Under the pieces are notes generated by a model. It made no database searches, was not told where the DNA came from, and saw only the letters and a list, made by a program, of their open reading frames with translations. Positions 1-64,000 of a DNA stretch of 64,000 nt are shown here, piece by piece. Numbering within the stretch: the stretch's first letter is position 1; every line of letters begins with the position of its first letter. Origin of the DNA: Amycolatopsis bartoniae (GTDB taxonomy: Bacteria; Actinomycetota; Actinomycetes; Mycobacteriales; Pseudonocardiaceae). A program made the position numbers and the translations under genes. The stretch lies in contig NZ_JACHWH010000004.1 of NCBI RefSeq assembly GCF_014191255.1, forward strand, positions 1-64,000, written 5' to 3'.

Positions 1-378
1 GGCGGCAGGCTGCCGCTGGGCAAGCGGACGCGGGCCGGGCTGGCCGCCGAGCCGGAGGAGAAGATGGGCGGCGGGCGCAAGCGCCGCTCGGAGTCCCCGT
101 CCTCGGCGGCGCGGACCACGCGCAAGCGCCGCCGCACGCGCGGCGGAGCGGGTGCCGCGGAGGCCATCGAGTCGGCGGACGCGAAGGCCGAGGCTGGCTC
201 GACGGACGACGAGCGCCCGGCACGCCGCCGGACCCGGACGCGCAGTGGCGAGACCGCTCCCCCGGCGGAGCGCGAGAACCGCGAGAGCGCGGACAACGCG
301 GAGCGCCCCGCCCGGCGGAGGCGCCGCAGGCGTTCCGGCGCGGCAAACGCATCTGATACGCCCGCTTCGGCAGACTGA
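1..378 (+). CDS. DEAD-box RNA helicase, C-terminal tail (partial)
   Basis: The frame is open from the first base and stops at 376-378, so this is the end of a gene that starts outside the window. The visible 125 residues are low in complexity and very basic. They contain two copies of an ERPARRR...RSG motif, which looks like an RNA-binding tail. The following gene resembles the protein that follows rhlE in mycobacteria, which supports an RhlE-type ATP-dependent RNA helicase. No helicase motif is visible, so the family call rests on context and tail composition. A ribosomal-protein or Rne-like tail is the main alternative. Confidence 0.55.
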   Translation, partial: GGRLPLGKRTRAGLAAEPEEKMGGGRKRRSESPSSAARTTRKRRRTRGGAGAAEAIESADAKAEAGSTDDERPARRRTRTRSGETAPPAERENRESADNAERPARRRRRRRSGAANASDTPASAD

Positions 379-417
379 GCACTCGGGAAGTCGCGCCGAA
401 CAACGGGAGCAGTGCAG

Positions 418-2652
418 GTGAGGGAGCCCGCCGAGGGGACGTCGAACCACGACGAGGGCCGGACCGGTGGCCAGGAGGAGACTGCCGACCACCGTCCGGC
501 ACGGCCGGAGGCCGGTGCGCCCGCCAGCGGGACGGCCGAGGCCAGTGCGCCTGCTGGCGGCACGGCCGAGGCCGGTGCGCCTGACAGCGGGGCGGCCGAG
601 GCCGGTGCACCTGCTGATGGCGTGCCGGAGGCTGACGCACCTGCTGGCAAGGCGGCGGAGGCTGGCGCGTCTGCCGACGGGGCGGCCCAGGCCATGCCGC
701 CGGAGGTGGCAGGCACATCAGCCGAGCCCGGTGGCTCCGAGGTGCCCGCGGCGCCGGAAGCTCAGGCAAGTGAGGCGGGCGACCAACCTGCCGATCTGCC
801 CAGCACGAGCCACTCACCTGCTCCGGAGTCCTCCGCAGGTCAAGGCCCTGCGGAGGAAGCCCCGGTGGCCACCACTGCGCCCGCTACCGAGCCCCCCGCC
901 GCGGAGGCTCCCTCGGCAGGCACCACTTCGGCGGGCACTTCCCCCACCGAACCCGCCCCCATGGAGGCGCGCGCGGGCAACCCACCCGCCGAGCCATCAG
1001 GCACCACTCCGGCGGGTGCTTCACCCGTAGAACCGGCTGCCGCCGACGAGGTACCGGGCAGCGGTCACTCCCCAACGGGAAGCGCCGAGCCACCGGTCAC
1101 CGCCCCGGCGCCCACGGACGAAACCCCCAACACCGGCCACTCCCCGACCACCCCCCTGAGCTGGGCCGCCTTCACCCCCCGCCACTCGCCTTCCTCCACT
1201 GACCAACCCGACGCCAGGAGCCGCGAGCCGAAGCACGCCCTTGGCACCCGGGACAACCTCAAGCCCGTCGTGTTCACCCCCGACCCCGCCCAGCCCCGCG
1301 GCGGGCGGCACCGGCGGCGGCCCGACGACTCCGAGGTCACCCAGATCATCGGTGTCGAGGACGTGCTCGCCGCCGCGGGAGCGAACACCACCACCTCGCC
1401 GCCCCGCCGGCACACCGTCGGCCGTGACCGGCCCTCGCCGTGGAGCAAGCCCCGCGATCGGGTGATCGCCGTGGTCATCGCGGTCGTCGTGGTGGCCGTG
1501 GGCGTCGTCGTGTGGGCCGGCAGTGAGAGCCGCGCCACCGTCTCCGAGACCACCACCCCCGGGCCCGCGCTCCCCGCCGCCCCCGGCGCCGTTCCCGCCC
1601 AGCTCAGCGAACTCTGGCAGGCCCCCAGCGGCGCCACGACCGTGCCCATCGCCGCGGGCAACGCCGTCGTCACCGCCTCCGGTGGCGAGCTCGACGGGCG
1701 CGACCCCATCACCGGCCAGGTCCGCTGGCGCTACTCCCGCGACCTCACCCTGTGCACCGCCGCCGAGGGCTGGTCCCGCGCCGTCGCCCTGTACCGCCAG
1801 GACGGGGTCAACGGCGAGAGCGGCTGCAGCGAGGTCATCGCCCTCGACCCCGACACCGGGCACCGCAAGGCGCAGCGCACCGGCAGCGCCCAGCTCGGCA
1901 CCGGCCTCGTCACCGACGGCACCTACGTCACCGCGTCCGGCCCGACCCTGCTCAACACCTGGCGCGACGACCTCGTCGAGACCGCCGAGTACGGCCAGGT
2001 TCCCGCGCTCATCAACCCCGGCAAGCAGCCCCGCACCGGCTGCACGTACGGCTCCGTCGCGATGGCCTCCAGCCGCGTCGGCGTGATCGAGCGCTGCCCC
2101 GGCGACCCCGGCGACCGCCTCACCGTCTTCCGCGCCGCACCGAAGGAGTCGGACTCGCCGCAGGTCGTGTTCAGCGTGCTGCTGCCCGGCGTCACCGGCC
2201 GCCTGGTCGCGATGTCCGGCGACTACACCGCCGTCGCGGTCGCCGACCAGAAGCAGCTCGTGCTGTTCGGCCCCGAGGGCTCGGAGGTGTCGGCGTACCC
2301 GCTCGATTTGCCCGCGACCGACCTCGCGCAGGACCCGCCGAACGCCATTCCCGTCACGTCGTCCACCGCGGCCAACGTGTACTGGTACACCGGTTCCAAG
2401 CTGATGGCCTTCTCCCGCGACAAGCTGACTCCACTGTGGACGCTCAGCTCGGCGCTGGGCCCCGGCGTCACGTTCGACAACCAGCTCGTCGTGCCGATCA
2501 CGGGCGGACTCGCGGTGCTGAACGAGCAGGACGGCTCGACGATCCGCACCATCGGCGTCGACCGGCACGGCTACACCGGTCCCGTCCGGCTCTCCGCGAT
2601 CGGCCCCGTGCTGCTGGAGCAGCGTGGCGAAACCCTGGCGGCACTGCGATGA
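418..2652 (+). CDS. Membrane-anchored PQQ/beta-propeller protein with disordered N-terminus
   Basis: A 744-residue protein. The first ~340 residues are disordered, rich in Ala, Pro, Glu and Gly, and begin with six tandem ten-residue repeats of the type EAGAPASGTA. A single membrane helix (about residues 348-367, DRVIAVVIAVVVVAVG) follows. The C-terminal ~350 residues look like a PQQ-type beta-propeller (GRDPITGQVRWRY, LDPDTGHRKAQ, LNEQDGSTIRT). Orientation is probably long tail inside, propeller outside. GTG 418 is preferred over GTG 412 because GGGAG at 405-409 is 8 bases from 418 but only 2 from 412. It resembles the alanine/valine-rich protein next to rhlE in mycobacteria (Rv3212, from memory). 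Exact role unknown. Confidence 0.75.
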   Translation: MREPAEGTSNHDEGRTGGQEETADHRPARPEAGAPASGTAEASAPAGGTAEAGAPDSGAAEAGAPADGVPEADAPAGKAAEAGASADGAAQAMPPEVAGTSAEPGGSEVPAAPEAQASEAGDQPADLPSTSHSPAPESSAGQGPAEEAPVATTAPATEPPAAEAPSAGTTSAGTSPTEPAPMEARAGNPPAEPSGTTPAGASPVEPAAADEVPGSGHSPTGSAEPPVTAPAPTDETPNTGHSPTTPLSWAAFTPRHSPSSTDQPDARSREPKHALGTRDNLKPVVFTPDPAQPRGGRHRRRPDDSEVTQIIGVEDVLAAAGANTTTSPPRRHTVGRDRPSPWSKPRDRVIAVVIAVVVVAVGVVVWAGSESRATVSETTTPGPALPAAPGAVPAQLSELWQAPSGATTVPIAAGNAVVTASGGELDGRDPITGQVRWRYSRDLTLCTAAEGWSRAVALYRQDGVNGESGCSEVIALDPDTGHRKAQRTGSAQLGTGLVTDGTYVTASGPTLLNTWRDDLVETAEYGQVPALINPGKQPRTGCTYGSVAMASSRVGVIERCPGDPGDRLTVFRAAPKESDSPQVVFSVLLPGVTGRLVAMSGDYTAVAVADQKQLVLFGPEGSEVSAYPLDLPATDLAQDPPNAIPVTSSTAANVYWYTGSKLMAFSRDKLTPLWTLSSALGPGVTFDNQLVVPITGGLAVLNEQDGSTIRTIGVDRHGYTGPVRLSAIGPVLLEQRGETLAALR
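508..687 (+). repeat. Six tandem 30-bp coding repeats
   Basis: Units begin at 508, 538, 568, 598, 628 and 658, each starting GAG-GC. They encode ten residues of consensus EAGAPA-G-A and are imperfect (about 60-90% alike). The seventh unit breaks down at 688. The period is exactly ten codons, so copy-number change would keep the frame. Confidence 0.85.
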
Positions 2653-3509
2653 CCGGCCCTCTCACCCCGCACGACGCCGAGCGCCTCGAACTGCCGGGCC
2701 CGCACGGCCCGGTCGCGGCACTGAGCACCAAGGAGGCGGGCAAGGCCATCGCCTTGCTGGTGCACGGCTACACGGGGTCCAAAGAGGACTTCGCACCGGT
2801 GCTGGACGCCATCGCCGACGACGGGTTCCGCGCTGTCGCGATCGACCTGCCCGGCACCTTCGAGTCACCGGGTCCGGAGGACGAGTCCGCGTACCTGCCC
2901 GCCGCGCTCGGGCAGGTCGTGGCGTCGGTCGCCGAGCACCTGGCGAACGAGGGCAAGCCGGTGCTGCTGCTCGGCCACTCGTACGGCGGGCTCGTCGCGC
3001 GCGCCGCGGTGCTCGCCGGGGCGCCGGTCGCCGGGCTGACGCTGATGGACACCGGCCCGTCCGCGCTGCCCGAAGGCCACCGCCGGACGGCGCTCGCCCT
3101 CGGCGAGCCGCTGCTGCGACGGCACGGCATCGAGGCCGCGTATCGGATCCGCGAGGAGATGAACGCCCAGTTCCCTGGCTGGCTGGCCCTGCCTGAGGAG
3201 CTGCGGGAGTTCTACCGGCACCGCTTCGTCTCCTCCAGCCCGCAGGCGCTGCTGGGCATGGCCGACGGCCTGCGCTACGAGCCGGACCTCGTCGCCACGC
3301 TCGCCGAAGCCCTGCGGGAACGCACCGTCCCGGCGCTGGTCGTCGCGGGCGAAGGCGACGACGCGTGGAGCGTGCCGTCCCAGCGGGACATGGCGCAGCG
3401 TCTCGGCGTCCCGTTCGAGACCGTGCCGCACGCCGCGCACTCGCCGAACACCGAGAACCCCCAGGGCCTGCTCGACGTGCTGCTCCCGACGTGGCGCTCC
3501 TGGCTGTGA
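2649..3509 (+). CDS. Alpha/beta-fold hydrolase
   Basis: A 286-residue serine hydrolase of the alpha/beta-hydrolase fold. HGYTGS forms the oxyanion strand and the nucleophile elbow is GHSYGG (Ser about residue 111). A GEGDD loop is a candidate for the acidic residue, and AHSPNTENP near the C-terminus carries the likely catalytic His. There is no signal peptide, so it is cytoplasmic. The ATG overlaps the stop of the propeller gene in an ATGA arrangement, implying translational coupling. The substrate cannot be told from sequence; ester or epoxide hydrolysis and C-C bond hydrolysis are all known in this family. Confidence 0.85.
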   Translation: MTGPLTPHDAERLELPGPHGPVAALSTKEAGKAIALLVHGYTGSKEDFAPVLDAIADDGFRAVAIDLPGTFESPGPEDESAYLPAALGQVVASVAEHLANEGKPVLLLGHSYGGLVARAAVLAGAPVAGLTLMDTGPSALPEGHRRTALALGEPLLRRHGIEAAYRIREEMNAQFPGWLALPEELREFYRHRFVSSSPQALLGMADGLRYEPDLVATLAEALRERTVPALVVAGEGDDAWSVPSQRDMAQRLGVPFETVPHAAHSPNTENPQGLLDVLLPTWRSWL

Positions 3510-3513
3510 CCGC

Positions 3514-3834
3514 CTAACCCCACCAGAACAGCCACAGCGCGGCGAGCAGGAGCACCACGACGACACCTCCGGCGACGCCCGCCACGCGGCCCTCGCCGCG
3601 GTCCGCGAAACGCTGCGCCACCAGGGCGAGCACCGCGGCCACCGGGTGTCCCACCAGCAGCCACAGCCCCGGCCCCGGCGCGCCCAGCAACGCGCACACC
3701 ACGCCCGAGCCGAGGACGATCACGGCCAGCCCCGCCAGCCCGGCGGCCAGCGAACCCGTCAGCCCGCGCCACCACCGGCCCCGCCGGGGGCGTTCCCGCT
3801 CCTCCGGCGCGGCCCGCAGCTCCTCCGTACTCAC
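3514..3834 (-). CDS. Small integral membrane protein
   Basis: A 106-residue protein with a charged N-terminus (RAAPEERERPRRGRWW) followed by three hydrophobic segments: about residues 28-48, 55-72 and 84-104, the last ending LLLAALWLFWWG. It starts with GTG at 3834. It lies 19 bases downstream of the RecB-type nuclease gene and its 3' end faces the hydrolase gene. Similar small membrane proteins sit in this neighbourhood in other actinobacteria. No function can be given. Confidence 0.7.
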   Translation of the reverse strand: MSTEELRAAPEERERPRRGRWWRGLTGSLAAGLAGLAVIVLGSGVVCALLGAPGPGLWLLVGHPVAAVLALVAQRFADRGEGRVAGVAGGVVVVLLLAALWLFWWG

Positions 3835-3853
3835 GAGACGCTCGCCACCTCCC

Positions 3854-4720
3854 TCACGGCGCCAGCAGCTCCCATGACTTCGCCGGCGGCGCCGCCTGCT
3901 GGCCCTCCGCGCAGCTCGGCCGGAAGTCGCACCACGAGCAGCGCACGCCGGGGTTCACCGGGAACAGGACCTCCCTGTCCCCGCCCGCGGTGAGCGTATC
4001 CGTGGCGACCCGCAGGTCCTCGGCCGTCTCCTCCGCCCGGGTGAGGTGCCGCCGCAGGGTGTCCGGCGTGTGCTCCGCCGCCGCGACCGTGCCCGTCGGC
4101 AGGTGGTGCAGCTCCACACGGTGACACGGGCGCCGCAGGGTCCGGGCGGCCGCGACGGCGTACATCGCAAGCGCTTGCGAGCTGCGGGCCTCGTACTCGT
4201 CGGGCGCGCGGCGGCCGGTCTTGTAGTCGACGATCACCAGCTCCGCGTCCCGCTCGTCGATGCGGTCCGCGCGCCCCTCGATGATCATCGACGGCGGCTG
4301 CCCCGGCTCGGGGTTCACCGGCGCGGACACCCAGCGCTCCAGCCCGACCGGCGTCGACGAGACGTCGTTGTGCTCGACGTACTCCATCACCCAGGTCTTC
4401 GCCCGGTCGCGGTACACGGCGGCCTGCTCGGCGTCGGCGAACCCCGCGTCCTGCCAGTGCTCACTGACCAGCTGCGCGGCGCGGACGGGCGTGCGGCGCT
4501 CCGGCGGCAGCTCGAACAGCGCCCGCAACGCGTTGTGCACCACCGCGCCGAGGGTGCTGTGCGCCCACGGACCGCTGCGCTGCGGCGTCGGCCGGTCGAG
4601 GTAGCTCAGCCGGTACCGGCGCGGGCAGTCGGCGAACGTCGCCAGCCGCGCCGGGCTCACCTTGGTCAGGCGCCGCGGCTCCACCGCGAACTCGAACCCC
4701 AGTTGCTCCACGGCCACCAC
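3854..4720 (-). CDS. RecB-family PD-(D/E)XK exonuclease
   Basis: A 288-residue stand-alone nuclease domain like that of RecB/AddB/Cas4. The nuclease core is seen as GRADRID followed by ELVIVDYKTGR, which gives the D...DxK metal site. An early Cys (FADCPRRYRL) and three late Cys (CSWCDFRPSC) match the four ligands of the 4Fe-4S cluster in AddB/Cas4-type enzymes. Expected activity is single-strand DNA exonuclease in repair. The start is one of three close GTG codons (4720, 4717, 4711); marC ends at 4726, so the two are tightly linked. No helicase partner or cas gene lies nearby, so a CRISPR role is not supported. Confidence 0.85.
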   Translation of the reverse strand: MVAVEQLGFEFAVEPRRLTKVSPARLATFADCPRRYRLSYLDRPTPQRSGPWAHSTLGAVVHNALRALFELPPERRTPVRAAQLVSEHWQDAGFADAEQAAVYRDRAKTWVMEYVEHNDVSSTPVGLERWVSAPVNPEPGQPPSMIIEGRADRIDERDAELVIVDYKTGRRAPDEYEARSSQALAMYAVAAARTLRRPCHRVELHHLPTGTVAAAEHTPDTLRRHLTRAEETAEDLRVATDTLTAGGDREVLFPVNPGVRCSWCDFRPSCAEGQQAAPPAKSWELLAP

Positions 4721-4725
4721 CGTAC

Positions 4726-5343
4726 TCAGGCCCCGTCGATGAACCCGCGGACGGAGTTCGCGACGAGCTCGACCGCGATCGCGGCCAGCAGCAGACCCGC
4801 GATCTTCGCCAGCAGCAGGATCCCGCTCTCCTTGATCAGCCGGATGACCAGCCCGGAGTAGCGCATGCACAGGAAGATCACGACGTGCACGACGACGATC
4901 GCCAGCGCGAGCGCGACGTACGACCCCAGGTGCCCGGACGCCTCCCGCACGAACACGATCGTCGCGGCGATCGCCCCCGGCCCGGCCAGCAGCGGCGTGC
5001 CGAGCGGGACCAGCGCGACGTTGACGTCCTCGGCGGCCTCCGGCTCGGTGCCGCCCTTGCCGGTCAGCAGGTCCAGCGCGATCAGCAGCAGGAGCAGCCC
5101 GCCCGCGCCCTGTAGTGCGGGAATGCCGATGCCGAGGTACGCGAGGATCGCCTGCCCCGCCACCGCGAACAGGGAGATCACCAGCAGCGACACCAGCACG
5201 GCCTGCCGGGCGGCGCGCGCCCGCGCGCCCGGTGACTTGCGGCCGACCAGGCTGAGGAACACCGGTACCGTGCCGGGCGGGTCCATGATCACGACGAGCG
5301 TGATGGTGGCCTCGATGAAGACGTTGACGTCGAAGAACGACAC
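4726..5343 (-). CDS. marC: MarC family integral membrane protein
   Basis: A 205-residue protein with about six membrane helices and the MarC-family opening (FIEATITLVVIMDPPGTVPVFLSL). The conserved second half (AGPGAIAATIVFV) is present. Length fits the family. MarC proteins are inner-membrane proteins of uncertain function; the old link with multiple antibiotic resistance was not upheld. The GTG start directly follows the stop of the PHP gene (TGAGTG), so the PHP, marC and nuclease genes form a leftward operon. Confidence 0.88.
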   Translation of the reverse strand: MSFFDVNVFIEATITLVVIMDPPGTVPVFLSLVGRKSPGARARAARQAVLVSLLVISLFAVAGQAILAYLGIGIPALQGAGGLLLLLIALDLLTGKGGTEPEAAEDVNVALVPLGTPLLAGPGAIAATIVFVREASGHLGSYVALALAIVVVHVVIFLCMRYSGLVIRLIKESGILLLAKIAGLLLAAIAVELVANSVRGFIDGA

Positions 5344-6204
5344 TCAGCCCACCGCGACCCGGTAACCGGAGGCCTTGTCGACGAGCGCTTCGAGCGACTC
5401 GGGCGGGGTGGTCTCCGCGCCGATCGCGATCGTCTTGTTCGTGCCGTGGTAGTCGCTCGACCCGGTGGGCACGAGGTTCAGCTCGCGGGCGAGGCCGCGC
5501 AGCTGGACGCGGGTCTCCTCGTCGTGGTTGGGGTGGTCCACCTCGACGCCGGTCAGCCCGTGCTCGGCGAGCGCGACGAGCGTGTCGACGGAGACGATCC
5601 GGCCCCGGCTGCGGGCGAACGGGTGCGCGAACACGGTGACCCCGCCCGCTTCGGCGATCATGTCGATCGCGTCCTCGACCGGCGTGTCCTGACGCGGGAG
5701 GTAGTAGCCGCGCCCGGCGCCGAGGTACTCGGCGAACGCCTGGTCGACCGTCGAAACGAGCCCGGCGCGGACCAGGGCCTGCGCGAGGTGCGGGCGCCCG
5801 GCCGGGGAGTCGGCGGGCAACAGACCCATGATCTCGTCGGCGTCGACGGGCAGGCCGTCGGCAGCCATCCGCTCGGCCATCGCCCGGACGCGCGTACGCC
5901 GTTCGAGGCGCAGGCGCGTCTGCTCGGTGACGACCGCGGGGGACGTCGGGTCGAACAGGTACGCGAGCAGGTGCACGCTGATGCCGTGCGGGCTGTCGTG
6001 GTAGCTCACGCACGACAGCTCCGCGCCGGGCACGAGGGTCAGCCCGGGTGGCAGCGCCGCGGTGGCGGCGTCCCAGCCCGCTGTGGTGTCGTGGTCGGTG
6101 AGCGCGACCACGTCCAGGCCTGCCTGTGCGGCCACCTGGACGAGTTCGGCTGGGCTGTCCGTGCCATCGGAGACGGTCGAATGGGTGTGCAGGTCGATGC
6201 GCAT
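5344..6204 (-). CDS. PHP-domain metal-dependent phosphoesterase
   Basis: A 286-residue PHP-domain protein similar to the stand-alone YciV/TrpH-type phosphoesterases. Metal-binding motifs are visible: DLHTHST at the N-terminus, ALTDHDT, AHPF and the late GSSDYHG. The fold hydrolyses phosphoesters, for example 3',5'-nucleoside bisphosphates or short RNA in characterised relatives; the substrate here is unknown. ATG 6204 is preferred over 6213 because a -10-like CAGAAT lies 7 bases before it and no Shine-Dalgarno site is present, suggesting a leaderless transcript. It heads the run into marC and the RecB-like nuclease. Confidence 0.85.
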   Translation of the reverse strand: MRIDLHTHSTVSDGTDSPAELVQVAAQAGLDVVALTDHDTTAGWDAATAALPPGLTLVPGAELSCVSYHDSPHGISVHLLAYLFDPTSPAVVTEQTRLRLERRTRVRAMAERMAADGLPVDADEIMGLLPADSPAGRPHLAQALVRAGLVSTVDQAFAEYLGAGRGYYLPRQDTPVEDAIDMIAEAGGVTVFAHPFARSRGRIVSVDTLVALAEHGLTGVEVDHPNHDEETRVQLRGLARELNLVPTGSSDYHGTNKTIAIGAETTPPESLEALVDKASGYRVAVG

Positions 6205-6242
6205 CGAGCCCATTCTGACCTATGCGCCGAGCGGGCCCTTCC

Positions 6243-6803
6243 TCAACCGACCATCTTCTTGCCGCGCGCGAGGCGCTGGGCCTTGATCATCGAGAAGCGC
6301 TCGCTCTGCTTCTGCTTGTCGCCGAACACCAGCTCGGAGATGGTGTCGTAGAACTCCTCCGGCCGCGGCAGGTAGTCGATCCGGTTCAGCGCCTGGATCT
6401 GGCCTGCCGACTCGACGATCACCGTGCCGTAGCCGAACAGGCGACCCCACGCGGTGCGCTCGTACGTCAGGTCGGTGACCTTGCTGATCGGCATCATGGC
6501 GACCTTCGTGGTGAACACGCCGGTGGTGAGCACGAACCGCTTGTCCGTGACCACCAGGCGCTCGACCCACCACTCCATCACCTTGAAGGCGAAGACCAGC
6601 ACCACCAGCAGCGCCGCGTACCACAGGATGTTCTGCACGATGTACAGCGACGGCGGCAGCAGGTAGGACACCATCACGCAGATCGCGAGCAGCGCGACCG
6701 TCTCGAAGATGTCCCAGGCCAGTACGGACCAGTGCCTGCGGACCCGGACGACTCGCCGCTCGGTGTCGAGCAGGTACTCGTCGGGATCGCGGGGGGCGAA
6801 CAC
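6243..6803 (-). CDS. PH-domain (bPH2/YdbS-like) membrane protein
   Basis: A 186-residue protein. Residues ~25-70 hold two membrane helices ([20 protein letters not shown] and [15 protein letters not shown]). They are followed by a bacterial PH domain ([16 protein letters not shown] ... [25 protein letters not shown]), ending in a basic tail. Proteins of this kind are common in actinobacteria; a membrane role is likely but no mechanism is established. It begins with GTG, three bases after the stop of the upstream small gene, so the two are co-transcribed. Confidence 0.82.
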
Positions 6804-6806
6804 CGG

Positions 6807-7037
6807 CTATCCGTTGAACACGTTGCTGACGAAGGTGATCACCGCTTCGGCCGAGCTCCGCAGGAAGTCGACGATGTTGCTGACGAGGTGCGCGGCTTGG
6901 CCTGGTTGGGCGATGACGAAGAACAAGACCAACGCGATACCCGCGATCGACGCTATCTTCTTCACGTCCACAACGATCAATCCCGTCTCTTGCTCCGGCA
7001 TCGGTTCTGCGAGCTCACCAGTAACGTTGTACCGCAC
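6807..7037 (-). CDS. Small single-pass membrane protein
   Basis: Up to 76 residues, with one hydrophobic helix in the middle ([18 protein letters not shown]) and a short amphipathic C-terminus ([23 protein letters not shown]). The GTG at 7037 has TAACGG six bases upstream and could be leaderless. ATG 7001 (63 residues) is an alternative. Its stop is three bases from the PH-domain gene, so the two may form a membrane complex. This partnership is inferred only from spacing. Confidence 0.6.
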
Positions 7038-7154
7038 TGCGCACCGTTACGGGAGAAAAGTCCCGCGCTTGGGTCAGTGCCCGCTTACGATCTTACCGTA
7101 TGGCTACTCTCCGTGTACACCTTGAGGCTGTCGGAAGCCCACTACGCTGCGGTT

Positions 7155-7541
7155 ATGGGTGCGGAGCGTTGCGTCGGAGGCATCGTGCACGACCCGGCCG
7201 GCCGGCTGCTGGTGATCCGGCGCGGGCACGAGCCGGGGCGCGGGCTGTGGTCGCTACCGGGCGGGCGGGTCGAGCCCGGCGAGAGTGACGCGCAGGCCGT
7301 GGTGCGGGAGATGCGCGAGGAGACCGGCCTGGACGTGCGTCCCGGCGCGCTGGTGGGCACGGTGGTGCGCGGGCGGTACGAGATCCACGACTACGCCTGC
7401 GAGGTCCTCAGCGGCGACCTCAGGGCGGGCGACGATGCGGACGAGGCGCGCTGGGTGGACTCAGCGGCCTTCACGGCGCTGGAGCTCACGGAGGGTCTGG
7501 CGGAGGTTCTCGCGGAGTGGGACAGCCTCCCCCGCTGCTAG
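7155..7541 (+). CDS. NUDIX hydrolase
   Basis: A 128-residue pyrophosphohydrolase with a canonical Nudix box (GRVEPGE ... REMREETGL), which binds Mg2+ and cleaves nucleoside diphosphates linked to another moiety. The length is that of a minimal MutT/ADP-ribose-type enzyme and the substrate is not predictable. The start at ATG 7155 is supported by TACGCT six bases upstream and TTGAGG at 7122-7127. No Shine-Dalgarno site is seen, so a leaderless mRNA is likely. Confidence 0.88.
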
Positions 7542-7544
7542 GTC

Positions 7545-9155
7545 TCAACCCTGGATGCGGCTCTCCCGCCCCGACCAGTCCCGCTCCCGCAGCTGGAACT
7601 TCTGGATCTTCCCCGTCGACGTCTTGGGCAGCTCCCCGACGAACTCCACCGCGTCCGGCACCTTGTACCGCGCGATCTGCCCGCGCACGTGCTCCCGCAG
7701 CTCGTCCGCCGTCACCGAAGCACCGTCGCGCAGCACCACGTACGCCTTCGGCCGCTCGCCCCACCGCTCGTCGGGCACGCCGACCACGGCGACCTCCAGC
7801 ACCGCGGGGTGCGAGTCCACCGCGGCCTCCACCTCGATCGTCGAGATGTTCTCGCCACCCGAAACGATGATGTCCTTCGCCCGATCGCGTAGCTGGATGT
7901 ACCCGTCCGGGTGCCAGACGCCGAGATCGCCGGAGTGGAACCATCCGCCACGGAACGCCTTTTCGGTCGCCTCCGGGTCCTCGAAGTACCCGGACATGAC
8001 GTTGTTCCCGCGCATCACGACCTCGCCCATCGTCGCGCCGTCGCGTGGCACGTCGCGCATCTCCTCGTCCACCACGCGCACGCCGTCGGTCACGATCATC
8101 CCGACGCCCTGGCGGGACATCACCCTGCTGCGCTCGGCGACGTCGAGCTTCAGCCAGCCCTCCTGCGGCTCGCACACGGTGTACGGGCCGTACGTCTCCG
8201 TCAGCCCGTACACGTGCGTCAGGCGCGCGCCCAGTTCCGACATGCGCCGGATGACCGTCGGTGACGGCGGGGCGCCCGCCGTGGTCACCACGACCTCGCG
8301 CGGCAGCGGGTGCGCCTGCGGGGCGTTCGCGATCGTCACCAGCACCGTGGGCGCGCCGTTGAGGTGGGTGATGCCCTCGGTGTCCAGCAGGCGCCAGATC
8401 TCCGTGGCGTCCACCGAGCGCAGGCACACGTGCGTACCGCCGATCGCCGTCACCGCCCAGGTGGTGCACCAGCCGTTGCAGTGGAACATGGGGAGTGTCC
8501 ACAGGTAACGCGACTCCGGCGTGTGTCGCGAGTGGACGATCTCGGCCAGTGAGTTCAGGTACGCGCCGCGGTGGTGGTACATCACGCCCTTGGGCTGCCC
8601 GGTGGTGCCGGACGTGTAGTTGATCGAGATCGTGCCGCGCTCGTCCGCGACCGTCCAGGGCAGCGGTTCGCCGGAGCCGCGCGCCAGCAGGTCGGGGTAC
8701 GAGATGCCGCCCACCGCGGGGTCGGGCGTGGCGCCGGAAGCGGGGTCGGTGACCGTCACGACCTCGGCGACCGGGAGGTCGGGCGGGAGCGACGGGTGCA
8801 GCGCCGCGTCCACGACCAGCACCTTCGCGCCGGAGTGGCTCAGGATGTGCCGGATCTCGGCAGGCGCGAGGCGCGTGTTGATCGCGACCAGGACCGCGCC
8901 CGCCAGCGGCACGGCGAAGTGCGCGACGAGCATCTCGGGCAGGTTCGGCAGCAGGTAGGCCACGCGGTCCCCGGCCTCGACCCCGGACGCGCGCAGGGCG
9001 TGCGCGACGCGGGTGGTCTCCGCTGCGAACTCCCGGTACGTCACGCGCCGCTCGCCGTAGACGATGGCTTCCTTGTCGGGGAAGACCTCCGCGGAGCGCT
9101 CCAGGAACGCCAGCGGGGTCAGTGGCGTGAACCAGGTGTCGTCAACGTTGACCAT
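7545..9155 (-). CDS. AMP-dependent fatty acyl-CoA synthetase (FadD type)
   Basis: A 536-residue ANL-superfamily ligase that activates a carboxylic acid to acyl-AMP and then acyl-CoA. Motifs run in order: YTSGTTGQPKG (P-loop), GLTETYGP, SGDLGVWHPDGY, RAKDIIVSGGENIS and the C-terminal lysine loop STGKIQK. It resembles medium/long-chain AlkK-like synthetases. A MaoC dehydratase gene nearby suggests fatty-acid degradation. TAACCT lies 7 bases before the ATG without a Shine-Dalgarno site, indicating a leaderless start. The gene converges with the NUDIX gene with only 3 bases between stops. Confidence 0.9.
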   Translation of the reverse strand: MVNVDDTWFTPLTPLAFLERSAEVFPDKEAIVYGERRVTYREFAAETTRVAHALRASGVEAGDRVAYLLPNLPEMLVAHFAVPLAGAVLVAINTRLAPAEIRHILSHSGAKVLVVDAALHPSLPPDLPVAEVVTVTDPASGATPDPAVGGISYPDLLARGSGEPLPWTVADERGTISINYTSGTTGQPKGVMYHHRGAYLNSLAEIVHSRHTPESRYLWTLPMFHCNGWCTTWAVTAIGGTHVCLRSVDATEIWRLLDTEGITHLNGAPTVLVTIANAPQAHPLPREVVVTTAGAPPSPTVIRRMSELGARLTHVYGLTETYGPYTVCEPQEGWLKLDVAERSRVMSRQGVGMIVTDGVRVVDEEMRDVPRDGATMGEVVMRGNNVMSGYFEDPEATEKAFRGGWFHSGDLGVWHPDGYIQLRDRAKDIIVSGGENISTIEVEAAVDSHPAVLEVAVVGVPDERWGERPKAYVVLRDGASVTADELREHVRGQIARYKVPDAVEFVGELPKTSTGKIQKFQLRERDWSGRESRIQG

Positions 9156-9176
9156 GCCTGGAAGGTTAAGCGGCGG

Positions 9177-10265
9177 TCAGCCCGCGAGCCAGGTCATTCT
9201 GTTGCCGTAGCGGGAGGTGAGCGCCAGCGCCCGGGCGTCGGGTTCGCCGTCGTGCCAGGTGGTCAGGCCCAGGACGCACCCGCCGAGGTCGGAGAAGCTC
9301 AGCTCGGGGCGTCCGGGCAGGACGTGGGACAGCGCGGCCTCGTACGGCTCGTCGCTGACCCACCACACGGGACGGTCGGCGGCGAGCTTCGCCAGTGCCT
9401 CGACGAACTCCGCGCCCCGCCCGACGTGCCCCAGGGTGCGGCAGGTCAGGACCACCAGCGGGCCCTCGGTGCGGGCCGCCGCGGCGGCGAGGTCGTCCAC
9501 CGCGTCGCCCTGGACCAGTTCCGGCACGTCCTTGCGCTGGGCCGCGGCGGCGGCGCGCAGGAGGCGGATCCGGTCGAGCTGGTCGGCCCACACGCACGCC
9601 TCCAGCCACGCCAGCTCGTCCTCGTCGGACACGTCGACGGGATGCGTGTCGAGGCCCACCTTCGCGGTGACGGTGATCTTCTTCGGCAGCTTCGGCAGCA
9701 CCGCGCCCGGTTCGAGGCCGAGCGCGCAGTGCAGGCCGACCGGCGCCTTCGCGGGACCGGACACGAGCTGCTCGCCGCCGTCGCACTGGTAGCGGTAGCC
9801 GAACCTGTCCAGCCCCAGCAGCAGGCCCGCGGCGCAACCCACTTCGAGCAGGGCGACCTTCCCGCCGGCCTGCTTCGCGGCGAGCGCGACGGCGGGGAAC
9901 AGCCCGGCCGCGCGGCCCACGTCGTTGGTGGTGGCCTCCCGCGTGGCGACCAGCTCCCGGACCCGGTCCGCCCGCTCCAGCAGGAACTCGCGGAACAGCG
10001 GCCAGGTCTCGTCGTCGACCCCGTCGGAACCGCCGAGGGACGGGTAGTAGCGGAACAACGGGTGCACGGGCTCGGCCTGGACGAGGCGGTGCGCGGCGGC
10101 GAGCAACAGCAGGGCGGCGGCGTGCTCGTCGGACGCGGAGACGAGCAGCCCCGCGACCTCGTCGTCCTCCGCGGCGCGCCCGGCGAGGTGCTCGTACAAC
10201 GGCGACACTTCGGCTGCCTCCGCCGCGAACGCTCGCAGCCGCTGCTTCGCCTCGTCCAGCTTCAC
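9177..10265 (-). CDS. DUF2332 family protein
   Basis: A 362-residue cytoplasmic protein of the DUF2332 family. Its N-terminal part includes SPLYEHLA and LFRYYPSLGG; the middle (LLEVGCAAGLLLGLDRFGYRY) resembles a Rossmann methyltransferase glycine loop. A second half carries VLTCRTLGH and a WWVSDEP segment. A methyltransferase-like fold is inferred, activity is unknown. GTG 10265 has GGGAGG seven bases upstream. It lies 12 bases after the MaoC gene. Confidence 0.78.
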   Translation of the reverse strand: MKLDEAKQRLRAFAAEAAEVSPLYEHLAGRAAEDDEVAGLLVSASDEHAAALLLLAAAHRLVQAEPVHPLFRYYPSLGGSDGVDDETWPLFREFLLERADRVRELVATREATTNDVGRAAGLFPAVALAAKQAGGKVALLEVGCAAGLLLGLDRFGYRYQCDGGEQLVSGPAKAPVGLHCALGLEPGAVLPKLPKKITVTAKVGLDTHPVDVSDEDELAWLEACVWADQLDRIRLLRAAAAAQRKDVPELVQGDAVDDLAAAAARTEGPLVVLTCRTLGHVGRGAEFVEALAKLAADRPVWWVSDEPYEAALSHVLPGRPELSFSDLGGCVLGLTTWHDGEPDARALALTSRYGNRMTWLAG

Positions 10266-10277
10266 CCGACGTCCTCC

Positions 10278-10781
10278 CTACTCGTGCGGGACCGGGCGGG
10301 CGGGTTGCTCGCCACCGCGGGCCTCGCCGTACGAGCGCTTCGGCACCATCACCTTCCGGCGGAAGGTGCAGACCACCGTGCCGTCCTGCTTGTAGCCCCT
10401 GGTTTCGACGTACACCACACCGCGGTCGTCCTTGGACTTCGACGGCGTCTTGTCGAGCACCTCGGTCTCACCGTAGATCGTGTCACCGTGGAAGGTCGGC
10501 TTCACGTGCCTGAGGGATTCGACCTCCAGGTTGGCGATCGCCTTCCCGGAGACGTCCGGCACGGACATGCCGAGCAGCAGCGAGTAGACGTAGTTGCCCA
10601 CCACGACGTTCTTGCCGAAGTCGGTGGTCTCGCCCGCGTAGTGCGCGTCGAGGTGCAGCGGGTGGTGGTTCATGGTGAGCAGACAGAACAGGTGGTCGTC
10701 GTACTCGGTGACGGTCTTGCCCGGCCAGTGCTTGTAGACCGCACCCACCTCGAACTCCTCGAAATACCGCCCGAACTGCAC
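10278..10781 (-). CDS. MaoC-like (hotdog) dehydratase
   Basis: A 167-residue hotdog-fold hydratase/dehydratase. It carries the FGRYFEEFEVG opening and the hydratase-2 region LTMNHHPLHLDAHYA with candidate catalytic acid and His, then FGKNVVVGNYVYSLLLGMSV. Substrates of relatives are enoyl-CoA or mesaconyl-CoA thioesters. GTG 10781 is chosen over the longer GTG 10814 because an excellent GAGGAG lies 7 bases before it. It starts a leftward group with the DUF2332 and acyl-CoA synthetase genes. Confidence 0.86.
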   Translation of the reverse strand: MQFGRYFEEFEVGAVYKHWPGKTVTEYDDHLFCLLTMNHHPLHLDAHYAGETTDFGKNVVVGNYVYSLLLGMSVPDVSGKAIANLEVESLRHVKPTFHGDTIYGETEVLDKTPSKSKDDRGVVYVETRGYKQDGTVVCTFRRKVMVPKRSYGEARGGEQPARPVPHE

Positions 10782-10839
10782 TGGTTCACTCCTCGAAAAA
10801 GCGGGTAACGCCACACCGGCCGAAAACGACGTGACAGAT

Positions 10840-10858
10840 GTCGAGGAGTACCCTCGAC
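10840..10858. promoter_or_regulatory. Short inverted repeat upstream of corA and maoC
   Basis: GTCGAGG at 10840-10846 and CCTCGAC at 10852-10858 form a perfect 7-bp palindrome with a 5-base centre, in the divergent region between the MaoC gene and the corA leader. It could be an operator or a small hairpin. Nothing identifies a binding protein. Confidence 0.35.
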
Positions 10859-10927
10859 CAACGGAGGCGGTCGCGTCAACGCGACCACCGGCACATGTCC
10901 CCGGCCCGAGGAGGTGAGGAACGCGCG

Positions 10928-10996
10928 ATGAGTAGTGGCGATAGTCCGCTCCCTAGGAAGACCAGCGTTCCCCCGCCGGCCGGGCCCGTTCTCTAG
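10928..10996 (+). CDS. Proline-rich leader peptide upstream of corA
   Basis: A 22-residue ORF starting MSSGDSPLPRK and ending TSVPPPAGPVL, stop TAG at 10994-10996. A Shine-Dalgarno-like purine stretch (GAGGAGGTGAGGA, 10908-10920) precedes the ATG. Five of 22 residues are Pro, with PLPR early and PPP later. The corA start is 85 bases downstream. From memory, the enterobacterial mgtA leader MgtL is also a short peptide with a PLPR motif that makes translation Mg2+-sensitive. The likeness here is in features and placement, not demonstrated homology. Translation of this ORF is unproven. Confidence 0.5.
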   Translation: MSSGDSPLPRKTSVPPPAGPVL

Positions 10997-11033
10997 CTCG
11001 CATCCCCGGGACGCTGGTTCCGGCCGGGCGGAC
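10944..11033 (+). promoter_or_regulatory. Structured corA leader overlapping the leader ORF
   Basis: The RNA can form an 11-bp stem, 10961-10971 with 11008-11018 (ACCAGCGTTCC with GGGACGCTGGT, one G-U pair). An outer stem pairs GTCCGC 10944-10949 with GCGGAC 11028-11033. The left arms lie inside the leader ORF and its stop codon lies in the loop, so a ribosome on the ORF would prevent pairing. This is the layout of a translation-dependent attenuator. No U-run follows, so control by Rho or by RBS access would be needed. It lacks the conserved core of the M-box (ykoK) riboswitch as I know it. Confidence 0.45.
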
Positions 11034-11081
11034 ACCCCCGCACGGCCGTCGTAGCACGCACTACGTCAGCCAGGAGATCCC

Positions 11082-12164
11082 ATGCCTGCGATTCCCTCCC
11101 TCGGCGGCCTGCGCGGCCGCGGCAATGGCCGTGCCCGCGTCCAGCCGCCCATTCCGGTCCCCCTTTCGGCGTACGTCGTCGACTGCGCGGTGTACGTCGA
11201 CGGCAAGCGCGTACCCGGGCGCTGGACGCACGCCGAAGCCATCAAGGAGGTCCGGCGGCGACGGGAGGGGTTCGTCTGGATCGGCCTGCACGAGCCGGAC
11301 GAGCAGCAGATCCAGGGCATCGCGGACATGTACGGGCTGCACGAGCTGGCGGTCGAGGACGCGGTGCAGGCGCACCAGCGGCCGAAGCTCGAACGCTACG
11401 ACGAGACGCTGTTCATGGTGCTCAAGACCCTGCGGTACGTCGAGCACGAGTCGCCCACCACGGCCAACGAGATCGTCGAGACCGGCGAGCTCATGACGTT
11501 CCTGGGCAGGGACTTCATCATCACCGTCCGGCACGGCGCGCACTCCGGGCTGGCCCGCGTGCGCCAGGACCTGGACGAGGACCCGGAGCGGCTGAAGTTC
11601 GGGCCCGCCGCGGTGCTGCACGCGATCACCGACCACGTCGTGGACCACTACCTCGACGTGACCGCCGCGGTCGAGGACGACATCGAGGAGATCGAGACCC
11701 GCGTCTTCGCGCCACGCACGATGGTCAGCGCCGAGCAGATCTACCTGATGAAGCGCGAGGTGCTGGAGCTGCGCCGGGCGGTCGTGCCGCTGGCGGCCCC
11801 GGTCCGGCGCCTCGCGGAAGGTTTCACGCGGCTGGTGCCGGACGAGGTGCGCTCGTACTTCCGCGACGTCGACGACCACCTCATCACGGTCTCCGAGCGC
11901 GTGGCGAACTTCGACGAGCTGCTGAACACGCTCGTCGACGCGACGGTCGCGAAGATCTCGCTGCAGCAGAACACCGACATGCGCAAGATCACCGCCTGGG
12001 CGGCGATCATCACGGTGCCCACGATGCTCGCCGGTGTCTGGGGCATGAACTTCGACTACATGCCCGAGCTGCACTGGCAGTTCGGCTATCCGCTGGCACT
12101 CCTCGTGATCTTCGGGGCGTGCCTGCTCCTCTACCGAATATTCAGGAAGAACCAGTGGCTGTGA
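11082..12164 (+). CDS. corA: CorA magnesium/cobalt transport protein
   Basis: A 360-residue CorA-family Mg2+ channel. A long cytoplasmic domain ends in two membrane helices: the first (ITAWAAIITVPTMLAGVWGMNF) closes with the GMN selectivity motif, the second is YPLALLVIFGACLLLYRIF. The C-terminus is the basic RKNQWL typical of the family. It forms a pentamer in the cytoplasmic membrane and imports Mg2+. It has a long leader with a mini-ORF, and a small membrane peptide follows 43 bases after its stop. Corresponds to mycobacterial corA (Rv1239c, from memory). Confidence 0.95.
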   Translation: MPAIPSLGGLRGRGNGRARVQPPIPVPLSAYVVDCAVYVDGKRVPGRWTHAEAIKEVRRRREGFVWIGLHEPDEQQIQGIADMYGLHELAVEDAVQAHQRPKLERYDETLFMVLKTLRYVEHESPTTANEIVETGELMTFLGRDFIITVRHGAHSGLARVRQDLDEDPERLKFGPAAVLHAITDHVVDHYLDVTAAVEDDIEEIETRVFAPRTMVSAEQIYLMKREVLELRRAVVPLAAPVRRLAEGFTRLVPDEVRSYFRDVDDHLITVSERVANFDELLNTLVDATVAKISLQQNTDMRKITAWAAIITVPTMLAGVWGMNFDYMPELHWQFGYPLALLVIFGACLLLYRIFRKNQWL

Positions 12165-12207
12165 CTCCCCCTTCTCCCTGAAAACCTCGTGAAAGGAGTG
12201 ATGACCC

Positions 12208-12324
12208 ATGTCGCGCTTCCTGACCAACCTCAAGTTCTGGGCCGTCGCCTTCAGCCTGACCTGGATCGCCGTGGTGGTGTTCGTGATCGCCGACCACCCG
12301 GAGTTCGCCCGCGCGGCCCACTGA
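12208..12324 (+). CDS. 38-residue single-pass membrane peptide
   Basis: A short ORF starting MSRFLTNLKFWAV and ending EFARAAH. The central stretch AFSLTWIAVVVFVIA is a clear membrane helix, with basic residues before and acidic residues after it. AAAGGAG at 12192-12198 precedes the ATG by about 9 bases. It sits 43 bases after corA on the same strand, so it could be co-transcribed and act with the channel, but this is only inference. Confidence 0.55.
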   Translation: MSRFLTNLKFWAVAFSLTWIAVVVFVIADHPEFARAAH

Positions 12325-12353
12325 ACCGGGTGGTCGTGCTCGCATCCCGGCCC

Positions 12354-12391
12354 GATCACATTTAGTGTCCGATAGGTCACTTAAAGTGATC
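12354..12391. promoter_or_regulatory. AT-rich 14-bp inverted repeat
   Basis: Left arm 12354-12367 (GATCACATTTAGTG) and right arm 12378-12391 (CACTTAAAGTGATC) are inverted with 12 of 14 positions matching and a 10-base centre. The stretch is notably AT-rich for this DNA. It overlaps the start region of the next gene, so an operator for a dimeric regulator is plausible. Confidence 0.4.
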
Positions 12392-12890
12392 GGGGCGGCT
12401 GCGATGGCGCTGCCACTGGCCGGGACGGCTTCGGCGGCTGCCGCGCCACGCCAGCTCCCCTCGCCGCCGGCGCCCGGCACGGAGTACACGTGGACGCGCC
12501 CGCCACCGGTCTGCCGGTACGGGATCCACCGTGACCGATTTCCGGCTCACCGGGCAGGACCGGCAGGGTCTCGGCCAGATCACCCTCCAGCACGACGACT
12601 CCGGGACCACCCCCGCCAGCCTGCTCCGCAGCGTCTCGCAGACCCCGCCGAAGTGGGAGCAGACGTTGTTACTCGACTTCACCATGACGATCGAGGACCC
12701 GCCGGAACGCCAGAACGAGCCGCTGGTGCTGACCACCAAGGACCCGGGGAAGCTGGTCGGACAGCTCACCCAGTTCCCGCCGCGGGGAGACCTCTACAAA
12801 CTCCAGAACCCGATCGACCTGGTGCTGCCGGACAACCCCGACGAAACCATCGCGAGCATCGAGAAGTTCCCCGTCAAGGTCGCCGGTTAG
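12365..12890 (+). pseudogene. Secreted protein with a single-base frameshift
   Basis: Two overlapping frames together make one sensible protein. The first frame (GTG 12365) gives a signal peptide (VIGAAAMALPLAGTASA, cleavage before AAAP) and a proline-rich linker up to VCRYG. The second frame, open to the stop at 12888-12890, continues STVTDFRLTGQD ... FPVKVAG. Removing one G from the GGG at 12521-12523 joins them into about 174 residues. No family is recognised; the mature part has a TLLLDFTMTI strand and looks globular. Either the gene is inactive, the base count is a sequencing error, or the second frame starts alone at GTG 12531 as a 119-residue protein without export signal. Confidence 0.5.
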
Positions 12891-12917
12891 TACCCCCCTG
12901 CCTCTAGTCTGGGAGGC

Positions 12918-13574
12918 ATGCGCGCCCTCGTTGTCGCGGATGAAGTCGACGAGCGGTTGCGGGCCTGCGGGGTCCGCACCGGGGTCGACGTCGTCCTCGG
13001 GGCGGGTGACCTGCCCTTCGACTACCTCGGTTTCCTCGCCGACGCAGCGAACCGGCCGTGCGTGTTCGTACCCGGCAACCACGATCCCGACCTGACCGGC
13101 TTCCGCCGCTCCGCCGGATTGTGGACACGCGCCGGGTTTCCGCAGGCGTGGCCGGGGCCTCCCGGTGCGGTGAACGCCGACGGGCGCGTGGTGGACATCG
13201 CCGGGCTGCGCATCGCCGGGCTCGGTGGGTCGGTCCGTTACAGCGGCGGACCGAACCAGTGGACGCAGGCGCAACAGGCCCGCCGCGCGAAACGGCTCGT
13301 GCGGGCCGCCGAACGCCGCCGGCGCCGGGACGGGCGCGGCGTGGACGTCCTGCTCACCCACTCACCGCCACGCGGCGTCGGCGACCGCGAAGACCCGCCC
13401 CACCACGGCTTCGACTGTCTGTTGTGGATGGTCGAGCGGCTCGCGCCGAAGTGGTTGCTGCACGGGCACATCCACCCCTACGGCGAACACCTGCCCGAGC
13501 ACCGCCTCGGCGGCACGAGGGTGCGCAACGTGGTGGGGTCGCACGTACTGGACCTCGACGAGGTGACGGTATGA
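12918..13574 (+). CDS. Metallophosphoesterase
   Basis: A 218-residue calcineurin-like phosphoesterase. Metal-ligand motifs are seen in order: LGAGDLPFDY, PGNHDPD, LTHSPP and LHGHIHPYG. The usual first D-x-H motif is replaced by VVADEVDE, so the first metal site may be altered. It is cytoplasmic; the phosphoester substrate is unknown. TAGTCT lies exactly 7 bases before ATG 12918, indicating leaderless expression. Its stop overlaps a 30-codon ORF in ATGA fashion, followed in the same way by the ParB-like gene. Confidence 0.85.
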   Translation: MRALVVADEVDERLRACGVRTGVDVVLGAGDLPFDYLGFLADAANRPCVFVPGNHDPDLTGFRRSAGLWTRAGFPQAWPGPPGAVNADGRVVDIAGLRIAGLGGSVRYSGGPNQWTQAQQARRAKRLVRAAERRRRRDGRGVDVLLTHSPPRGVGDREDPPHHGFDCLLWMVERLAPKWLLHGHIHPYGEHLPEHRLGGTRVRNVVGSHVLDLDEVTV

Positions 13575-13663
13575 GGACTGCTTGCAGGTCCGAATCATCC
13601 AACGCCATGCTGGCCGAGAACACAGTCGCGGCTTGCCGCGTCCTTGAAGGTAGGGCCGCATGA
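13571..13663 (+). CDS. Possible 30-residue coupled small protein
   Basis: An ORF starting MRTACRSESSNAM and ending CRVLEGRAA. Its ATG overlaps the phosphoesterase stop (ATGA at 13571-13574), and its own stop overlaps the ATG of the ParB-like gene (ATGA at 13660-13663). This perfect double coupling suggests it is translated, possibly to carry ribosomes to the next gene. The peptide has two Cys and no known domain. It may be only a coupling device. Confidence 0.4.
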   Translation: MRTACRSESSNAMLAENTVAACRVLEGRAA

Positions 13664-14508
13664 CCCCGGCCAAGGACACCGGTTTCCCCCGCGCCGACGC
13701 GGAACACGACTTCCTGCGCGCCCGCCGCCGCCAGGTGCTGTCGCGGCTGGCGAACTGGCTGCGCCGCGAACCCGACGACGTGAACATCATGCTGCCGTTC
13801 GACGAGGTCGTCGAGGCGCTCGGCTACCAGGGCGAACGCCGCATCGGACTGCGCGTGATCAGGCTCGACTCGATCGTCGGGAGCGTGGACCGCGGGCACG
13901 ACTTCGACCGCCGCTTCCGCCCCACGTCCGGCCGGGTGCGCGAGCGGTGGGAACGGCTCGCGCTCGCCGCGCGCCGGGGCGAAGCGCTGCCGCCCATCGA
14001 GGTGTACCGGGTGGGTGAGCTGCACTTCATCATCGACGGTCACCACCGCGTGTCCGTGGCGCTCGCGATGGGACTGTCCACAGTAGACGCCTACGTGACC
14101 GAGGTGCGGACGAAGCTGACGCCGAGCGGGATCCGGTACCGGGGCGACCTGATCGTCAAGGACTACCGCAGGCTGTTCCTGGACCGCGTGCCGCTGACGG
14201 GGCAGGCCCGCGCGTCGATCGTGCTGTCGGACCCGTGGCACTACGCGATGCTCGGCGAGCACGTCGAGGCGTGGGGCTTCCGGCTGATGCAGGACGAGGG
14301 CACGTTCCTCGACCGCGCCACCGTCGCGAGCCGCTGGTACGCCGACGAGTACCAGCCCGTCGTGGAGATGCTGCGGCAGGCGGACCTGGTCGGCGACCGC
14401 ACCGAGGCCGAGGCGTACATGTGGGTCGCGGGCGAGCGTTACCGGCTCATCCGCACCCACCGCTGGGACGACGACGTGATCGAGGCGCTGCGCTCCCACC
14501 GGCGGTGA
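13660..14508 (+). CDS. ParB/sulfiredoxin-domain protein
   Basis: A 282-residue protein. The middle (LPPIEVYRVGELHFIIDGHHRVSVALAMG, residues ~110-140) matches the ParB N-terminal/sulfiredoxin fold, which binds nucleotides (CTP in ParB). No typical ParB helix-turn-helix or C-terminal dimer domain is evident, so this is not the chromosomal ParB. The C-terminal half is of unknown fold and rich in charged residues. GAAGG-AGG before the ATG at 13660 serves as ribosome-binding site. It is coupled to the upstream phosphoesterase through the small ORF. Confidence 0.7.
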   Translation: MTPAKDTGFPRADAEHDFLRARRRQVLSRLANWLRREPDDVNIMLPFDEVVEALGYQGERRIGLRVIRLDSIVGSVDRGHDFDRRFRPTSGRVRERWERLALAARRGEALPPIEVYRVGELHFIIDGHHRVSVALAMGLSTVDAYVTEVRTKLTPSGIRYRGDLIVKDYRRLFLDRVPLTGQARASIVLSDPWHYAMLGEHVEAWGFRLMQDEGTFLDRATVASRWYADEYQPVVEMLRQADLVGDRTEAEAYMWVAGERYRLIRTHRWDDDVIEALRSHRR

Positions 14509-14528
14509 GGGCACAGCGCCCCGGAGTG

Positions 14529-16028
14529 TCACATGTGGACGGCGGCGGGCGCCTCGCCCTGGTCCGGCACGCCCGGCTTCATCAGCGCGCCGCAGACCAC
14601 CGCGCCGACCACGAAGATCACGGCGGCCCAGGTGAACGCGGTGGTGTAGCTGTGCACCGCGGCCTCGGCCACCACCTGCGGGGTGAGCTGTTTGCCCGCG
14701 ACGAACGAGGTGACGGCGTTCGCCGCGATCGAGCTGAGCAGCGCCGTACCGATCGAACCGCCGACCTGCTGCGCGGTGTTCACCGTCGCGGAGGCGACCC
14801 CGGCGTCGTGCGCGCCGACACCCGCCGTGGCGACGTTCATCGCCGGCGCCATCGACAGCCCGATACCGATCCCAGCGATGATCAGCGGGAACAGCACACC
14901 GTTGGCGTAGGTGCTGCTGGTGTCCAGCGTGCTGAGCCAGAACATGGCCCCGCCCGCGATCAGCATCCCCAGCCCGACGAGCCACTTCGGCCCGTAACGC
15001 GGTAGCAGCACCGCGGTCGCCGTGGTGGCGGTGATCATCAGTCCGCCGACCATCGGCAGGAACGCCAGCCCCGAGGTGATCGGCGAGAAGCCGAGGTTCT
15101 GCTGCAGGTAGTAGGTCAGGAACAGGAAGATCCCGAACATCCCGATGCCGATCATGAACACCGCGAGGTACGCGCCGCCGCGGTTGCGGTCCAGCACCAC
15201 GCGCAGCGGCAGGAGCGGGTGCTCGACTCGCCGCTGCAGCGCGACGAACACCGCCAGCAGCACGACACCCGCGGCCAGGAAGCCCCACACCAGCGCGTTG
15301 GACCAGTCGTGCGTCTCCGCGTTGGAGAAGCCGTAGACCAGCGCGAACAGTCCGGCGGACGCGGACAGCGTGCCCGGGATGTCGAGCTTCGGCCGGTGCT
15401 CCGACCGCCGGTGGTGCAGCAGCGCCAGGCCCCCGACCAGCGCGACGGCGGCGATGATGATGTTCACGAACATGCACCAGCGCCAGTTCAGGTACTCGGT
15501 GAGCACACCCCCGAGCAACAGGCCGACCGCGGCACCCCCGCCGGCGATCGCCCCGAAGATGCCGAACGCCCGGCCGCGTTCCCTGACGTCGGTGAATGTC
15601 GTGGTCAGCAGCGAAAGCGCGGCCGGCGCGAGCAGCGCGCCGAACGCCCCCTGAGCCGCGCGGGCGATGACGAGCATCTCGAACCCGTTCGCCGCTCCCC
15701 CGACGGCGGACGCCACGGCGAAGCCGCCGAGGCCGATCAAAAGGGCGTACTTTCGACCGAAGAGGTCGGCGACGCGGCCGCCCAGCAGCAGGAGGCTGCC
15801 GAACGCGAGCGCGTAAGCGGTGACCACCCACTGCCGCGCATCACTGGAGAAGCCCAGGTCGTGCTGCGCGGTGGGCAGCGCGATGTTCACGATGGTCGCG
15901 TCGAGCACCACCATCAGCTGCGCCAGCGCGATCACCACCAGGATCAGCCACCGGCGCGCGTGGTGCGGATCTTCGGTCGCGCGCGAGCCCGCTCTGGGCT
16001 CGGCGACGGCCGTGGACGAGTCAGTCAT
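14529..16028 (-). CDS. MFS drug exporter, DHA2 (14-helix) family
   Basis: A 499-residue proton-coupled exporter of the EmrB/QacA type, with about 14 membrane helices. Family features include LDATIVNIALPTAQHDLGFS in helix 1, a motif-A-like GGRVADLFGRKYAL after helix 2, and GAAVGLLLGGVLTEYLNWRW (motif C region). It likely expels drugs or toxic metabolites. The divergent TetR gene begins 101 bases away and is the expected repressor. On this strand TTGTAA and a later CATATG resemble -35/-10 elements. Confidence 0.92.
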   Translation of the reverse strand: MTDSSTAVAEPRAGSRATEDPHHARRWLILVVIALAQLMVVLDATIVNIALPTAQHDLGFSSDARQWVVTAYALAFGSLLLLGGRVADLFGRKYALLIGLGGFAVASAVGGAANGFEMLVIARAAQGAFGALLAPAALSLLTTTFTDVRERGRAFGIFGAIAGGGAAVGLLLGGVLTEYLNWRWCMFVNIIIAAVALVGGLALLHHRRSEHRPKLDIPGTLSASAGLFALVYGFSNAETHDWSNALVWGFLAAGVVLLAVFVALQRRVEHPLLPLRVVLDRNRGGAYLAVFMIGIGMFGIFLFLTYYLQQNLGFSPITSGLAFLPMVGGLMITATTATAVLLPRYGPKWLVGLGMLIAGGAMFWLSTLDTSSTYANGVLFPLIIAGIGIGLSMAPAMNVATAGVGAHDAGVASATVNTAQQVGGSIGTALLSSIAANAVTSFVAGKQLTPQVVAEAAVHSYTTAFTWAAVIFVVGAVVCGALMKPGVPDQGEAPAAVHM

Positions 16029-16129
16029 GCTGGTCCCTCGCAGACATATGTGGAGTAGAGACCTCCCCTTACAAGTTCACCGTACCGGAAGCGGAGGAGT
16101 GCCCTCGGCTTGTTGGTAGAATGGAAAAC

Positions 16130-16795
16130 ATGACGCGGGACACAACGCGGACCGCAACGACGCGGCCGCTCAGGCGCGACGCGGAGCGCAACCGCCAGCG
16201 CATCATCGCCAGTGCCCGTGAGGTTTTCCGCGAGCGTGGCTTCGAAACGACGCTCGATGACGTCGCTCATCACGCCGGACTCGGGGTGGGGACGGTCTAC
16301 CGGCGGTTCCCGAACAAGGAGCACCTGGTCGACGCGATGTTCGCCGACCGGCTCGAAGGAATCGGGCGGCTCATGAGCGAGTCGCTCACCAAGCCGGACC
16401 CGTACCAGGCACTGCTGGACTTCCTGTGGGAGGCGGCGGCGCTCATCGCGGAGGACCGCGGGCTGCACGACGTGATGCTCAGCACGGCCTTCGGGCACGA
16501 CAAGGTCGCGCAGGCCCGCGACCGGCTGATCCCGCTGGCGCAGGAGCTGATCCGCCGGGCGAAGGAGGCGGGCGAGCTGCGGGCCGACTTCGAGCCCGAG
16601 GACGTCCCGATGCTGTTCAAGATGATCGGCGGGGTGGCGGAGTACACGCACCGGAGCGCGCCCGAGCTGTGGCGCCGGTACGCGGCGCTGCTGTTCGACA
16701 GCCTGCGCGCCCGGCCGTCCGGCCCGTCACCGCTGCCGTGCCCCGCACTGGACATCGACGCGGTGCGGGACACCATGGACAACTGGTGCCGCTGA
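16130..16795 (+). CDS. TetR-family transcriptional regulator
   Basis: A 221-residue regulator. The N-terminal helix-turn-helix is clear (RQRIIASAREVFRERGFE, TLDDVAHHAGLGVGTVYRRFPNKEHL), followed by a helical ligand-binding domain. It is divergent from the MFS exporter and probably represses it until a ligand binds. ATG 16130 is preferred to ATG 16121: TAGAAT ends 7 bases before 16130 and overlaps 16121, and no Shine-Dalgarno site exists. ACAAG at 16071-16075 and CTTGT at 16108-16112 are inverted in the intergenic region, a weak operator candidate. Confidence 0.9.
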   Translation: MTRDTTRTATTRPLRRDAERNRQRIIASAREVFRERGFETTLDDVAHHAGLGVGTVYRRFPNKEHLVDAMFADRLEGIGRLMSESLTKPDPYQALLDFLWEAAALIAEDRGLHDVMLSTAFGHDKVAQARDRLIPLAQELIRRAKEAGELRADFEPEDVPMLFKMIGGVAEYTHRSAPELWRRYAALLFDSLRARPSGPSPLPCPALDIDAVRDTMDNWCR

Positions 16796-16829
16796 CGTCG
16801 ACCGAGTGATCCAGGTCACATACACTCCC

Positions 16830-16856
16830 TGTCGATCCACGGGGGCTTCGCTCGTC
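16830..16856 (+). promoter_or_regulatory. ECF42-type promoter candidate
   Basis: TGTCGA at 16830-16835 and CGTC at 16853-16856 are separated by 17 bases, 40 bases before the DGPF-protein gene. From memory, ECF42 sigma factors recognise TGTCGA at -35 and a CGA/TC-type -10. The downstream pair is exactly a DGPF protein plus an ECF42-like sigma factor, so an autoregulated promoter fits. Confidence 0.55.
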
Positions 16857-16896
16857 CTCCTCGTGCAAGCCACACCGGAACCGAAGGGGAACTCCC

Positions 16897-17229
16897 ATGC
16901 AGTACCTGGTCATGCTTTACATGAACGAAGACCCCGCAGCCGACTACAGCAAGATCAGCCCCGCCTTCGTCGAGTACGCGCGGCAGCTCACCGACGCCGG
17001 CGTGCTCAAGAGCGGCGCCCGTCTGCTGCCCTCGACCAGCGCCACCACCGTCCGCGTGCGTGACGACGAGGAGCTGTTCACCGACGGGCCGTTCGCCGAA
17101 TCGCGGGAACAGCTCGGTGGCTACTACGTGTTCGAGTGCCCGGACCTCGACGACGCCCTCAAGTGGGCGGCCCGGTGCCCGGTCGCGCGGGAGGGCGCGA
17201 TCGAGGTCCGGCCGCTCGCGCACCGGTGA
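16897..17229 (+). CDS. YCII-related DGPF-motif protein
   Basis: A 110-residue protein of the YCII/DGPF family. It starts with a beta-strand (MQYLVMLYMNED) and carries the name-giving TDGPFAESREQLGGYY. Such proteins adopt a dimeric ferredoxin-like fold; function is not settled, but they are the usual partners and targets of ECF42 sigma factors. GAAGGGGA upstream acts as ribosome-binding site. The stop overlaps the GTG of the sigma gene (GTGA). Confidence 0.88.
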   Translation: MQYLVMLYMNEDPAADYSKISPAFVEYARQLTDAGVLKSGARLLPSTSATTVRVRDDEELFTDGPFAESREQLGGYYVFECPDLDDALKWAARCPVAREGAIEVRPLAHR

Positions 17230-18398
17230 CGACGGAGCCGCTCGCGGCCGTGTTCCGCGCGGAGCACGGCCGCGTGCTGGCCAGGCTGATCCGCCTCCTC
17301 GGCGACTTCGACCTCGCCGAGGAGGCGCTCGCCGACGCCTACGCCACCGCCGCCGCGAAATGGGCGGTGGACGGGGTGCCGGACCACCCCGCGGCCTGGC
17401 TCGTGACGACGGCCCGCCACCACGCCGTCGACCGGATCCGGCGGGCGCGGACGCTCGCGGAGAAGCTCCCCTTGCTGGAGCCGGAGCACGCCGAACCCGA
17501 CGAGGGCCCGGTACTGGACGACCGGCTGCGCCTGTTCTTCACCTGCTGCCACCCCGCGCTGTCCCGCCCGGCGCAGGTGGCGTTGATCCTGCGCTGCCTC
17601 GCCGGACTGTCCACTGTGGAAATCGCACGGCTGTTCCTGGTCGGCGAGAACACGATGCAGCAGCGGATCGTGCGTGCGAAGCGGAAGATCCGCGAGGCGG
17701 GGATCCCCTTCCGGGTACCCGAGCCCGAGGAGCTGCCGCAGCGGCTGCCCGCCGTGCTGTCGGTGCTGTACCTGCTGTTCACCGAGGGGTACGCGGCCAC
17801 CTCGGGACCGGAGCTGATCCGGGCCGAGCTGTGCGACGAGGCGATCCGGCTGGCGCGGGTGCTGCACGAACTCCTGCCCGAGCGCGAGGTCGCCGGGCTG
17901 CTCGCACTGGTGCTGCTCACCGACGCCCGCCGTGCCGCGCGGGTGGACGCGGCCGGACAGCTCGTGCCGCTGGAGGAACAGGACCGGACGCGGTGGGACC
18001 GGGCCATGCTCGACGAGGGACGGCGCCTGCTCGGAGGCAGCGCCGGGTCGTACGCGGTGCAGGCCGCGATCGCCGCGGTGCACGCGGACGCGGCGACACC
18101 CGAGGAGACCGACTGGCCGCAGATCGTGCGGCTCTACGGCCTGCTGGCCCCTTCGCCGATCGTCGAGCTGAACCGGGCGATCGCCGTCGCCATGGCGTCC
18201 GGACCGGAGGAGGGCCTGCGGCTGCTGCGGCACGTCCGGCTGGACTCGCACCTGCTGCCGGCCGCCCGCGCGGAGCTGTTGCGCCGCGCGGGCCGCACCG
18301 CGGAAGCCGTTGCCGCGTACCGGGAAGCGCTCGCGCTCGCGACGAACGACGTCGAGCGCGAGCACCTCAGACGGCGGCTGGCTCAGTCCTCCTCGTAG
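17226..18398 (+). CDS. ECF42-type RNA polymerase sigma factor with C-terminal extension
   Basis: A 390-residue ECF sigma factor, about twice the size of a minimal one. Region 2 covers residues ~10-75 (LAEEALADAY, HPAAWLVTTARHHAVDRIRR). Region 4 covers ~100-160 (GLSTVEIARLFLVGENTMQQRIVRAKRKI). A long helical C-terminal extension of TPR-like repeats includes YLLFTEGY and LNRAIAVAMASG, as expected for ECF42. No anti-sigma gene is adjacent, and the extension probably controls activity. The gene overlaps the 3' end of sugC by 16 bases, convergently. Confidence 0.9.
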   Translation: MTTEPLAAVFRAEHGRVLARLIRLLGDFDLAEEALADAYATAAAKWAVDGVPDHPAAWLVTTARHHAVDRIRRARTLAEKLPLLEPEHAEPDEGPVLDDRLRLFFTCCHPALSRPAQVALILRCLAGLSTVEIARLFLVGENTMQQRIVRAKRKIREAGIPFRVPEPEELPQRLPAVLSVLYLLFTEGYAATSGPELIRAELCDEAIRLARVLHELLPEREVAGLLALVLLTDARRAARVDAAGQLVPLEEQDRTRWDRAMLDEGRRLLGGSAGSYAVQAAIAAVHADAATPEETDWPQIVRLYGLLAPSPIVELNRAIAVAMASGPEEGLRLLRHVRLDSHLLPAARAELLRRAGRTAEAVAAYREALALATNDVEREHLRRRLAQSSS

Positions 18399-19570
18399 GT
18401 GAGGTTCCGGCCCGACGACGGGTCGAACAGCTGCAGCTTCGTCGCGTCGAACCAGACCTCGGCCTGCCCGCCCTCGGTGATCGGCGACGCCGCCGACAGG
18501 CGCGTGACGATCTGCGCGCCACCGCCGCCCGGCACGTCGTCCGCACCGGCGTCCGCGGCCAGCTCCGCCAGCTCCGCGGCGTTCGCCAGCTCGCCCTCGA
18601 CCGTGAAGTACGCGTACTTCTCCGAGCCCATCGACTCCAGCACGTCGACGTGGGCGCTGAACGTCACGCCGCCCCGCCGTGCCGCCTCGTCCACCAGCGA
18701 CGCGTCCTCGAAGTGCTCCGGCCGCACGCCCGCGATCACCTCACGCGGCGCGCCCGCCGCCTCCGCCAGCCGCCGCACGCGGTCGGGCAGCGCGACCGAG
18801 CCGAGCGGGCTCTTGAGCTGCCCGTCCTCCAGTGTGGCGGGCACGAAGTTCATCGACGGCGAGCCGATGAAGCCCGCCACGAACAGGTTCGCCGGGTGGT
18901 CGTAGAGGAACTGCGGGCTGCCGATCTGCTGCACGTACCCCGCACGCAGCACCACGACCCGGTCGCCCAGCGTCATGGCCTCGGTCTGGTCGTGCGTCAC
19001 GTACAGCGTGGTGGTGCCCAGCTGCTTCTGCAGCTTCGACACCGACGTGCGCATCTGGCCACGCAGCTTCGCGTCCAGGTTGGACAGTGGCTCGTCCATC
19101 AGGAACGCCTTGGGGCTGCGGACGATCGCCCGGCCCATCGCCACGCGCTGGCGCTGCCCACCCGAGAGGTTGGCGGGCTTGCGGTCCAGGTGCTGGGTCA
19201 GGTCGAGAATCTGCGCGGCCTCCTCGACCTTCGCCCGCACCGTCGCGTCGTCCACTTTGGCCAGTCGCAGCGGGAACGCCATGTTCTCGCGCACGCTCAT
19301 GTGCGGGTACAGCGCGTAGGACTGGAACACCATCGCGATGTCGCGGTCCTTCGGCGCCCGCTCGTTCATCCGCTGCCCGTCGATACGCAGCTCGCCGGAG
19401 GAGATGTCCTCCAGGCCCGCCACCATGTTCAGCGTCGTCGACTTCCCACAACCCGACGGGCCGACCAGGATGATGAACTCACCGTCCGCCACTGTCAGGT
19501 CCACTTCGGACACCGCGAGCGCGCCGTCGGGATAGCGCTTGCTCACTTTTTCCAGAACGATCTCAGCCAT
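18383..19570 (-). CDS. sugC: Trehalose-type ABC importer ATPase SugC
   Basis: A 395-residue ABC ATPase of the MalK/UgpC type. Walker A is GPSGCGKST, the signature LSGGQRQRVAMGRA, Walker B FLMDEPLSNLDAKLR and the H-loop VTHDQTEA. A C-terminal MOP/TOBE regulatory domain follows (~240-395). It energises uptake by SugA-SugB. It lies 6 bases after sugB, so one operon. It may also serve other sugar importers, as MsiK does in Streptomyces. Confidence 0.92.
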   Translation of the reverse strand: MAEIVLEKVSKRYPDGALAVSEVDLTVADGEFIILVGPSGCGKSTTLNMVAGLEDISSGELRIDGQRMNERAPKDRDIAMVFQSYALYPHMSVRENMAFPLRLAKVDDATVRAKVEEAAQILDLTQHLDRKPANLSGGQRQRVAMGRAIVRSPKAFLMDEPLSNLDAKLRGQMRTSVSKLQKQLGTTTLYVTHDQTEAMTLGDRVVVLRAGYVQQIGSPQFLYDHPANLFVAGFIGSPSMNFVPATLEDGQLKSPLGSVALPDRVRRLAEAAGAPREVIAGVRPEHFEDASLVDEAARRGGVTFSAHVDVLESMGSEKYAYFTVEGELANAAELAELAADAGADDVPGGGGAQIVTRLSAASPITEGGQAEVWFDATKLQLFDPSSGRNLTYEED

Positions 19571-19576
19571 TGAGCC

Positions 19577-20419
19577 TTACCCCTTCACGGCACCGGAGGT
19601 CAGCCCCGCGACGATACGGCGCTGGAAGAACAACACGAACAGGATGATGGGAATGGTGATCACCACGGCGGCCGCGGAGATCGTCCCCGTCGGGTCCTCG
19701 AACTGCGAGGCGCCGGTGAAGAACGACAACGCCGCGGGCACCGTGCGCGACGCGTTGGTCGACGTCAGCGAGATGGCGAACAGGAAGTCGTTCCAGCAGA
19801 AGATGAACACCAGGATCGCGGTGGTGAACACGCCGGGCGCGGCCAGCGGCGCGATCACCCTGCGGAACGCCTGCGCCGGCGTCGCACCGTCCATCTTGGC
19901 CGCCTTCTCCAGCTCCCACGGGATTTCGCGGAAGAACGCCGAGAGCGTGTAGATCGCCAGCGGCAGCGCGAACGTGATGTACGGGATGATGAGCCCGATC
20001 CACGTGTCGAACAGCCCCAGCGTGCGCTCGATGTTGAACAGCGGGGTCACCAGCGACACCTGCGGGAACATCGCGATCAGCAGCGAGACGCCCACCAGCA
20101 AGCGCTTTCCGGGGAAGTCCAGCCGCGCCACCGCGTACGCCGCCATCGTGCCGAACACCACCGCGATCAGCGTCGCGATGAGCGCGATACCGATCGAGTT
20201 GACCAGCGCGCGGATGAAGTCACCGGTCTGGAAGATGTCGGCGTAGTTCTGGAAGGTCCACGACCGCGGGATGAAGTTCCCGTCGTCGAGGGTGTCCTTC
20301 GTCTTGAACGACAGCGACAGGATCCACAGCACCGGCACCAGCGCGTAGACCACGACCACGATGTCGATCAGGGTCCACCGGGCGCGGCGACCCGGCGTGA
20401 TCGCACCCTGCATCACCAT
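19577..20419 (-). CDS. sugB: Trehalose-type ABC importer permease SugB
   Basis: A 280-residue MalG-type permease with six membrane helices. The EAA loop contacting the ATPase is [29 protein letters not shown]. The C-terminus TSGAVKG is typical of MalG-like subunits. Its ATG overlaps the sugA stop by one base (TGATG). It pairs with SugA to form the membrane channel. Confidence 0.92.
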
Positions 20420-21369
20420 CAGCGCTTACCTCCCGTGTCCGAGCCCGGCGCGGCGGTGCCGAACAGCTTGATGAAGACGAACGCGATCAGCGCGACCGTG
20501 AGGAAGATCAGCACGGCCATCGTCGAGCCGATGCCGAGGTTCAGGCCCTTCAGCAGGTTGTTGTAGGTCTGCATCGACACCGACGAGGTGTCGTTCGCCC
20601 CGCTGGTGAGCACGAAGATGTTGTCGAAGATGCGGAACGCGTCGAGCGTGCGGAACAGCAGCGCGACCAGGATCGCCGGCTTCATCACCGGCACCATGAC
20701 CTTGATGAACCGCTGCCACGCGTTCGCCCCGTCCATCGCGGCGGCCTTGAGCAGGTCGTCCGGCACGAGCGCGAGCCCGGCCATCAGCAGCAGCGCCATG
20801 AACGGCGTCGTCTTCCACACCTCGGCCAGCACGATGATCAACAGCGACGGCACGAACTGCGTCAGCGGCGCGGAGTCCGGGCCGAGCAGGTTGGCCAGGT
20901 ACCCGGTGCCCGGCGTCCACGCGTAGTACCACGAGAACGCGGCCACGACGGTCACGATCCCGTACGGGATCAGGGAAACCGTGCGCACCAGTCCACGCCC
21001 GACGATCGTGCGGTGCATGATCAGCGCGAGCAGCATGCCCAGTACCAGCTCGATCACGACGGAGACCACCGTGATCAGCATGGTGACGCCGAACGCGGTC
21101 CACCAGTACGAATTGGACAGTACGGCCGCGTAGTTCGCCAGCCCCACGAAAGTCCGCTGCGACGGGAACCTCAGGTCGTAGCGCTGCAGCGACAGCCAGA
21201 TCGAGTAGACGATCGGGTAAGCCGTGACCAGCAGCATGATGATCGCGGCCGGCGCGCACAGCAGCAGCCCGAGCCGCCGCTCCGCCTTCTTGCCCTCGCT
21301 CAGCACCGGCTTGCCCTTGCGCCCCGTTTCCGGCTGTGCCGCGGGAGTTTCGGCGACAGTGGAACTCAC
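20419..21369 (-). CDS. sugA: Trehalose-type ABC importer permease SugA
   Basis: A 316-residue MalF-type permease with about six helices and a short cytosolic N-terminus ([11 protein letters not shown]). It carries the EAA loop ([25 protein letters not shown]). GTG 21369 overlaps the lpqY stop (GTGA), so lpqY-sugA-sugB-sugC are coupled. Function with LpqY is high-affinity uptake of trehalose or a related disaccharide. Confidence 0.92.
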
Positions 21370-22661
21370 GGGATCACCCCTTTCGACTGCAGCGCATCGG
21401 ACAGCTGGCTGCGCAGCTCGTCCGCGGTCTTCTGCGGATCGATCTTCGACGGCGGCGAGAGCACCTTCGAGATCACCGTGGACAGGCTCTGGTAGGCCGG
21501 GGTGAGCGGCCGCACCGCGGCGTTCTTCAACGCGGCCAGGATCGCGTCCCGCATCGGGTACGCGGTCTGCATGCTCGGGTTGTTCTTCGCGTCGACGGGC
21601 TTGCTCGGGTCGAGCGGCGCGTTGTCCGTGTAGAGCGACTCGATGCTCGGCGGCACGCCGTCCTTGAGCGCGGAGAACTTCTGGTTGTCCTTGTTGCGCA
21701 AGCACAACGCGGCCTCGAACGCCTCAGGCTTGTGCTGCGAGTACGAACTCACCGCGAGGTCGTAGCCGCCGATCGTGGTCTTCGCCGGCTGCCCCGGGTT
21801 CACCGCGGGATAGGTGGACCACTTGAAGTGCGCCAGATTCTGCGGGTCCTCCTTGGCGAAGGAGGCGTAGACGAAGGGCCAGTTCAGCTCGAACGCCCCG
21901 TTGCCGCGCTGGAACGCCTGCCGGACGTCGTCCTCCTTCTGGTTCGTCAGCGACGGGTCGGTGATACCCGTGGACGTGACCTGCTTGAGGATCTCCAGCG
22001 CCTTCACCGCGCCCGCGTCCATCACGACGGACTTGCCGTCGTCGGACAGGATGTGCCCGCCCGCGGACTCGACGAGAGTGTTGTAGACGACCACCAGTCC
22101 CTCGTACTGGGCGCCGGTGAACAGGACGTTCCCCGGCTTGCCCTGCGCCTTGAGGTCGTGGGCCTCGGCCATCAGCTGGTCCCACGTCGCGGGCGGCTGC
22201 GGCGTGATCCGGTCGTCGTACCACAACAGCTGCACGTTGGTGTTCTTCGTTGCGGCGTAGAGCTTTCCGTTCCAGGTGGCCGTTTCCAGCGGTCCGGGTA
22301 GGACACCCGCGCTGGCGGCCGCCTTGTTCGAGCCGGTCCACTCCTCGGCCCAGCCCGCCTCGGCGAACTCCGGCACCCACGTCACGTCGAGCCCGAGGAT
22401 GTCCAGGCCCTTGTCGCCCGCGGCGAGCCTGCGGACCATGCCCTGGCGCTGGTCGTCGGCGCCGCGCTGCAGCTTGTTGTAGACGATGTGGTACCTGCCC
22501 GCGGCCTGCGCGTTGCAGTTGTCCACCACGCTCTGGAACGTGTCCTCGGGCGCGTAATAGAGATTGATCGTGATACCGCGGTCGGAGCTGCACGCGGCCA
22601 GCGCGCCGGCGGCGAGCACGCCCGCGCCCAGCGCGGCCACTCCCCTCCTGCCCTTCCCCAT
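21366..22661 (-). CDS. lpqY: Sugar-binding lipoprotein LpqY-like
   Basis: A 431-residue extracellular solute-binding lipoprotein. The signal peptide ends in the lipobox LAAC (GALAACSSD). The mature part is a family-1 sugar-binding fold (INLYYAPEDTFQSVVDNC, DVTWVPEFAEAGWAEE). AAGGAGG lies 5 bases before the ATG. In mycobacteria the LpqY-SugABC system recycles trehalose released from mycolate assembly. The order here is the same, but Pseudonocardiaceae lack mycolic acids, so general trehalose scavenging is more likely. The specificity is inferred from order, not from binding residues. Confidence 0.85.
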   Translation of the reverse strand: MGKGRRGVAALGAGVLAAGALAACSSDRGITINLYYAPEDTFQSVVDNCNAQAAGRYHIVYNKLQRGADDQRQGMVRRLAAGDKGLDILGLDVTWVPEFAEAGWAEEWTGSNKAAASAGVLPGPLETATWNGKLYAATKNTNVQLLWYDDRITPQPPATWDQLMAEAHDLKAQGKPGNVLFTGAQYEGLVVVYNTLVESAGGHILSDDGKSVVMDAGAVKALEILKQVTSTGITDPSLTNQKEDDVRQAFQRGNGAFELNWPFVYASFAKEDPQNLAHFKWSTYPAVNPGQPAKTTIGGYDLAVSSYSQHKPEAFEAALCLRNKDNQKFSALKDGVPPSIESLYTDNAPLDPSKPVDAKNNPSMQTAYPMRDAILAALKNAAVRPLTPAYQSLSTVISKVLSPPSKIDPQKTADELRSQLSDALQSKGVIP

Positions 22662-22786
22662 CAGGCCTCCTTGTCCCGACGCGCACGCCGGCGGGAGACC
22701 GTACCCGCACTACAGCGTGCCTGTGGATCGGTGGTGCCTCAAACTATGCCGGGAGATGATCAGCCGCAAGCGACTTGAGGAATGCT

Positions 22787-23326
22787 TTAGCTCGTTGACC
22801 CGGATGGACGCATGGCGAGCTTCGCGAGCAGGTTCCGGCCCTGCTCCGCGTTGCGGGGCTGGCACAACACGTCGTACCGCCCGGCCACGAGCTGGCTCGC
22901 CGAGGAGAAGTCGCGGCGACCGCGCGTGGAGGCGTAGGAGATCGCGGCGAACACCAGCCCGAAGAACATGCCGGAGACCAGGCCGACGAGGATCGGCTCG
23001 TAGTGGATGCCGGGGCCACCGCCGCTGAACAGGCCCAGCAGGATGCCCACGAACAGGCCGAACCACGCGCCCGACACCGCGCCGGTGCCCAGCACCTTGC
23101 CCCACGACAGCCTGCCGATGACCCGCTCGACGAGCATCAGGTCGACGCCGACGATGGTCACGTCCTCCACCGCGAAGTCGCTGTCCGCGAGGTGCTCGAC
23201 CGCGCGTTGCGCCTCCGCGTACGTCGCGTACGAGCCGATGGGCCAGCCGCTGGGTGGCGTCGGCATCCGGGGCAGCCCCTGCTGTTGCCTGGTGGAGGAG
23301 GAGAACGGGCTGGTCACGGTCATCAC
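22787..23326 (-). CDS. General-stress-protein-17M-like membrane protein
   Basis: About 179 residues. A GSP17M/YflT-type domain (GSYATYAEAQRAVEHLAD, FAVEDVTIVGVDL) is followed by two glycine-rich membrane helices (SGAWFGLFVGILLGLFSGG and VGLVSGMFFGLVFAAISYA) and a short C-terminal strand domain. It begins with GTG 23326 or the next codon, ATG 23323. It corresponds to the membrane protein next to lpqY in mycobacteria (Rv1234, from memory). A stress role is suggested only by the domain name. Confidence 0.78.
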   Translation of the reverse strand: MMTVTSPFSSSTRQQQGLPRMPTPPSGWPIGSYATYAEAQRAVEHLADSDFAVEDVTIVGVDLMLVERVIGRLSWGKVLGTGAVSGAWFGLFVGILLGLFSGGGPGIHYEPILVGLVSGMFFGLVFAAISYASTRGRRDFSSASQLVAGRYDVLCQPRNAEQGRNLLAKLAMRPSGSTS

Positions 23327-23432
23327 CTGTATCGGAAGTTCGAACGGGCTTCCATCCTGCCAATGTTCAGGAAACCACGCCCACCCGGCACGCCGTGAGT
23401 GGTTGCGCCGGATTTCATCCCCGATGGGCCGT

Positions 23433-24629
23433 TCAGTCCCTCACCCGGTACTCCCGCAGCAGGCCGCGGCTGATGATCGTCTTCTGGATCTCGCTCGTAC
23501 CCTCGCCGATGAGCAGGAACGGGGCCTCGCGCATGAGGCGCTCGATCTCATACTCCTTCGAGTAGCCGTAGCCGCCGTGGATGCGGAAGGCGTCCTGGGT
23601 GACCTCGGCGCAGTACTCCGACGCGACCAGCTTCGCCATGCCCGCGGCGACGTCGTTGCGCTCGCCGGTGTCCTTCAACCGGGCGGCGTTGACCATCATC
23701 AGGTGCGCGGCCTCGACCTTCGTGGCCATCTCGGCGAGCTTGAACGCGATCGCCTGGTGCTCGGCGATCGGCTTGCCGAACGTCCGGCGCTGCTGGGCGT
23801 ACTCGATCGCCAGCTCGAACGCGCGGATCGCGATGCCGCACGCCCGGGCGGCGACGTTGACCCGGCCGACCTCGATGCCGTCCATCATGAACGAGAAGCC
23901 CTTGCCCGGCGCCTCCCCGAGCACCTGGGCGGCCGGGATGCGGAACCCGTCGAACACCGCCTCGGTGGTGTCGACGCCCTTGTAGCCCATCTTGTCGATC
24001 TTGCCGGGGATGGTGAGGCCGGGCGCGACCTCGCCGTAGCCCTCGGGCTTCTCCACCAGGAACGTCGTCAGGTTCTGGTGAGCCTTCTCAGCTCCTTCGT
24101 CGGTCTTCACCAGCAACGCGATGAGGTTCGACGTGCCACCGTTGGTGAGCCACATCTTCGACCCGTCGATGACGTAGTCGTCCCCGTCGCGCTTCGCCCG
24201 GGTCTTGATGGCGGCGACGTCGGAACCGAGGTCCGGCTCGGACATCGAAAAGGAACCGCGGATCTCACCGGCCGCCATCTTCGGCAGGTAGCGCTGCTTC
24301 TGCTCCGGCGTGCCGTGCCGGGAGATCATGTGCGCCACGATGAAATGGGTGTTGATCACGCCGGACACGCTCATCCAGCCCCGCGCGATCTCCTCCACGA
24401 CGAGCGCGTACGTCAGCAGGGACTCACCGAGACCGCCGTACTCCTCCGGGATCGTGATCCCGAACAGGCCCATCTCCTTCATGCCCTCGACGATGTCCGC
24501 CGGGTACTCGTCGGCGTGCTCCAGCTCCTGCGCGTGCGGGATGATCTCCTTGTCCACGAACGAGCGCACCGTCGACAGGATCTCCGACTGCACCTCGGTC
24601 AGGCCGGCGGTCCGGGCCAGTCGGGCCAT
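23433..24629 (-). CDS. Acyl-CoA dehydrogenase
   Basis: A 398-residue flavoenzyme that introduces the alpha-beta double bond in acyl-CoA, passing electrons to ETF. Family signatures are present: FSMSEPDLGSDVAAIKT, the WLTNGG strand, the FGKPIAEHQAIAFKLA region and the C-terminal GEGTSEIQKTII, whose first Glu aligns with the catalytic base of short- and medium-chain enzymes. The chain length preferred is unknown. It appears monocistronic. Confidence 0.93.
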   Translation of the reverse strand: MARLARTAGLTEVQSEILSTVRSFVDKEIIPHAQELEHADEYPADIVEGMKEMGLFGITIPEEYGGLGESLLTYALVVEEIARGWMSVSGVINTHFIVAHMISRHGTPEQKQRYLPKMAAGEIRGSFSMSEPDLGSDVAAIKTRAKRDGDDYVIDGSKMWLTNGGTSNLIALLVKTDEGAEKAHQNLTTFLVEKPEGYGEVAPGLTIPGKIDKMGYKGVDTTEAVFDGFRIPAAQVLGEAPGKGFSFMMDGIEVGRVNVAARACGIAIRAFELAIEYAQQRRTFGKPIAEHQAIAFKLAEMATKVEAAHLMMVNAARLKDTGERNDVAAGMAKLVASEYCAEVTQDAFRIHGGYGYSKEYEIERLMREAPFLLIGEGTSEIQKTIISRGLLREYRVRD

Positions 24630-24707
24630 GGGGCGACTCCCTCGTCCTCGGGCGTTTCGTTACCGCCGAGTATGACGGGGGCGGTGGACGCCCGCATATG
24701 AGCAGCC

Positions 24708-25538
24708 TCACTGACCGGGCTTGTCGTCCTCCGGCAGCCGCGGAACCGGGGCGTGACCGTTCGCGGCCTCGTGCCTCTCGTCGGCGTTGCGCGTGTACTG
24801 GTCGACGAACCGCAGCAGCTCCACCGGGAATGGCAGCACGAGCGTGGAGTTCTTCTCCGCCGACACCTGCACCACGGTTTCCAGCAGGCGCAGCTGCAAC
24901 GCGGCCGGGGTGTCGGCCATCGTCGCCGCGGCCTGCGACAGCTTCGCCGACGCCTGCAGCTCGCCGTCGGCCGAGATGACGCGCGCGCGTCGCTCCCGCT
25001 CGGCCTCCGCCTGCCGCGACATGGAGCGCTTCATCGTCTCCGGCAGCGCCACGTCCTTGATCTCCACGCGGTCGATGTGCACGCCCCAGTCCAGCGCCGG
25101 GCTGTCGATCATCAGCTCCAGCCCCTGGTTGAGCCGCTCGCGGTTGGACAACAGGTCGTCGAGGTCGCTCTTGCCGATGATCGAGCGCAGTGACGTCTGC
25201 GCGACCTGGCCGACGGCGAAGCGGTAGTCCTGCACCTGCACGGCCGCCACGACGGGGTCGATGACCTTGAAGTACACGACGGCGTCCACCCGGACCGTCA
25301 CGTTGTCCCTGGTGATGCCCTCCTGCGCGGGCACCGGCAGCGTGATGATCTGCATGTTGACCTTCTGCAGGCGGTCGGCCACCGGCACCAGCAGCGCCAG
25401 GCCGGGCTCCCGCACCTTGGCCCGCACGCGCCCGAACCGGAAGATCAGCCCGCGCTCGTACTGCTTGATGACCCGCACGCTGGCGCCCAGCCCCACCAGC
25501 CCCACAGCGGCGAGGGCGGAGACGAGTTGCACGATCAT
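24708..25538 (-). CDS. SPFH/band-7 (slipin-like) membrane protein
   Basis: A 276-residue stomatin/slipin-type protein. One N-terminal membrane helix (MIVQLVSALAAVGLVGLGAS) is followed by the SPFH domain (VIKQYERGLIFRFGRV, TVRVDAVVYFKV, ALPETMKRSMSRQAEAERERRARVI). A coiled region and a charged tail follow. Such proteins oligomerise in membrane microdomains and usually pair with an NfeD protein; no NfeD gene is adjacent here. GGGAG sits six bases before the ATG. Confidence 0.88.
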   Translation of the reverse strand: MIVQLVSALAAVGLVGLGASVRVIKQYERGLIFRFGRVRAKVREPGLALLVPVADRLQKVNMQIITLPVPAQEGITRDNVTVRVDAVVYFKVIDPVVAAVQVQDYRFAVGQVAQTSLRSIIGKSDLDDLLSNRERLNQGLELMIDSPALDWGVHIDRVEIKDVALPETMKRSMSRQAEAERERRARVISADGELQASAKLSQAAATMADTPAALQLRLLETVVQVSAEKNSTLVLPFPVELLRFVDQYTRNADERHEAANGHAPVPRLPEDDKPGQ

Positions 25539-25725
25539 GGCAGCTCCCGGGGTCTAGTCCCTGTACTCGATGTTACCCCGGTCACAGCGGTTCGGACCCG
25601 CCGATTTGACCGCTTGGAAGAGGCCGTCCGCTCACGATCCGGTCCACAGTGGACACAGAAGACATCCCGGTCCGGGGCGACCGACATGCTGGGCGGCGGG
25701 TTCCAACTCCGGATAACCTGGGCCC

Positions 25726-27018
25726 GTGTCCCCCGTGAACAGGGTTTTCGCCGCTCAGCTGGCCGGTCTGCCCGTGTTCGGGCCGGACGGCGAGTCGATC
25801 GGCAAGGTGCGGGACCTCGTCGTCGGGCTCCGGCTGGACCGGCAGCCGCCGCGAGTGCTGGGACTGGTGGTCGAGCTGTCCACACGGCGGCGCGTGTTCG
25901 TGCCGATGCTGCGGGTCACCTCGATCGAGCCCAACGCCGTCACGCTCGCCACGGGTTCGGTCAACATGCGCCAGTTCCACCAGCGCCCCAACGAGGTGCT
26001 CGTGCTCGGGCAGCTCACCGACGCCCACGCGACGCTGCGCGAGAACGACACGCGCGTCACGGTCGTCGACGCCGCGATGGAACCGATCCGCACGCGCGAC
26101 TGGGTGCTGACGAGGCTCGCCGTCCGCGAGCGCACCAGCCGCCTCGGGCTGGGCAGGCGCCGCGCGTCGCTGCAGGTGCTGCCGTGGGACGACGTGTCCG
26201 GGCTCGGCCTCACCGATCTCACCGCGCAGCCGCAGGGCGCGGGCCAGCTGCTGATGCTGTTCGACACCATGCGGGCGGTCGACATCGCCGCGACGGTGCG
26301 GGACCTGCCGACCAAGCGCAGGCACGAGGTCGCCGACTCGATGGACGACGAGCGGCTCGCCGACGTGCTGGAGGAACTGCCGGAGGACGACCAGAAGGAG
26401 CTGCTGCAGCACCTTTCGGAGGAACGCGCGGCGGACATCCTGGAGGCGATGAACCCGGACGACGCGGCCGACCTGCTCGCCGAGCTGGCGCCCGCCGACC
26501 AGAGCCGCCTGCTGGAGCTGATGGAACCGGAGGAGTCCGAGCCCGTCCGGCGGCTGCTCGCGTACTCGTCCGACACCGCAGGCGGCCTGATGACGCCCGA
26601 ACCCGTGGTCCTCGCTCCGGACGCGACCGTCGCGGAGGCCCTCGCCCACATCCGCAACGCCGACCTGCCCGCCGCGCTCGCCACGATGGTGTTCGTGTGC
26701 CGACCGCCGTCGGCGACACCCACCGGCCGTTACGTCGGTGTCGCGCACTTCCAGCGGCTGCTGCGCGAACCGCCCGCGGAGCTCGTCGCGAGCGCCGTCG
26801 ACACCGACCTGCCCGCGTTGCGCCCCGGCGCCCCGCTGGCCGAGGTCACCCGCTACTTCGCGGCGTACAACCTGGCGTGCGGGCCGGTGGTGGACGAGCA
26901 GGACCACCTGGTCGGCGCGGTCACCGTCGACGACGTGCTGGACCACCTGCTGCCGGAGGGCTGGCGCGAGACCGGCCTGCACGACGTGACCAACAAGGAG
27001 GAGGTGGAGCATGCCTGA
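25726..27018 (+). CDS. PRC-barrel / MgtE_N / CBS-pair protein (no channel domain)
   Basis: A 430-residue cytoplasmic protein. Residues ~5-75 look like a PRC-barrel (GPDGESIGKVRDLVV). Residues ~180-290 are helical MgtE N-domain repeats (MDDERLADVLEELPEDDQ, LLQHLSEERAADILEAMNPDD). A CBS pair follows (~295-415: LMTPEPVVLAPDATVAEAL, DEQDHLVGAVTVDDVLDHLL). The membrane channel of true MgtE is absent, so it may sense Mg2+ or regulate another transporter. TAACCT six bases before GTG 25726 suggests a leaderless start. It overlaps the DUF1003 gene by 8 bases; the pair matches Rv1232c-Rv1231c (from memory). Confidence 0.85.
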   Translation: MSPVNRVFAAQLAGLPVFGPDGESIGKVRDLVVGLRLDRQPPRVLGLVVELSTRRRVFVPMLRVTSIEPNAVTLATGSVNMRQFHQRPNEVLVLGQLTDAHATLRENDTRVTVVDAAMEPIRTRDWVLTRLAVRERTSRLGLGRRRASLQVLPWDDVSGLGLTDLTAQPQGAGQLLMLFDTMRAVDIAATVRDLPTKRRHEVADSMDDERLADVLEELPEDDQKELLQHLSEERAADILEAMNPDDAADLLAELAPADQSRLLELMEPEESEPVRRLLAYSSDTAGGLMTPEPVVLAPDATVAEALAHIRNADLPAALATMVFVCRPPSATPTGRYVGVAHFQRLLREPPAELVASAVDTDLPALRPGAPLAEVTRYFAAYNLACGPVVDEQDHLVGAVTVDDVLDHLLPEGWRETGLHDVTNKEEVEHA

Positions 27019-27529
27019 ACTGCTTCAGAGGCGGCGGCTGGACCAGCCACGCGCATCGACGCGCCGGGTGATCTCGATCGACCCGGACGCCTTCGGGCGG
27101 ATCTCCGAGCGGCTGGCCCGGTTCCTCGGCACCGGCAAGTACCTGTTCTGGCAGACGCTCATCGTCGTCGTGTGGATCGCCATCAACCTCGGCGCGGCGT
27201 CGCTCCGCTGGGACCCGTACCCGTTCATCCTGCTCAACCTGGCCTTCTCCACGCAGGCGGCGTACGCGGCGCCCCTGATCCTGCTCGCGCAGAACCGGCA
27301 GGACGACCGCGACCGCGTCTCGCTGGAGGAGGACCGCAACCGGGTCGCCCAGACCAAGGCCGACACCGAGTACCTGGCGCGGGAGCTGGCGGCGCTGCGG
27401 CTGGCGATCGGCGAGGTCGCGACGCGCGACTACCTGCGCGGTGAGCTGGACAAGCTGCGCGAGGACCTGAACACGAAGCCGCGGAAGAACAAAGGGAGGC
27501 AGGCGCCGGAGCCCGTTACCCCTACGTAG
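27011..27529 (+). CDS. DUF1003 membrane protein
   Basis: A 172-residue protein with two membrane helices (FWQTLIVVVWIAINLGA and the conserved PYPFILLNLAFSTQAAYAAP). The DUF1003 hallmark LLAQNRQDDRDR follows, then a helical, charged cytoplasmic tail. The start overlaps the PRC/MgtE_N/CBS gene by 8 bases, with GAGGAGG upstream as ribosome-binding site. Tight coupling suggests a two-protein complex in which the soluble CBS protein controls this membrane subunit, possibly in divalent-cation handling. That role is inference. Confidence 0.85.
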   Translation: MPELLQRRRLDQPRASTRRVISIDPDAFGRISERLARFLGTGKYLFWQTLIVVVWIAINLGAASLRWDPYPFILLNLAFSTQAAYAAPLILLAQNRQDDRDRVSLEEDRNRVAQTKADTEYLARELAALRLAIGEVATRDYLRGELDKLREDLNTKPRKNKGRQAPEPVTPT

Positions 27530-27594
27530 CCGCCAGCCCCTCGCCCGACCACCGCCCCTCAACGAGGCGCTTCGCGCCGCAGTAACCTCGACCT

Positions 27595-28740
27595 ATGACC
27601 AGCACCCAGCAGAGCCCCAGCGTCGAGGACGTCCGCGCGGCGCTGAAGGACGTCTACGACCCCGAGATCAAGAAGCCGATCACCGATCTGGGCATGGTCA
27701 AGGACGTCGTCGTCGGCGACGACGGGGTCGTGACGGTCTCGGTGTACCTGACGGTCGCGGGCTGTCCGCTGAAGGACACGATCACGCGCGACACCACGAA
27801 GGCCGTCGGCAAGCTCGACGGGGTGCGGGACGTGCGGGTCGAGCTGGACGTGATGAGCGACGAGCAGCGCACCGAGCTGCGCAAGTCGCTGCGCGGGGAC
27901 GCGGCGGAGCCGGTGATCCCGTTCGCGCAGCCGGGCTCGCTGACGCGGGTGTACTGCGTCGCGTCCGGCAAGGGCGGCGTCGGCAAGTCGAGCGTGACGG
28001 TGAACCTCGCGGTGGCGATGGCCGAGCGCGGCCTGTCGGTCGGCGTGGTGGACGCGGACATCTACGGCCACTCGGTGCCGCGCATGCTGGGCGCGACCGA
28101 GAAGCCGACCAAGGTCGACACCATGATCATGCCGCCGCAGGCGCACGGCGTGAAGGTCATCTCGATCGGCATGTTCACCCCCGGCAACACGCCGGTGGTG
28201 TGGCGCGGGCCGATGCTGCACCGCGCGCTACAGCAGTTCCTGGCCGACGTGTTCTGGGGCGACCTCGACATCCTGCTGCTGGACCTGCCGCCGGGCACGG
28301 GCGACATCGCCATCTCGGTGGCGCAGCTGATCCCGAACGCGGAGATCCTGGTGGTCACCACGCCCCAGCAGGCGGCGGCGGAGGTGGCCGAGCGCGCGGG
28401 CGCGATCGCGATGCAGACCCGTCAGCGCCTGGCGGGCGTCATCGAGAACATGTCGTGGCTCGAAACGCCTTCCGGTGAGCGCATGGAGATCTTCGGCGCG
28501 GGCGGTGGCCAGACGGTGGCGGACAGCCTGTCCAAGTCGACGGGCGCGAAGGTCCCGCTGCTGGGCCAGGTCCCACTCGACCCCCGCCTGCGTGAACAGG
28601 GCGACGCGGGCACGCCTCTCGTACTGGCCGAGCCGGAGGCCCCGGCCGCGCAGGTGCTCAAGGACGTGGCGAAGCAGCTGTCGGTCAGGGCCCGCGGCCT
28701 GGCGGGCATGATGCTGAACGTGACCCCGAAGGGCCGCTGA
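27595..28740 (+). CDS. mrp: Mrp/ApbC/NBP35-type Fe-S carrier ATPase
   Basis: A 381-residue protein. An N-terminal MIP18/DUF59 domain (residues ~8-85, ALKDVYDPEIKKPITDLGM) precedes a P-loop ATPase with the deviant Walker A SGKGGVGKSS near residue 125 and DLPPGTGDIA. Family members bind and transfer 4Fe-4S clusters. The usual C-x-x-C cluster motif near the C-terminus is not obvious here, so cluster binding is uncertain. TAACCT six bases before the ATG suggests a leaderless transcript. Same relative place as mycobacterial mrp. Confidence 0.9.
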   Translation: MTSTQQSPSVEDVRAALKDVYDPEIKKPITDLGMVKDVVVGDDGVVTVSVYLTVAGCPLKDTITRDTTKAVGKLDGVRDVRVELDVMSDEQRTELRKSLRGDAAEPVIPFAQPGSLTRVYCVASGKGGVGKSSVTVNLAVAMAERGLSVGVVDADIYGHSVPRMLGATEKPTKVDTMIMPPQAHGVKVISIGMFTPGNTPVVWRGPMLHRALQQFLADVFWGDLDILLLDLPPGTGDIAISVAQLIPNAEILVVTTPQQAAAEVAERAGAIAMQTRQRLAGVIENMSWLETPSGERMEIFGAGGGQTVADSLSKSTGAKVPLLGQVPLDPRLREQGDAGTPLVLAEPEAPAAQVLKDVAKQLSVRARGLAGMMLNVTPKGR

Positions 28741-28750
28741 GCAGGCGGTT

Positions 28751-29665
28751 CTACGCCACCTGAATGATCGTCCGGCCGCCGGCGCGGCGGCGGGAAGCCA
28801 GCGCGTCGGGCGCCTCGGTCAGCGGCCGTACGGCGCCGATGCGGGGCTTGAGGCGCCCGTCCCGCACCCGCTGGGCCAGCTCGGCCAGCTGCCCGCGGTC
28901 CGGCTCGACCACGAAGAAGATCGCGCGGCCGTCCTCGGGCTGCACCTCGGGTGGCGTGGCGATGCTCACGACGGTGCCGCCGGGACGCACCAGCGCGGTC
29001 GACTGCTTCAGTACGTCGCCGCCGATCACGTCGAAGACCACGTCGACCTGCCCGACGCCCGCCAGCGGTTCGGCGCCCAGGTCCACGAACGCCCGGGCAC
29101 CGAGGCCGAGCACGACCTCGCGGTCATCGGCCCGTCCGGTGCCGATCACGGACGCGCCCGCCTCGCGCGCGAGCTGAACGGCAGTCGACCCCACCGCACC
29201 GGCGGCGCCGTGGATCAGGACGGTCTGGCCGGTGGTGAGCCCGGCGTGGACGAACAGCCCCTGCCACGCGGTCAGCCCCGAGATCGGCAGTGCCGCGGCC
29301 ACGGTGTGGTCGATGTCGGCGGCCAGCGGAGCGAGGTTGCGGGCCTCGACGGCGGTGTACTCCGCCAGTGAACCGTTGCGGGCCCAGTCGGTCAGGCCGA
29401 ACACCCGCTGGCCGACGGTGAGGCCGGTGGTGCCGTAGCCCAGCTCGGTGACGACGCCGGACAGTTCGTGGCCCGGCACGCTGGGCGTGCGGTCGCGGCC
29501 CGCCCGGTCGGTCCACGTCGCGGGCCAGTCGAGTTCGCCGGGAGTGAAGCCGGCCGCGTGGACGCGCACGATGACGTCGTTCTCGGCGGCATGCGGGTGG
29601 GGCAGGTCGGTCGGGGTGAGCCCGCCGATCCCGGCGTTCCGGTCCCGTACGACGATGGCTTTCAC
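28751..29665 (-). CDS. Zinc-independent NADP-dependent quinone/alcohol oxidoreductase
   Basis: A 304-residue medium-chain dehydrogenase/reductase without the catalytic zinc Cys/His set. It has the GroES-like part (HAAGFTPGELDWPA, VPGHELSGVV) and the nucleotide-binding loop VLIHGAAGAVGSTAVQLAREAG. Such enzymes reduce quinones or enones with NADPH. GTG 29665 has AAAGGGA six bases upstream. A remnant of a DJ-1/PfpI-type gene lies divergently beyond it. Confidence 0.87.
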   Translation of the reverse strand: MKAIVVRDRNAGIGGLTPTDLPHPHAAENDVIVRVHAAGFTPGELDWPATWTDRAGRDRTPSVPGHELSGVVTELGYGTTGLTVGQRVFGLTDWARNGSLAEYTAVEARNLAPLAADIDHTVAAALPISGLTAWQGLFVHAGLTTGQTVLIHGAAGAVGSTAVQLAREAGASVIGTGRADDREVVLGLGARAFVDLGAEPLAGVGQVDVVFDVIGGDVLKQSTALVRPGGTVVSIATPPEVQPEDGRAIFFVVEPDRGQLAELAQRVRDGRLKPRIGAVRPLTEAPDALASRRRAGGRTIIQVA

Positions 29666-29821
29666 GTCGAATCCCTTTCTCGGGTCTGGTTTTTCGGTCA
29701 GCGCTCCAGGCCGAGCCGGTGTGCGTGCGTCCATGTTGCCGAGCGCGGTGCCCCCGGCGCCGCCTTCATCCGGCCAGAAACCCCTCGAATCCGGACGCGT
29801 GCTACGAAGGGCTTTGCCTTC

Positions 29822-29938
29822 GTCCACCTCGCGATCCTCGTCTACGACGAGGTGACCCTGCTGGACGTCGCCGATCCGGCGGAGGTATTCAAGGAGGCCA
29901 ACCGGTTCGGCACGGCTCGCCGCGGCGAGTCCGGCTAA
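29822..29938 (+). pseudogene. Remnant of a DJ-1/PfpI-type (GlxA-like) regulator N-terminus
   Basis: The frame reads VHLAILVYDEVTLLDVADP then AEVFKEANRFGTARRGESG and stops. This is very like the first strand and helix of DJ-1/PfpI-domain AraC regulators, but only ~38 codons remain and no good start codon is present. Such regulators often sit beside oxidoreductase genes, as here. The rest of the gene is absent, so this is a truncated remnant. Confidence 0.5.
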
Positions 29939-29986
29939 CGGCACCCGGCACGACGACCGGCACCGGCCGCCAGCCCGTGAAAATTC

Positions 29987-30385
29987 CTACGTCGCGTCCG
30001 GGTCGACCGGCGGCTTCTCCCCCGGCTTCAACGCCTCCGGCTCCGCCTTCGCGGCCGCCGGGTACCCGTTCGGCTTGGTGCTCCCGCCGCTGGTTCCGTT
30101 GAGCCCCAACGGGTCCGGGTCGCCGTCGAAGAGGTGGTTGGTGATCGCCCTGCGGGGGTCGAAGTTCCGCAGCTGCCGCAGGTCCTCCAGCGGCTTGCGG
30201 AATTCGTCGAACTCCGGGCCCATCTCCTCGCGCAGCTGCTCGCGGGCGCCGTTGGCGAACTCACGCACCTTCCGCACGCTCTTCGCCAGCCAGGACGCCG
30301 CCTCCGGCAGCCGCTCGGGACCGAGGATGAACAGCCCGGCCACGATGAGTACGAGTATCTCGCCCCAGCCCACACTGTCGAACAC
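29987..30385 (-). CDS. tatB: Sec-independent translocase subunit TatB
   Basis: A 132-residue TatB. The N-terminal membrane helix ([20 protein letters not shown]) runs into the family GPERLP hinge, followed by an amphipathic helix ([20 protein letters not shown]) and a Pro-rich disordered tail. With TatA/TatC it exports folded proteins; those genes are not in this window. GTG 30385 has GAGGAGG seven bases upstream. It follows htrA, as in the mycobacterial sigE-rseA-htrA-tatB order. Confidence 0.92.
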
Positions 30386-30429
30386 CAGCGAACCTCCTCG
30401 CGACCCAAAGCCCCGCTCAGGGTACTCCG

Positions 30430-31968
30430 CTAATCAGAACCCAGGGTTACGTCAACCACAAGAGGCCGCCCCTGCCGGACCAGCTGCACGGGCACGACAT
30501 CGCCCACGTTGTGCGCCCGCACCGCGACAGTCAGCTCGGCCGCGTTGCGCACCAGCCGGTCCCCGACCTTGGTGATCACGTCGCCCTCGGCGATGCCGGC
30601 CTTCGCCGCCGGGCCGCCGTCGGCGACGTTCAGCACCTGCGCGCCCTCGGAGGTGTCCGCGGAGACCGACGCCGCGTTGATGCCGATGTCCGCGTGCTTG
30701 ACCTGCCCGCTGCTGATGAGCACCTTCGCGATGCGCATCGCGTCGTCCGCCGGGATCGCGAACCCGATGCCGATGCTGCCGCCCTGCCCGGACTCGCCGC
30801 TGTCGGTGCGGATCGAGGAGTTGATGCCGATCAGCGCGCCCGTGGAGTCGACGAGCGCGCCGCCGGAGTTGCCGCGGTTGATGGGCGCGTCGGTCTGGAT
30901 CGCGTCGTACGTCACCGGCGGCTCGCCGTTCTCGCCCTGCGCGGTGATGGGCCGGTGCAGCGCGCTGACGATGCCCGCGGTCACGGTGTTCTGGAGCCCG
31001 AGCGGCGAACCGACCGCGATCACCGAGTCGCCGACCTCCAGGTCGGAGGACTTGCCGACCTGGATCACCACCGGATTGGCCACGGCGACCTTGATGACGG
31101 CCAGGTCGGTCTTCGGGTCGGTGCCCACGACCTTCGCCTCGGTGCGCGTGCCGTCGGTGAACACGGCGGTGATCGTCGCCTGCGGGTCGGTGGTCGCGAG
31201 CGAGATGACGTGGTTGTTGGTGACGGCGTAGCCACCGGCGTCGATCATCACGCCCGACCCGACGCTGCCGGACTCCCCGGACTTGACCTCGATCGAGATC
31301 ACCGCCGGGGACACGCGCTGCGCGATGTCGGCGATCGAACCCGGCGCGCGTTCCTTGCCCGCCTCGGCCTCGGCGATCGTGGCGCTGCCGGTCAGCGAGT
31401 TGCCGGTGCTGGCGACCCACCAGCCGACGAACCCGCCCACGGCGCCGATCAGCAGGCACACCACGCCGAGCAGACCCAAGGCGGTCGGCTTCACGCGGCG
31501 CCCGAACAGCACCTCCGGCAGGGACAGCAACGCGCCGCGCGGGCGCTCGTCGTCGCCCTTCGCCGCGTCGTCGGCCGCCAGCGCGGGGCTGCCGAGCACG
31601 GCCGGAGCACCGGGATCACGCCACGGGTCCGCCGTCTTCGACCACAGCGGTGCTTCACCGGGCTTGCCCGAGCCGTTGCCATTGTCGTCCGCCGGGCGCT
31701 GCAGCTGGACGTCCTCGGCGCCGGGCGGCCGCCCGAACGCCTCGGCCAGCGACTCCGGGGCCGGCGGCTTGGCGATGATCGTGTCCGAGCCCCGCCCGTT
31801 GGGCGTGTAGAGCTTGTCGAACGCCCCGTCCACCCCGCGCGGGCGGCCGAACACGGCGGCCTGCGCGGCGTCGACCGGGGGCCGGTCCAGTGGCTTCGGG
31901 GCGAGCCGCGGCTCTTGGTCCTCTGGCGTGTTCGGCTGGCTCATCGTTCCCCGGGGCTGGACGGACAT
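30430..31968 (-). CDS. htrA: HtrA-like membrane serine protease with PDZ domain
   Basis: A 512-residue protease/chaperone. A ~155-residue disordered cytoplasmic part precedes one membrane helix ([21 protein letters not shown]). An extracytoplasmic trypsin-like domain has the triad His in TNNHVI (~251), Asp in KTDLAVI (~288) and Ser in GNSGGAL (~367). A PDZ domain ends the chain ([20 protein letters not shown]). It handles misfolded envelope proteins and in mycobacteria acts with the SigE/RseA circuit. ATG 31944 is an alternative start, eight codons in. Confidence 0.93.
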
Positions 31969-32027
31969 CGTGGGCTCGGCAGAACCCTACGTCACCCCAT
32001 GATCCCGCTCGACCGGTGAAACGGGCG

Positions 32028-32690
32028 TCAGCGGGCCTGCGCGACCGGTGTGGTCGTCGGCGTGGAGGTGGTCGTGGGAACCGCGGACACCAGCGGCGGC
32101 TGACCGCCGAGCTGGGCACGCAGCACGCCCGGCGAACCGTTCGGCTGCTGCGGCACCTGGTCGTTACCGCCGCCGGAGGTCGCGACAAGCACGAGCGCGC
32201 TCAGCACGATGCCGGACACGACGACCCCGGCGCCCTGCGCGGCGCGGCGCCGCACCGAGCTCGACCGGTGGGAGTTCAGCACCGCGGACCCGCCGCCCAG
32301 CGGCGTGCCGGAACCCAGCGGAGCGGACGAGCCGAACATCGACGGCAGGTGCCGCAGCCCGGCGACCCGCTCGGGACGCTGGATGGCGACCAGCTGGCCG
32401 TCCTGGGTGATCGCCAGGTTGTCGGGCGTGGTGGGCAGGTCGGTGTGCTCCGGGATGGCACGCAGGCTTGCCAGGAAACCGGCGGACATGCTGGGCGCAC
32501 CGGCGCGTTTCACCTCGGCCCGGGCCTGTCGTTGCGCTGCCACCTCGGCGGCGCAGCACGGGCACCCGGCGATGTGCGAAGCGGCGCGGTCCCGCGCACC
32601 CAGCGACAGCTCGCCGTCCACGAAGGCGACGACCACGTCGGGCAGCAGATGCGACTCGGGAAGCAGACCCCGGCCTCGCAGATCGGTCAT
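32028..32690 (-). CDS. rseA: Anti-sigma factor RseA-like (zinc-binding)
   Basis: A 220-residue protein. The zinc anti-sigma motif is H39-x3-C43-x2-C46 (HIAGCPCC). After a linker there is one hydrophobic helix ([16 protein letters not shown]) and a Pro/Thr tail. The order sigE-rseA-htrA-tatB indicates it binds SigE and releases it on envelope or redox stress. The helix implies membrane attachment, whereas the mycobacterial homologue is usually described as soluble. ATG 32690 overlaps the sigE stop (ATGA). Confidence 0.88.
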
Positions 32691-33313
32691 ACGGACGCCT
32701 CCACGGATTCCTCCTCCTTCAGCGCGCGCCGCCGCTCGAGCGAGGCACGCAGCGCCTGCCGCCCGCGGTGGATGCGGCTGCGCACCGTGCCCAGCTTGAC
32801 GCCGAGCGTGGCGCCGATCTCCTCGTAGGACAGTCCTTCGACGTCGCACAGCACCACCGCGGCGCGGAACTCCGGCGGCAGCTCGTCGAGCGCGGCCTGC
32901 AGGTCCGGGTCGAGGTGGGTCTCGCTGTACACCTGCTCCGGGCTCGGGTCGTCGCCGACGATCCGGTCGGTGTCCTCGGGCAGCCCCTCCATGCGCACCC
33001 GCGAACGGCGGCGCGCCATGTCGAGGAAGAGGTTGGTGGTGATGCGGTGCAGCCAGCCCTCGAAGGTGCCGGGCTTGTAGGAGGCGAGGGACCGGAAGAC
33101 GCGGATGAAGGTCTCCTGCGTCAGGTCCTCGGCGTCGTGGGTGTTACCGGTGAGGCGGTACGCGAGCCGGTAGACCCGGTCGGCGTGCTCCCGCACGACC
33201 TCGTCCCAGGACGGCGGCGTCCACGCGGCCTCGTCGACCGTCACGGGACGGCCTTCGGGCGCGAGCTGCTCGTTCGACGGGCTCTTCTGCATCGGCGGGG
33301 AAGGCACCTCCAT
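32687..33313 (-). CDS. sigE: ECF sigma factor SigE
   Basis: A 208-residue ECF sigma factor. Region 2 (~40-110: [37 protein letters not shown]) and region 4 (~140-195: [39 protein letters not shown]) are complete. It directs envelope-stress genes. GGGAGA sits ~8 bases before the ATG. A GGAAC-N17-CGTT promoter upstream indicates autoregulation. Coupled to rseA by an ATGA overlap. Confidence 0.93.
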
Positions 33314-33338
33314 CAGGCTGTTCTCCCAACTGCTTGCT

Positions 33339-33366
33339 CCAACGTGGTCCGGCCACGCCGTGTTCC
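33339..33366 (-). promoter_or_regulatory. ECF-type (SigE/SigH-like) promoter of sigE
   Basis: On the minus strand GGAAC (33366-33362) is followed after 17 bases by CGTTGG (33344-33339), about 26 bases before the sigE start codon. GGAAC-N16/18-CGTT is the consensus of the SigE/SigH group in actinobacteria. It would let SigE or a related stress sigma amplify the operon. Confidence 0.65.
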
Positions 33367-33490
33367 CTGGCGTCGAGAACGAGCTTGGCGCGTCTCCTTA
33401 TGGATGTAGTGAGACCGGACTGAGAGGTACCTGAGAGAAGTGTGCACGTCTTGCGCGGATTTGGCGACGACCAGCGCTAACCTTTCCCGC

Positions 33491-34123
33491 GTGACCTCCG
33501 AGACGCACGCCGGCGTCACCGACTTCGCCGCGAGCTACCTGCCCGACGACGACGTCCTGCTGACCGCCCGGCTGCGCGCGGAGGACCTGGGCTGCGGGGC
33601 GCTCGGCGCCTCGGTGGGCGCCACGCTGTGCTTCCTCGCCGCGAGCCTGCGGGCCCGCGCTGTCGTCGAGATCGGCACCGGCACCGGCGTCAGCGGCCTC
33701 TACCTGCTGCGGGGCATGGCGCCCGAGGGTGTGCTGACCTCGATCGACCTGGAGCCGGAGTACCACCGGACGGCGCGTAAGACCTTCGCCGAGGCCGGGT
33801 TTCCGCCGGGCCGGACGCGGTTGATCATGGGCCGCGCGCTGGAGGTGCTGCCCCGGCTCACCAGCGGCGGCTACGACCTGGTGTTCGTCGACGGGGTCCG
33901 CGAGGAGTACCCGAGCTACTACGAGCACGGCGTGCACCTGCTGCGGCCCGGCGGCGTCATCGCGTTCCACGGGGTGCTGCCGCCGCGCGTCGACCCGGCC
34001 CGGCGCGATCCGGGCGCGCTGGCGGCGCGCGACCTGGCCAGGGCGCTGCGCGACGACGAGCGGCTGGTGCCCGCGTTGCTGCCGGTCGGCGGCGGTCTGC
34101 TCGTGGCGGCGCTGCGCGCCTGA
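33491..34123 (+). CDS. O-methyltransferase (SAM-dependent)
   Basis: A 210-residue methyltransferase of the catechol-type O-MT family. The SAM loop is VVEIGTGTGVSGLYLL, with the acidic residue after strand 2 in SIDLEPEY. YDLVFVDGVREEYPSYYEH carries the metal-site aspartate of this family, although the usual later D-N pair reads FHGV here, so metal dependence is doubtful. TAACCT 7 bases before GTG 33491 suggests a leaderless start. Divergent from sigE as in mycobacteria (Rv1220c, from memory). Confidence 0.85.
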   Translation: MTSETHAGVTDFAASYLPDDDVLLTARLRAEDLGCGALGASVGATLCFLAASLRARAVVEIGTGTGVSGLYLLRGMAPEGVLTSIDLEPEYHRTARKTFAEAGFPPGRTRLIMGRALEVLPRLTSGGYDLVFVDGVREEYPSYYEHGVHLLRPGGVIAFHGVLPPRVDPARRDPGALAARDLARALRDDERLVPALLPVGGGLLVAALRA

Positions 34124-34181
34124 TTTCTGTCGTACCCCTCGGCTAGCGTGGCGGACGTCACGAAAGGAGAGGGGGTGCGCA

Positions 34182-34964
34182 GTGCGCGATGCCGTGGTCG
34201 AGGCCGCCAGGTTCCTCGCCGTGCGCTGCGGTGAGCAGGTCACGCTGGGAGATGTCGCGGACCACGTCGGGTACAGCCCGTTCCACCTTTCGCGTGCGTT
34301 CGAGCGCGAGCTCGGCCAGCCGCCGGGGCAGTTCCTGGCGGCGCACCGGTTCCAGCGGGCGAAGCAGCTCCTCCTGGCGGGGGACGAGCGGGTGATCGAC
34401 ATCTGCCACGAGGTCGGGTTCTCCTCGGTGGGCACGTTCACCACGCGGTTCACGGCGGCGGTGGGTCAGTCACCGGCGCGTTTCCGGCGGCTGCCGGAGG
34501 TGCTCGCGGAGGCGCCACCGGAGCCGGTGATCGTGCCGGGCAGCGCGCGGGACGGCGGCATGGTCACGGGCGTGGTCCGGCTGACCGCGGCGGCGCAGGC
34601 GGCGCTGGGGCAGGTGTCGGTGTACGTGGGGCTGTTCCGGAAGAGGAGTGCGCGCGGGTTCCCGGTGTGCGGCACGCTGCTCGCGGGGGCGGGCGACTTC
34701 CTGCTGCTCGGAGTGCCGCCGGGCACGTACTGGGTGCTCTCGTCGGCGCTCCCGGCCCGCGCGGGCCCGGTGCGGCAACTGGTGCCGGGGATCCAGATCT
34801 CGGGCGCCGCCCGGCTGCCGGTGCACGTCAGCGCCCGGCAGCCCGTGCACCACCGCGAGGTGTGGCTGGACGTGGCCCCACGGTGGGAGGCGCCGGTCCT
34901 GGTCGCGCTGCCGCCGCTGGCTTCGCCCCGGACGCTCAAGCGACTGGTCCCCGCGGGGCGGTGA
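34182..34964 (+). CDS. AraC-family regulator with C-terminal domain
   Basis: A 260-residue protein with its DNA-binding part at the N-terminus. Two helix-turn-helix units of AraC type span residues ~18-105 (VTLGDVADHVGYSPFHLSRAF and VIDICHEVGFSSVGTFTTRF). The C-terminal ~140 residues are beta-rich (GVVRLTAAAQAALGQVSVYV, LLLGVPPGTYWVLSSAL) and resemble a carbohydrate or small-molecule binding fold. Target unknown. AAAGGAGA precedes GTG 34182. Confidence 0.8.
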   Translation: MRDAVVEAARFLAVRCGEQVTLGDVADHVGYSPFHLSRAFERELGQPPGQFLAAHRFQRAKQLLLAGDERVIDICHEVGFSSVGTFTTRFTAAVGQSPARFRRLPEVLAEAPPEPVIVPGSARDGGMVTGVVRLTAAAQAALGQVSVYVGLFRKRSARGFPVCGTLLAGAGDFLLLGVPPGTYWVLSSALPARAGPVRQLVPGIQISGAARLPVHVSARQPVHHREVWLDVAPRWEAPVLVALPPLASPRTLKRLVPAGR

Positions 34965-35101
34965 GGCACGCCTTCGAGGACCAGAAGTCGGACACGGTGC
35001 GCGGCCTCGTCGGGGCCGGGCGGGGAGTGGCGCTGCCGCCCCGGTCCGTGGCAGGCGTGGTGGCGGTCTTGCTGTCCCCGGAAGGCAGACGATCTGCCTG
35101 A
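34962..35101 (+). pseudogene. Possible remnant of a LysR-type effector domain
   Basis: Just after the AraC gene one frame reads FEDQKSDTVRGLVGAGRGV then ALPPRSVAGVVAVLL and stops at 35099-35101. This is close to the E-S-D-D-x-x-T-V-R-G-L-V-A-A-G-L-G-V-A-L-L-P segment of LysR effector domains. Nothing else of a LysR gene is nearby, so it would be a fragment. Chance resemblance remains possible. Confidence 0.35.
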
Positions 35102-35196
35102 TGTGGTTCGCAGGCGGCCACTGCACCCGGCGGTCCTGACGCGGGCCTGAACCGTACGAGGCGACGGCCTCCACGAGCGCCCGCGTCGCCGGGGCC

Positions 35197-36564
35197 TCAG
35201 GCGTACGAGGCCGCCAGCTCCACCAGCGTCCGGGCCGCGAAGCCCGTCGCGCCCGGGACGACCTCCGCGTAGGTCTTGTCCGCCCTTGCCGGGCCCGCGA
35301 TGTCCAGGTGTGCCCACGGCACGCTGTCCACGAACTCGCGCAGGAACAGCGCCGCCGTGATGCCGCCCGGGCCGCCAGGGGCCTGCCGCACGTCGCCCAG
35401 CTCGCCGCGGACCGCGCCGGCGTGGGCGTCCAGCAGCGGCATCCGCCACCACGCCTCGCCGGTGCGCTCCCCCGCCGCCGCCAGCCGCGCGGCCAGGTCG
35501 TCGTCCGTCGCGAACAGGCCGCCCGTGCGCAGGCCGAGCGCGACCTTCATGGCGCCGGTCAGCGTCGCCACGTCGACCACCGCATCCGGCCGGAAGCGGC
35601 GGATCCCGTAGGCCAGCGCGTCCGCCAGCACCATCCGGCCCTCGGCGTCGGTGTTGCTCACCTCGGTCGTCGTGCCACCGTAGTGGCGCACCACGTCGCC
35701 CGGCCGGTACGAGCCACCCGAGACGTGGTTCTCCGCCGCCGGCACGAGCGCTGTCACCCGCACCTCCAGCCGCAGTGCCGCGATCGCCCGCAGCGCCGCG
35801 ATCACCGCGCCACCGCCGGCCATGTCGGTACGCATGAGGTGCATCCCGTCCGCGGGCTTGATCGACAGGCCGCCGGTGTCGAACGTGATCCCCTTGCCGA
35901 CCAGCAGCAGGTGCTTCACGGCCCCACGCGGCCGGTACGTCAGCTCGATGAACCGCGGCGGGCTGGCCGAACCGCCACCCACGGCGAGCACGCCACCGAA
36001 GCCCTGCTCGGCGAGCCACGCCTCGTCCCGGATCGTCGCGCGCACCCCCGGCACGCCGGCCACGACGCGCTCCGCCGTCTCCGCGAGCCACGCCGGGTTC
36101 TTGATGTTCGACGGGGTGTTCGCCAGGTCCCGCGCCAGTGCCGTCGCGGCCGCCAGCTCCCGGACCCGGGCCACGAGCTGCCGGTCAGCCGAGGCCGTCA
36201 CCAGCCGCAGCGTCTGCAGGCCGGGCCGCGTGTCGACGCTGACCTTGAACCGGTACCCGCCGAGCAGCGCCCCCAGCGCGAACTCGGCCACCCGCGCCTG
36301 CGGACCCAGCTCGACCTGCACGCTCCGCACCGGTTTCGCGTCGTCGGCCTGCACCGCGCGGACGAACGCCGCACCCGCCGCGCGCCAGTCCTTCGCCGCG
36401 CCTTCACCCACGCCCACCAGCCAGCGGAACTCGCCCTGACCGTCGCGCACGTCCCCGGCCTTGCCGGTGTCGACGGAGGCGACCGGGACGCCGCGCCGGA
36501 ACGACTCGGCGACCTCGACGTCGATCAGCGGGCTGGGCACGGGCGGCAGGGGAAAGCGCGGCAA
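35197..36564 (-). CDS. pepA: Leucyl aminopeptidase (M17)
   Basis: A 455-residue M17 cytosol aminopeptidase. The C-terminal catalytic domain has GKGITFDTGGLSIKP (metal Lys and Asp), MRTDMAGGGAV, the signature NTDAEGR and DVATLTGAM. It removes N-terminal residues from peptides and uses two metal ions. The N-terminal domain (~1-160) is the family macro-like domain, somewhat short. It starts with TTG 36564, with GGAGG six bases upstream. Confidence 0.92.
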   Translation of the reverse strand: MPRFPLPPVPSPLIDVEVAESFRRGVPVASVDTGKAGDVRDGQGEFRWLVGVGEGAAKDWRAAGAAFVRAVQADDAKPVRSVQVELGPQARVAEFALGALLGGYRFKVSVDTRPGLQTLRLVTASADRQLVARVRELAAATALARDLANTPSNIKNPAWLAETAERVVAGVPGVRATIRDEAWLAEQGFGGVLAVGGGSASPPRFIELTYRPRGAVKHLLLVGKGITFDTGGLSIKPADGMHLMRTDMAGGGAVIAALRAIAALRLEVRVTALVPAAENHVSGGSYRPGDVVRHYGGTTTEVSNTDAEGRMVLADALAYGIRRFRPDAVVDVATLTGAMKVALGLRTGGLFATDDDLAARLAAAGERTGEAWWRMPLLDAHAGAVRGELGDVRQAPGGPGGITAALFLREFVDSVPWAHLDIAGPARADKTYAEVVPGATGFAARTLVELAASYA

Positions 36565-36635
36565 AGGAAGCCTCCGGAGGGGACGGCGAAAGACCGGCTG
36601 ACCACCTGTCAGCCGGCGGACGAAAGGGACGGGAA

Positions 36636-36803
36636 CTAGCTGGTGGCCTCCTGCAGGGCGACGCCCAGGTCCTTGGCCTCCTCGGCCGACAGCTCGACGA
36701 CGAGTCGCCCGCCACCCTCGAGCGGAACGCGCATCACGAGGCCCCGCCCCTCCTTAGTCACCTCGAGGGGACCATCTCCGGTCCGGGGCTTCATGGCCGC
36801 CAT
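36636..36803 (-). CDS. DUF3117 small conserved protein
   Basis: A 55-residue protein (MAAMKPRTGDGPLEVTKEGR ... LQEATS) of the highly conserved actinobacterial DUF3117 family. It folds as a small beta-sheet plus helix judging by pattern; no function is known. GGAGGGAG lies six bases before the ATG. The homologue is Rv1211 (from memory) and likewise lies near the tag gene. Confidence 0.88.
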   Translation of the reverse strand: MAAMKPRTGDGPLEVTKEGRGLVMRVPLEGGGRLVVELSAEEAKDLGVALQEATS

Positions 36804-36987
36804 AGCGTGCTCCCTCCGTCTCAACCGGCGCGCCCGGGTCGCGCTTGTCTGAGCCAACCGGGTGTCACCGGTCATTCTCCCTCATCAACGCGGGCGTGCG
36901 AACGCGGACCGATCTTTTCGTGTTTGCATAGGTGCTGGTATGCGGCTCGCAAGCCGCCAGAACGAGCTTTCCCGCCAGGAGGACACC

Positions 36988-37782
36988 GTGACCACCGAGG
37001 ACGTGCTGCTGACCGCCGATGCCGACGGCGTGCGCACCCTGACCCTGAACCGCCCGAAGGCGTACAACTCGCTGACCGTGGAGCTCAAGGAGCGCCTGCT
37101 CGCGGCGTTGCGCGAGGCCACGGACGCGCCCGAGGTCCGCGCGGTGGTGCTCACCGGCGCCGGCAAGGCGTTCTGCGCCGGGCAGGACCTGAAGGAGCAC
37201 GTCGGGCTGCTGCAGGCGGGCGACCCGTCGCCGCTGCGCACCGTCGTCGACCACTACAACCCCATCGTCAAGGCCATCGTGGGCATGCCGAAACCGGTCA
37301 TCGCGGCCGTCAACGGACCTGCCGCCGGTGCGGGCGCGGCGTTCGCCTACGCGTCCGACCTGCGGATCGCCGCCGAGTCGGCCAATTTCCTGATGGCCTT
37401 CGCCAACGTCGGCCTCGGCCCCGACTCGGGCGCGTCGTGGACGCTGCAGCGGCTGGTCGGCTACGGCCGCGCGGCCGAGCTGATGCTGCTGGCGCGCACC
37501 GTGCAGGCGGAGGAGGCGCTGCGGCTGGGCCTGGTCGGCGAGGTCGTGCCGGACGGCGAACTGGCCGAGCGCGCGCACGCCGTCGCGGCGAAACTCGCCT
37601 CCGGCCCGACCGTCAGCTACGCCAAGATCAAGCAGGTACTGACCATCGCGGCGGAGAGCACGCTCGACGAGGCGCTCGCGGCCGAGGACGCCGCGCAGAG
37701 CGCGCTCGGCGAGACGGCCGACCACCGCGAGGCGGTCGAGGCGTTCGTCGCCAAGCGCAAGCCGGTCTTCCAGGGCAAGTAG
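36988..37782 (+). CDS. Enoyl-CoA hydratase/isomerase
   Basis: A 264-residue crotonase-fold enzyme. The oxyanion-hole segments GAGKAFCAGQDLKEHV and VNGPAAGAGAAFAYASDLRI are clear. One position usually held by a catalytic Glu lies in FANVGLGPDSGASW, where Asp (GPDSG) replaces it as in PaaG/PaaB-like isomerases, so isomerase activity is possible. GTG 36988 has AGGAGG six bases upstream. It may act in fatty-acid or phenylacetate breakdown. Confidence 0.87.
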   Translation: MTTEDVLLTADADGVRTLTLNRPKAYNSLTVELKERLLAALREATDAPEVRAVVLTGAGKAFCAGQDLKEHVGLLQAGDPSPLRTVVDHYNPIVKAIVGMPKPVIAAVNGPAAGAGAAFAYASDLRIAAESANFLMAFANVGLGPDSGASWTLQRLVGYGRAAELMLLARTVQAEEALRLGLVGEVVPDGELAERAHAVAAKLASGPTVSYAKIKQVLTIAAESTLDEALAAEDAAQSALGETADHREAVEAFVAKRKPVFQGK

Positions 37783-37783
37783 G

Positions 37784-38350
37784 TCAGGACGCGCGGAAGC
37801 AGCCGGCGAGGTGGTCGTCGACCATGCCGGTCGCCTGCATGAGGGCGTAGCAGGTGGTCGGGCCGACGAACGCGAAGCCGCGCTTCTTCAGCGCGCGGGC
37901 CATGGCCGTCGACTCGGGCGTGATCGCCGGGACGTCGGCCATGGCCACCGGGCGCTCGCGCGGACCTGACGGCGCGAACGACCACAGCAGCTCGTCGAGC
38001 GGCCGGTCCAGCTCGGCGACGGCGCGCGCGTTGGTGATCGCGGCCTGGATCTTGGCGCGGTTGCGGATGATCGTGGCGTCGGCGAGCAGGCGCGTGACGT
38101 CGTCCTCGCCGAACTCGGCGACCTTCTCGGGGACGAACCCGGCGAACGCCCGCCGGAACGCCTCGCGCTTGCGCAGGATCGTGATCCACGACAGCCCGGA
38201 CTGGAACGCTTCGAGGCACAACCGCTCGTACAGCGCGTCGTCCCCGTGCAGCTCCACGCCCCATTCGGTGTCGTGGTACGCGACGTAGTCCGGTGCGGTG
38301 TTGCCCCAGGGACAGCGCACGAGGCCGTCTTCACCCGGCAGCGCGGTCAC
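37784..38350 (-). CDS. tag: DNA-3-methyladenine glycosylase I
   Basis: A 188-residue TAG-type glycosylase that removes 3-methyladenine from alkylated DNA. It has RCPWGN, the substrate pocket YHDTEWGV, ERLCLEAFQSGLSWITILRKR, and a zinc set (Cys of RCPWG, His of YHD, and DDHLAGCF). GTG 38350 overlaps the stop of the SRPBCC gene (GTGA). Same neighbours as mycobacterial tagA. Confidence 0.94.
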   Translation of the reverse strand: MTALPGEDGLVRCPWGNTAPDYVAYHDTEWGVELHGDDALYERLCLEAFQSGLSWITILRKREAFRRAFAGFVPEKVAEFGEDDVTRLLADATIIRNRAKIQAAITNARAVAELDRPLDELLWSFAPSGPRERPVAMADVPAITPESTAMARALKKRGFAFVGPTTCYALMQATGMVDDHLAGCFRAS

Positions 38351-38799
38351 GGCGCCCCCATCGTGTAGTCGGCGGCGAACGCGGCGAACCGCTTGAGCGA
38401 CTGCCGCACGCCCAGCTCGAACAGCGGCCGCGCGACCGGCCAGCCGAGGCGGCCGAGCAGCCCTAACGGCACGTCGAGGCTTTCGGACCAGACGAACGTC
38501 GACGACTGCGGTCCCTTCGGGTGGACGTGGAACGCGCCGCTCCCCCTGATCAGCGTGCCGGAGTGACGGACCGTGCACCGCACCGGCGGCTCCCACGCCG
38601 TGATCTCCATCGTGTCGGTGAAGCCGACGCCGCCCAGCCCGGTGAACGCGGCAAGCCGTGACCCGACGCTGCGCCCGTCCCCGGACTCGACCCGCACGTG
38701 GGTGCCGAGCATCCACTCGCCCTGCCGCGTCCAGTCGGTGAGCGCGAGCCAGGTGGTCCCGGCGGGCGCGGCGACGTCGACGGAGAAGACGAGGTCCAT
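38347..38799 (-). CDS. SRPBCC (polyketide cyclase/START-like) protein
   Basis: A 150-residue START-like protein with the opening FSVDVAAPAGTTWLALTDW and the helix-grip pattern ending SLKRFAAFAADYTMG. Proteins of this fold bind hydrophobic ligands; no ligand can be named. The start overlaps the DivIVA-like gene by one base and the end overlaps tag, so the three form an operon. Confidence 0.8.
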   Translation of the reverse strand: MDLVFSVDVAAPAGTTWLALTDWTRQGEWMLGTHVRVESGDGRSVGSRLAAFTGLGGVGFTDTMEITAWEPPVRCTVRHSGTLIRGSGAFHVHPKGPQSSTFVWSESLDVPLGLLGRLGWPVARPLFELGVRQSLKRFAAFAADYTMGAP

Positions 38800-39101
38800 C
38801 AGTGCTGTCCCGCGCGCTGGGCTTCCAGCTCGGTGACCCTGGCCCGCAGCGTGTCGATCTCGTCGCCGAGTCTGCGCACCACCCAGTCCACTTCGGACAT
38901 CTTGTAACCGCGCAGGACCAGCTGGAACTTCACCACCTGCACGTCCTCACCGGTGATGTCGCGCACTGGCAGCCGTGTGGGCGAGCTGCCCGGCGGCAGC
39001 GGCGCGAGCTCTTCCCCGCGCCCGAAGACCACGGCGGCCAGCAGGAACACCACCGCCGCGACAAGCAGCATGACTACGAGGTAGATCAGCGCGGTCGTCA
39101 C
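38799..39101 (-). CDS. DivIVA-domain membrane protein
   Basis: About 100 residues. An N-terminal membrane helix (TALIYLVVMLLVAAVVFLLA) is followed by a DivIVA-type motif (VKFQLVLRGYKMSEVDWVVRRL) and a short coiled coil (DEIDTLRARVTELEAQ). DivIVA-domain proteins mark poles or septa in actinobacteria. GTG 39101 is preferred (-10-like CACGAT six bases upstream); GTG 39119 adds six residues. It resembles Rv1209 (from memory). Confidence 0.82.
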   Translation of the reverse strand: MTTALIYLVVMLLVAAVVFLLAAVVFGRGEELAPLPPGSSPTRLPVRDITGEDVQVVKFQLVLRGYKMSEVDWVVRRLGDEIDTLRARVTELEAQRAGQH

Positions 39102-39192
39102 GGCACGATCGTGGCACACCGGCCGCCGGCGTGTCCGGTGCGACTAGGAAACGCACCCCCGGTGGTGCGATGCTGGGAGTGATGCCTTCGAG

Positions 39193-39885
39193 GTGGGCTG
39201 GTCTGGAGGAGTCTTGCTACAACTGTTGATCCGGTACGTGCTGGCACCGTTCGCCAGGATGGTCTACCGGCCGGAGGTCCACGGCACCGAGCACGTGCCG
39301 CTGACCGGGCCGGTGATCCTGGCGGCCAACCACCGGGCGGCGGTCGACACCTTCGTGATCCCGGTCGTCGCGCCGCGCCCGGTGTCGTTCCTGGGGAAGG
39401 CCGAGTACTTCACCGGCAGAAGTCCCAAGGCCAGGTTCGTGGCGGCGTTCCTGCGGGGGCTGAACTACGTGCCGGTGGAACGCGGCAACGCGGCGGCCGG
39501 ACTGGCAGCGCTGGAGTCGGCGCGCAAGGTGCTGAACGCGGGCGGCGCGTTCGGCATCTACCCGGAGGGCACGCGCTCGCTCGACGGCCGCGTGCATCGC
39601 GGCCACACGGGAGTCGGCGCGCTGGCGCTGACGACGGGCGCGAAGGTGGTGCCGGTGGCGCTGACGGGCACGGAGAAGATGCTGCCGATCGGCAAGAAGA
39701 TCCCGCGCCTGGCGAAGGTGTGCGTGCGGTTCGGGGAGCCGCTGGACTTCTCGCGGTACGCGGGCATGGAGAACTCGCCCGCGATCCGCCGCGCGGTGAC
39801 GGACGAGATCATGTACGCGATCTTGGAGCTGTCGGAGCTGGAGTACGTGGACCGCTACCACAAGCGCCCCGGCGAAGCGGCGTGA
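39193..39885 (+). CDS. 1-acyl-sn-glycerol-3-phosphate acyltransferase
   Basis: A ~230-residue PlsC-type acyltransferase making phosphatidic acid from lysophosphatidate. The catalytic NHRAAVD (H-x4-D), GKAEYFTG, RGLNYVPVERG and YPEGTRS blocks are complete. The start is unsure: GTG 39193 or TTG 39214, the latter three bases after GGAGGA. A 15-codon ORF (39182-39229) overlaps the start in another frame. It might also acylate other glycerol or inositol lipids. Confidence 0.87.
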   Translation: MGWSGGVLLQLLIRYVLAPFARMVYRPEVHGTEHVPLTGPVILAANHRAAVDTFVIPVVAPRPVSFLGKAEYFTGRSPKARFVAAFLRGLNYVPVERGNAAAGLAALESARKVLNAGGAFGIYPEGTRSLDGRVHRGHTGVGALALTTGAKVVPVALTGTEKMLPIGKKIPRLAKVCVRFGEPLDFSRYAGMENSPAIRRAVTDEIMYAILELSELEYVDRYHKRPGEAA

Positions 39886-39979
39886 GTGACTGCTCCCGGG
39901 AGGCCACCCGGCAGCCCAGTTCCTGACGCGGCCAAGGGTGGCCTCTCCCGCTATCCCCGAATCGGGCGAGAAGCTGCCG

Positions 39980-40549
39980 CTACTTGATCCACTTCGCCAC
40001 GTCGGGGGCCTCGTACCGGGCGAAGGCGTCCAGCAGCGCGGCCGGGTCGGCGTCGACGAACAGCAGGTCCCGGTGCTCCTGCCGCAGGAAGCCCTCGGTG
40101 ACCATGTGGTCGGCGAACTCGCGCAGCGGCCGGTAGTACCCGGCGACGTCCACGAGCCCGAGCGGTTTCGCGTGCAGGCCCAGCTGCGCCCACGTCCAGA
40201 TCTCCGCCAGCTCCTCCAGCGTCCCGGCCCCGCCGGGCAGCGCGAGGAAACCGTCGGACAGCTCGGCCATCTTCGCCTTGCGCTCGTGCATGTCGGCGGT
40301 CACGTGCAGCTCCGTCAGGCCCGCGTGCGCGATCTCCACGCGCTTCAGGTGCTGCGGGATCACGCCGATGACCTCGCCTCCGGCGGCCAGCGCGGCGTCG
40401 GCGACGACGCCCATGATCCCGACGCTCGCCCCGCCGTACACGAGCCCGATGCCCCGGTCGGCGAGCAGCTTGCCCAGCGCGGCGGCCTGCTCGGCGTACA
40501 CCGGGTCGCGCCCGGTCGAGGAACCACAGAAAACGCAGATCCGGCGCAC
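39980..40549 (-). CDS. LOG-family protein (TIGR00730)
   Basis: A 189-residue Rossmann protein of the Lonely Guy family, which hydrolyses cytokinin-type nucleoside 5'-monophosphates to the free base. It has [24 protein letters not shown] and the catalytic [12 protein letters not shown]. Starts with GTG 40549, overlapping the stop of a second LOG-type gene by one base. Corresponds to Rv1205 (from memory). Actual substrates in bacteria may be other nucleotides. Confidence 0.88.
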
Positions 40550-41319
40550 TAGTGGGTGTCCTCCCAAGCCTTGTACGACTCCTGCACCACGCGCACCGCG
40601 TCGTCGATGTCGTCCGTGACGTGCAGCAGCGCGAGGTCCTTCTCCCCGATCTTGCCCTCGCCGTGGACGGTGCTCTTCACCCAGTCGTAGAGGCCGCCCC
40701 AGTACGACCGTCCGAACAGGACGACCGGGAACTTCGTGACCTTTTTGGTCTGCACCAGTGTCAGCGCCTCGAACAGCTCGTCGAGCGTGCCGAAACCGCC
40801 GGGCAGGCAGATGAACGCCTGCGCGTACTTGATGAACATCGTCTTGCGCGTGAAGAAGTAGCGGAAGTTCACGCCGAGGTCGACCCACGGGTTCAGCCCC
40901 TGCTCGAACGGCAGCTCGATGCCCAGCCCGATCGACAACCCGCCGGCCTCGGACGCGCCGCGGTTGACCGCCTCCATCGACCCCGGGCCACCGCCGGTGA
41001 TCGCCGCGAACCCGGCGTTCGCCAGCGCCGCGCCGATCTTGCGGCCCAGCTCGTACTCGGGGTGGTCACGCGGGGTGCGGGCGGAGCCGAACACGGTCAC
41101 CGCGCGGGGCACCTCGGCGAGCGCGCCGAAGCCCTCGACGAACTCGGCCTGGATGCGCAACACCCGCCACGGGTCGGTGTGCACCCAGTCGCTCGGCCCC
41201 CGCGAGTCGAGCAGGCGCTGATCGGTGGTGCTGTCCTCGTCCCGGCTGCCACGGCGCAGCACTACCGGTCCCCGGTGCTTCTCGCGCGGGTGCTCCGGGT
41301 AGTCGGTGCTTTCTTCCAC
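40549..41319 (-). CDS. LOG-family protein (TIGR00730), long form
   Basis: A 256-residue paralogue of the neighbouring gene with an extra ~70-residue N-terminus. It shows [33 protein letters not shown] and [16 protein letters not shown], the same phosphoribohydrolase signature. GTG 41319 is preferred over GTG 41325 because GAAGG lies five bases before it. Two adjacent LOG genes with a one-base overlap may form a hetero-oligomer or handle different nucleotides. Confidence 0.85.
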
Positions 41320-41335
41320 TGTCACCTTCGCGAGC

Positions 41336-42400
41336 TTATCGGGGGGACAGAAACTCCCGCAGCACGCTGGCCACCTGCCTGATTTCCGCCGCGTGAACGA
41401 ACTCCTCCCGGGTGTGCGCGAGCGTCGGGTCACCCGGGCCGAAGTTCACCGCGGGCATGCCCAGCGCGGCGAACCGGGCCACGTCCGTCCACCCCAGCTT
41501 GCCCGCCGCCTTCCCGCCCGCGGCCGCGACCAGCTCCGCGGCGGCAGGCGCCGACAGTCCGGGCAGCGCTCCGGGAGAGGAGTCCACGACCGTCACGTCG
41601 AAGCCGTCGAACACCTCGCGCACGTGGGCTTCGGCCTGCTCGGGCGTGCGGTCGGGGGCGAACCGGAAGTTCACGGCGAGCACCGCCTCGTCCGGCACGA
41701 CGTTGCCCGCGACCCCGCCGGAGATGCGCACGGCCTGCAGCCCCTCGTGGTAGCGCAGCCCGTCGATCTCGACCTCGCGCGCCTCGTACGCGGCCAGGCG
41801 CTGCAACGGCTCGGCGAGCTTGTGGATCGCGTTGACGCCCATCCACGCCCGCGCGGTGTGCGCGCGGCGGCCTTCCAAACGCAGCTCGACGCGCATGGTG
41901 CCCTGACAGCCGGCCTCGATCCCGGCGTTCGACGGTTCGCCGACGATCGCCAGATCCGCCCGCAGCCAGTCCGGCAGCTCGCGCTCGATGCGCCCGAGGC
42001 CGTTGCGGACCGCCTCGACCTCCTCCTGGTCGTAGAAGACGAAGGTCACGTCGTGCCGCGGCTCGGGCACCGTCGCGGCCAGGCTCAGGAAGACCGCGTC
42101 GCCGCCCTTCATGTCCACCGTGCCGAGGCCGTGCAGCTCGTCACCTTCGCGGCGCAGCGGCAGGTTCCGGTTCACGGGCACGGTGTCGAGGTGCCCGGCG
42201 AGGATCACGCGCGACGGACGGCCGAGGTGGGTGCGCGCGAGCACGGCGTCGCCGTTGCGCACGACCTCCAGGTGCCCCGCCTGCCTGGTCAGCGCCTCCT
42301 GCACGGCATCGGCGATCGCCGCCTCCTCCCCCGAGACGCTCGGGATGTCCACCAGCGCGGCGGTGATGTCGACGGGATCCGCGTACAGGTCGAGTGCCAT
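41336..42400 (-). CDS. dapE: Succinyl-diaminopimelate desuccinylase
   Basis: A 354-residue M20-family metallohydrolase that removes succinate from N-succinyl-LL-diaminopimelate in lysine and peptidoglycan synthesis. Metal ligands are in [25 protein letters not shown] and GEPSNAGIE. The divergent dapD two genes away supports DapE over other M20 enzymes. TACGGT lies exactly 7 bases before the ATG, so the transcript is probably leaderless. Confidence 0.92.
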
Positions 42401-42436
42401 GTCCCGGACCGTAGCCCAGCCGCGTACCGTGGCTAC
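42401..42436. promoter_or_regulatory. Divergent leaderless promoters of dapE and a lipoprotein gene
   Basis: On the minus strand TACGGT (42413-42408) lies 7 bases before dapE. On the plus strand TACCGT (42425-42430) lies 6 bases before GTG 42437. No Shine-Dalgarno site exists on either side of this 36-base gap. Both transcripts would begin at or next to their start codons. Confidence 0.5.
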
Positions 42437-42868
42437 GTGCGCACGCGAAAGATCCTGGCGGTGGCCGCCCTCACTCTCGCGTTGGCAGGCTGCTCCGGTG
42501 AGGAAGCCGGGCCCACTCCCAAGGCCGGCGGGTCGGCGGCGACCCCTGACGCGCTCGCGACGAAGCTGCGGGCGTACACCGCCGACACGTGCTTCACCGC
42601 CCCCGCGAAGCAGGTGCCCAAGGGCTGCGAGAAGTACGTCACCGAGCTGGGCGGTTCGGTGGGCATGGTGCGCCAGCTCGCCGGGCCGAAGCACCCCGAG
42701 CTGAACACCCTCGCCGACTCGCTCGACAAGAACGTCGCGGCCTACCGCGGCCCGCACTGCGAGAACGTGACGACGCCGGGAAACCCCTGCTCACAGGCAC
42801 TGACGAACCTGGCGAACACGCTGCGCGACGTCAAGCAGGCCGTCGACACCCAGGTCACCACCGGCTGA
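42437..42868 (+). CDS. Small secreted lipoprotein
   Basis: A 143-residue lipoprotein. The signal peptide ([18 protein letters not shown]) ends in the lipobox LAGC, so it is anchored outside the membrane. The mature part is helical and has four further Cys (DTCF, GCEK, HCEN, PCSQ) that may form two disulfides. No family is recognised. It is leaderless by position of TACCGT. The dapD gene follows closely but has its own -10 element. Confidence 0.75.
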
Positions 42869-42893
42869 GCCGCGGTCCGTTACCGTGGGGGCC

Positions 42894-43874
42894 GTGAGCG
42901 AAGAGACCCCGAACCCCGAGACCACCGGCGCCTCCGGCGTCGGGCTGGCGACCGTCACGGCCGACGGCACCGTTCTGGACACCTGGTTCCCGCACCCGAA
43001 GCTGTGCGACCCGGGCACGGCGGGCACGGAGCGCCTCTCGCACGCACAGGCGGTCGAGGCGCTGGGCGAGGCCGCCGCGGCGCTGCTCGGCCCGGACGAC
43101 GCCCGTGGCGTGGAGGTGGTCGCGGTGCGCAGCAGCATCGCCCGCCTGGCCGACGCCCCCGCCGACGCACACGACGTGTACCTGCGCCTGCACCTGCTCT
43201 CGCACCGCCTGGTGCGCCCGCACGGGCAGAACCTGGACGGCATCTTCGGCCTGCTCGCCAACGTGGTGTGGACCAACCACGGCCCCTGCCCCGTCGAGGG
43301 TTTCGAGGCCACCCGGCTGCGCCTGCGTGCGCGGGGTTCGGTCGCCGTGCACAGCGTCGACAAGTTCCCCCGCATGGTCGACTACGTGCTGCCCACGGGC
43401 GTCCGGATCGGTGACGCCGACCGCGTCCGCCTCGGCGCACACCTGGCGCCCGGCACCACCGTGATGCACGAGGGCTTCGTGAACTACAACGCCGGCACGC
43501 TCGGCGCCTCCATGATCGAGGGCCGCGTCTCGGCCGGGGTCGTCGTGGGCGATGGCAGCGACGTCGGCGGCGGCGCCTCGATCATGGGCACGCTGTCGGG
43601 CGGTGGCAAGGAGATCATCTCGCTGGGCGAGCGCTGCCTCATCGGCGCGAACGGCGGCGTGGGCATCTCCCTCGGCGACGACTCGGTGATCGAGGCCGGG
43701 CTGTACGTCACCGCGGGCACGAAGGTCGTCGTCGAGGGCCGATCGGTCAAGGCACGCGAGCTGTCGGGCATCTCGAACGCCTTGTTCCGCCGCAACTCCG
43801 CCACCGGCGCCGTCGAGGTGGTGCCCCGCAACGGCGCCACCGTCGAGCTCAACGCCGCTCTGCACGCGAACTGA
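42894..43874 (+). CDS. dapD: Tetrahydrodipicolinate N-succinyltransferase
   Basis: A 326-residue actinobacterial-type DapD that transfers succinate from succinyl-CoA to tetrahydrodipicolinate. The C-terminal left-handed beta-helix is visible ([20 protein letters not shown] in register: [45 protein letters not shown]). Length fits the mycobacterial enzyme (~317). TACCGT seven bases before GTG 42894 favours this start over GTG 42885. Its 3' end overlaps the convergent monooxygenase gene by 26 bases. Confidence 0.92.
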
Positions 43875-45237
43875 GGTAACCGTCGGGGCGCACCAGCACG
43901 TCCGTGCCGTCCGACGCGTCGTAGGCCGCGAAGGCGTGCCCGTCCGTGTCGACGACGTACGCGCCCGAAGCGGTCTGTCCCGGCCGTAGCACCGCGTACG
44001 CGTGGGGCTCGGCCGGGGCGGACGCGCCGAAGACCAGGCGGGTCGCGTGCGGCCCGCGGAACAGGTCGAACAGCCTCGTCGGGGTACCGTCGGCGGCCGT
44101 GACCGGCGCGTCCGGCGCCCGGTCACCGGCCACCAGCTTGCCGTCCGTCGTGCGGTAGCTGATGTTCAGCTGCTGGGTCTCCTCCCCACGCTCGTGCGCG
44201 GACTCGTCGCCGTCGGCGTACCGCTGCATCAGCTCGGTGCTCACCCCGAGGACCCGCTCGGCCACGGCCCGGCGCTCGGTCTCGTAGCTGTCGAGCAGCT
44301 CAGGTGCACCGTCGGCGAGCTTCCAGCCGAGGTTGTACGCGTCCTGCACGCCCGTGTTGAGTCCCTGCCCGCCGGTCGGCGGGTGCACGTGGGCCGCGTC
44401 CCCGGCGAGGAACACGCGCCCGACGCGGAACCGCTCGGCGAGCCGGACGTTCGGCCGCCACACCGTCGACCACGTGAGCTTCTCCAGGCGCACGCCCGCC
44501 TGCCGCTCGTCGAGCTTCGCCTGCAACGTCTCCAGCGTCGGGTCGGTGTCCTCCTCACCCAGCGGCGTGCCGAACTGGAACAGCCCCTGCCCCGGCAGCG
44601 GGCTCATCATGACGCCGGACATCGGGTCGTCCTCGCTCGCGAACCAGTACCCGCACGCCGGGTCGAGGTCGGCCGCGACGTCGCCCAGCAGCATCCGGAA
44701 CGACTCGTCCGTGGTGCCCTCGAACGCGATGCCGAGCGCCTTGCGCACGAAACTGCGGCCGCCGTCGGCACCCACCAGGTAGGCCGCGCGCACGACCTCG
44801 CCCGTCGACAGCGTTGCCGTCACGCCGTCGACGTCCTGCTCGAACCCGGCGAGCGCGGTGTTCAGCTCCACCCGCACGCCGAACTCCGCCAGCCGATCGC
44901 GCAGGATCGCCTCGGTCTGTGACTGGCCGAGGAAGTAGGCGTTCGGATAGGGCACGTCCGGGCGGGGCTCCTGGAGCGGCGCCATCCACCGTTCTTCCAC
45001 GAACCGCCCGTTCAGGTGCACGCGGAACGGCGCGGGCAGCATCCCCTCGGCGAGCACCGCGTCGAGCACGCCCAGGTCCTCGAACACCTCCATGGTGCGC
45101 GGCTGCAGGCCGTCGCCCCGCGAGCCCGCGAAGAACTCGGTCGCTTTGTCGACGATCCGCACCTCGACGTTCCGCCGGGCGAGCTCGATGGCGAGGGTCA
45201 GGCCGGTCGGTCCGCCGCCCGCGATCAGTACCTTCAT
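43849..45237 (-). CDS. FAD-dependent aromatic monooxygenase
   Basis: A 462-residue class-A flavin monooxygenase like those hydroxylating phenols and polyketides. It has [16 protein letters not shown] (FAD dinucleotide fold), the conserved [15 protein letters not shown] and the second FAD motif [22 protein letters not shown]-terminal thioredoxin-like domain is present but Cys-free. GAAAGGAGA lies 8 bases before the ATG. A divergent TetR gene probably controls it. Substrate unknown. Confidence 0.9.
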
Positions 45238-45239
45238 GA

Positions 45240-45270
45240 CTGAATCTCCTTTCAGTGAATTCAGATTCAG
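45240..45270. promoter_or_regulatory. Operator candidate between monooxygenase and TetR genes
   Basis: CTGAATCT (45240-45247) and AGATTCAG (45263-45270) are perfect inverted repeats with a 15-base spacer. TTCAG occurs three times within it (45251, 45260, 45266). It lies directly before the monooxygenase gene and upstream of the divergent TetR gene, overlapping the monooxygenase ribosome-binding site. A TetR dimer site is plausible. Confidence 0.5.
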
Positions 45271-45306
45271 CATGCTCGCTGCTAGCGTTCCTGTCAAGGA
45301 GGTGCG

Positions 45307-45879
45307 GTGAAGCGCAAGGAGAAGGCGGCCGAGACGGAGGCCGCGCTGAAGGAGGCGGCGAAGCGGCTGTTCGCCGAGCGCGGCTACCTGAACACGAAGA
45401 TCACCGACATCACGGCGGCGGCGGGCCGGGCGGCGGGGTCGTTCTACAACCACTTCGGCAGCAAGGAAGAGCTGCTCGAAGCGCTACTGAAGGACATGTC
45501 GGCGAGCAGCGACGAGACGGCGCGCGAGGCCGAGCACAAGTCCGACTTCTCGGACCCGGACGCGGTCCGCTGGCACGTGGTGGCGTACCTGCGCTTCTAC
45601 GAGGAGAACGCGCCGACCCTGCTCGCGATGCAACAGGCGGCGCTGGTGAACGAGGAGTTCGCGGAGCGGTTCGCGCGCTTCGGCGAGGTCGAGCGCAGCG
45701 ACCTGCTGAGCCACCTGACCGGGCTGGACCTCCCGGCACCGCCGGAGGTCAGCGTCGCGATGATGTACTCACTGGTGGACAGCTTCATGCGCCTCGCCCC
45801 GGCGGGACTGTCCGAAGAGGACACGGTGGAGGCGCTGACCCGCTTCGCCTACCGCGGCCTGACCGGCAAGGACTACTAG
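45307..45879 (+). CDS. TetR-family transcriptional regulator
   Basis: A 190-residue regulator with the N-terminal helix-turn-helix (EAAKRLFAERGYLNTKITDI, AAGRAAGSFYNHFGSKEELL) and a helical ligand domain. It is divergent from the flavin monooxygenase gene and likely controls it through the inverted repeat between them. AAGGAGG lies four bases before GTG 45307. The monooxygenase product or substrate is the likely ligand. Confidence 0.88.
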   Translation: MKRKEKAAETEAALKEAAKRLFAERGYLNTKITDITAAAGRAAGSFYNHFGSKEELLEALLKDMSASSDETAREAEHKSDFSDPDAVRWHVVAYLRFYEENAPTLLAMQQAALVNEEFAERFARFGEVERSDLLSHLTGLDLPAPPEVSVAMMYSLVDSFMRLAPAGLSEEDTVEALTRFAYRGLTGKDY

Positions 45880-45887
45880 CCGCGACC

Positions 45888-46970
45888 TCAGCCCAGGCGC
45901 TCGGCGGCGGCTTCCACGCGCTCGTCGGTCGCGGTCAGCGCCACGCGGACGTGCTGCCCGCCCTTCGGGCCGTAGAACGTGCCGGGCGCGACCAGGATGC
46001 CGCGTTCGGCGAGCCAGTTCACCGTGGTCCACGCGTCCTCACCGCGCGAGGCCCACAGGTACAGCCCGGCCTCGGAGTGGTCGATGGTGAAACCGTTGTC
46101 CTGCAACGCCTTCTGCAGCACCATGCGGCGACGGGCGTAGCGCTCGCGCTGGGTGGCGAGCACCTCGTCGTCCGCCAGCGCGACCGTGATCGCCTCCTGC
46201 ACCGGCCGTGGCACGATCATGCCGGCGTGCTTGCGCACCTCCAGCAGCCGCGCGACCACCGCCGGGTCACCGGTGACGAACCCGGCCCGGTAGCTGGCGA
46301 GGCTGGCCGACTTCGACAGCGAGTGCACGGCGAGCAGGTTGGCGGTGCTGCCGCCGCTGACCGACGGGTGCAGGATCGACAGCGGCTCGGCCTCCCAGCC
46401 CAGCGCGAGGTAACACTCGTCCGACACGACCAGCACGTCCCGCTCCCGCGCCCACTCGACCACCTTGCGCAGGTGGTCGACGCCGAGCACGCGCCCGGTG
46501 GGGTTGGACGGCGAGTTGAGCCAGATCATCTTCGGGCGCTGCGGCCCGAGCGCGAACAGGCTGTCCGAGCGCAGCACGGACGCCCCGGCCAGCAGCGCGC
46601 CGACCTCGTACGTCGGATACGCCAGCTCGGGGATCACCACCGTGTCGCCGGGCCCGGCGCCGATCAGCTTCGGCAGCCACGCCACCAGTTCCTTGGACCC
46701 GATGGTGGGCAGCACGGCGTCCGGCTCCAGGCCGGTGACGCCGTGGCGGCGGCGCAGCGACTCGACGGCCGCGGCCCGCAGCTGCGGGGTGCCGTGGGTC
46801 TGCGGGTAGCCCGGGATCTCCGACACCGAGGCCAGCGCCTCGCGGATGTTCGGCGCGACCGGGTCGACCGGGGTGCCGACGGACAGGTCGACCACCCCGC
46901 CCGGATGGGCGGCGGCGGTCGCCTTGGCCCCGGCGAGGGAGTCCCAGGGGAAGTCGGGCAGCGAGCTCAT
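45888..46970 (-). CDS. dapC: N-succinyl-LL-diaminopimelate aminotransferase
   Basis: A 360-residue class-I PLP aminotransferase of the lysine pathway. It has [22 protein letters not shown] (PLP-ring Asp and Tyr) and the lysine segment [15 protein letters not shown]. The fdxC-dapC order with ATGA overlap is the same as in mycobacteria (Rv1177-Rv1178, from memory). With dapD and dapE close by, most of the succinylase branch is in this window. Confidence 0.92.
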
Positions 46971-47287
46971 TCGCCCTGCGGGGGCAGGTCCTTGATCCAC
47001 TGCGGGTCGTCGCTGGTCTTGCCGACCTTGGACGCGCCGCCGGGGGACCCGAGCTTGTCGAAGAAGTCCGCGTTCGCCTTGGTGTAGTTCGCCCAGTCGT
47101 CGGGGACGTCGTCCTCGTAGTAGATGGCTTCCACCGGGCAAACCGGCTCGCAGGCACCGCAGTCCACGCACTCGTCGGGGTGGATGTAGAGCATCCGGTC
47201 GCCCTCGTAGATGCAGTCGACTGGGCACTCGTCGATGCACGCCTTGTCGAGCACGTCGACGCAGGGCTCGGCGATCACGTAGGTCAC
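46967..47287 (-). CDS. fdxC: 7Fe ferredoxin FdxC
   Basis: A 106-residue ferredoxin with one 3Fe-4S and one 4Fe-4S set. The first cluster region is [13 protein letters not shown], preceded by the Cys of EPCVDV; the second is [12 protein letters not shown]. An acidic C-terminal extension follows. It carries electrons to redox enzymes such as cytochromes P450. GTG 47287 has GCAGGAG six bases upstream. It starts the operon with dapC. Confidence 0.93.
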
Positions 47288-47395
47288 TGCGCACTCCTGC
47301 TGTGTGAATGAGATCCAGCTACGACGTCGGACATTACGCGTCCGCGGCGCGCCAATCCCAGGTAAGGCCACCCTTACGTAGGCACAATGTAGCGC

Positions 47396-48124
47396 ATGAA
47401 CCCCGCTGAAAACGTCGAACTCCGGTGCGCCGACGCCTGGCGCCCGGTGGTCGAGGACAAGGTGGGCGACTGGCGCCTACGTGCTGCTTCCGGATTCACC
47501 GGCCGGGCCAACAGCGCACTGGCCGTGGGCGACCCCGGGATGCCGTTCGACCAGGCGCTGGCACGGGTGTGTGAGTTCTCCCACGTCCACGGCATTCCGC
47601 CGGTGGTGCAAACGATCGTGGGAAGCGAGACCGAGCAGGCGCTCGAAGCGGCCCGGTGGGTGCCGAACACCGGGCACGCGGCGGGACATCTCGTGGCCGT
47701 GTTGCTCGGGCCATTGGGCACCGGCGCCGACGGGATTTCCTTCCTGCCCGAGCCTTCTCCCGCATGGTGGGAACTCACCGCGGGCACCACCGCCCCCTCG
47801 CCCGCGCAGCGGCACGTGCTGACCACCGGCGAGGTCGGCTACGGCGTGGCGGAGGGCACGGCGGGCGCTGTGCGGACCGCCATCGCGGGCGAGTTGCTGC
47901 ACGTCTCACGGCTCGCCGTCCGCCCGGAACACCGGCGGCGCGGGCTCGCGAAGGCGCTGATGGCCGCGTCCGGGTCGTGGGCGGCGGAGCGGGGCGCCAC
48001 CGAGTGCGTGCTCCAGGTCGCCGTGGACAACGCCCCCGCGCTGGCGCTCTACGTGGCGCTCGGTTTCCGCGAACACCACCGGTACCGGTACTGGACGCCA
48101 GCGTGCGAGGATCGCTCCTCGTGA
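47396..48124 (+). CDS. GNAT-family N-acetyltransferase
   Basis: A 242-residue protein. The C-terminal ~90 residues are a GNAT domain: [20 protein letters not shown] holds the acetyl-CoA loop, and [19 protein letters not shown] the last strands. The N-terminal half is a second, degenerate GNAT-like part. The substrate is unknown. CACAAT 7 bases before the ATG suggests leaderless expression. It overlaps fbiA by a GTGA, so it may be the first gene of the F420 operon. Confidence 0.85.
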
Positions 48125-49116
48125 AGGTTGTCGTACTAGTCGGCGGAGTCGGCGGCGCCCGCTTCCTGCTCGGCGTCAAGGCCGCGCTCGGCCTGCCCCC
48201 GATCGGCCCCGGGGAGTCCCCGCACGAGGTCACCGCCCTGGTCAACACGGGCGATGACGTGTGGATGCACGGGTTGCGCATCTGCCCGGACCTCGACACG
48301 TGCATGTACACCCTCGGCGGGGGTGTCGACACCGGACGGGGCTGGGGCCACGCGGGCGAGACCTGGGTGGTCAAGGAGGAGCTGGCGGCCTACGGCGCCG
48401 AGCCGAGCTGGTTCGGGCTCGGTGACAAGGACATCGCCACGCACCTGATCCGCAGCCAGATGCTGCGCGCGGGCTACCCGCTCTCGGCGATCACGGAGGC
48501 GCTGTGCGACCGGTGGCAGCCGGGCGTGCGGCTGCTGCCGATGACCGACGACCGCGTCGAGACCCACGTGGTGGTCGACGATCCCGAGGAAGCCGGGCAG
48601 CGCAAGGCACTGCACTTCCAGGAGTGGTGGGTGCGGTACCAGGCCGGGCTGCCCGCGCACTCGATCGTGCCCGTCGGCGCGGACGAGGCGAAGCCGGGGC
48701 CGGGCGTGCTCGACGCGATCGCGGAGGCCGACGCGGTGCTGTTCGCGCCGTCGAACCCGGTGGTGTCGATCGGGACCACGCTGGCCGTGCCCGGTGTGCG
48801 GGAGGCGCTGCGCAAGACGGCGGCCGGTGTCGTGGGCGTGTCGCCCATCATCGGCGGCAAGGTCGTGCGGGGCATGGCGGACGCGTGCCTGACCGCGATC
48901 GGCGTGGAGACCTCCGCGGAGGCGGTGGGCCGCCACTACGGCTCGCGCCAGACGTCCGAGGACGGGCTGCTCGACGGCTGGCTGGTGGCCGCCGGCGAGA
49001 CGGTGCACGTGCCCGGCGTCGCGGTGCACGCGGTTCCGTTGCTGATGAGCGACGTGGACGCCACCGCCGCGATGGCCCGCGCGGCGCTCGAACTGTCCGG
49101 AGTGGACCTTGACTGA
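48121..49116 (+). CDS. fbiA: 2-phospho-L-lactate / PEP transferase (F420 synthesis)
   Basis: A 331-residue CofD/FbiA enzyme that joins the phosphoenolpyruvyl (or lactyl) group to the deazaflavin FO. Family blocks are [32 protein letters not shown] and [19 protein letters not shown] 48121 overlaps the GNAT stop and its end overlaps fbiB by 8 bases. The pair shows the host can make cofactor F420. Confidence 0.94.
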
Positions 49117-50443
49117 GCATTCCACCGACCGGCTGGAAATCCTGCCCGTCGAAGGGCTCCCGGAGTTCCGGCCCGGCGACGACCTGACCGGCGCGATCGC
49201 GTCCGCCGCCCCGTGGCTGCGGTCGGGGGACGTCGTCGTGGTGACCAGCAAGGTCGTGTCGAAGATCGAGGGCATGCTGATACGCGTGCCCAGTGACCCG
49301 GAGGAGCGGGACGCGGCGCGGCGCCGGCTGGTCGAGGAGGAGGCGGTCCGGGTCATCGCCCGGTTCGGCCGCACCCTGATCACGCAGAACCGCATCGGCG
49401 TCGTGCAGGCGGCTTCCGGGGTCGACGGGTCCAACGTGGACCAGGGTGAGATCGCACTGCTGCCCACGGATCCGGACGCTTCGGCGCTCGCGCTGCGCAA
49501 CGGCCTGCGGGAGCGGCTCGGCGTCGAGGTGGCCGTGGTGGTCACCGACACGATGGGCCGGGCGTGGCGCGTGGGCCAGACCGATGCGGCGATCGGTTCG
49601 TCGGGGCTGCGCGTGCTGCACTCGTACGAGGGCGAGGTCGACGGCCAGGGCAACGAGCTGATGGTCACCGAGATCGCCGTGGCGGACGAGGTCGCGGCGG
49701 CGGCCGACCTGGTGAAGGGCAAACTGAAGGCCACTCCCGTCGCGGTCGTTCGTGGACTGTCGCTTGTGGACGACGGCTCCACGGCCCGAAACCTGGTGCG
49801 CCCGGTGGAGCAGGACATGTTCCGCCTCGGTGTCGCGGAAGCGATCGCGCAGGGCCGCCGCGAGGCCGTGCCCGCTCGGCGTTCGGTGCGGCGGTTCACG
49901 GACGAGCCGGTGGAGCCGGAGGCGTTGCGCCGGTCCATCGCCGCGGCGTTGACCGCCCCGGCGCCGCACCACACCAAGCCAGTGCGGTTCGTGTGGCTGC
50001 GTGACCGTGGGCTGCGCACGAAGCTGTTGGAGGCGATGCGCGAGTCGTGGCGGGCGGACCTGCGGGCCGACGGTTTCACCGACGAGCAGGTCGCGAAGCG
50101 GGTCGGCCGGGGCGACATCCTGTTCCAGGCGCCCGAGGTCGTGCTGCCGTTCCTCGTGCCCGAGGGCGCGCACACGTACGCGGATGAGCGTCGGAACGCC
50201 TGTGAGCGCACGATGTTCACCGTCGCCGGCGGGGCCGCGGTGCAAGGTCTGCTGGTCGCATTGGCCGCCGAGGAGCTGGGTTCGTGCTGGATCGGCTCGA
50301 CCATCTTCGCGGCGGACGTCGTGCGCGAGGTGCTGGGGCTGGGCAGGGAGTGGCAACCGCTGGGTGCGGTCGCGATAGGTCATCCCGTCGAGATTCCGGA
50401 GCGGGGCCCGTTGTCCACCGGTGAAGGCTTGGTGGAACTGTGA
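49109..50443 (+). CDS. fbiB: F420:gamma-glutamyl ligase / FMN-dependent reductase
   Basis: A 444-residue two-domain FbiB. Residues ~5-245 are the GTP-dependent ligase adding glutamates to F420 ([33 protein letters not shown]). Residues ~250-444 are a nitroreductase-fold domain ([19 protein letters not shown] in register, [15 protein letters not shown]) that reduces dehydro-F420. It starts with TTG 49109, with GGAG six bases upstream. Its stop overlaps the NUDIX gene. Confidence 0.94.
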
Positions 50444-50967
50444 GCCTGCACGCGGATGCGGTGTCCACACTGGACAAGTGGCGCCCAGCCCTGCCGTCAC
50501 AGGAGTCCCTGCGTCAAGCGTTCCTGGGTTTCCTGGCGGCACGCGAGGATGCGTGTAGGCGGTCGTGCGAGGCCGGCCACATCACGGCGTCGGCGGTGCT
50601 CCTCGACGCGGACGGTGCACGGGTGCTCCTGACGTTGCACCCCCGCGTCGGCCGCTGGCTCCAACTCGGCGGCCATTGCGAACCGTCGGACTCGTCCTTG
50701 GTGGACGCGGCCCTGCGGGAGGCGCGGGAGGAGTCCGGGATCGCGGACCTGCACATCGACCCGGAGCCGGTGCACCTGGACGTGCACCCGATCACGTGTT
50801 CTCTTGGAGTCCCGACGCGGCATTTCGACGTACGTTTCGCCGTGCGCGCCCCTCGCGGCGCGGAACCGGTGCGCAGCGACGAGTCGGACGACCTGCGCTG
50901 GTGGCCGGTCGACGCCCTGCCGCCGGGCTCGGAGGACTTGGCAGAGCTGGTGGCGGCAGCACGATGA
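50440..50967 (+). CDS. NUDIX hydrolase with altered Nudix box
   Basis: A 175-residue NUDIX protein. The box reads GGHCEP ... [11 protein letters not shown]: the REAREESG core is intact, but the Glu seven residues before it is Ser, and an earlier Glu (CEP) may replace it. The N-terminal ~45 residues are helical. GTGA overlap with fbiB and ATGA overlap with the GntR gene place it in the F420 operon. A house-cleaning pyrophosphatase is likely; an F420 link is only positional. Confidence 0.85.
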
Positions 50968-51320
50968 TCGTTCGCGTCGACCCGGAATCCGCCATGCCAC
51001 CGTACGAGCAGGTGCGCTCGTCACTGGCGGAGCAGATCAACGACGGTCGCCTGGCGGTCGGCACCAGATTGCCCACGGTCCGGCAACTGGCGGCGGACGT
51101 GGGGATCGCACCGAACACGATTGCGCGGGCGTATCGGGAACTGGAAGAAGCCGGGCTGATCGAGACGCGCGGCCGAGCGGGCAGCTTCGTGTCATCATCG
51201 GGCGACGAGTCCCGGCGGCTGGCACAGGAAGCGGCAGCGAGGTACGCGGCAACGTGCCGGTCTTTGGGGTTGGGGGATAAGGAAGCTTTGGCGATCGTGA
51301 AGGCAGCCTTGGGGGCGTAA
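50964..51320 (+). CDS. GntR-family (YtrA-like) regulator
   Basis: A 118-residue regulator. A winged helix covers residues ~5-75 (PPYEQVRSSLAEQINDGRL, LPTVRQLAADVGIAPNTIAR, ELEEAGLIETRGRAGSFV). A short helical tail serves as dimerisation domain, as in the small YtrA group. It is the last gene of the GNAT-fbiA-fbiB-NUDIX run. Targets unknown. Confidence 0.88.
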   Translation: MIVRVDPESAMPPYEQVRSSLAEQINDGRLAVGTRLPTVRQLAADVGIAPNTIARAYRELEEAGLIETRGRAGSFVSSSGDESRRLAQEAAARYAATCRSLGLGDKEALAIVKAALGA

Positions 51321-51342
51321 GCCCGCTTTGAACACACCCCGA

Positions 51343-51494
51343 GAGTTGGGTGGTCATCCCGTCGCCTGACACCGGACGATCACTTTGAGCCAGGCCCGCA
51401 ACCCTCGTGCTCGCGTGAGCTGACATGCCAAGCTTGCGGGCCTGGGTCAAAGTGATATGCACAAACCGCAGGCGACGGGATGACCACTCAACTC
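51343..51494. repeat. 152-bp near-perfect interrupted inverted repeat
   Basis: Two nested pairs of arms occur. Outer arms 51343-51368 and 51469-51494 match at 25 of 26 positions. Inner arms 51379-51401 and 51434-51456 match at 22 of 23. Unpaired stretches of 10 and 12 bases lie between outer and inner arms, and a 32-base loop lies at the centre. The RNA or single-strand DNA would form a ~70-base hairpin. It lies just after the GntR gene; it may be a miniature mobile element, a strong terminator or a structured RNA. Nothing else was recognised in 51321-51681. Confidence 0.8.
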
Positions 51495-51681
51495 GACCAC
51501 CCACCCGAGGTGAGATCCCTTGGGGCCCCATCATCCTGGAGCCTGCCCGCCGGCGAGGCATTCTTTTCATCTTTAAAGCCGCGCCTTCGCGCGCGAGCCG
51601 TGGTCACCTCGGGCACGAACTTGACCGGGCGCTGGGAGGCCTGGGCGTGTGCCGGGCGGCTTTGTGTTGCCGGGTTTCCGT

Positions 51682-52578
51682 TTACATTGCTCGATAATCT
51701 CTTACTGCGTATCTTGGCCCGAATCTTGGGCGTTGGAAGCCTGCTGCTTCCAGGTAGCGCACTGCGCGTTGTCGTTGTGGGGCATAGGGTGCCAGGACTT
51801 CCGCTAGTCCTGCGTCATCCAGTGGCTCGCCCAGCAGTGCGTAGCCTACGACTGTGGGGATGTGAAAGTCCCCGAAACTGACTGCATCGGCGTCGCCCCA
51901 GGCGCGTTGGGCTACTTCCGCCGCGGTCCACACTCCGATTCCCGGGACTTTTTGCAGCCAGGCCCTTCCTTCTGCGCCACGCAACTCCGCTGCTCGTTCC
52001 AGGCGGTGTGCTACCTGCGCCGCAAAGACGAGAGCCTTCCTGCGGGACAGGTCGACGCCCGCCTTGTGCCACTTCCAGTCCACAATAGACAAGATCGCGC
52101 GTGGCGTCGGGGGGACGCGCATGCCGGCAGGCGCCGGGCCCGGGGCTGGTTCGCCGTACCACCGGCACAGCTCACGCCACGACCTGCGCGCCTCGTAGCC
52201 TGTGACCTTCTGCTCCAGCACCGCCGGGATCAGGACGTCGAACACACGGCCCGTCGCGCCGATGCGCAGGCCCGGCATGGCTCGCCGTGCGCGGGCGACC
52301 GGGTCGTGGTGCGCGACGAAACCGCTGTCATCGTCGTCCGCGCCCAGCAACGCGGGCACGCCCGTCAGCAACCGGTCCGCGCCGGGGCCCCACGCGTCCG
52401 CCTCGATCTCGCCGTCCGCGAAACGGCGGAAAGCCAGTGTGCCCGGACCATCCTTCGTGTTACCTGTCAGCCAGGTGACGCCGGACTCCTCGGCCCGGAA
52501 GCACGGATCACCCTTGCCGCGGCGCAGTGGGGCGAGCACCGCGCCGAGGTCCACAGTGAACGGGGGCCGGTACCGCAC
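51682..52578 (-). CDS. DNA-3-methyladenine glycosylase II-like (HhH-GPD)
   Basis: A 298-residue AlkA-type repair glycosylase. The helix-hairpin-helix is LQKVPGIGVWTAAEVAQRAW and the catalytic Asp is probably in VSFGDFHIP. The N-terminal ~120 residues form the AlkA beta domain. GTG 52578 overlaps the stop of the nucleotidyltransferase gene by one base (TAGTG). It would remove alkylated bases, complementing Tag elsewhere in the window. Confidence 0.85.
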   Translation of the reverse strand: MRYRPPFTVDLGAVLAPLRRGKGDPCFRAEESGVTWLTGNTKDGPGTLAFRRFADGEIEADAWGPGADRLLTGVPALLGADDDDSGFVAHHDPVARARRAMPGLRIGATGRVFDVLIPAVLEQKVTGYEARRSWRELCRWYGEPAPGPAPAGMRVPPTPRAILSIVDWKWHKAGVDLSRRKALVFAAQVAHRLERAAELRGAEGRAWLQKVPGIGVWTAAEVAQRAWGDADAVSFGDFHIPTVVGYALLGEPLDDAGLAEVLAPYAPQRQRAVRYLEAAGFQRPRFGPRYAVRDYRAM

Positions 52579-53657
52579 TAGCAGTCGCTGGAGAAACGGA
52601 TCGAACGATCGGCCAACGTCATGTCCGGCCACACGCGCGCGCCGTGCAGCAGCTCGCACCCCGCGCCGACCACCGCACCATCGCCGAGCACCACGCCCCG
52701 CAGCACCGCGCCCTTGCCGACGCATGCGCCGACCCCGAGCACGGAGTCCTCGACAACCGCGTCTTCCGCCACGGTCACGCGGTCGAACAACACCGAACCC
52801 GTGACGCACGCGCCCGAGGCGACCTGCGACTCCGCGCCGATGGTCGAACCACCGCGCACCTGCGCACCGTCCTCGACCTTTGCCCCATCGAGCACGAGTG
52901 CGTCACCGATCGGGCCGGGCAGCGCGGACGTCGGCGCCAGGCCGCGCACGAGATCCGCGGAACCTCGCACGAAAGCTTCGGGCGTACCGACGTCCAGCCA
53001 GTACGACGCGTCGACGAACCCGTGCACGTGCGCGCCGTTCGCGAGGAGGCCCGGGAACGTCTCGCGCTCCACCGAAACCCGGCGACCCGCGGGAATGGAC
53101 TCGACCACTGAGCGGCGGAAGACGTAGCAACCCGCGTTGATCTGGTCCGTCGGCGGGTTCGGCGTCTTCTCCAGGAACGCGGTGACCCGGCCGTCGGGAT
53201 CCGTGGGCACCGAACCGAAGCGGCTCGGGTCGTCGACGCGCTGCAGGTGCAGCGTGACGTCGGCCGACACGTCCAGGTGCGCCTGCACGAGGGCGTTCAG
53301 GTCCGCGCCGGAGAGGATGTCGCCGTTGAAGATGACGGCGTGCTCGGCGCGCAGCTTGTCGTACACGTTGCGGATGGCGCCGCCGGTGTCCAGCGGTTCG
53401 TCCTCCACGACGTACTCGAGTTCGAGCCCGAGGGACTCGCCGTCGCCGAAGTACTCCTCGAAGACCTCGGCGCGGTAGGACGTGCCCAGCACGACGTGCG
53501 TGATGCCCGCGGCCCGGATCCGGGACAGCAGGTGGCTCAGGAACGGCACGCCCGCGGTGGGCAGCATGGGTTTCGGCGCGGACAGGGTGAGCGGCCGCAG
53601 CCGGGTCCCCTTGCCGCCCACGAGCACCACGGCGTCGACATTCTCCGTCGGCGTCAC
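52578..53657 (-). CDS. manB: Mannose-1-phosphate guanylyltransferase-like sugar nucleotidyltransferase
   Basis: A 359-residue nucleotidyltransferase. The N-terminal domain has LVGGKGTRLRPLTLSAPKPM, VIFNGDIL and NAGCYVFRRSVVE. The C-terminal ~100 residues form a left-handed beta-helix (VASGACVTGSVLFDRVTVAE). By position next to wbbL and rmlD it matches mycobacterial ManB (Rv3264c, from memory), giving GDP-mannose; dTDP- or UDP-glucose synthesis cannot be excluded. GTG 53657 has GGAGGAA upstream. Confidence 0.85.
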   Translation of the reverse strand: MTPTENVDAVVLVGGKGTRLRPLTLSAPKPMLPTAGVPFLSHLLSRIRAAGITHVVLGTSYRAEVFEEYFGDGESLGLELEYVVEDEPLDTGGAIRNVYDKLRAEHAVIFNGDILSGADLNALVQAHLDVSADVTLHLQRVDDPSRFGSVPTDPDGRVTAFLEKTPNPPTDQINAGCYVFRRSVVESIPAGRRVSVERETFPGLLANGAHVHGFVDASYWLDVGTPEAFVRGSADLVRGLAPTSALPGPIGDALVLDGAKVEDGAQVRGGSTIGAESQVASGACVTGSVLFDRVTVAEDAVVEDSVLGVGACVGKGAVLRGVVLGDGAVVGAGCELLHGARVWPDMTLADRSIRFSSDC

Positions 53658-53798
53658 AACTTCCTCCCGTGATCGAGCACCTGCCGGGCGACAGGCCGCA
53701 CGTTTTGCTGACGGCGACCGCCTGGAGGGCCTACCCTAGACAGCACACGGGCGGCCCCGGTCGGAGAGGGCCTCAGGTCGAGTCGGGAGGCCGAGCGG

Positions 53799-54149
53799 AT
53801 GGACCCCCGCGAACGAGCGGACGCGTTGCTGGCCCGGGCGCGGGCGCGCGGCGCTTTCGTGGTCACGCCCGATGACGCGGTGTCGCCGATGGACGCGTCG
53901 AACACCCAGCAGATCCCCCGTTCGGTGGTCGACCGGATCGACCAGGGCGAGGATCCGGACACCACGGCGGTGGTGCCGTCGTCGGTGATCGACTCGGTGC
54001 AGAGCAGTCTCCAGCCGAAGCCGGGTACGCGGGTCGACCTGCGGCCGGTGGCGCCGGACCCGCAGGAGGAAGAGGTCGGCGGGCTCATCCCCACCACCAA
54101 GCAGACCACGGGCCGTTCCGACCTTTCCCGTCGTCTCGAAGGCTTCTGA
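53799..54149 (+). CDS. Conserved hypothetical protein, polar and disordered
   Basis: A 116-residue acidic protein starting MDPRERADALLARARARGAF. After one helix it is mostly disordered, with DDTxx-type segments and PDPQEEEVGGLIPTTKQT. No membrane segment, signal peptide or known domain. GGGAGG lies 8 bases before the ATG and TACCCT (53733-53738) may be its -10. It sits between the nucleotidyltransferase and rhamnosyltransferase genes, on the opposite strand. Confidence 0.65.
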   Translation: MDPRERADALLARARARGAFVVTPDDAVSPMDASNTQQIPRSVVDRIDQGEDPDTTAVVPSSVIDSVQSSLQPKPGTRVDLRPVAPDPQEEEVGGLIPTTKQTTGRSDLSRRLEGF

Positions 54150-54158
54150 GGCGGCCGG

Positions 54159-55043
54159 TCACCGGTCGCGCGTCTCGAGTTTCAGCCGGACCGCGAGTCC
54201 GAGCTTGATCGCGGCGAGCACGGGCCGCCACGCGGGGCCGCGGTGGCGGTCGGCGAGGTAGCGGTAGGCGCTTTCGTGGTGGGCGGCCAGCATCTTCTTC
54301 GGCGCGCGGGCAGTCGCCTTGCCACCGATGTGGGTGACCGCGGCGGAGGGTACGTAGACGTTCTGCCAGCCGGCGCGGCCGATGCGGTCGCCGAGGTCGA
54401 CGTCCTCGAAGTACATGAAGTAGCGCGAGTCGAACCCGTTGACGGAGTCGAAGGCTTCGCGGCGGAAGAGCTGGCAGGAACCGGACAACCAGCCCGAAGT
54501 GCGTTCCTCGGGGGCGCGTTCCTGGCGGTAGGCGCGGGTCCACGGGTTCGCGGGCCAGACCTTGCCGAAGACGGCGTGCCCGACCCCCCGGCCGAGTGAC
54601 GGCAGGAGGCGGGCCGAGGGGTAGACGGTGCCGTCGGGCTCGCGGATGAGCGGCCCGAACGCGCCACCGCGCGGCCACCGGTGGGTGGCTTCGAGGAGCA
54701 CGTCGAGCGAGCCGGGTTCCCATTCGAGGTCCGGGTTGGCGACGACGACCCAGCCGTAGGACTCGTCGAGCTCGGCGACGCCGCGGTTGGCGCCGCCGCC
54801 GTAGCCGAGGTTCTCGCCGATGCGCAGGAGCTGCACCCCGTCCCGCTCGGCGGCGCTGTCGAGGGCGGCATTGTGGACGGCGGCGTCGGAGGCGGGGTCG
54901 GCACTGTTGTCGGCGAGCACCACGCGGACGTCGCGGGTGGTGGCCTTCTCGAGCGTGTCGAGGAAGCGGGCGAGGTCGTCCCCGGGGAAGTAGGTCACCA
55001 CGACCACGGCGACGCCGTCCCCATAACGTGTCGGCTCGGTCAC
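54159..55043 (-). CDS. wbbL: Rhamnosyltransferase WbbL-like (GT2)
   Basis: A 294-residue GT-A glycosyltransferase. It has VAVVVVTYFPGDDLARFLD, ADNSADPAS, the metal-binding ANPDLEWEPGS and YFEDVDLGDRIGRAGW. In mycobacteria WbbL adds rhamnose to the GlcNAc-PP-polyprenol linker joining arabinogalactan to peptidoglycan, and it lies beside manB and rmlD as here. GTG 55043 is favoured over ATG 55052 because CACAAT lies 7 bases before it. Confidence 0.87.
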   Translation of the reverse strand: MTEPTRYGDGVAVVVVTYFPGDDLARFLDTLEKATTRDVRVVLADNSADPASDAAVHNAALDSAAERDGVQLLRIGENLGYGGGANRGVAELDESYGWVVVANPDLEWEPGSLDVLLEATHRWPRGGAFGPLIREPDGTVYPSARLLPSLGRGVGHAVFGKVWPANPWTRAYRQERAPEERTSGWLSGSCQLFRREAFDSVNGFDSRYFMYFEDVDLGDRIGRAGWQNVYVPSAAVTHIGGKATARAPKKMLAAHHESAYRYLADRHRGPAWRPVLAAIKLGLAVRLKLETRDR

Positions 55044-55124
55044 CCGGGTCATTGTGCCGGGTTCACTCAGTGCAACGGCGCGGTGGGGCGTTTTGTGGGT
55101 GGTGGGGGTAGGGACCGCGTTGCG

Positions 55125-55610
55125 CCACACCATCGCGCGACCGTCCACGTTCCCGCGCACCCCTCGCCACCTCGAACGCCAAGATGAGCCGGTGCCAGTG
55201 CATGCCTTCATCGACGAGTCCGGGCGAGACCGCCGCTACTAGTCAGTCTTCGTGTGCTTGCCCAACGCCTGGTAAATGGTCGCCCTGTTCTTGTGGGCCG
55301 CGGTGATCGTGGCTGTCCAGGATCACCCGATCGGCCCGCAGCTCGGCGAGGTCGTGGATCGCCTGCCCCAAGCGCCGTTGACGGTCGTGCTCCTCCGTCT
55401 TCTGACGCACCAGCACCTGAACTCGGCATCCGTACCGCTGCTGTGGGTTCCCGACGCCGTCGCCTGGTGCTACGGCGCGGGCGGAGACTGGCGCCGCCGC
55501 GTGATGCCGATCGTCTCGAAGGTGATCGAGGTCTAGACAGCGCAAAGCCCGTGACACGACCGTCCGGACGCACCACGGGCTCACTTCTCGGCCCTAAGGG
55601 GGCCTCGCAC
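55125..55610 (+). pseudogene. DUF3800-like element, copy 1 (internally inverted remnant)
   Basis: The first 106 bases match the start of copy 2 at 55647 with 102 identities, and the last 79 bases match its end with 78. The gene opens PVHAFIDESGRD (GTG 55192) but stops at 55240-55242. The middle, about 55243-55405, encodes protein like copy 2 only on the minus strand (TEEHDRQRRLGQAIHDLAEL, RADRVILDS), so that block is inverted. About 190 bases equivalent to copy 2 are missing. After it the plus strand resumes the family sequence (ASVPLLWVPDAVAWCYGAGG). The core is much more diverged than the ends. Confidence 0.7.
55546..55606 (+). terminator. Hairpin terminator of copy 1
   Basis: AGCCCGTG (55546-55553) pairs with CACGGGCT (55574-55581) around a self-complementary CGTCCGGACG, followed by a second GGCCC/GGGCC hairpin. 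There is no long U-run. The same block follows copy 2. Confidence 0.55.
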
Positions 55611-55713
55611 TGGCAAGGTTACCAGTCTGCCCCGCCCATGCGCCAACCACACCATTGCGCGACCGTCCACGTTCCTGCACACCCCTTGCCACCTCGAACG
55701 CCAAGATGAGCCG

Positions 55714-56247
55714 GTGCCAGTGCATGCCTTCATCGACGAGTCCGGGCGAGACGGTTCCTACATCGTCTGCGTCAGCGTCGTCGATCCCGCCCAGCTCGTG
55801 CCCATCCGCAAGCAGCTGTCCGCGCTGCTGCTTCCCGGGCAGCGGGAACTGCACTTCAAGAAGGAGAAGTCACCACGACGCCGCCTGCTCGCCGACCGGA
55901 TTGCCGCGCTTCCCGCGATCTCCTGGCTCTACACGACGTCGTGCACGCCCAAGACCGCGGAACAGGACCGCCAGCGGTGCCTGGCCGAAGCGGTGCACGA
56001 CCTCGTCGAGGCGGGGGCGTACCGCGTGATCATCGATAGCAGGCAGGAGCAGGACAAGCACGACCAGGTGACCATCTACCGCACATTGGGAGGGTGCCCG
56101 TCCGCGCCTCTGGTCGTCTACGAACACCACGAATCCACCGCCACCCCACTGCTCTGGATTCCCGACGCGGTGGCCTGGTGCTACGGCGCGGGCGGCGACT
56201 GGCGACGACGCATCTCACCGGCGGTCGCCAGGATCACCCGTCTCTAG
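55714..56247 (+). CDS. DUF3800-like protein, copy 2 (intact)
   Basis: A 177-residue protein opening PVHAFIDESGRDGSYIVCV, the D-E-S-G signature of DUF3800-type RNase-H-like proteins. Further acidic residues lie in RVIIDSRQEQDKHDQ and LLWIPDAVAWCYG, and a basic HFKKEKSPRRR loop is present. A nuclease-like fold is inferred; no activity is established. The 5' block shared with copy 1 includes CAAGAT six bases before GTG 55714, so it may carry the promoter. It interrupts the cell-wall glycan cluster and is probably acquired. Confidence 0.7.
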   Translation: MPVHAFIDESGRDGSYIVCVSVVDPAQLVPIRKQLSALLLPGQRELHFKKEKSPRRRLLADRIAALPAISWLYTTSCTPKTAEQDRQRCLAEAVHDLVEAGAYRVIIDSRQEQDKHDQVTIYRTLGGCPSAPLVVYEHHESTATPLLWIPDAVAWCYGAGGDWRRRISPAVARITRL

Positions 56248-56256
56248 ACAGCGCAA

Positions 56257-56317
56257 AGCCCGTGACACGACCGTCCGGACGCACCACGGGCTCACTTCTC
56301 GGCCCTACGGGGGCCTC
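56257..56317 (+). terminator. Hairpin terminator of copy 2
   Basis: AGCCCGTG (56257-56264) and CACGGGCT (56285-56292) form an 8-bp stem around CGTCCGGACG, followed by GGCCCTACGGGGGCC. It lies between two convergent genes and could act in both directions. Confidence 0.6.
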
Positions 56318-56336
56318 GCACCATGAAGAATACCAG

Positions 56337-57485
56337 TCACCCTCGCCGATGTGCCAGCCACGCCTTTCCGTACGCCTCGCGGTGACGCTCGGCGCTCGTG
56401 GTCCACGAGAACTCCTTCGCCCGGCGCTGGGCTGCCTCCGCGAGCTTCGCGCGGCGGCCGGGGTCGTCGAGCAGCTCCGAAAGGGCCAGTGCGACGTCTC
56501 CCGCGCCCACGCCGCAGTACGCCACCGCGTCGCCGCCGACCTCCGGGAGTGACAGCCTGCGCGTGGTCAGCACACACGCCCCGCACGCCATGGCCTCCAG
56601 TACCGGCAGGCCGAAGCCCTCCCCGAGGCTCGGGTACGCCACCAGCTCCGCGCCGCCGAGGAAACCCGCCAGCGAGTCGAACGGCAGGTACCCCGCCCGG
56701 ATCACGCGCAGCCGCAGCGGCGCGGCGTCCAGTGCGCGCTCCACCTGCGTGTCCCACCCCGGCTGACCGGCCAGCACGAGCGCCGGCGCGTCCGCCCTGT
56801 GTTCGACGGCCTTCGCGAACCCCCGGATCAGCGCCGGCACGTTCTTGCGCGGTTCGAGCGCCCCCAGGAACGCGACGTACGGCTGCGTCTCCAGGCCGAT
56901 CGCCGCCCGTGCCGCGCGCACCTCCTCCGGCGACGGCGGGTGGAACCGCTCCATGTCGACGCCGTGTTCGATGATCTCCAGCGCTCGCGGGCGCGCCTTC
57001 GTGACGCGCGCCAGCTCGTTCGCCGTCGCGTGGCTCGGGACGATGCACATCGTCGCGCGGCGCAGGGCCGTGACCGTCCAACCGCGGAAGAACCGCGCCT
57101 TGACCGACGAGTGCAGCACCGCGTCGGTGAAGAACGTCGCGTCGTGCAGAGTCACCACCGACGCGGCCGGGCTGGCCAGCGGCATCGTGTAGTGCGGCGA
57201 GTGCACGACCTGCACGTTCAGCCGCCGGGCGAGCATCGGCAGCGTGGTCTGCTCCCACGCCAGCCGCGCCGTCCTGGTGACCGTGGACGGACCCGCGGGC
57301 ACGATTCGCGACCCCGGCGCGAGCCGCGCGAACAACCGCACGTCCCGCGGCTGGCACACGACGCTGACCGGCGCCCCGTCGGCGTCCAGGGCCTGCACGA
57401 GGGAATCGACGTAGCGGCCGACACCACCACGGTCGGCAGGCACGGCCGTGGCATCGATCAGGACGCTGGGTTCACCTCTTCCCAC
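56337..57485 (-). CDS. Glycosyltransferase family 4
   Basis: A 382-residue GT-B glycosyltransferase. The N-terminal Rossmann half begins VLIDATAVPADRGGVGRYVD; the C-terminal half has FLGALEPRKNVPALIRGFAK and the E-x7-E type donor site SLGEGFGLPVLEAMACG. It transfers a sugar from a nucleotide donor to a lipid-linked or wall acceptor; the neighbours suggest mannose or rhamnose. Start GTG 57485. No membrane helix. Confidence 0.9.
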   Translation of the reverse strand: MGRGEPSVLIDATAVPADRGGVGRYVDSLVQALDADGAPVSVVCQPRDVRLFARLAPGSRIVPAGPSTVTRTARLAWEQTTLPMLARRLNVQVVHSPHYTMPLASPAASVVTLHDATFFTDAVLHSSVKARFFRGWTVTALRRATMCIVPSHATANELARVTKARPRALEIIEHGVDMERFHPPSPEEVRAARAAIGLETQPYVAFLGALEPRKNVPALIRGFAKAVEHRADAPALVLAGQPGWDTQVERALDAAPLRLRVIRAGYLPFDSLAGFLGGAELVAYPSLGEGFGLPVLEAMACGACVLTTRRLSLPEVGGDAVAYCGVGAGDVALALSELLDDPGRRAKLAEAAQRRAKEFSWTTSAERHREAYGKAWLAHRRG

Positions 57486-57527
57486 CAGTGCAGCGTACGA
57501 CCGTCCCCCGTCCGTTTGGTGAGGAAC

Positions 57528-58550
57528 TCACAATCTCGTCCCCGCGTGAATGGTCCAGACGGCCTCCGCCGCGCGGCGCCACGAGAACTCCGCCGCCCGG
57601 GCACGGCCCGCCGTGACCAGGGCGGACACCGGCGACGACAGCACCTCCCGCAAGGCCGCCGCCAGCGCCTTCGCGTCCCCGCGAGGCACGCACATGCCCG
57701 CCCCGCCCGCGACCTCCACCAGCGCCGGGGCATCCGAGTGCACCACCGGCACCCCCGCCGCCATCGCCTCCAGCAGCGGCAGGCCGAAACCCTCCGCGAG
57801 ACTCGGCACCGCCAGCACCGAAGCACGCCGCAGCACGCCCGCCAGCCGCGCGTCCGACAGGCGCCCCAGCACCCGCACGTCCACGCCGTCCCGCCGCGGG
57901 TCGACCCCGCCCCAGCCCGGCTGCCCGACCAGCACCAGCGGTACGTCCACTTCGGTCATCGCGTCCAGCAGCACGTCGATGCCCTTGCGTGGCTCGATCG
58001 TGCCCACCGCCAGCACGAAACGCCCCGGCAGGTCCGGCACCTCCTCCGGCGACGACAGCACCTCCGCCACCCCGTGCCCGGCCACGTGCACGGGCACCGT
58101 GACCGGCACCCATCGGCGCAGGTCGTCCGCCACCGCCCGCGTCGGCACCACCAGGCCCCGCGCCCGCCCGGCCGCCCGCCGGATCATCTGCCGGTGCCAC
58201 GAGACACCACGCCGGGTCAGCGTCTCGGGATACGTCCACGGCACGGTGTCGTGCACCGTCACGGACACCGAGCCCCGCGGCGGCGCGAGCGGCGTCGGGG
58301 CGTGCACGGCATCCCCGCCCGGCCAGTACGGCACGCCCAGCTGCCACGCGGCGACCAGGGCACGCGGCGGCAACGGGAGCATCCGCAAGCCCTCCACCTG
58401 CACTTTCGGCCGCCGTGCGACGACGCCGGTGACCTCCCAGCCCGGCGGCGCGGTCTCGGCCAGCGCACGCAGCAGCTCGGCGGTGTAGCGGCCGGTGCCG
58501 CCCGGCACGGGCGCCAGCAGTTGCTCGGCGATGACCACGAGTTCCGGCAC
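57528..58550 (-). CDS. Glycosyltransferase family 4
   Basis: A 340-residue GT-B enzyme. It shows LLAPVPGGTGRYTAELLRAL, VTVHDTVPWTYPETL, AVGTIEPRKGIDVLLDAM and the donor site SLAEGFGLPLLEAMAAG. It lies upstream of the other leftward GT4 gene and is of the same subfamily. CACAAT lies 7 bases before GTG 58550, overlapping the -10 of the divergent GT2 gene. Confidence 0.9.
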   Translation of the reverse strand: MPELVVIAEQLLAPVPGGTGRYTAELLRALAETAPPGWEVTGVVARRPKVQVEGLRMLPLPPRALVAAWQLGVPYWPGGDAVHAPTPLAPPRGSVSVTVHDTVPWTYPETLTRRGVSWHRQMIRRAAGRARGLVVPTRAVADDLRRWVPVTVPVHVAGHGVAEVLSSPEEVPDLPGRFVLAVGTIEPRKGIDVLLDAMTEVDVPLVLVGQPGWGGVDPRRDGVDVRVLGRLSDARLAGVLRRASVLAVPSLAEGFGLPLLEAMAAGVPVVHSDAPALVEVAGGAGMCVPRGDAKALAAALREVLSSPVSALVTAGRARAAEFSWRRAAEAVWTIHAGTRL

Positions 58551-58569
58551 GAGCCGTATTGTGCTCGCC
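58551..58569. promoter_or_regulatory. Shared bidirectional -10 element between two glycosyltransferase genes
   Basis: Only 19 bases separate the two start codons. On the plus strand TATTGT (58557-58562) is 7 bases before GTG 58570. On the minus strand CACAAT (58563-58558) is 7 bases before GTG 58550. The two -10 hexamers overlap on opposite strands, so both leaderless transcripts would start from one melted site. Confidence 0.5.
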
Positions 58570-59478
58570 GTGACCGAGGTCAGCTCCACCGTGGTGGTCG
58601 TCACGTGGCGTGGCGCCGGGCAGATCACCGCCTGCCTCGACGCGCTCGCCGCCCAGGACCGTCCACACCGGACCCTCGTGGTGGACAACGCGTCCGACGA
58701 CGGCACCGCCCGCCTGCTCGCCGAGCACCCGTCGAAACCACGCGTCGTGCGCCTGCGGCGCAACGCCGGCTACGCGGGCGCGATGTCCACGGCACTGTCC
58801 CTTGTGGACACTCCGCTGATGGCCTGGCTCAACGACGACGCGGCGCCCGGCCCGCACTGGCTCCGCACGCTGGAAGACGCGCTCGGTTCCGCCGCGGCCG
58901 CCTCCGCGCGGCTGAACCGCCCGGACGGCACCCCGCAATGCGTCGGCGTCCGGTTGACCGCGGACGGCTACGGCGCGGACACGCTCGACGCACCGGCGTT
59001 CGGCTTCTGCGGCGGCGCGGCCCTGCTGCGCACGGACGTCCTCCGCGAGATCGGCGGGGTGCCCGGCCACTTCTTCTGCTACTACGAGGACACCGACACC
59101 GCCTGGCGCCTCAGGCTCGCGGGGCACGAGCTCGTCACCGTGCCGGACGCCCAGGTCACGCACCGTCATGGCGTCAGCACGAAACCGGGCTCGCGGCAGT
59201 TCCACCTGTGGAACGAACGCAACCGCCTGCTGACCCTGCTGCGTTGCGCCCCGGCCGCCGTCGCGGCCCGGGAACTGGCGCGCTTCGCCGCGATCACCGC
59301 CCTGCTCCCCCTGCGCCGGAAGGTGCCCGGCGCGGCCAACTTCCGCGTCCCGCTGCGCATCCGGGTGCTCGCGGAGGTACTCCTGCGACTGCCCGCGACC
59401 CTGCGTGACCGCCGCGCCATCTCCCGCCGCTCGACGGTCCCGCGAGGGCAGGTCTGGCGAAACTGGACACCCGGCTAA
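58570..59478 (+). CDS. Glycosyltransferase family 2
   Basis: A 302-residue GT-A enzyme of the rhamnosyl/galactofuranosyl type. Motifs are STVVVVTWRGAGQITACLDA, VVDNASDDGT, NDDAAPGPHW (metal site) and CYYEDTDTAWRLRLAG. The C-terminal ~80 residues are basic and may touch the membrane. It is 33 bases upstream of the GT2-GT4 fusion gene and likely co-transcribed with it. Confidence 0.9.
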   Translation: MTEVSSTVVVVTWRGAGQITACLDALAAQDRPHRTLVVDNASDDGTARLLAEHPSKPRVVRLRRNAGYAGAMSTALSLVDTPLMAWLNDDAAPGPHWLRTLEDALGSAAAASARLNRPDGTPQCVGVRLTADGYGADTLDAPAFGFCGGAALLRTDVLREIGGVPGHFFCYYEDTDTAWRLRLAGHELVTVPDAQVTHRHGVSTKPGSRQFHLWNERNRLLTLLRCAPAAVAARELARFAAITALLPLRRKVPGAANFRVPLRIRVLAEVLLRLPATLRDRRAISRRSTVPRGQVWRNWTPG

Positions 59479-59511
59479 GCTTCGCTCAACCGATGAGCTG
59501 GAGGTCGCGCG

Positions 59512-62019
59512 TTGAGCCAGGGGGACACGCCTTTGCCGCTCGTCTCGGTGATCGTGGTGAACTACCGCGGCGCGAGCGACACGATCACCTGCCTGCGCGC
59601 GCTCGCCGACGACCTGGACTACCCGCGGCTCGAAATTCTCGTCGTGGACAACGCCTCCGGCGGGGACGACGTCGCCCGGATCAAGGCCGCGCTGCCCGAC
59701 GTCAAGCTCATCGAGTCACCCACGAACCTCGGCTTCGCCGGCGGCTGCAACCTCGGCGCGAAGCAGGCGCAGGGCAGCGTGCTCGCGTTCCTCAACAACG
59801 ACGCCCGCCCGCATCCCGGCTGGGCGCGTGCCGCCGTCGCCGCGCTGGCCGCCGACCCGACGGTCGCCGCCGTCGCGAGCAAGGTCCTGGACTGGGACGG
59901 CACGGGCACGGACTTCGTCGACGCCGGGCTCACCTGGTTCGGCATGGGCTACAAGCGCCACGCGGGGCGGCCGGTGGCCGAGGTGCCGTCCGGCGAGCAC
60001 GAGACCGCCAAGGACGTGCTGTTCGCCACCGGCTCCGCGATGTTCGTGCGAGCCGGCGTGTTCGCCGAGCTCGGCGGGTTCGACGAGCGCTTCTTCATGT
60101 TCTACGAGGACGTGGATCTCGGCTGGCGGCTGAACCTGCGGGGCTGGCGCGTGCGGTACGTGCCGGAGTCGCTCGCCTACCACCGCCACCACGCGACGAT
60201 GTCCGAAGTGGACGCTCCCGACACCGGCCGTGAGACGTTCCTGTTGGAGCGCAACGCGCTCGCGGCGCTGTACAAGAACGTCTCCGACGAGACGCTGGCG
60301 AAGGTGCTGCCCGCGGCGCTCGCGCTGGCGATCCGCCGCGCTACCGCCCGCGGCGAGCTGGACGCGACGCAGCTCGACCTCGCGAAGGGCGTGAAGCCGG
60401 TCGACACGACACCCGTCGAGGTGCCGAGGACGACGCTCGCGGGAGTGCTCGCGGTCGACCAGTTCGTGGAGCTGCTGCCGTCGCTGGCGGAGTCGCGCAA
60501 GGCCGAGCAGGCCGCCCGCGTGCGCACCGACGCCGACCTGGTTCCCTTGCTGCGCAAGGCGTTGGAGCCCGCGTACCCGTTGCCGCGCTACCTCGCCGCG
60601 CACGAGATCCTGGTCGAGGCGTTCGGCATCGAGAGCGTGTTCGGGCAGCGCCGCAAGGTCCTGGTGATCACCGGCGACGCGATCACCGACCGGATGGCGG
60701 GCCCGGCGATCCGCGCGTGGAACATCGCAAGCGTCCTCGCCCCCGAGCACGACGTGCGCCTGGTCACGGTCAACCCGCTGGCCGCGCCGCCGCCCGCGCC
60801 GTTTCCGGTGAGCGCGGCCCGCAAGCGGGACCTCACCGAGCCGATCGAGTGGGCCGACGTGGTGATCCTGCAGGGCCACGTGCTGGAGATGGCGCCCGCG
60901 CTCAAGGCCGGGCACTCGAACAAGATCGTGGTCTGCGACCTGTACGACCCGATGCACCTGGAGCTGCTCGAACAGGGCAAGAGCGCCCCGGACGACAGGC
61001 GCGCGGCGGACCTCGCCGGCGTCACGCGCGTCCTCGACGCGCAGCTGGAGCGCGGCGACTTCTTCCTCTGCGCCTCCGAGCGGCAGCGGCACTTCTGGCT
61101 CGGTCACCTCGCCGCGCTCGGCCGCCTTACGCCGCGGCTCTACGACGCCGACCCGACCACGCAGTCACTGCTGGCCGTGGTCCCGTTCGGCCTGCCCGCC
61201 GAGCCGCCCGTGCGCACCGCGCCCGGCCTGCGCTCGACACTCGGCCTCACCGACACCGACCACGTCGTGCTGTGGGCCGGTGGCGTCTACAGCTGGTTCG
61301 ACCCGCTGACCCTCGTCGACGCGATCGACCGGCTGCGGCAGCGGCGGCCGGACGTGCGGCTGGTGTTCCTCGGCATGAAGCACCCGAACCCCGAGGTCGC
61401 CGAGATGGACATCGGCGCGCGCACGATGCAGCTGGCCGACCGGCTGGGAATGACCGGCAAGCACGTGTTCTTCAACGAGCACTGGGTGCCCTACGGCGAG
61501 CGGCAGAACTGGCTGCTGGACGCGGACTGCGGGGTCACCACGCACTTCGAGCACGTCGAGACCACCTTCGCGTTCCGCACGCGGGTGCTGGACTACCTGT
61601 GGTCGGGTCTGCCGATCGTGACCACCGACGGCGACGCGTTCGCCGACCTGGTGCGCGAGGAGAAGCTCGGCGTGGTCGTGCCGGCGGAGGACGCCGACGC
61701 GCTCGCGGACGCGCTGGAACGCGCGATGTACGACACGGAGTTCGCCGAGGCGTGCAAGGAGCGCATTGCCGTCGTGGCGCAGCGGTTCGCCTGGCCGCAG
61801 GCGCTCAAGCCGCTCGTCGAGTTCTGCCGCAACCCGCGCCCGGCGGCCGACAGGCTGGTCGGCGCGGCCGACCTGACCGTGTCCGATCCCTTGCGGGGCA
61901 GCGAAATGGTGCGGCGGGACCTCGCGCTGGTGCGGGAGTACCTCGCCGACGGCGGGCCGAAGGAGCTGGCCCGCCGCGTCGCGGGCCGGCTGCGGAAAGT
62001 GGCGCGAAGCCGTGGCTGA
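59512..62019 (+). CDS. Two-domain glycosyltransferase (GT2 + GT4 fusion)
   Basis: An 835-residue protein. The first ~280 residues are a GT2 domain (VSVIVVNYRGASDTITCLRA, VVDNASGGDDVARI, NNDARPHPGW, MFYEDVDLGWRLNLRG). A linker of ~100 residues follows. The last ~430 residues are a GT-B domain (VLVITGDAITDRMAGPAIRA, LWAGGVYSWFDPLTLVDAI, FEHVETTFAFRTRVLDYLWS). One chain could add two successive sugars. It starts with TTG 59512, with GGAGG seven bases upstream. It overlaps the next GT4 gene by 8 bases. Confidence 0.9.
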   Translation: MSQGDTPLPLVSVIVVNYRGASDTITCLRALADDLDYPRLEILVVDNASGGDDVARIKAALPDVKLIESPTNLGFAGGCNLGAKQAQGSVLAFLNNDARPHPGWARAAVAALAADPTVAAVASKVLDWDGTGTDFVDAGLTWFGMGYKRHAGRPVAEVPSGEHETAKDVLFATGSAMFVRAGVFAELGGFDERFFMFYEDVDLGWRLNLRGWRVRYVPESLAYHRHHATMSEVDAPDTGRETFLLERNALAALYKNVSDETLAKVLPAALALAIRRATARGELDATQLDLAKGVKPVDTTPVEVPRTTLAGVLAVDQFVELLPSLAESRKAEQAARVRTDADLVPLLRKALEPAYPLPRYLAAHEILVEAFGIESVFGQRRKVLVITGDAITDRMAGPAIRAWNIASVLAPEHDVRLVTVNPLAAPPPAPFPVSAARKRDLTEPIEWADVVILQGHVLEMAPALKAGHSNKIVVCDLYDPMHLELLEQGKSAPDDRRAADLAGVTRVLDAQLERGDFFLCASERQRHFWLGHLAALGRLTPRLYDADPTTQSLLAVVPFGLPAEPPVRTAPGLRSTLGLTDTDHVVLWAGGVYSWFDPLTLVDAIDRLRQRRPDVRLVFLGMKHPNPEVAEMDIGARTMQLADRLGMTGKHVFFNEHWVPYGERQNWLLDADCGVTTHFEHVETTFAFRTRVLDYLWSGLPIVTTDGDAFADLVREEKLGVVVPAEDADALADALERAMYDTEFAEACKERIAVVAQRFAWPQALKPLVEFCRNPRPAADRLVGAADLTVSDPLRGSEMVRRDLALVREYLADGGPKELARRVAGRLRKVARSRG

Positions 62020-63097
62020 GCGGACGCTGAAGGTCCTGCTCGACGGCACTCCCCTGCTCGGCGAACGGACGGGGATCGGGCGTTACACCGCCTCGCTGGC
62101 CGAGGAACTGGCTTCAAGGTCCGATGTGGACACTCGTGCGGTCGCGTTCACCTTGCGCGGCTGGCGGCGGCTGCGCCACGTCCTCCCGCACGGTGCCCGC
62201 GCCCGCGGGATGCCCGTCGCGGCGCGCCTGCTGCGCCGGAGCTGGCTGCACTCGCCGTTCCCGCCCGTCGAACTGTTCGCCGGGCTCGCGGACGTCGTGC
62301 ACGGCACCAACTTCGTGCTGCCCCGCGCCGCTCGCGCCGCCGGGGTGCTGACGATCCACGACCTGGCGTTCCTCGACGCCCCGGAAGAGCTCGCGCGGAG
62401 TGACCGCGAGCTGCCGCAGCTCGTGCGCCAGGGCGCGAAGCAGGCCCGCGTCATCTGCACGCCGACCGCGGCGGTCGCCGAAACAGTCGCCGAACGGCTC
62501 GACGTGCCACGGGAAAAGATTCAGGTGACCCCGCTGGGCGTCGACGCGGCGTGGTTCACCGGGCGGCCACCGAACAAGGAGACGCGCGACCGGCTGCGGT
62601 TGCCGTCGGAGTACCTGCTCTACGTCGGCGCCTCGAACCCGCGCAAGGGCCTCGACTGGCTGCGGAAGGCGCACGCCGCCGATCCGGAGCTGCCGCCGCT
62701 GGTGTTCTCGGGGCCCGGCCCGGTCAGCGCCTCCGGCCGTGTGCTGCACGCCGGTTATCTGTCCGAAGTGGACCTGCGCAACGTCGTCGCGGGAGCGTCC
62801 GCGTTGGTGCTGCCCTCCCGTGACGAGGGTTTCGGGCTGCCGGTGCTGGAAGCGTTGGCCTGCGATGTTCCCGTGGTGTGCACGGACATCCCGGCGTTGC
62901 GCGAGATCGCGGGAAGCTTCGCGCGCCTGGTGCCGTACGGCGATGTCGAAGCGCTGGCTGTCGCGATGGGCGAGGCAGTGGCCGAACCCCGCGTCGCGTC
63001 GCTGTCCGTCGGACGCCGCGCGCACGCGGCGGGCTTCACGTGGCGCCACTGCGCGGACGCCACGGTCGAAGCCTACCGGCGCGCCGCGGCGAAGTAG
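62012..63097 (+). CDS. Glycosyltransferase family 4
   Basis: A 361-residue GT-B enzyme (VLLDGTPLLGERTGIGRYTA, TIHDLAFLDAPEELARSD, YVGASNPRKGLDWLRKA, SRDEGFGLPVLEALACD). It is coupled to the fusion enzyme by an 8-base overlap and its 3' end overlaps rmlD by 25 bases in the opposite direction. Probably the third enzyme of the same glycan pathway. Donor sugar unknown. Confidence 0.9.
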   Translation: MAERTLKVLLDGTPLLGERTGIGRYTASLAEELASRSDVDTRAVAFTLRGWRRLRHVLPHGARARGMPVAARLLRRSWLHSPFPPVELFAGLADVVHGTNFVLPRAARAAGVLTIHDLAFLDAPEELARSDRELPQLVRQGAKQARVICTPTAAVAETVAERLDVPREKIQVTPLGVDAAWFTGRPPNKETRDRLRLPSEYLLYVGASNPRKGLDWLRKAHAADPELPPLVFSGPGPVSASGRVLHAGYLSEVDLRNVVAGASALVLPSRDEGFGLPVLEALACDVPVVCTDIPALREIAGSFARLVPYGDVEALAVAMGEAVAEPRVASLSVGRRAHAAGFTWRHCADATVEAYRRAAAK

Positions 63098-63963
63098 GCG
63101 GAAAGCGCTTCCCGCCACGGGCGCAGCGGCGTCAGCCCCGCGTCCACCCACGACTTGTTGGACAGCACGGAATACGCCGGACGCGGCGCGGGCCGCGGGA
63201 ACTCCTCGGTGGTGCAGGGCTTGACGCGTTCCGGGTCCGCGCCCAGCTCCTCGAAGATCGCCCGGGTGAAGCCGTACCACGTGGTCTCGCCGCCGCCCGT
63301 GCAGTGCAGCACCCGGCGCTCCGGCCCCCGGCCCGCGGCGATGGCCTCGCCGAGTTCGAGCAGCCCGGCAGCCAGATCCGCCGACCACGTCGGCGCTCCC
63401 CGCTGGTCGTCCACAACGGACAGTGTCTCGCGCTCGCCTTCCAGGCGCACCATGGTCTTCACGAAGTTCGACCCGCTCGCCCCGTACACCCACGCGGTAC
63501 GGACCACCCAGGCCCGCGCACCGGAGCCGAGCACCGCGTCCTCCCCCGCTGCCTTCGTGCGGCCGTAAGCACTGCGCGGGCCCACCTCGTCCTCGGGCTC
63601 GTACGGCCGGTCCGCGTCACCGGGGAACACGTAGTCCGTCGACACGTGCACCAGCGGCACACCCCGCGACGAGCAGGCCGCGGCGAGCACGCGCGGACCG
63701 TCCACATTGACCGCGAAGGCGCGCCGCTCGTCGGTTTCCGCCGCGTCGACAGCCGTGTAAGCCGCCGCGTTGATCACCAGCGGCCGGCGGCCCGTCTCCC
63801 GGGCCCGTTCGGCGAGCGCGCCGACCGCCTTGAGCACCGAACCCACGTCGGTCAGGTCCAGCTCCGCCGAACCGGGCGCGGTGACCTCGACGTCCGCCGA
63901 CGCCAGCGCGGCCAGGTCGTGGCCGAGCTGCCCCGTCCCGCCGGGCACCAGCACACTGAGCAT
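63073..63963 (-). CDS. rmlD: dTDP-4-dehydrorhamnose reductase
   Basis: A 296-residue short-chain reductase completing dTDP-L-rhamnose. It has the nucleotide loop VPGGTGQLGHDL, NAAAYTAVDAAE, HVSTDYVFPGD and the catalytic YGRTK. It supplies the donor for the WbbL-like enzyme. ATG 63963 follows GAGGAG by four bases; GTG 63975 would add four residues. The 37 bases beyond it to the window end show nothing recognisable. Confidence 0.93.
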   Translation of the reverse strand: MLSVLVPGGTGQLGHDLAALASADVEVTAPGSAELDLTDVGSVLKAVGALAERARETGRRPLVINAAAYTAVDAAETDERRAFAVNVDGPRVLAAACSSRGVPLVHVSTDYVFPGDADRPYEPEDEVGPRSAYGRTKAAGEDAVLGSGARAWVVRTAWVYGASGSNFVKTMVRLEGERETLSVVDDQRGAPTWSADLAAGLLELGEAIAAGRGPERRVLHCTGGGETTWYGFTRAIFEELGADPERVKPCTTEEFPRPAPRPAYSVLSNKSWVDAGLTPLRPWREALSAYFAAARR

Positions 63964-64000
63964 CGGGCTCCTCACTTCCCCACCAGCGCGGCGCGTTCCT

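What the first reader, a model, noticed from the sequence alone, without database searches (positions are those of the whole stretch)
10908..11081. Proline-rich leader ORF and competing hairpin upstream of corA: a possible magnesium-sensing attenuator
Directly seen: a 22-codon ORF with a strong purine-rich ribosome-binding site, PLPR at residues 7-10 and PPP at 15-17, and an 11-bp stem whose left arm (10961-10971) lies in codons 12-15 while the stop codon lies in its loop. Known: the enterobacterial mgtA and corA genes have leader ORFs, and MgtL (proline-rich, with PLPR, from memory) makes ribosomes stall or fall off according to Mg2+. Inference: ribosome drop-off at the early prolines would free the left arm and form the hairpin, while progress to PPP would block it, linking corA output to Mg2+ or proline supply. 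I know of no such description for actinobacterial corA.
Basis: partly seen in the sequence, partly recalled or inferred. Interest (0 to 1): 0.8.

Follow-up and report, generated by a model that had tools for sequence, protein, structure and literature searches.

The report
Conserved leader peptide before corA
A tiny conserved open reading frame with a hairpin sits before the magnesium-channel gene corA in many actinobacteria and has close relatives right behind magnesium-sensing riboswitches in mycobacteria-like genomes, so it probably tunes magnesium uptake through the ribosome.

Summary
In detail: a 22-codon ORF (10928-10996) with a near-perfect ribosome-binding site, and a 12-bp helix (10960-10971 with 11008-11019) with the stop codon in its loop. 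One sequence alone is not remarkable (fold z +0.66); conservation is. 75 of 80 corA loci found by homology carry the ORF, its first codons are kept as peptide, and the stem covaries.

The shared parts are an acidic/proline start and an in-frame AGTA (72 of 76; not in the window).

A model built only from these corA leaders hit 8 places in family f8; all 8 lie behind an M-box Mg2+ riboswitch. There the ORF matches the mycobacterial uORF2 (Rv1805A type), published as genus-specific and of unknown function. P-x-S-T relatives precede corA in Streptomyces-like and other families.

Best reading: a leader-peptide attenuator of corA, analogous to enterobacterial mgtL/corL but a separate family. Mg2+ as signal is inferred from context. 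Direction and readout are not shown; one readout test was negative.

The parts
10849..10854 (+). promoter-like -10 TACCCT; would start the transcript about 70 nt before the leader ORF
   Evidence: By eye; a similar loose GnGTA..T element stands 30-170 nt upstream of the ORF in 54 of 76 leaders. The sigma-70 scan found nothing. No start site was measured.
10908..10919 (+). very strong ribosome-binding site GAGGAGGTGAGG of the leader ORF
   Evidence: invariant GGAGGTG block in alignment A1 (GGAGGTG was also the anchor used to pick these leaders)
10928..10996 (+). leader ORF, 22 codons MSSGDSPLPRKTSVPPPAGPVL; N-terminal part conserved as peptide, C-terminal half variable
10960..10971 (+). left arm of the conserved stem, inside codons 11-15 of the leader ORF
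11008..11019 (+). right arm of the conserved stem, 11 nt behind the stop codon
10944..10951 (+). GTCCGCTC, possible left arm of a second, outer helix with 11026-11033 (GGGCGGAC), seen in several Amycolatopsis
   Evidence: by eye; not tested
11026..11033 (+). GGGCGGAC, possible partner of 10944-10951
   Evidence: by eye; not tested
11050..11065 (+). small hairpin CGTAG-CACGCA-CTACG just before the corA ribosome-binding site
   Evidence: by eye and in the minimum-energy fold
11072..11076 (+). ribosome-binding site AGGAG of corA
11082..12164 (+). corA, CorA-family Mg2+ transporter with the GMN motif (motif recalled), 360 aa
   Evidence: TIGR00383 197.5 bits, just under its 200.75 cut-off; PF01544, 201.4 bits

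Best explanation
A leader-peptide attenuator of corA. Ribosomes start on the short ORF from a near-perfect ribosome-binding site. The encoded peptide (acidic residue and prolines near the start, then P-x-S-T or its local variant) slows the ribosome, most likely depending on Mg2+. The core of the hairpin's left arm begins about 3-4 nt behind the S-T codons, so a ribosome paused there would cover it and the hairpin could not form; otherwise it forms with the right arm beyond the stop. Which fold exists decides whether corA is expressed: in Streptomyces-like relatives the hairpin plus T-rich tract looks like a terminator; in the window's family the readout is unknown, perhaps Rho-dependent. Shown by comparison: ORF, reading frame, peptide conservation, stem, gene context. 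Inferred: translation, pausing, Mg2+ as signal, direction of the switch, readout.
For: 75 of 80 corA loci carry the ORF. Model R1, built from 43 corA leaders, finds one copy in 43 of 54 f1 (Pseudonocardiaceae) genomes; 42 of those 43 places were fetched and all 42 lie before corA (30 of 30, 12 of 12). Peptide selection: in 23 Amycolatopsis-type leaders codons 2-9 differ 358 synonymous to 65 non-synonymous pairwise, codons 11-15 63 to 560 (pairs are not independent). AGTA is in frame in 72 of 72 leaders that have it, at 7 different distances; 4 of 76 lack it, the window among them. Stem covariation. Magnesium: 8 of 8 R1 matches in family f8 lie behind M-boxes; 54 of 60 M-box places, collected by RF00380 alone, have a strong-SD short ORF (no chance rate computed). 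[DE]-x(0-2)-P in residues 2-11: 26 of 32 distinct corA-ORF starts, 30 of 39 distinct M-box-ORF starts, 7.1% of 184 ordinary gene starts. Other families: P-x-S-T ORF before corA in 15 of 21 f33 genomes plus 4 f31, 1 f22 and 1 f32. In f33 the stem is unrelated (GCTCTTCC/GGAAGAGC), yet its left arm starts 3-4 nt after AGTACC in 14 of 15; f1 median 3.
Against: No Mg2+ response, transcript or ribosome profile was seen. Folding with and without a ribosome on the ORF does not change access to the corA ribosome-binding site in a consistent direction (40 of 70 one way, 30 the other). The window's RNA is not unusually stable and the window lacks the AGTA. Stem significance leader by leader is modest (f1: 21 of 69 at p <= 0.05; others: 2 of 21), and in the six f31, f22 and f32 leaders the best helix starts 6-20 nt after AGTACC with p 0.055-0.995, so the fixed position holds for f1 and f33 only. 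11 of 54 f1 genomes (strict filters) and 5 of 80 corA loci lack the element. Outside f1 only 3 of 28 corA loci taken by homology showed a related ORF within 450 nt. In L121 the ORF runs into corA with no stem between. No terminator-like site lies in 10500-12500.
Confidence: 0.6

Rival explanations
1. MgtL-like drop-off: at low Mg2+ the acidic/proline start makes ribosomes fall off early, the left arm is freed and the hairpin forms, which favours corA; at high Mg2+ full translation of the ORF blocks the hairpin and corA is reduced.
For: Acidic-plus-proline N-termini are enriched. In E. coli, dissociation at the EPDP motif of MgtL at low Mg2+ gives mgtA transcription (PMC11282234, passages), and corL translation is inversely related to corA expression (PMC11552253, abstract).
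Against: In Streptomyces-like relatives the hairpin with a T-rich tail looks like a terminator, so drop-off would switch corA off. The in-frame AGTA is kept beyond the acidic part. In the fold test the window's corA ribosome-binding site is less free after drop-off (0.16) than with a ribosome at the stop (0.47), the wrong way for this model.
Confidence: 0.25
2. Amino-acid attenuator: the ORF senses shortage of a charged tRNA (Pro, or Ser/Thr with the AGT codon), not Mg2+ itself.
For: Prolines are common in the ORF; the AGT codon is strongly kept (that AGT is rare in such genomes is recalled). Salmonella mgtP responds to charged tRNA-Pro (PMC8092293, passages).
Against: No run of one codon is conserved; PPP occurs in 2 of 76. 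The downstream genes here and in f8 are corA or genes behind M-boxes.
Confidence: 0.12
3. The ORF is a functional small protein, or only a translated spacer or coupling device with no sensing.
For: Strong SD and peptide-level conservation of the first nine residues; for the mycobacterial homologue a protein role was proposed (PMC12810186).
Against: The second half varies freely except for stem pairing; length runs from 19 to 27 residues in the loci and is only 8 in f31 (MSQPPSTN); in f1 and f33 the S-T core stays at a fixed distance from the left arm although the stems differ.
Confidence: 0.13

Closest known systems
Mycobacterial M-box uORF2 (Rv1805A / Rv1535A / Rv0115A)
   Same: Same strong SD, same M-S-x-x-D-S-P start with proline at position 7, Mg2+-related operons; found with the profile made from corA leaders (PMC12810186).
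   Different: There it follows an M-box and precedes pe20, rv1535 or transporter genes (Rv0115A has no M-box). Here there is no M-box in the window or the genome and the gene is corA. The paper calls the peptide specific for mycobacteria and its role unclear.
Enterobacterial mgtL, corL, mgtQ and mgtP leader ORFs
   Same: Short ORF before an Mg2+ transporter gene; acidic/proline start (mgtL, mgtQ); RNA folds that compete with translation (PMC11282234, PMC11552253, PMC8092293).
   Different: Different phylum; no match to any Rfam family at gathering score; different peptide core (P-x-S-T) and stem. The published corA RNA motif was found only in Gammaproteobacteria and metagenomic DNA (PMC6429828, one passage).
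M-box (ykoK) Mg2+ riboswitch, RF00380
   Same: Controls Mg2+-related genes; in family f8 stands directly before the related leader ORF.
   Different: Absent from this genome; none of the 26 genomes with an M-box in the 298-genome order search is of family f1.

Membership tests
Enterobacterial MgtL/CorL-type Mg2+ leader peptide | short translated ORF in the leader of an Mg2+ transporter gene | tested here: met
   ORF with strong SD before corA, conserved in 75 of 80 loci with peptide-level selection; translation itself not measured
Enterobacterial MgtL/CorL-type Mg2+ leader peptide | ribosome-destabilising acidic/proline start | tested here: inconclusive
   D..P near the start enriched (26 of 32 against 7.1% of 184); destabilisation itself not testable
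Enterobacterial MgtL/CorL-type Mg2+ leader peptide | homologous leader RNA (corA motif of Gammaproteobacteria) | tested here: not met
   no Rfam family at gathering score in the window, nor a meaningful one in 10800-11100 at E <= 5; I did not check that the published corA motif is among the Rfam models; its paper reports it in Gammaproteobacteria and metagenomic DNA only
Enterobacterial MgtL/CorL-type Mg2+ leader peptide | expression changes with Mg2+ through Rho-dependent termination | not testable with these tools
   needs experiments
Mycobacterial uORF2 (Rv1805A) family | conserved N-terminus with proline 7 and SD of the AGGAGGTGAGG kind | tested here: met
   window MSSGDSP, P7; f8 ORFs MSSSDSP and MSPGDSP with the same SD; profile test of the whole peptide only mildly positive (15 of 43)
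Mycobacterial uORF2 (Rv1805A) family | position behind an M-box aptamer (usual, not universal: Rv0115A has none) | tested here: not met
   no RF00380 match in the window or own genome
M-box riboswitch | RF00380 aptamer | tested here: not met
Amino-acid attenuator (trp/his type) | conserved run of codons for the sensed amino acid | tested here: not met
   no conserved run; PPP in 2 of 76 leaders

The most novel reading that the evidence does not exclude
An actinomycete-wide family of Mg2+-transport leader peptides with a P-x-S-T core, in which a ribosome held at S-T masks the left arm of a hairpin. It precedes corA in Pseudonocardiaceae, Streptomyces-like genomes and other families, and was combined with the M-box in mycobacteria, so the orphan peptide Rv1805A would be a cis-acting ribosome sensor and not a protein. 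One class of operon would then read Mg2+ twice, by riboswitch and by ribosome.
Probability: 0.45. Interest if true: 0.85.

Novelty: new variant of a known kind. Interest (0 to 1): 0.73.

Why it matters
Leader peptides that tie ribosome behaviour to Mg2+ have been described for enterobacteria. A separate family across actinobacteria would show that the principle is old or arose more than once, would give corA of antibiotic-producing actinomycetes a defined control element, and would offer a testable role for the conserved mycobacterial uORF2, whose published description ends with an unclear function. The P-x-S-T core is a new candidate pausing peptide.

Tried and rejected
Masking of the corA ribosome-binding site as readout: folded 70 leaders with the ORF free, with the RNA free from codon 9 on, and with a ribosome at the stop; no consistent direction (40 against 30; mean unpaired 0.28, 0.26, 0.25; differences above 0.2 in 3 each way). 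Not supported, not excluded.

Known RNA family: none in the window, nothing meaningful in 10800-11100 at E <= 5 (best a microRNA family, 22 bits against a cut-off of 90), none in the six f1 loci or in the 9 relatives at gathering score.

Sigma-70 and terminator scans of 10500-12500: none found.

Class-wide search with R1 (296 genomes): beyond f1 and f8 only two matches (L136, L138), ordinary gene starts with a strong SD; rejected. R1 does not see the Streptomyces-like versions; a DNA pattern did.

Peptide-profile test of homology: 15 of 43 M-box ORFs rank in the top 5 of 100 shuffles (about 2 expected), 6 of 14 other corA ORFs; supportive but weak. Shuffles for the stem: modest (in one search, 14.6% of shuffles reach the observed median).

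Pattern bias: the pattern demands AGTACC, so AGTACC in the f33, f31, f22 and f32 sets is partly by selection. It has 53 places in 246 genomes (23 for the reversed control); 21 were confirmed before corA, and about a dozen of the rest were not examined. It misses the window's own leader; its one hit in this genome is elsewhere (contig C2). L201, L207 and L215 were found from CorA homology without it: 3 of the 28 loci examined of 29 fetched (L224, cut off, left out). Of 20 further corA upstream regions 4 match the pattern, the same places as pattern hits; the other 16 were not looked at further.

Full report
What is there. The window holds corA at 11082-12164 (Pfam CorA 2.5e-59; NCBIfam corA 197.5 bits, just under its 200.75 cut-off). 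A 22-codon ORF, 10928-10996, ends 85 nt before it, with the ribosome-binding site GAGGAGGTGAGG. The 12-bp helix 10960-10971 with 11008-11019 closes over the stop codon. Taken alone the RNA is not unusually stable (z 0.66), so the case rests on comparison.

Conservation in the family. A search with the CorA protein gave 80 named loci, nearly all labelled with genera of the Pseudonocardiaceae (family membership recalled). 75 of 80 carry the strong SD and a short ORF ahead of corA; five do not (two script errors corrected). The peptides fall into lineage types, for example MSSGDSPLPS (Amycolatopsis), MSNDPHPASTSRVL (Saccharothrix), MSGTDSAPSTNSVPTGRV (Actinosynnema L042; close in Kibdelosporangium), MSDPHGHETATGCSSTRVPSGGV (Actinokineospora). 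Among 23 Amycolatopsis-type leaders, codons 2-9 differ by 358 synonymous and 65 non-synonymous pairwise changes, including serine encoded by AGT or TCC, while codons 11-15 show 63 and 560 (pairs share ancestry). An AGTA motif, usually AGT ACC for Ser-Thr outside Amycolatopsis, lies in frame with the start codon in 72 of 72 leaders that have it, at seven different distances; four of 76 lack it (window, L003, L004, L022). PLPR occurs in 3 of 76 (window, L003, L024) and PPP in 2. So these are local; the shared parts are the acidic/proline start and the AGTA core.

The stem. On an alignment of 43 leaders the helix (7 bp plus 4 bp) is paired in 90.6% of cells; 17 cells carry changes on both sides against 5.4 +/- 2.1 in shuffles (0 of 500 as high), and sliding one arm gives 34-51%; the count of pairs with a double change is less clear (5 against 3.3, 71 of 500 shuffles as high). 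The structure was drawn from these sequences, which favours it on the paired-cell measure. Unguided RNAalifold on 51 leaders gave five consensus pairs, apparently in the same stem. Leader by leader the helix is only modestly better than shuffles.

Specificity. The covariance model R1 finds exactly one place in this genome at E <= 1 and one in each of 43 of 54 f1 genomes in a 298-genome search of the order. 42 of these 43 places were fetched and all precede corA; the one in G168 was not fetched. 11 f1 genomes gave no match under that call's stricter filters.

The magnesium link. Outside f1 the order search gave 8 places in 7 genomes of family f8. No corA lies in the roughly 2-kb pieces around them. 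All 8 lie directly behind an Rfam M-box aptamer at 142-155 bits, although R1 was built without any M-box sequence. The neighbours, read from the translations, are a small ORF and an isoleucyl-tRNA-synthetase-like gene in five loci and an NRAMP-like transporter in L119. Turning the search round, 60 M-box places from 26 of 298 genomes were taken with RF00380 alone; 54 of 60 have a strong-SD short ORF starting 54-144 nt behind the aptamer (no chance rate computed). L162, L171, L180, L190, L196 and L197 do not, and in L190, L196 and L197 an ATT stands at the start-codon position. None of the 26 M-box genomes is of family f1. A paper of 2026 (PMC12810186, parts 1-4 of 6 read) describes this ORF in M. 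tuberculosis as uORF2 or Rv1805A: well expressed in lacZ fusions, proline 7 conserved, role unclear, specific for mycobacteria, with one homologue (Rv0115A) away from M-boxes. The corA leader ORF has the same start and the same SD, so the family is wider than stated there. A search of the library for Rv1805A finds only that paper.

Beyond the family. Of 29 corA loci outside f1 fetched through CorA homology, 28 were examined and 3 show a related ORF within 450 nt: L201 MVTTSSSPCSTSRS.., L207 MDPSRPCSTDHP.., L215 MSSGDPSST... A DNA pattern then found 53 places in 246 genomes of the class, against 23 for the reversed pattern; 21 were confirmed before corA: 15 of 21 f33 genomes (MDRSRPCSTTRSSRR and variants), four f31 (MSQPPSTN, MSQPPSTR, MSQPPSTG, eight residues), one f22, one f32 (MRGEPPSTRLL). 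In f33 the stem is GCTCTTCC/GGAAGAGC, unrelated in sequence to GCGTCCC/GGGACGC, yet its left arm begins 3-4 nt after AGTACC in 14 of 15, and the f1 median is 3 over 69 leaders. In the six f31, f22 and f32 leaders the best helix begins 6-20 nt after it and is not significant (p 0.055-0.995), so the fixed spacing is shown for two families only. Behind the f33 right arm, 13 of 15 leaders have 8-12 T in 24 nt, where the leaders average 16-24% T. That looks like an intrinsic terminator; by eye the window's family has no such tail.

Mechanism. A ribosome with Ser-Thr in its centre covers roughly 12 nt further on (general knowledge), which is where the core of the left arm lies in both families. Pausing there would keep the hairpin open; fast passage or no ribosome would let it close. 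With a terminator-like hairpin in f33, pausing means corA on; the sensible sign for an Mg2+ importer is then pausing at low Mg2+. The alternative is the MgtL logic of drop-off at an acidic/proline start. [DE]-x(0-2)-P in residues 2-11 is present in 26 of 32 distinct corA-ORF starts and 30 of 39 distinct M-box-ORF starts, against 7.1% of 184 ordinary gene starts, so an acidic/proline start is a real feature. E. coli and Salmonella precedents: dissociation at EPDP in MgtL (PMC11282234, passages); corL translation inverse to corA expression, with Rho (PMC11552253, abstract); mgtQ with competing stems (PMC8092293, passages). I tested one readout, masking of the corA ribosome-binding site, over 70 leaders and found no consistent effect. 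The readout in the window's family stays open.

Known or new. No Rfam family matches (relatives). The published corA RNA motif is reported from Gammaproteobacteria and metagenomic DNA (PMC6429828, one passage). The listings of searches for an actinobacterial corA leader peptide, a magnesium uORF or a conserved corA RNA (some listings cut at 12) show nothing that describes this, and passages of PMC11109978 (corA not mentioned) and PMC13236596 (no magnesium or corA) do not either. Most subscription papers are not held. I file it as a new variant of a known kind: a leader-peptide attenuator of an Mg2+ transporter, like MgtL/CorL in principle, not a member of that RNA family, and alike in its start to the mycobacterial uORF2.

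Limits. No expression, translation or Mg2+ data. Common origin of the corA and M-box ORFs is likely from SD and start, but a peptide-profile test is only mildly positive.

Noticed in passing
window 12208-12324 (+): A 38-aa, single-membrane-span-like ORF (MSRFLTNLKFWAVAFSLTWIAVVVFVIADHPEFARAAH) with an SD right behind corA. tblastn at E <= 0.01 finds relatives in 69 of the 80 corA loci; the printed list was cut, and those shown lie just behind corA. Pfam has no family for it. Possibly an unannotated small partner of CorA.
   Followed up: partly
L129, L132 (also L125, L127): In genus g3 of the family the leader ORF has grown by repeats of a PLST-type unit (e.g. SNPLSTPSPLSTG), repeating the S-T core.
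   Followed up: no
L121: The leader ORF runs out of frame across the corA start and the hairpin region is missing: it looks like a natural deletion of the switch (by eye).
   Followed up: no
L190, L196, L197: M-box leaders in which the leader-ORF start codon position reads ATT; either lost or using a rare start.
   Followed up: no
G250:C12 304631-304804 (-) and 305049-305222 (+): Two M-boxes back to back on opposite strands.
   Followed up: no
L031: Record labelled Rhodococcus rhodnii NRRL B-16535 has a corA leader of the Kibdelosporangium type; probably a mislabelled or mixed assembly.
   Followed up: no
window 10278-10814 (-): Enoyl-CoA-hydratase-like gene (best NCBIfam match 138 bits, below its cut-off), divergent from corA; its start lies next to the leader promoter region.
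   Followed up: no
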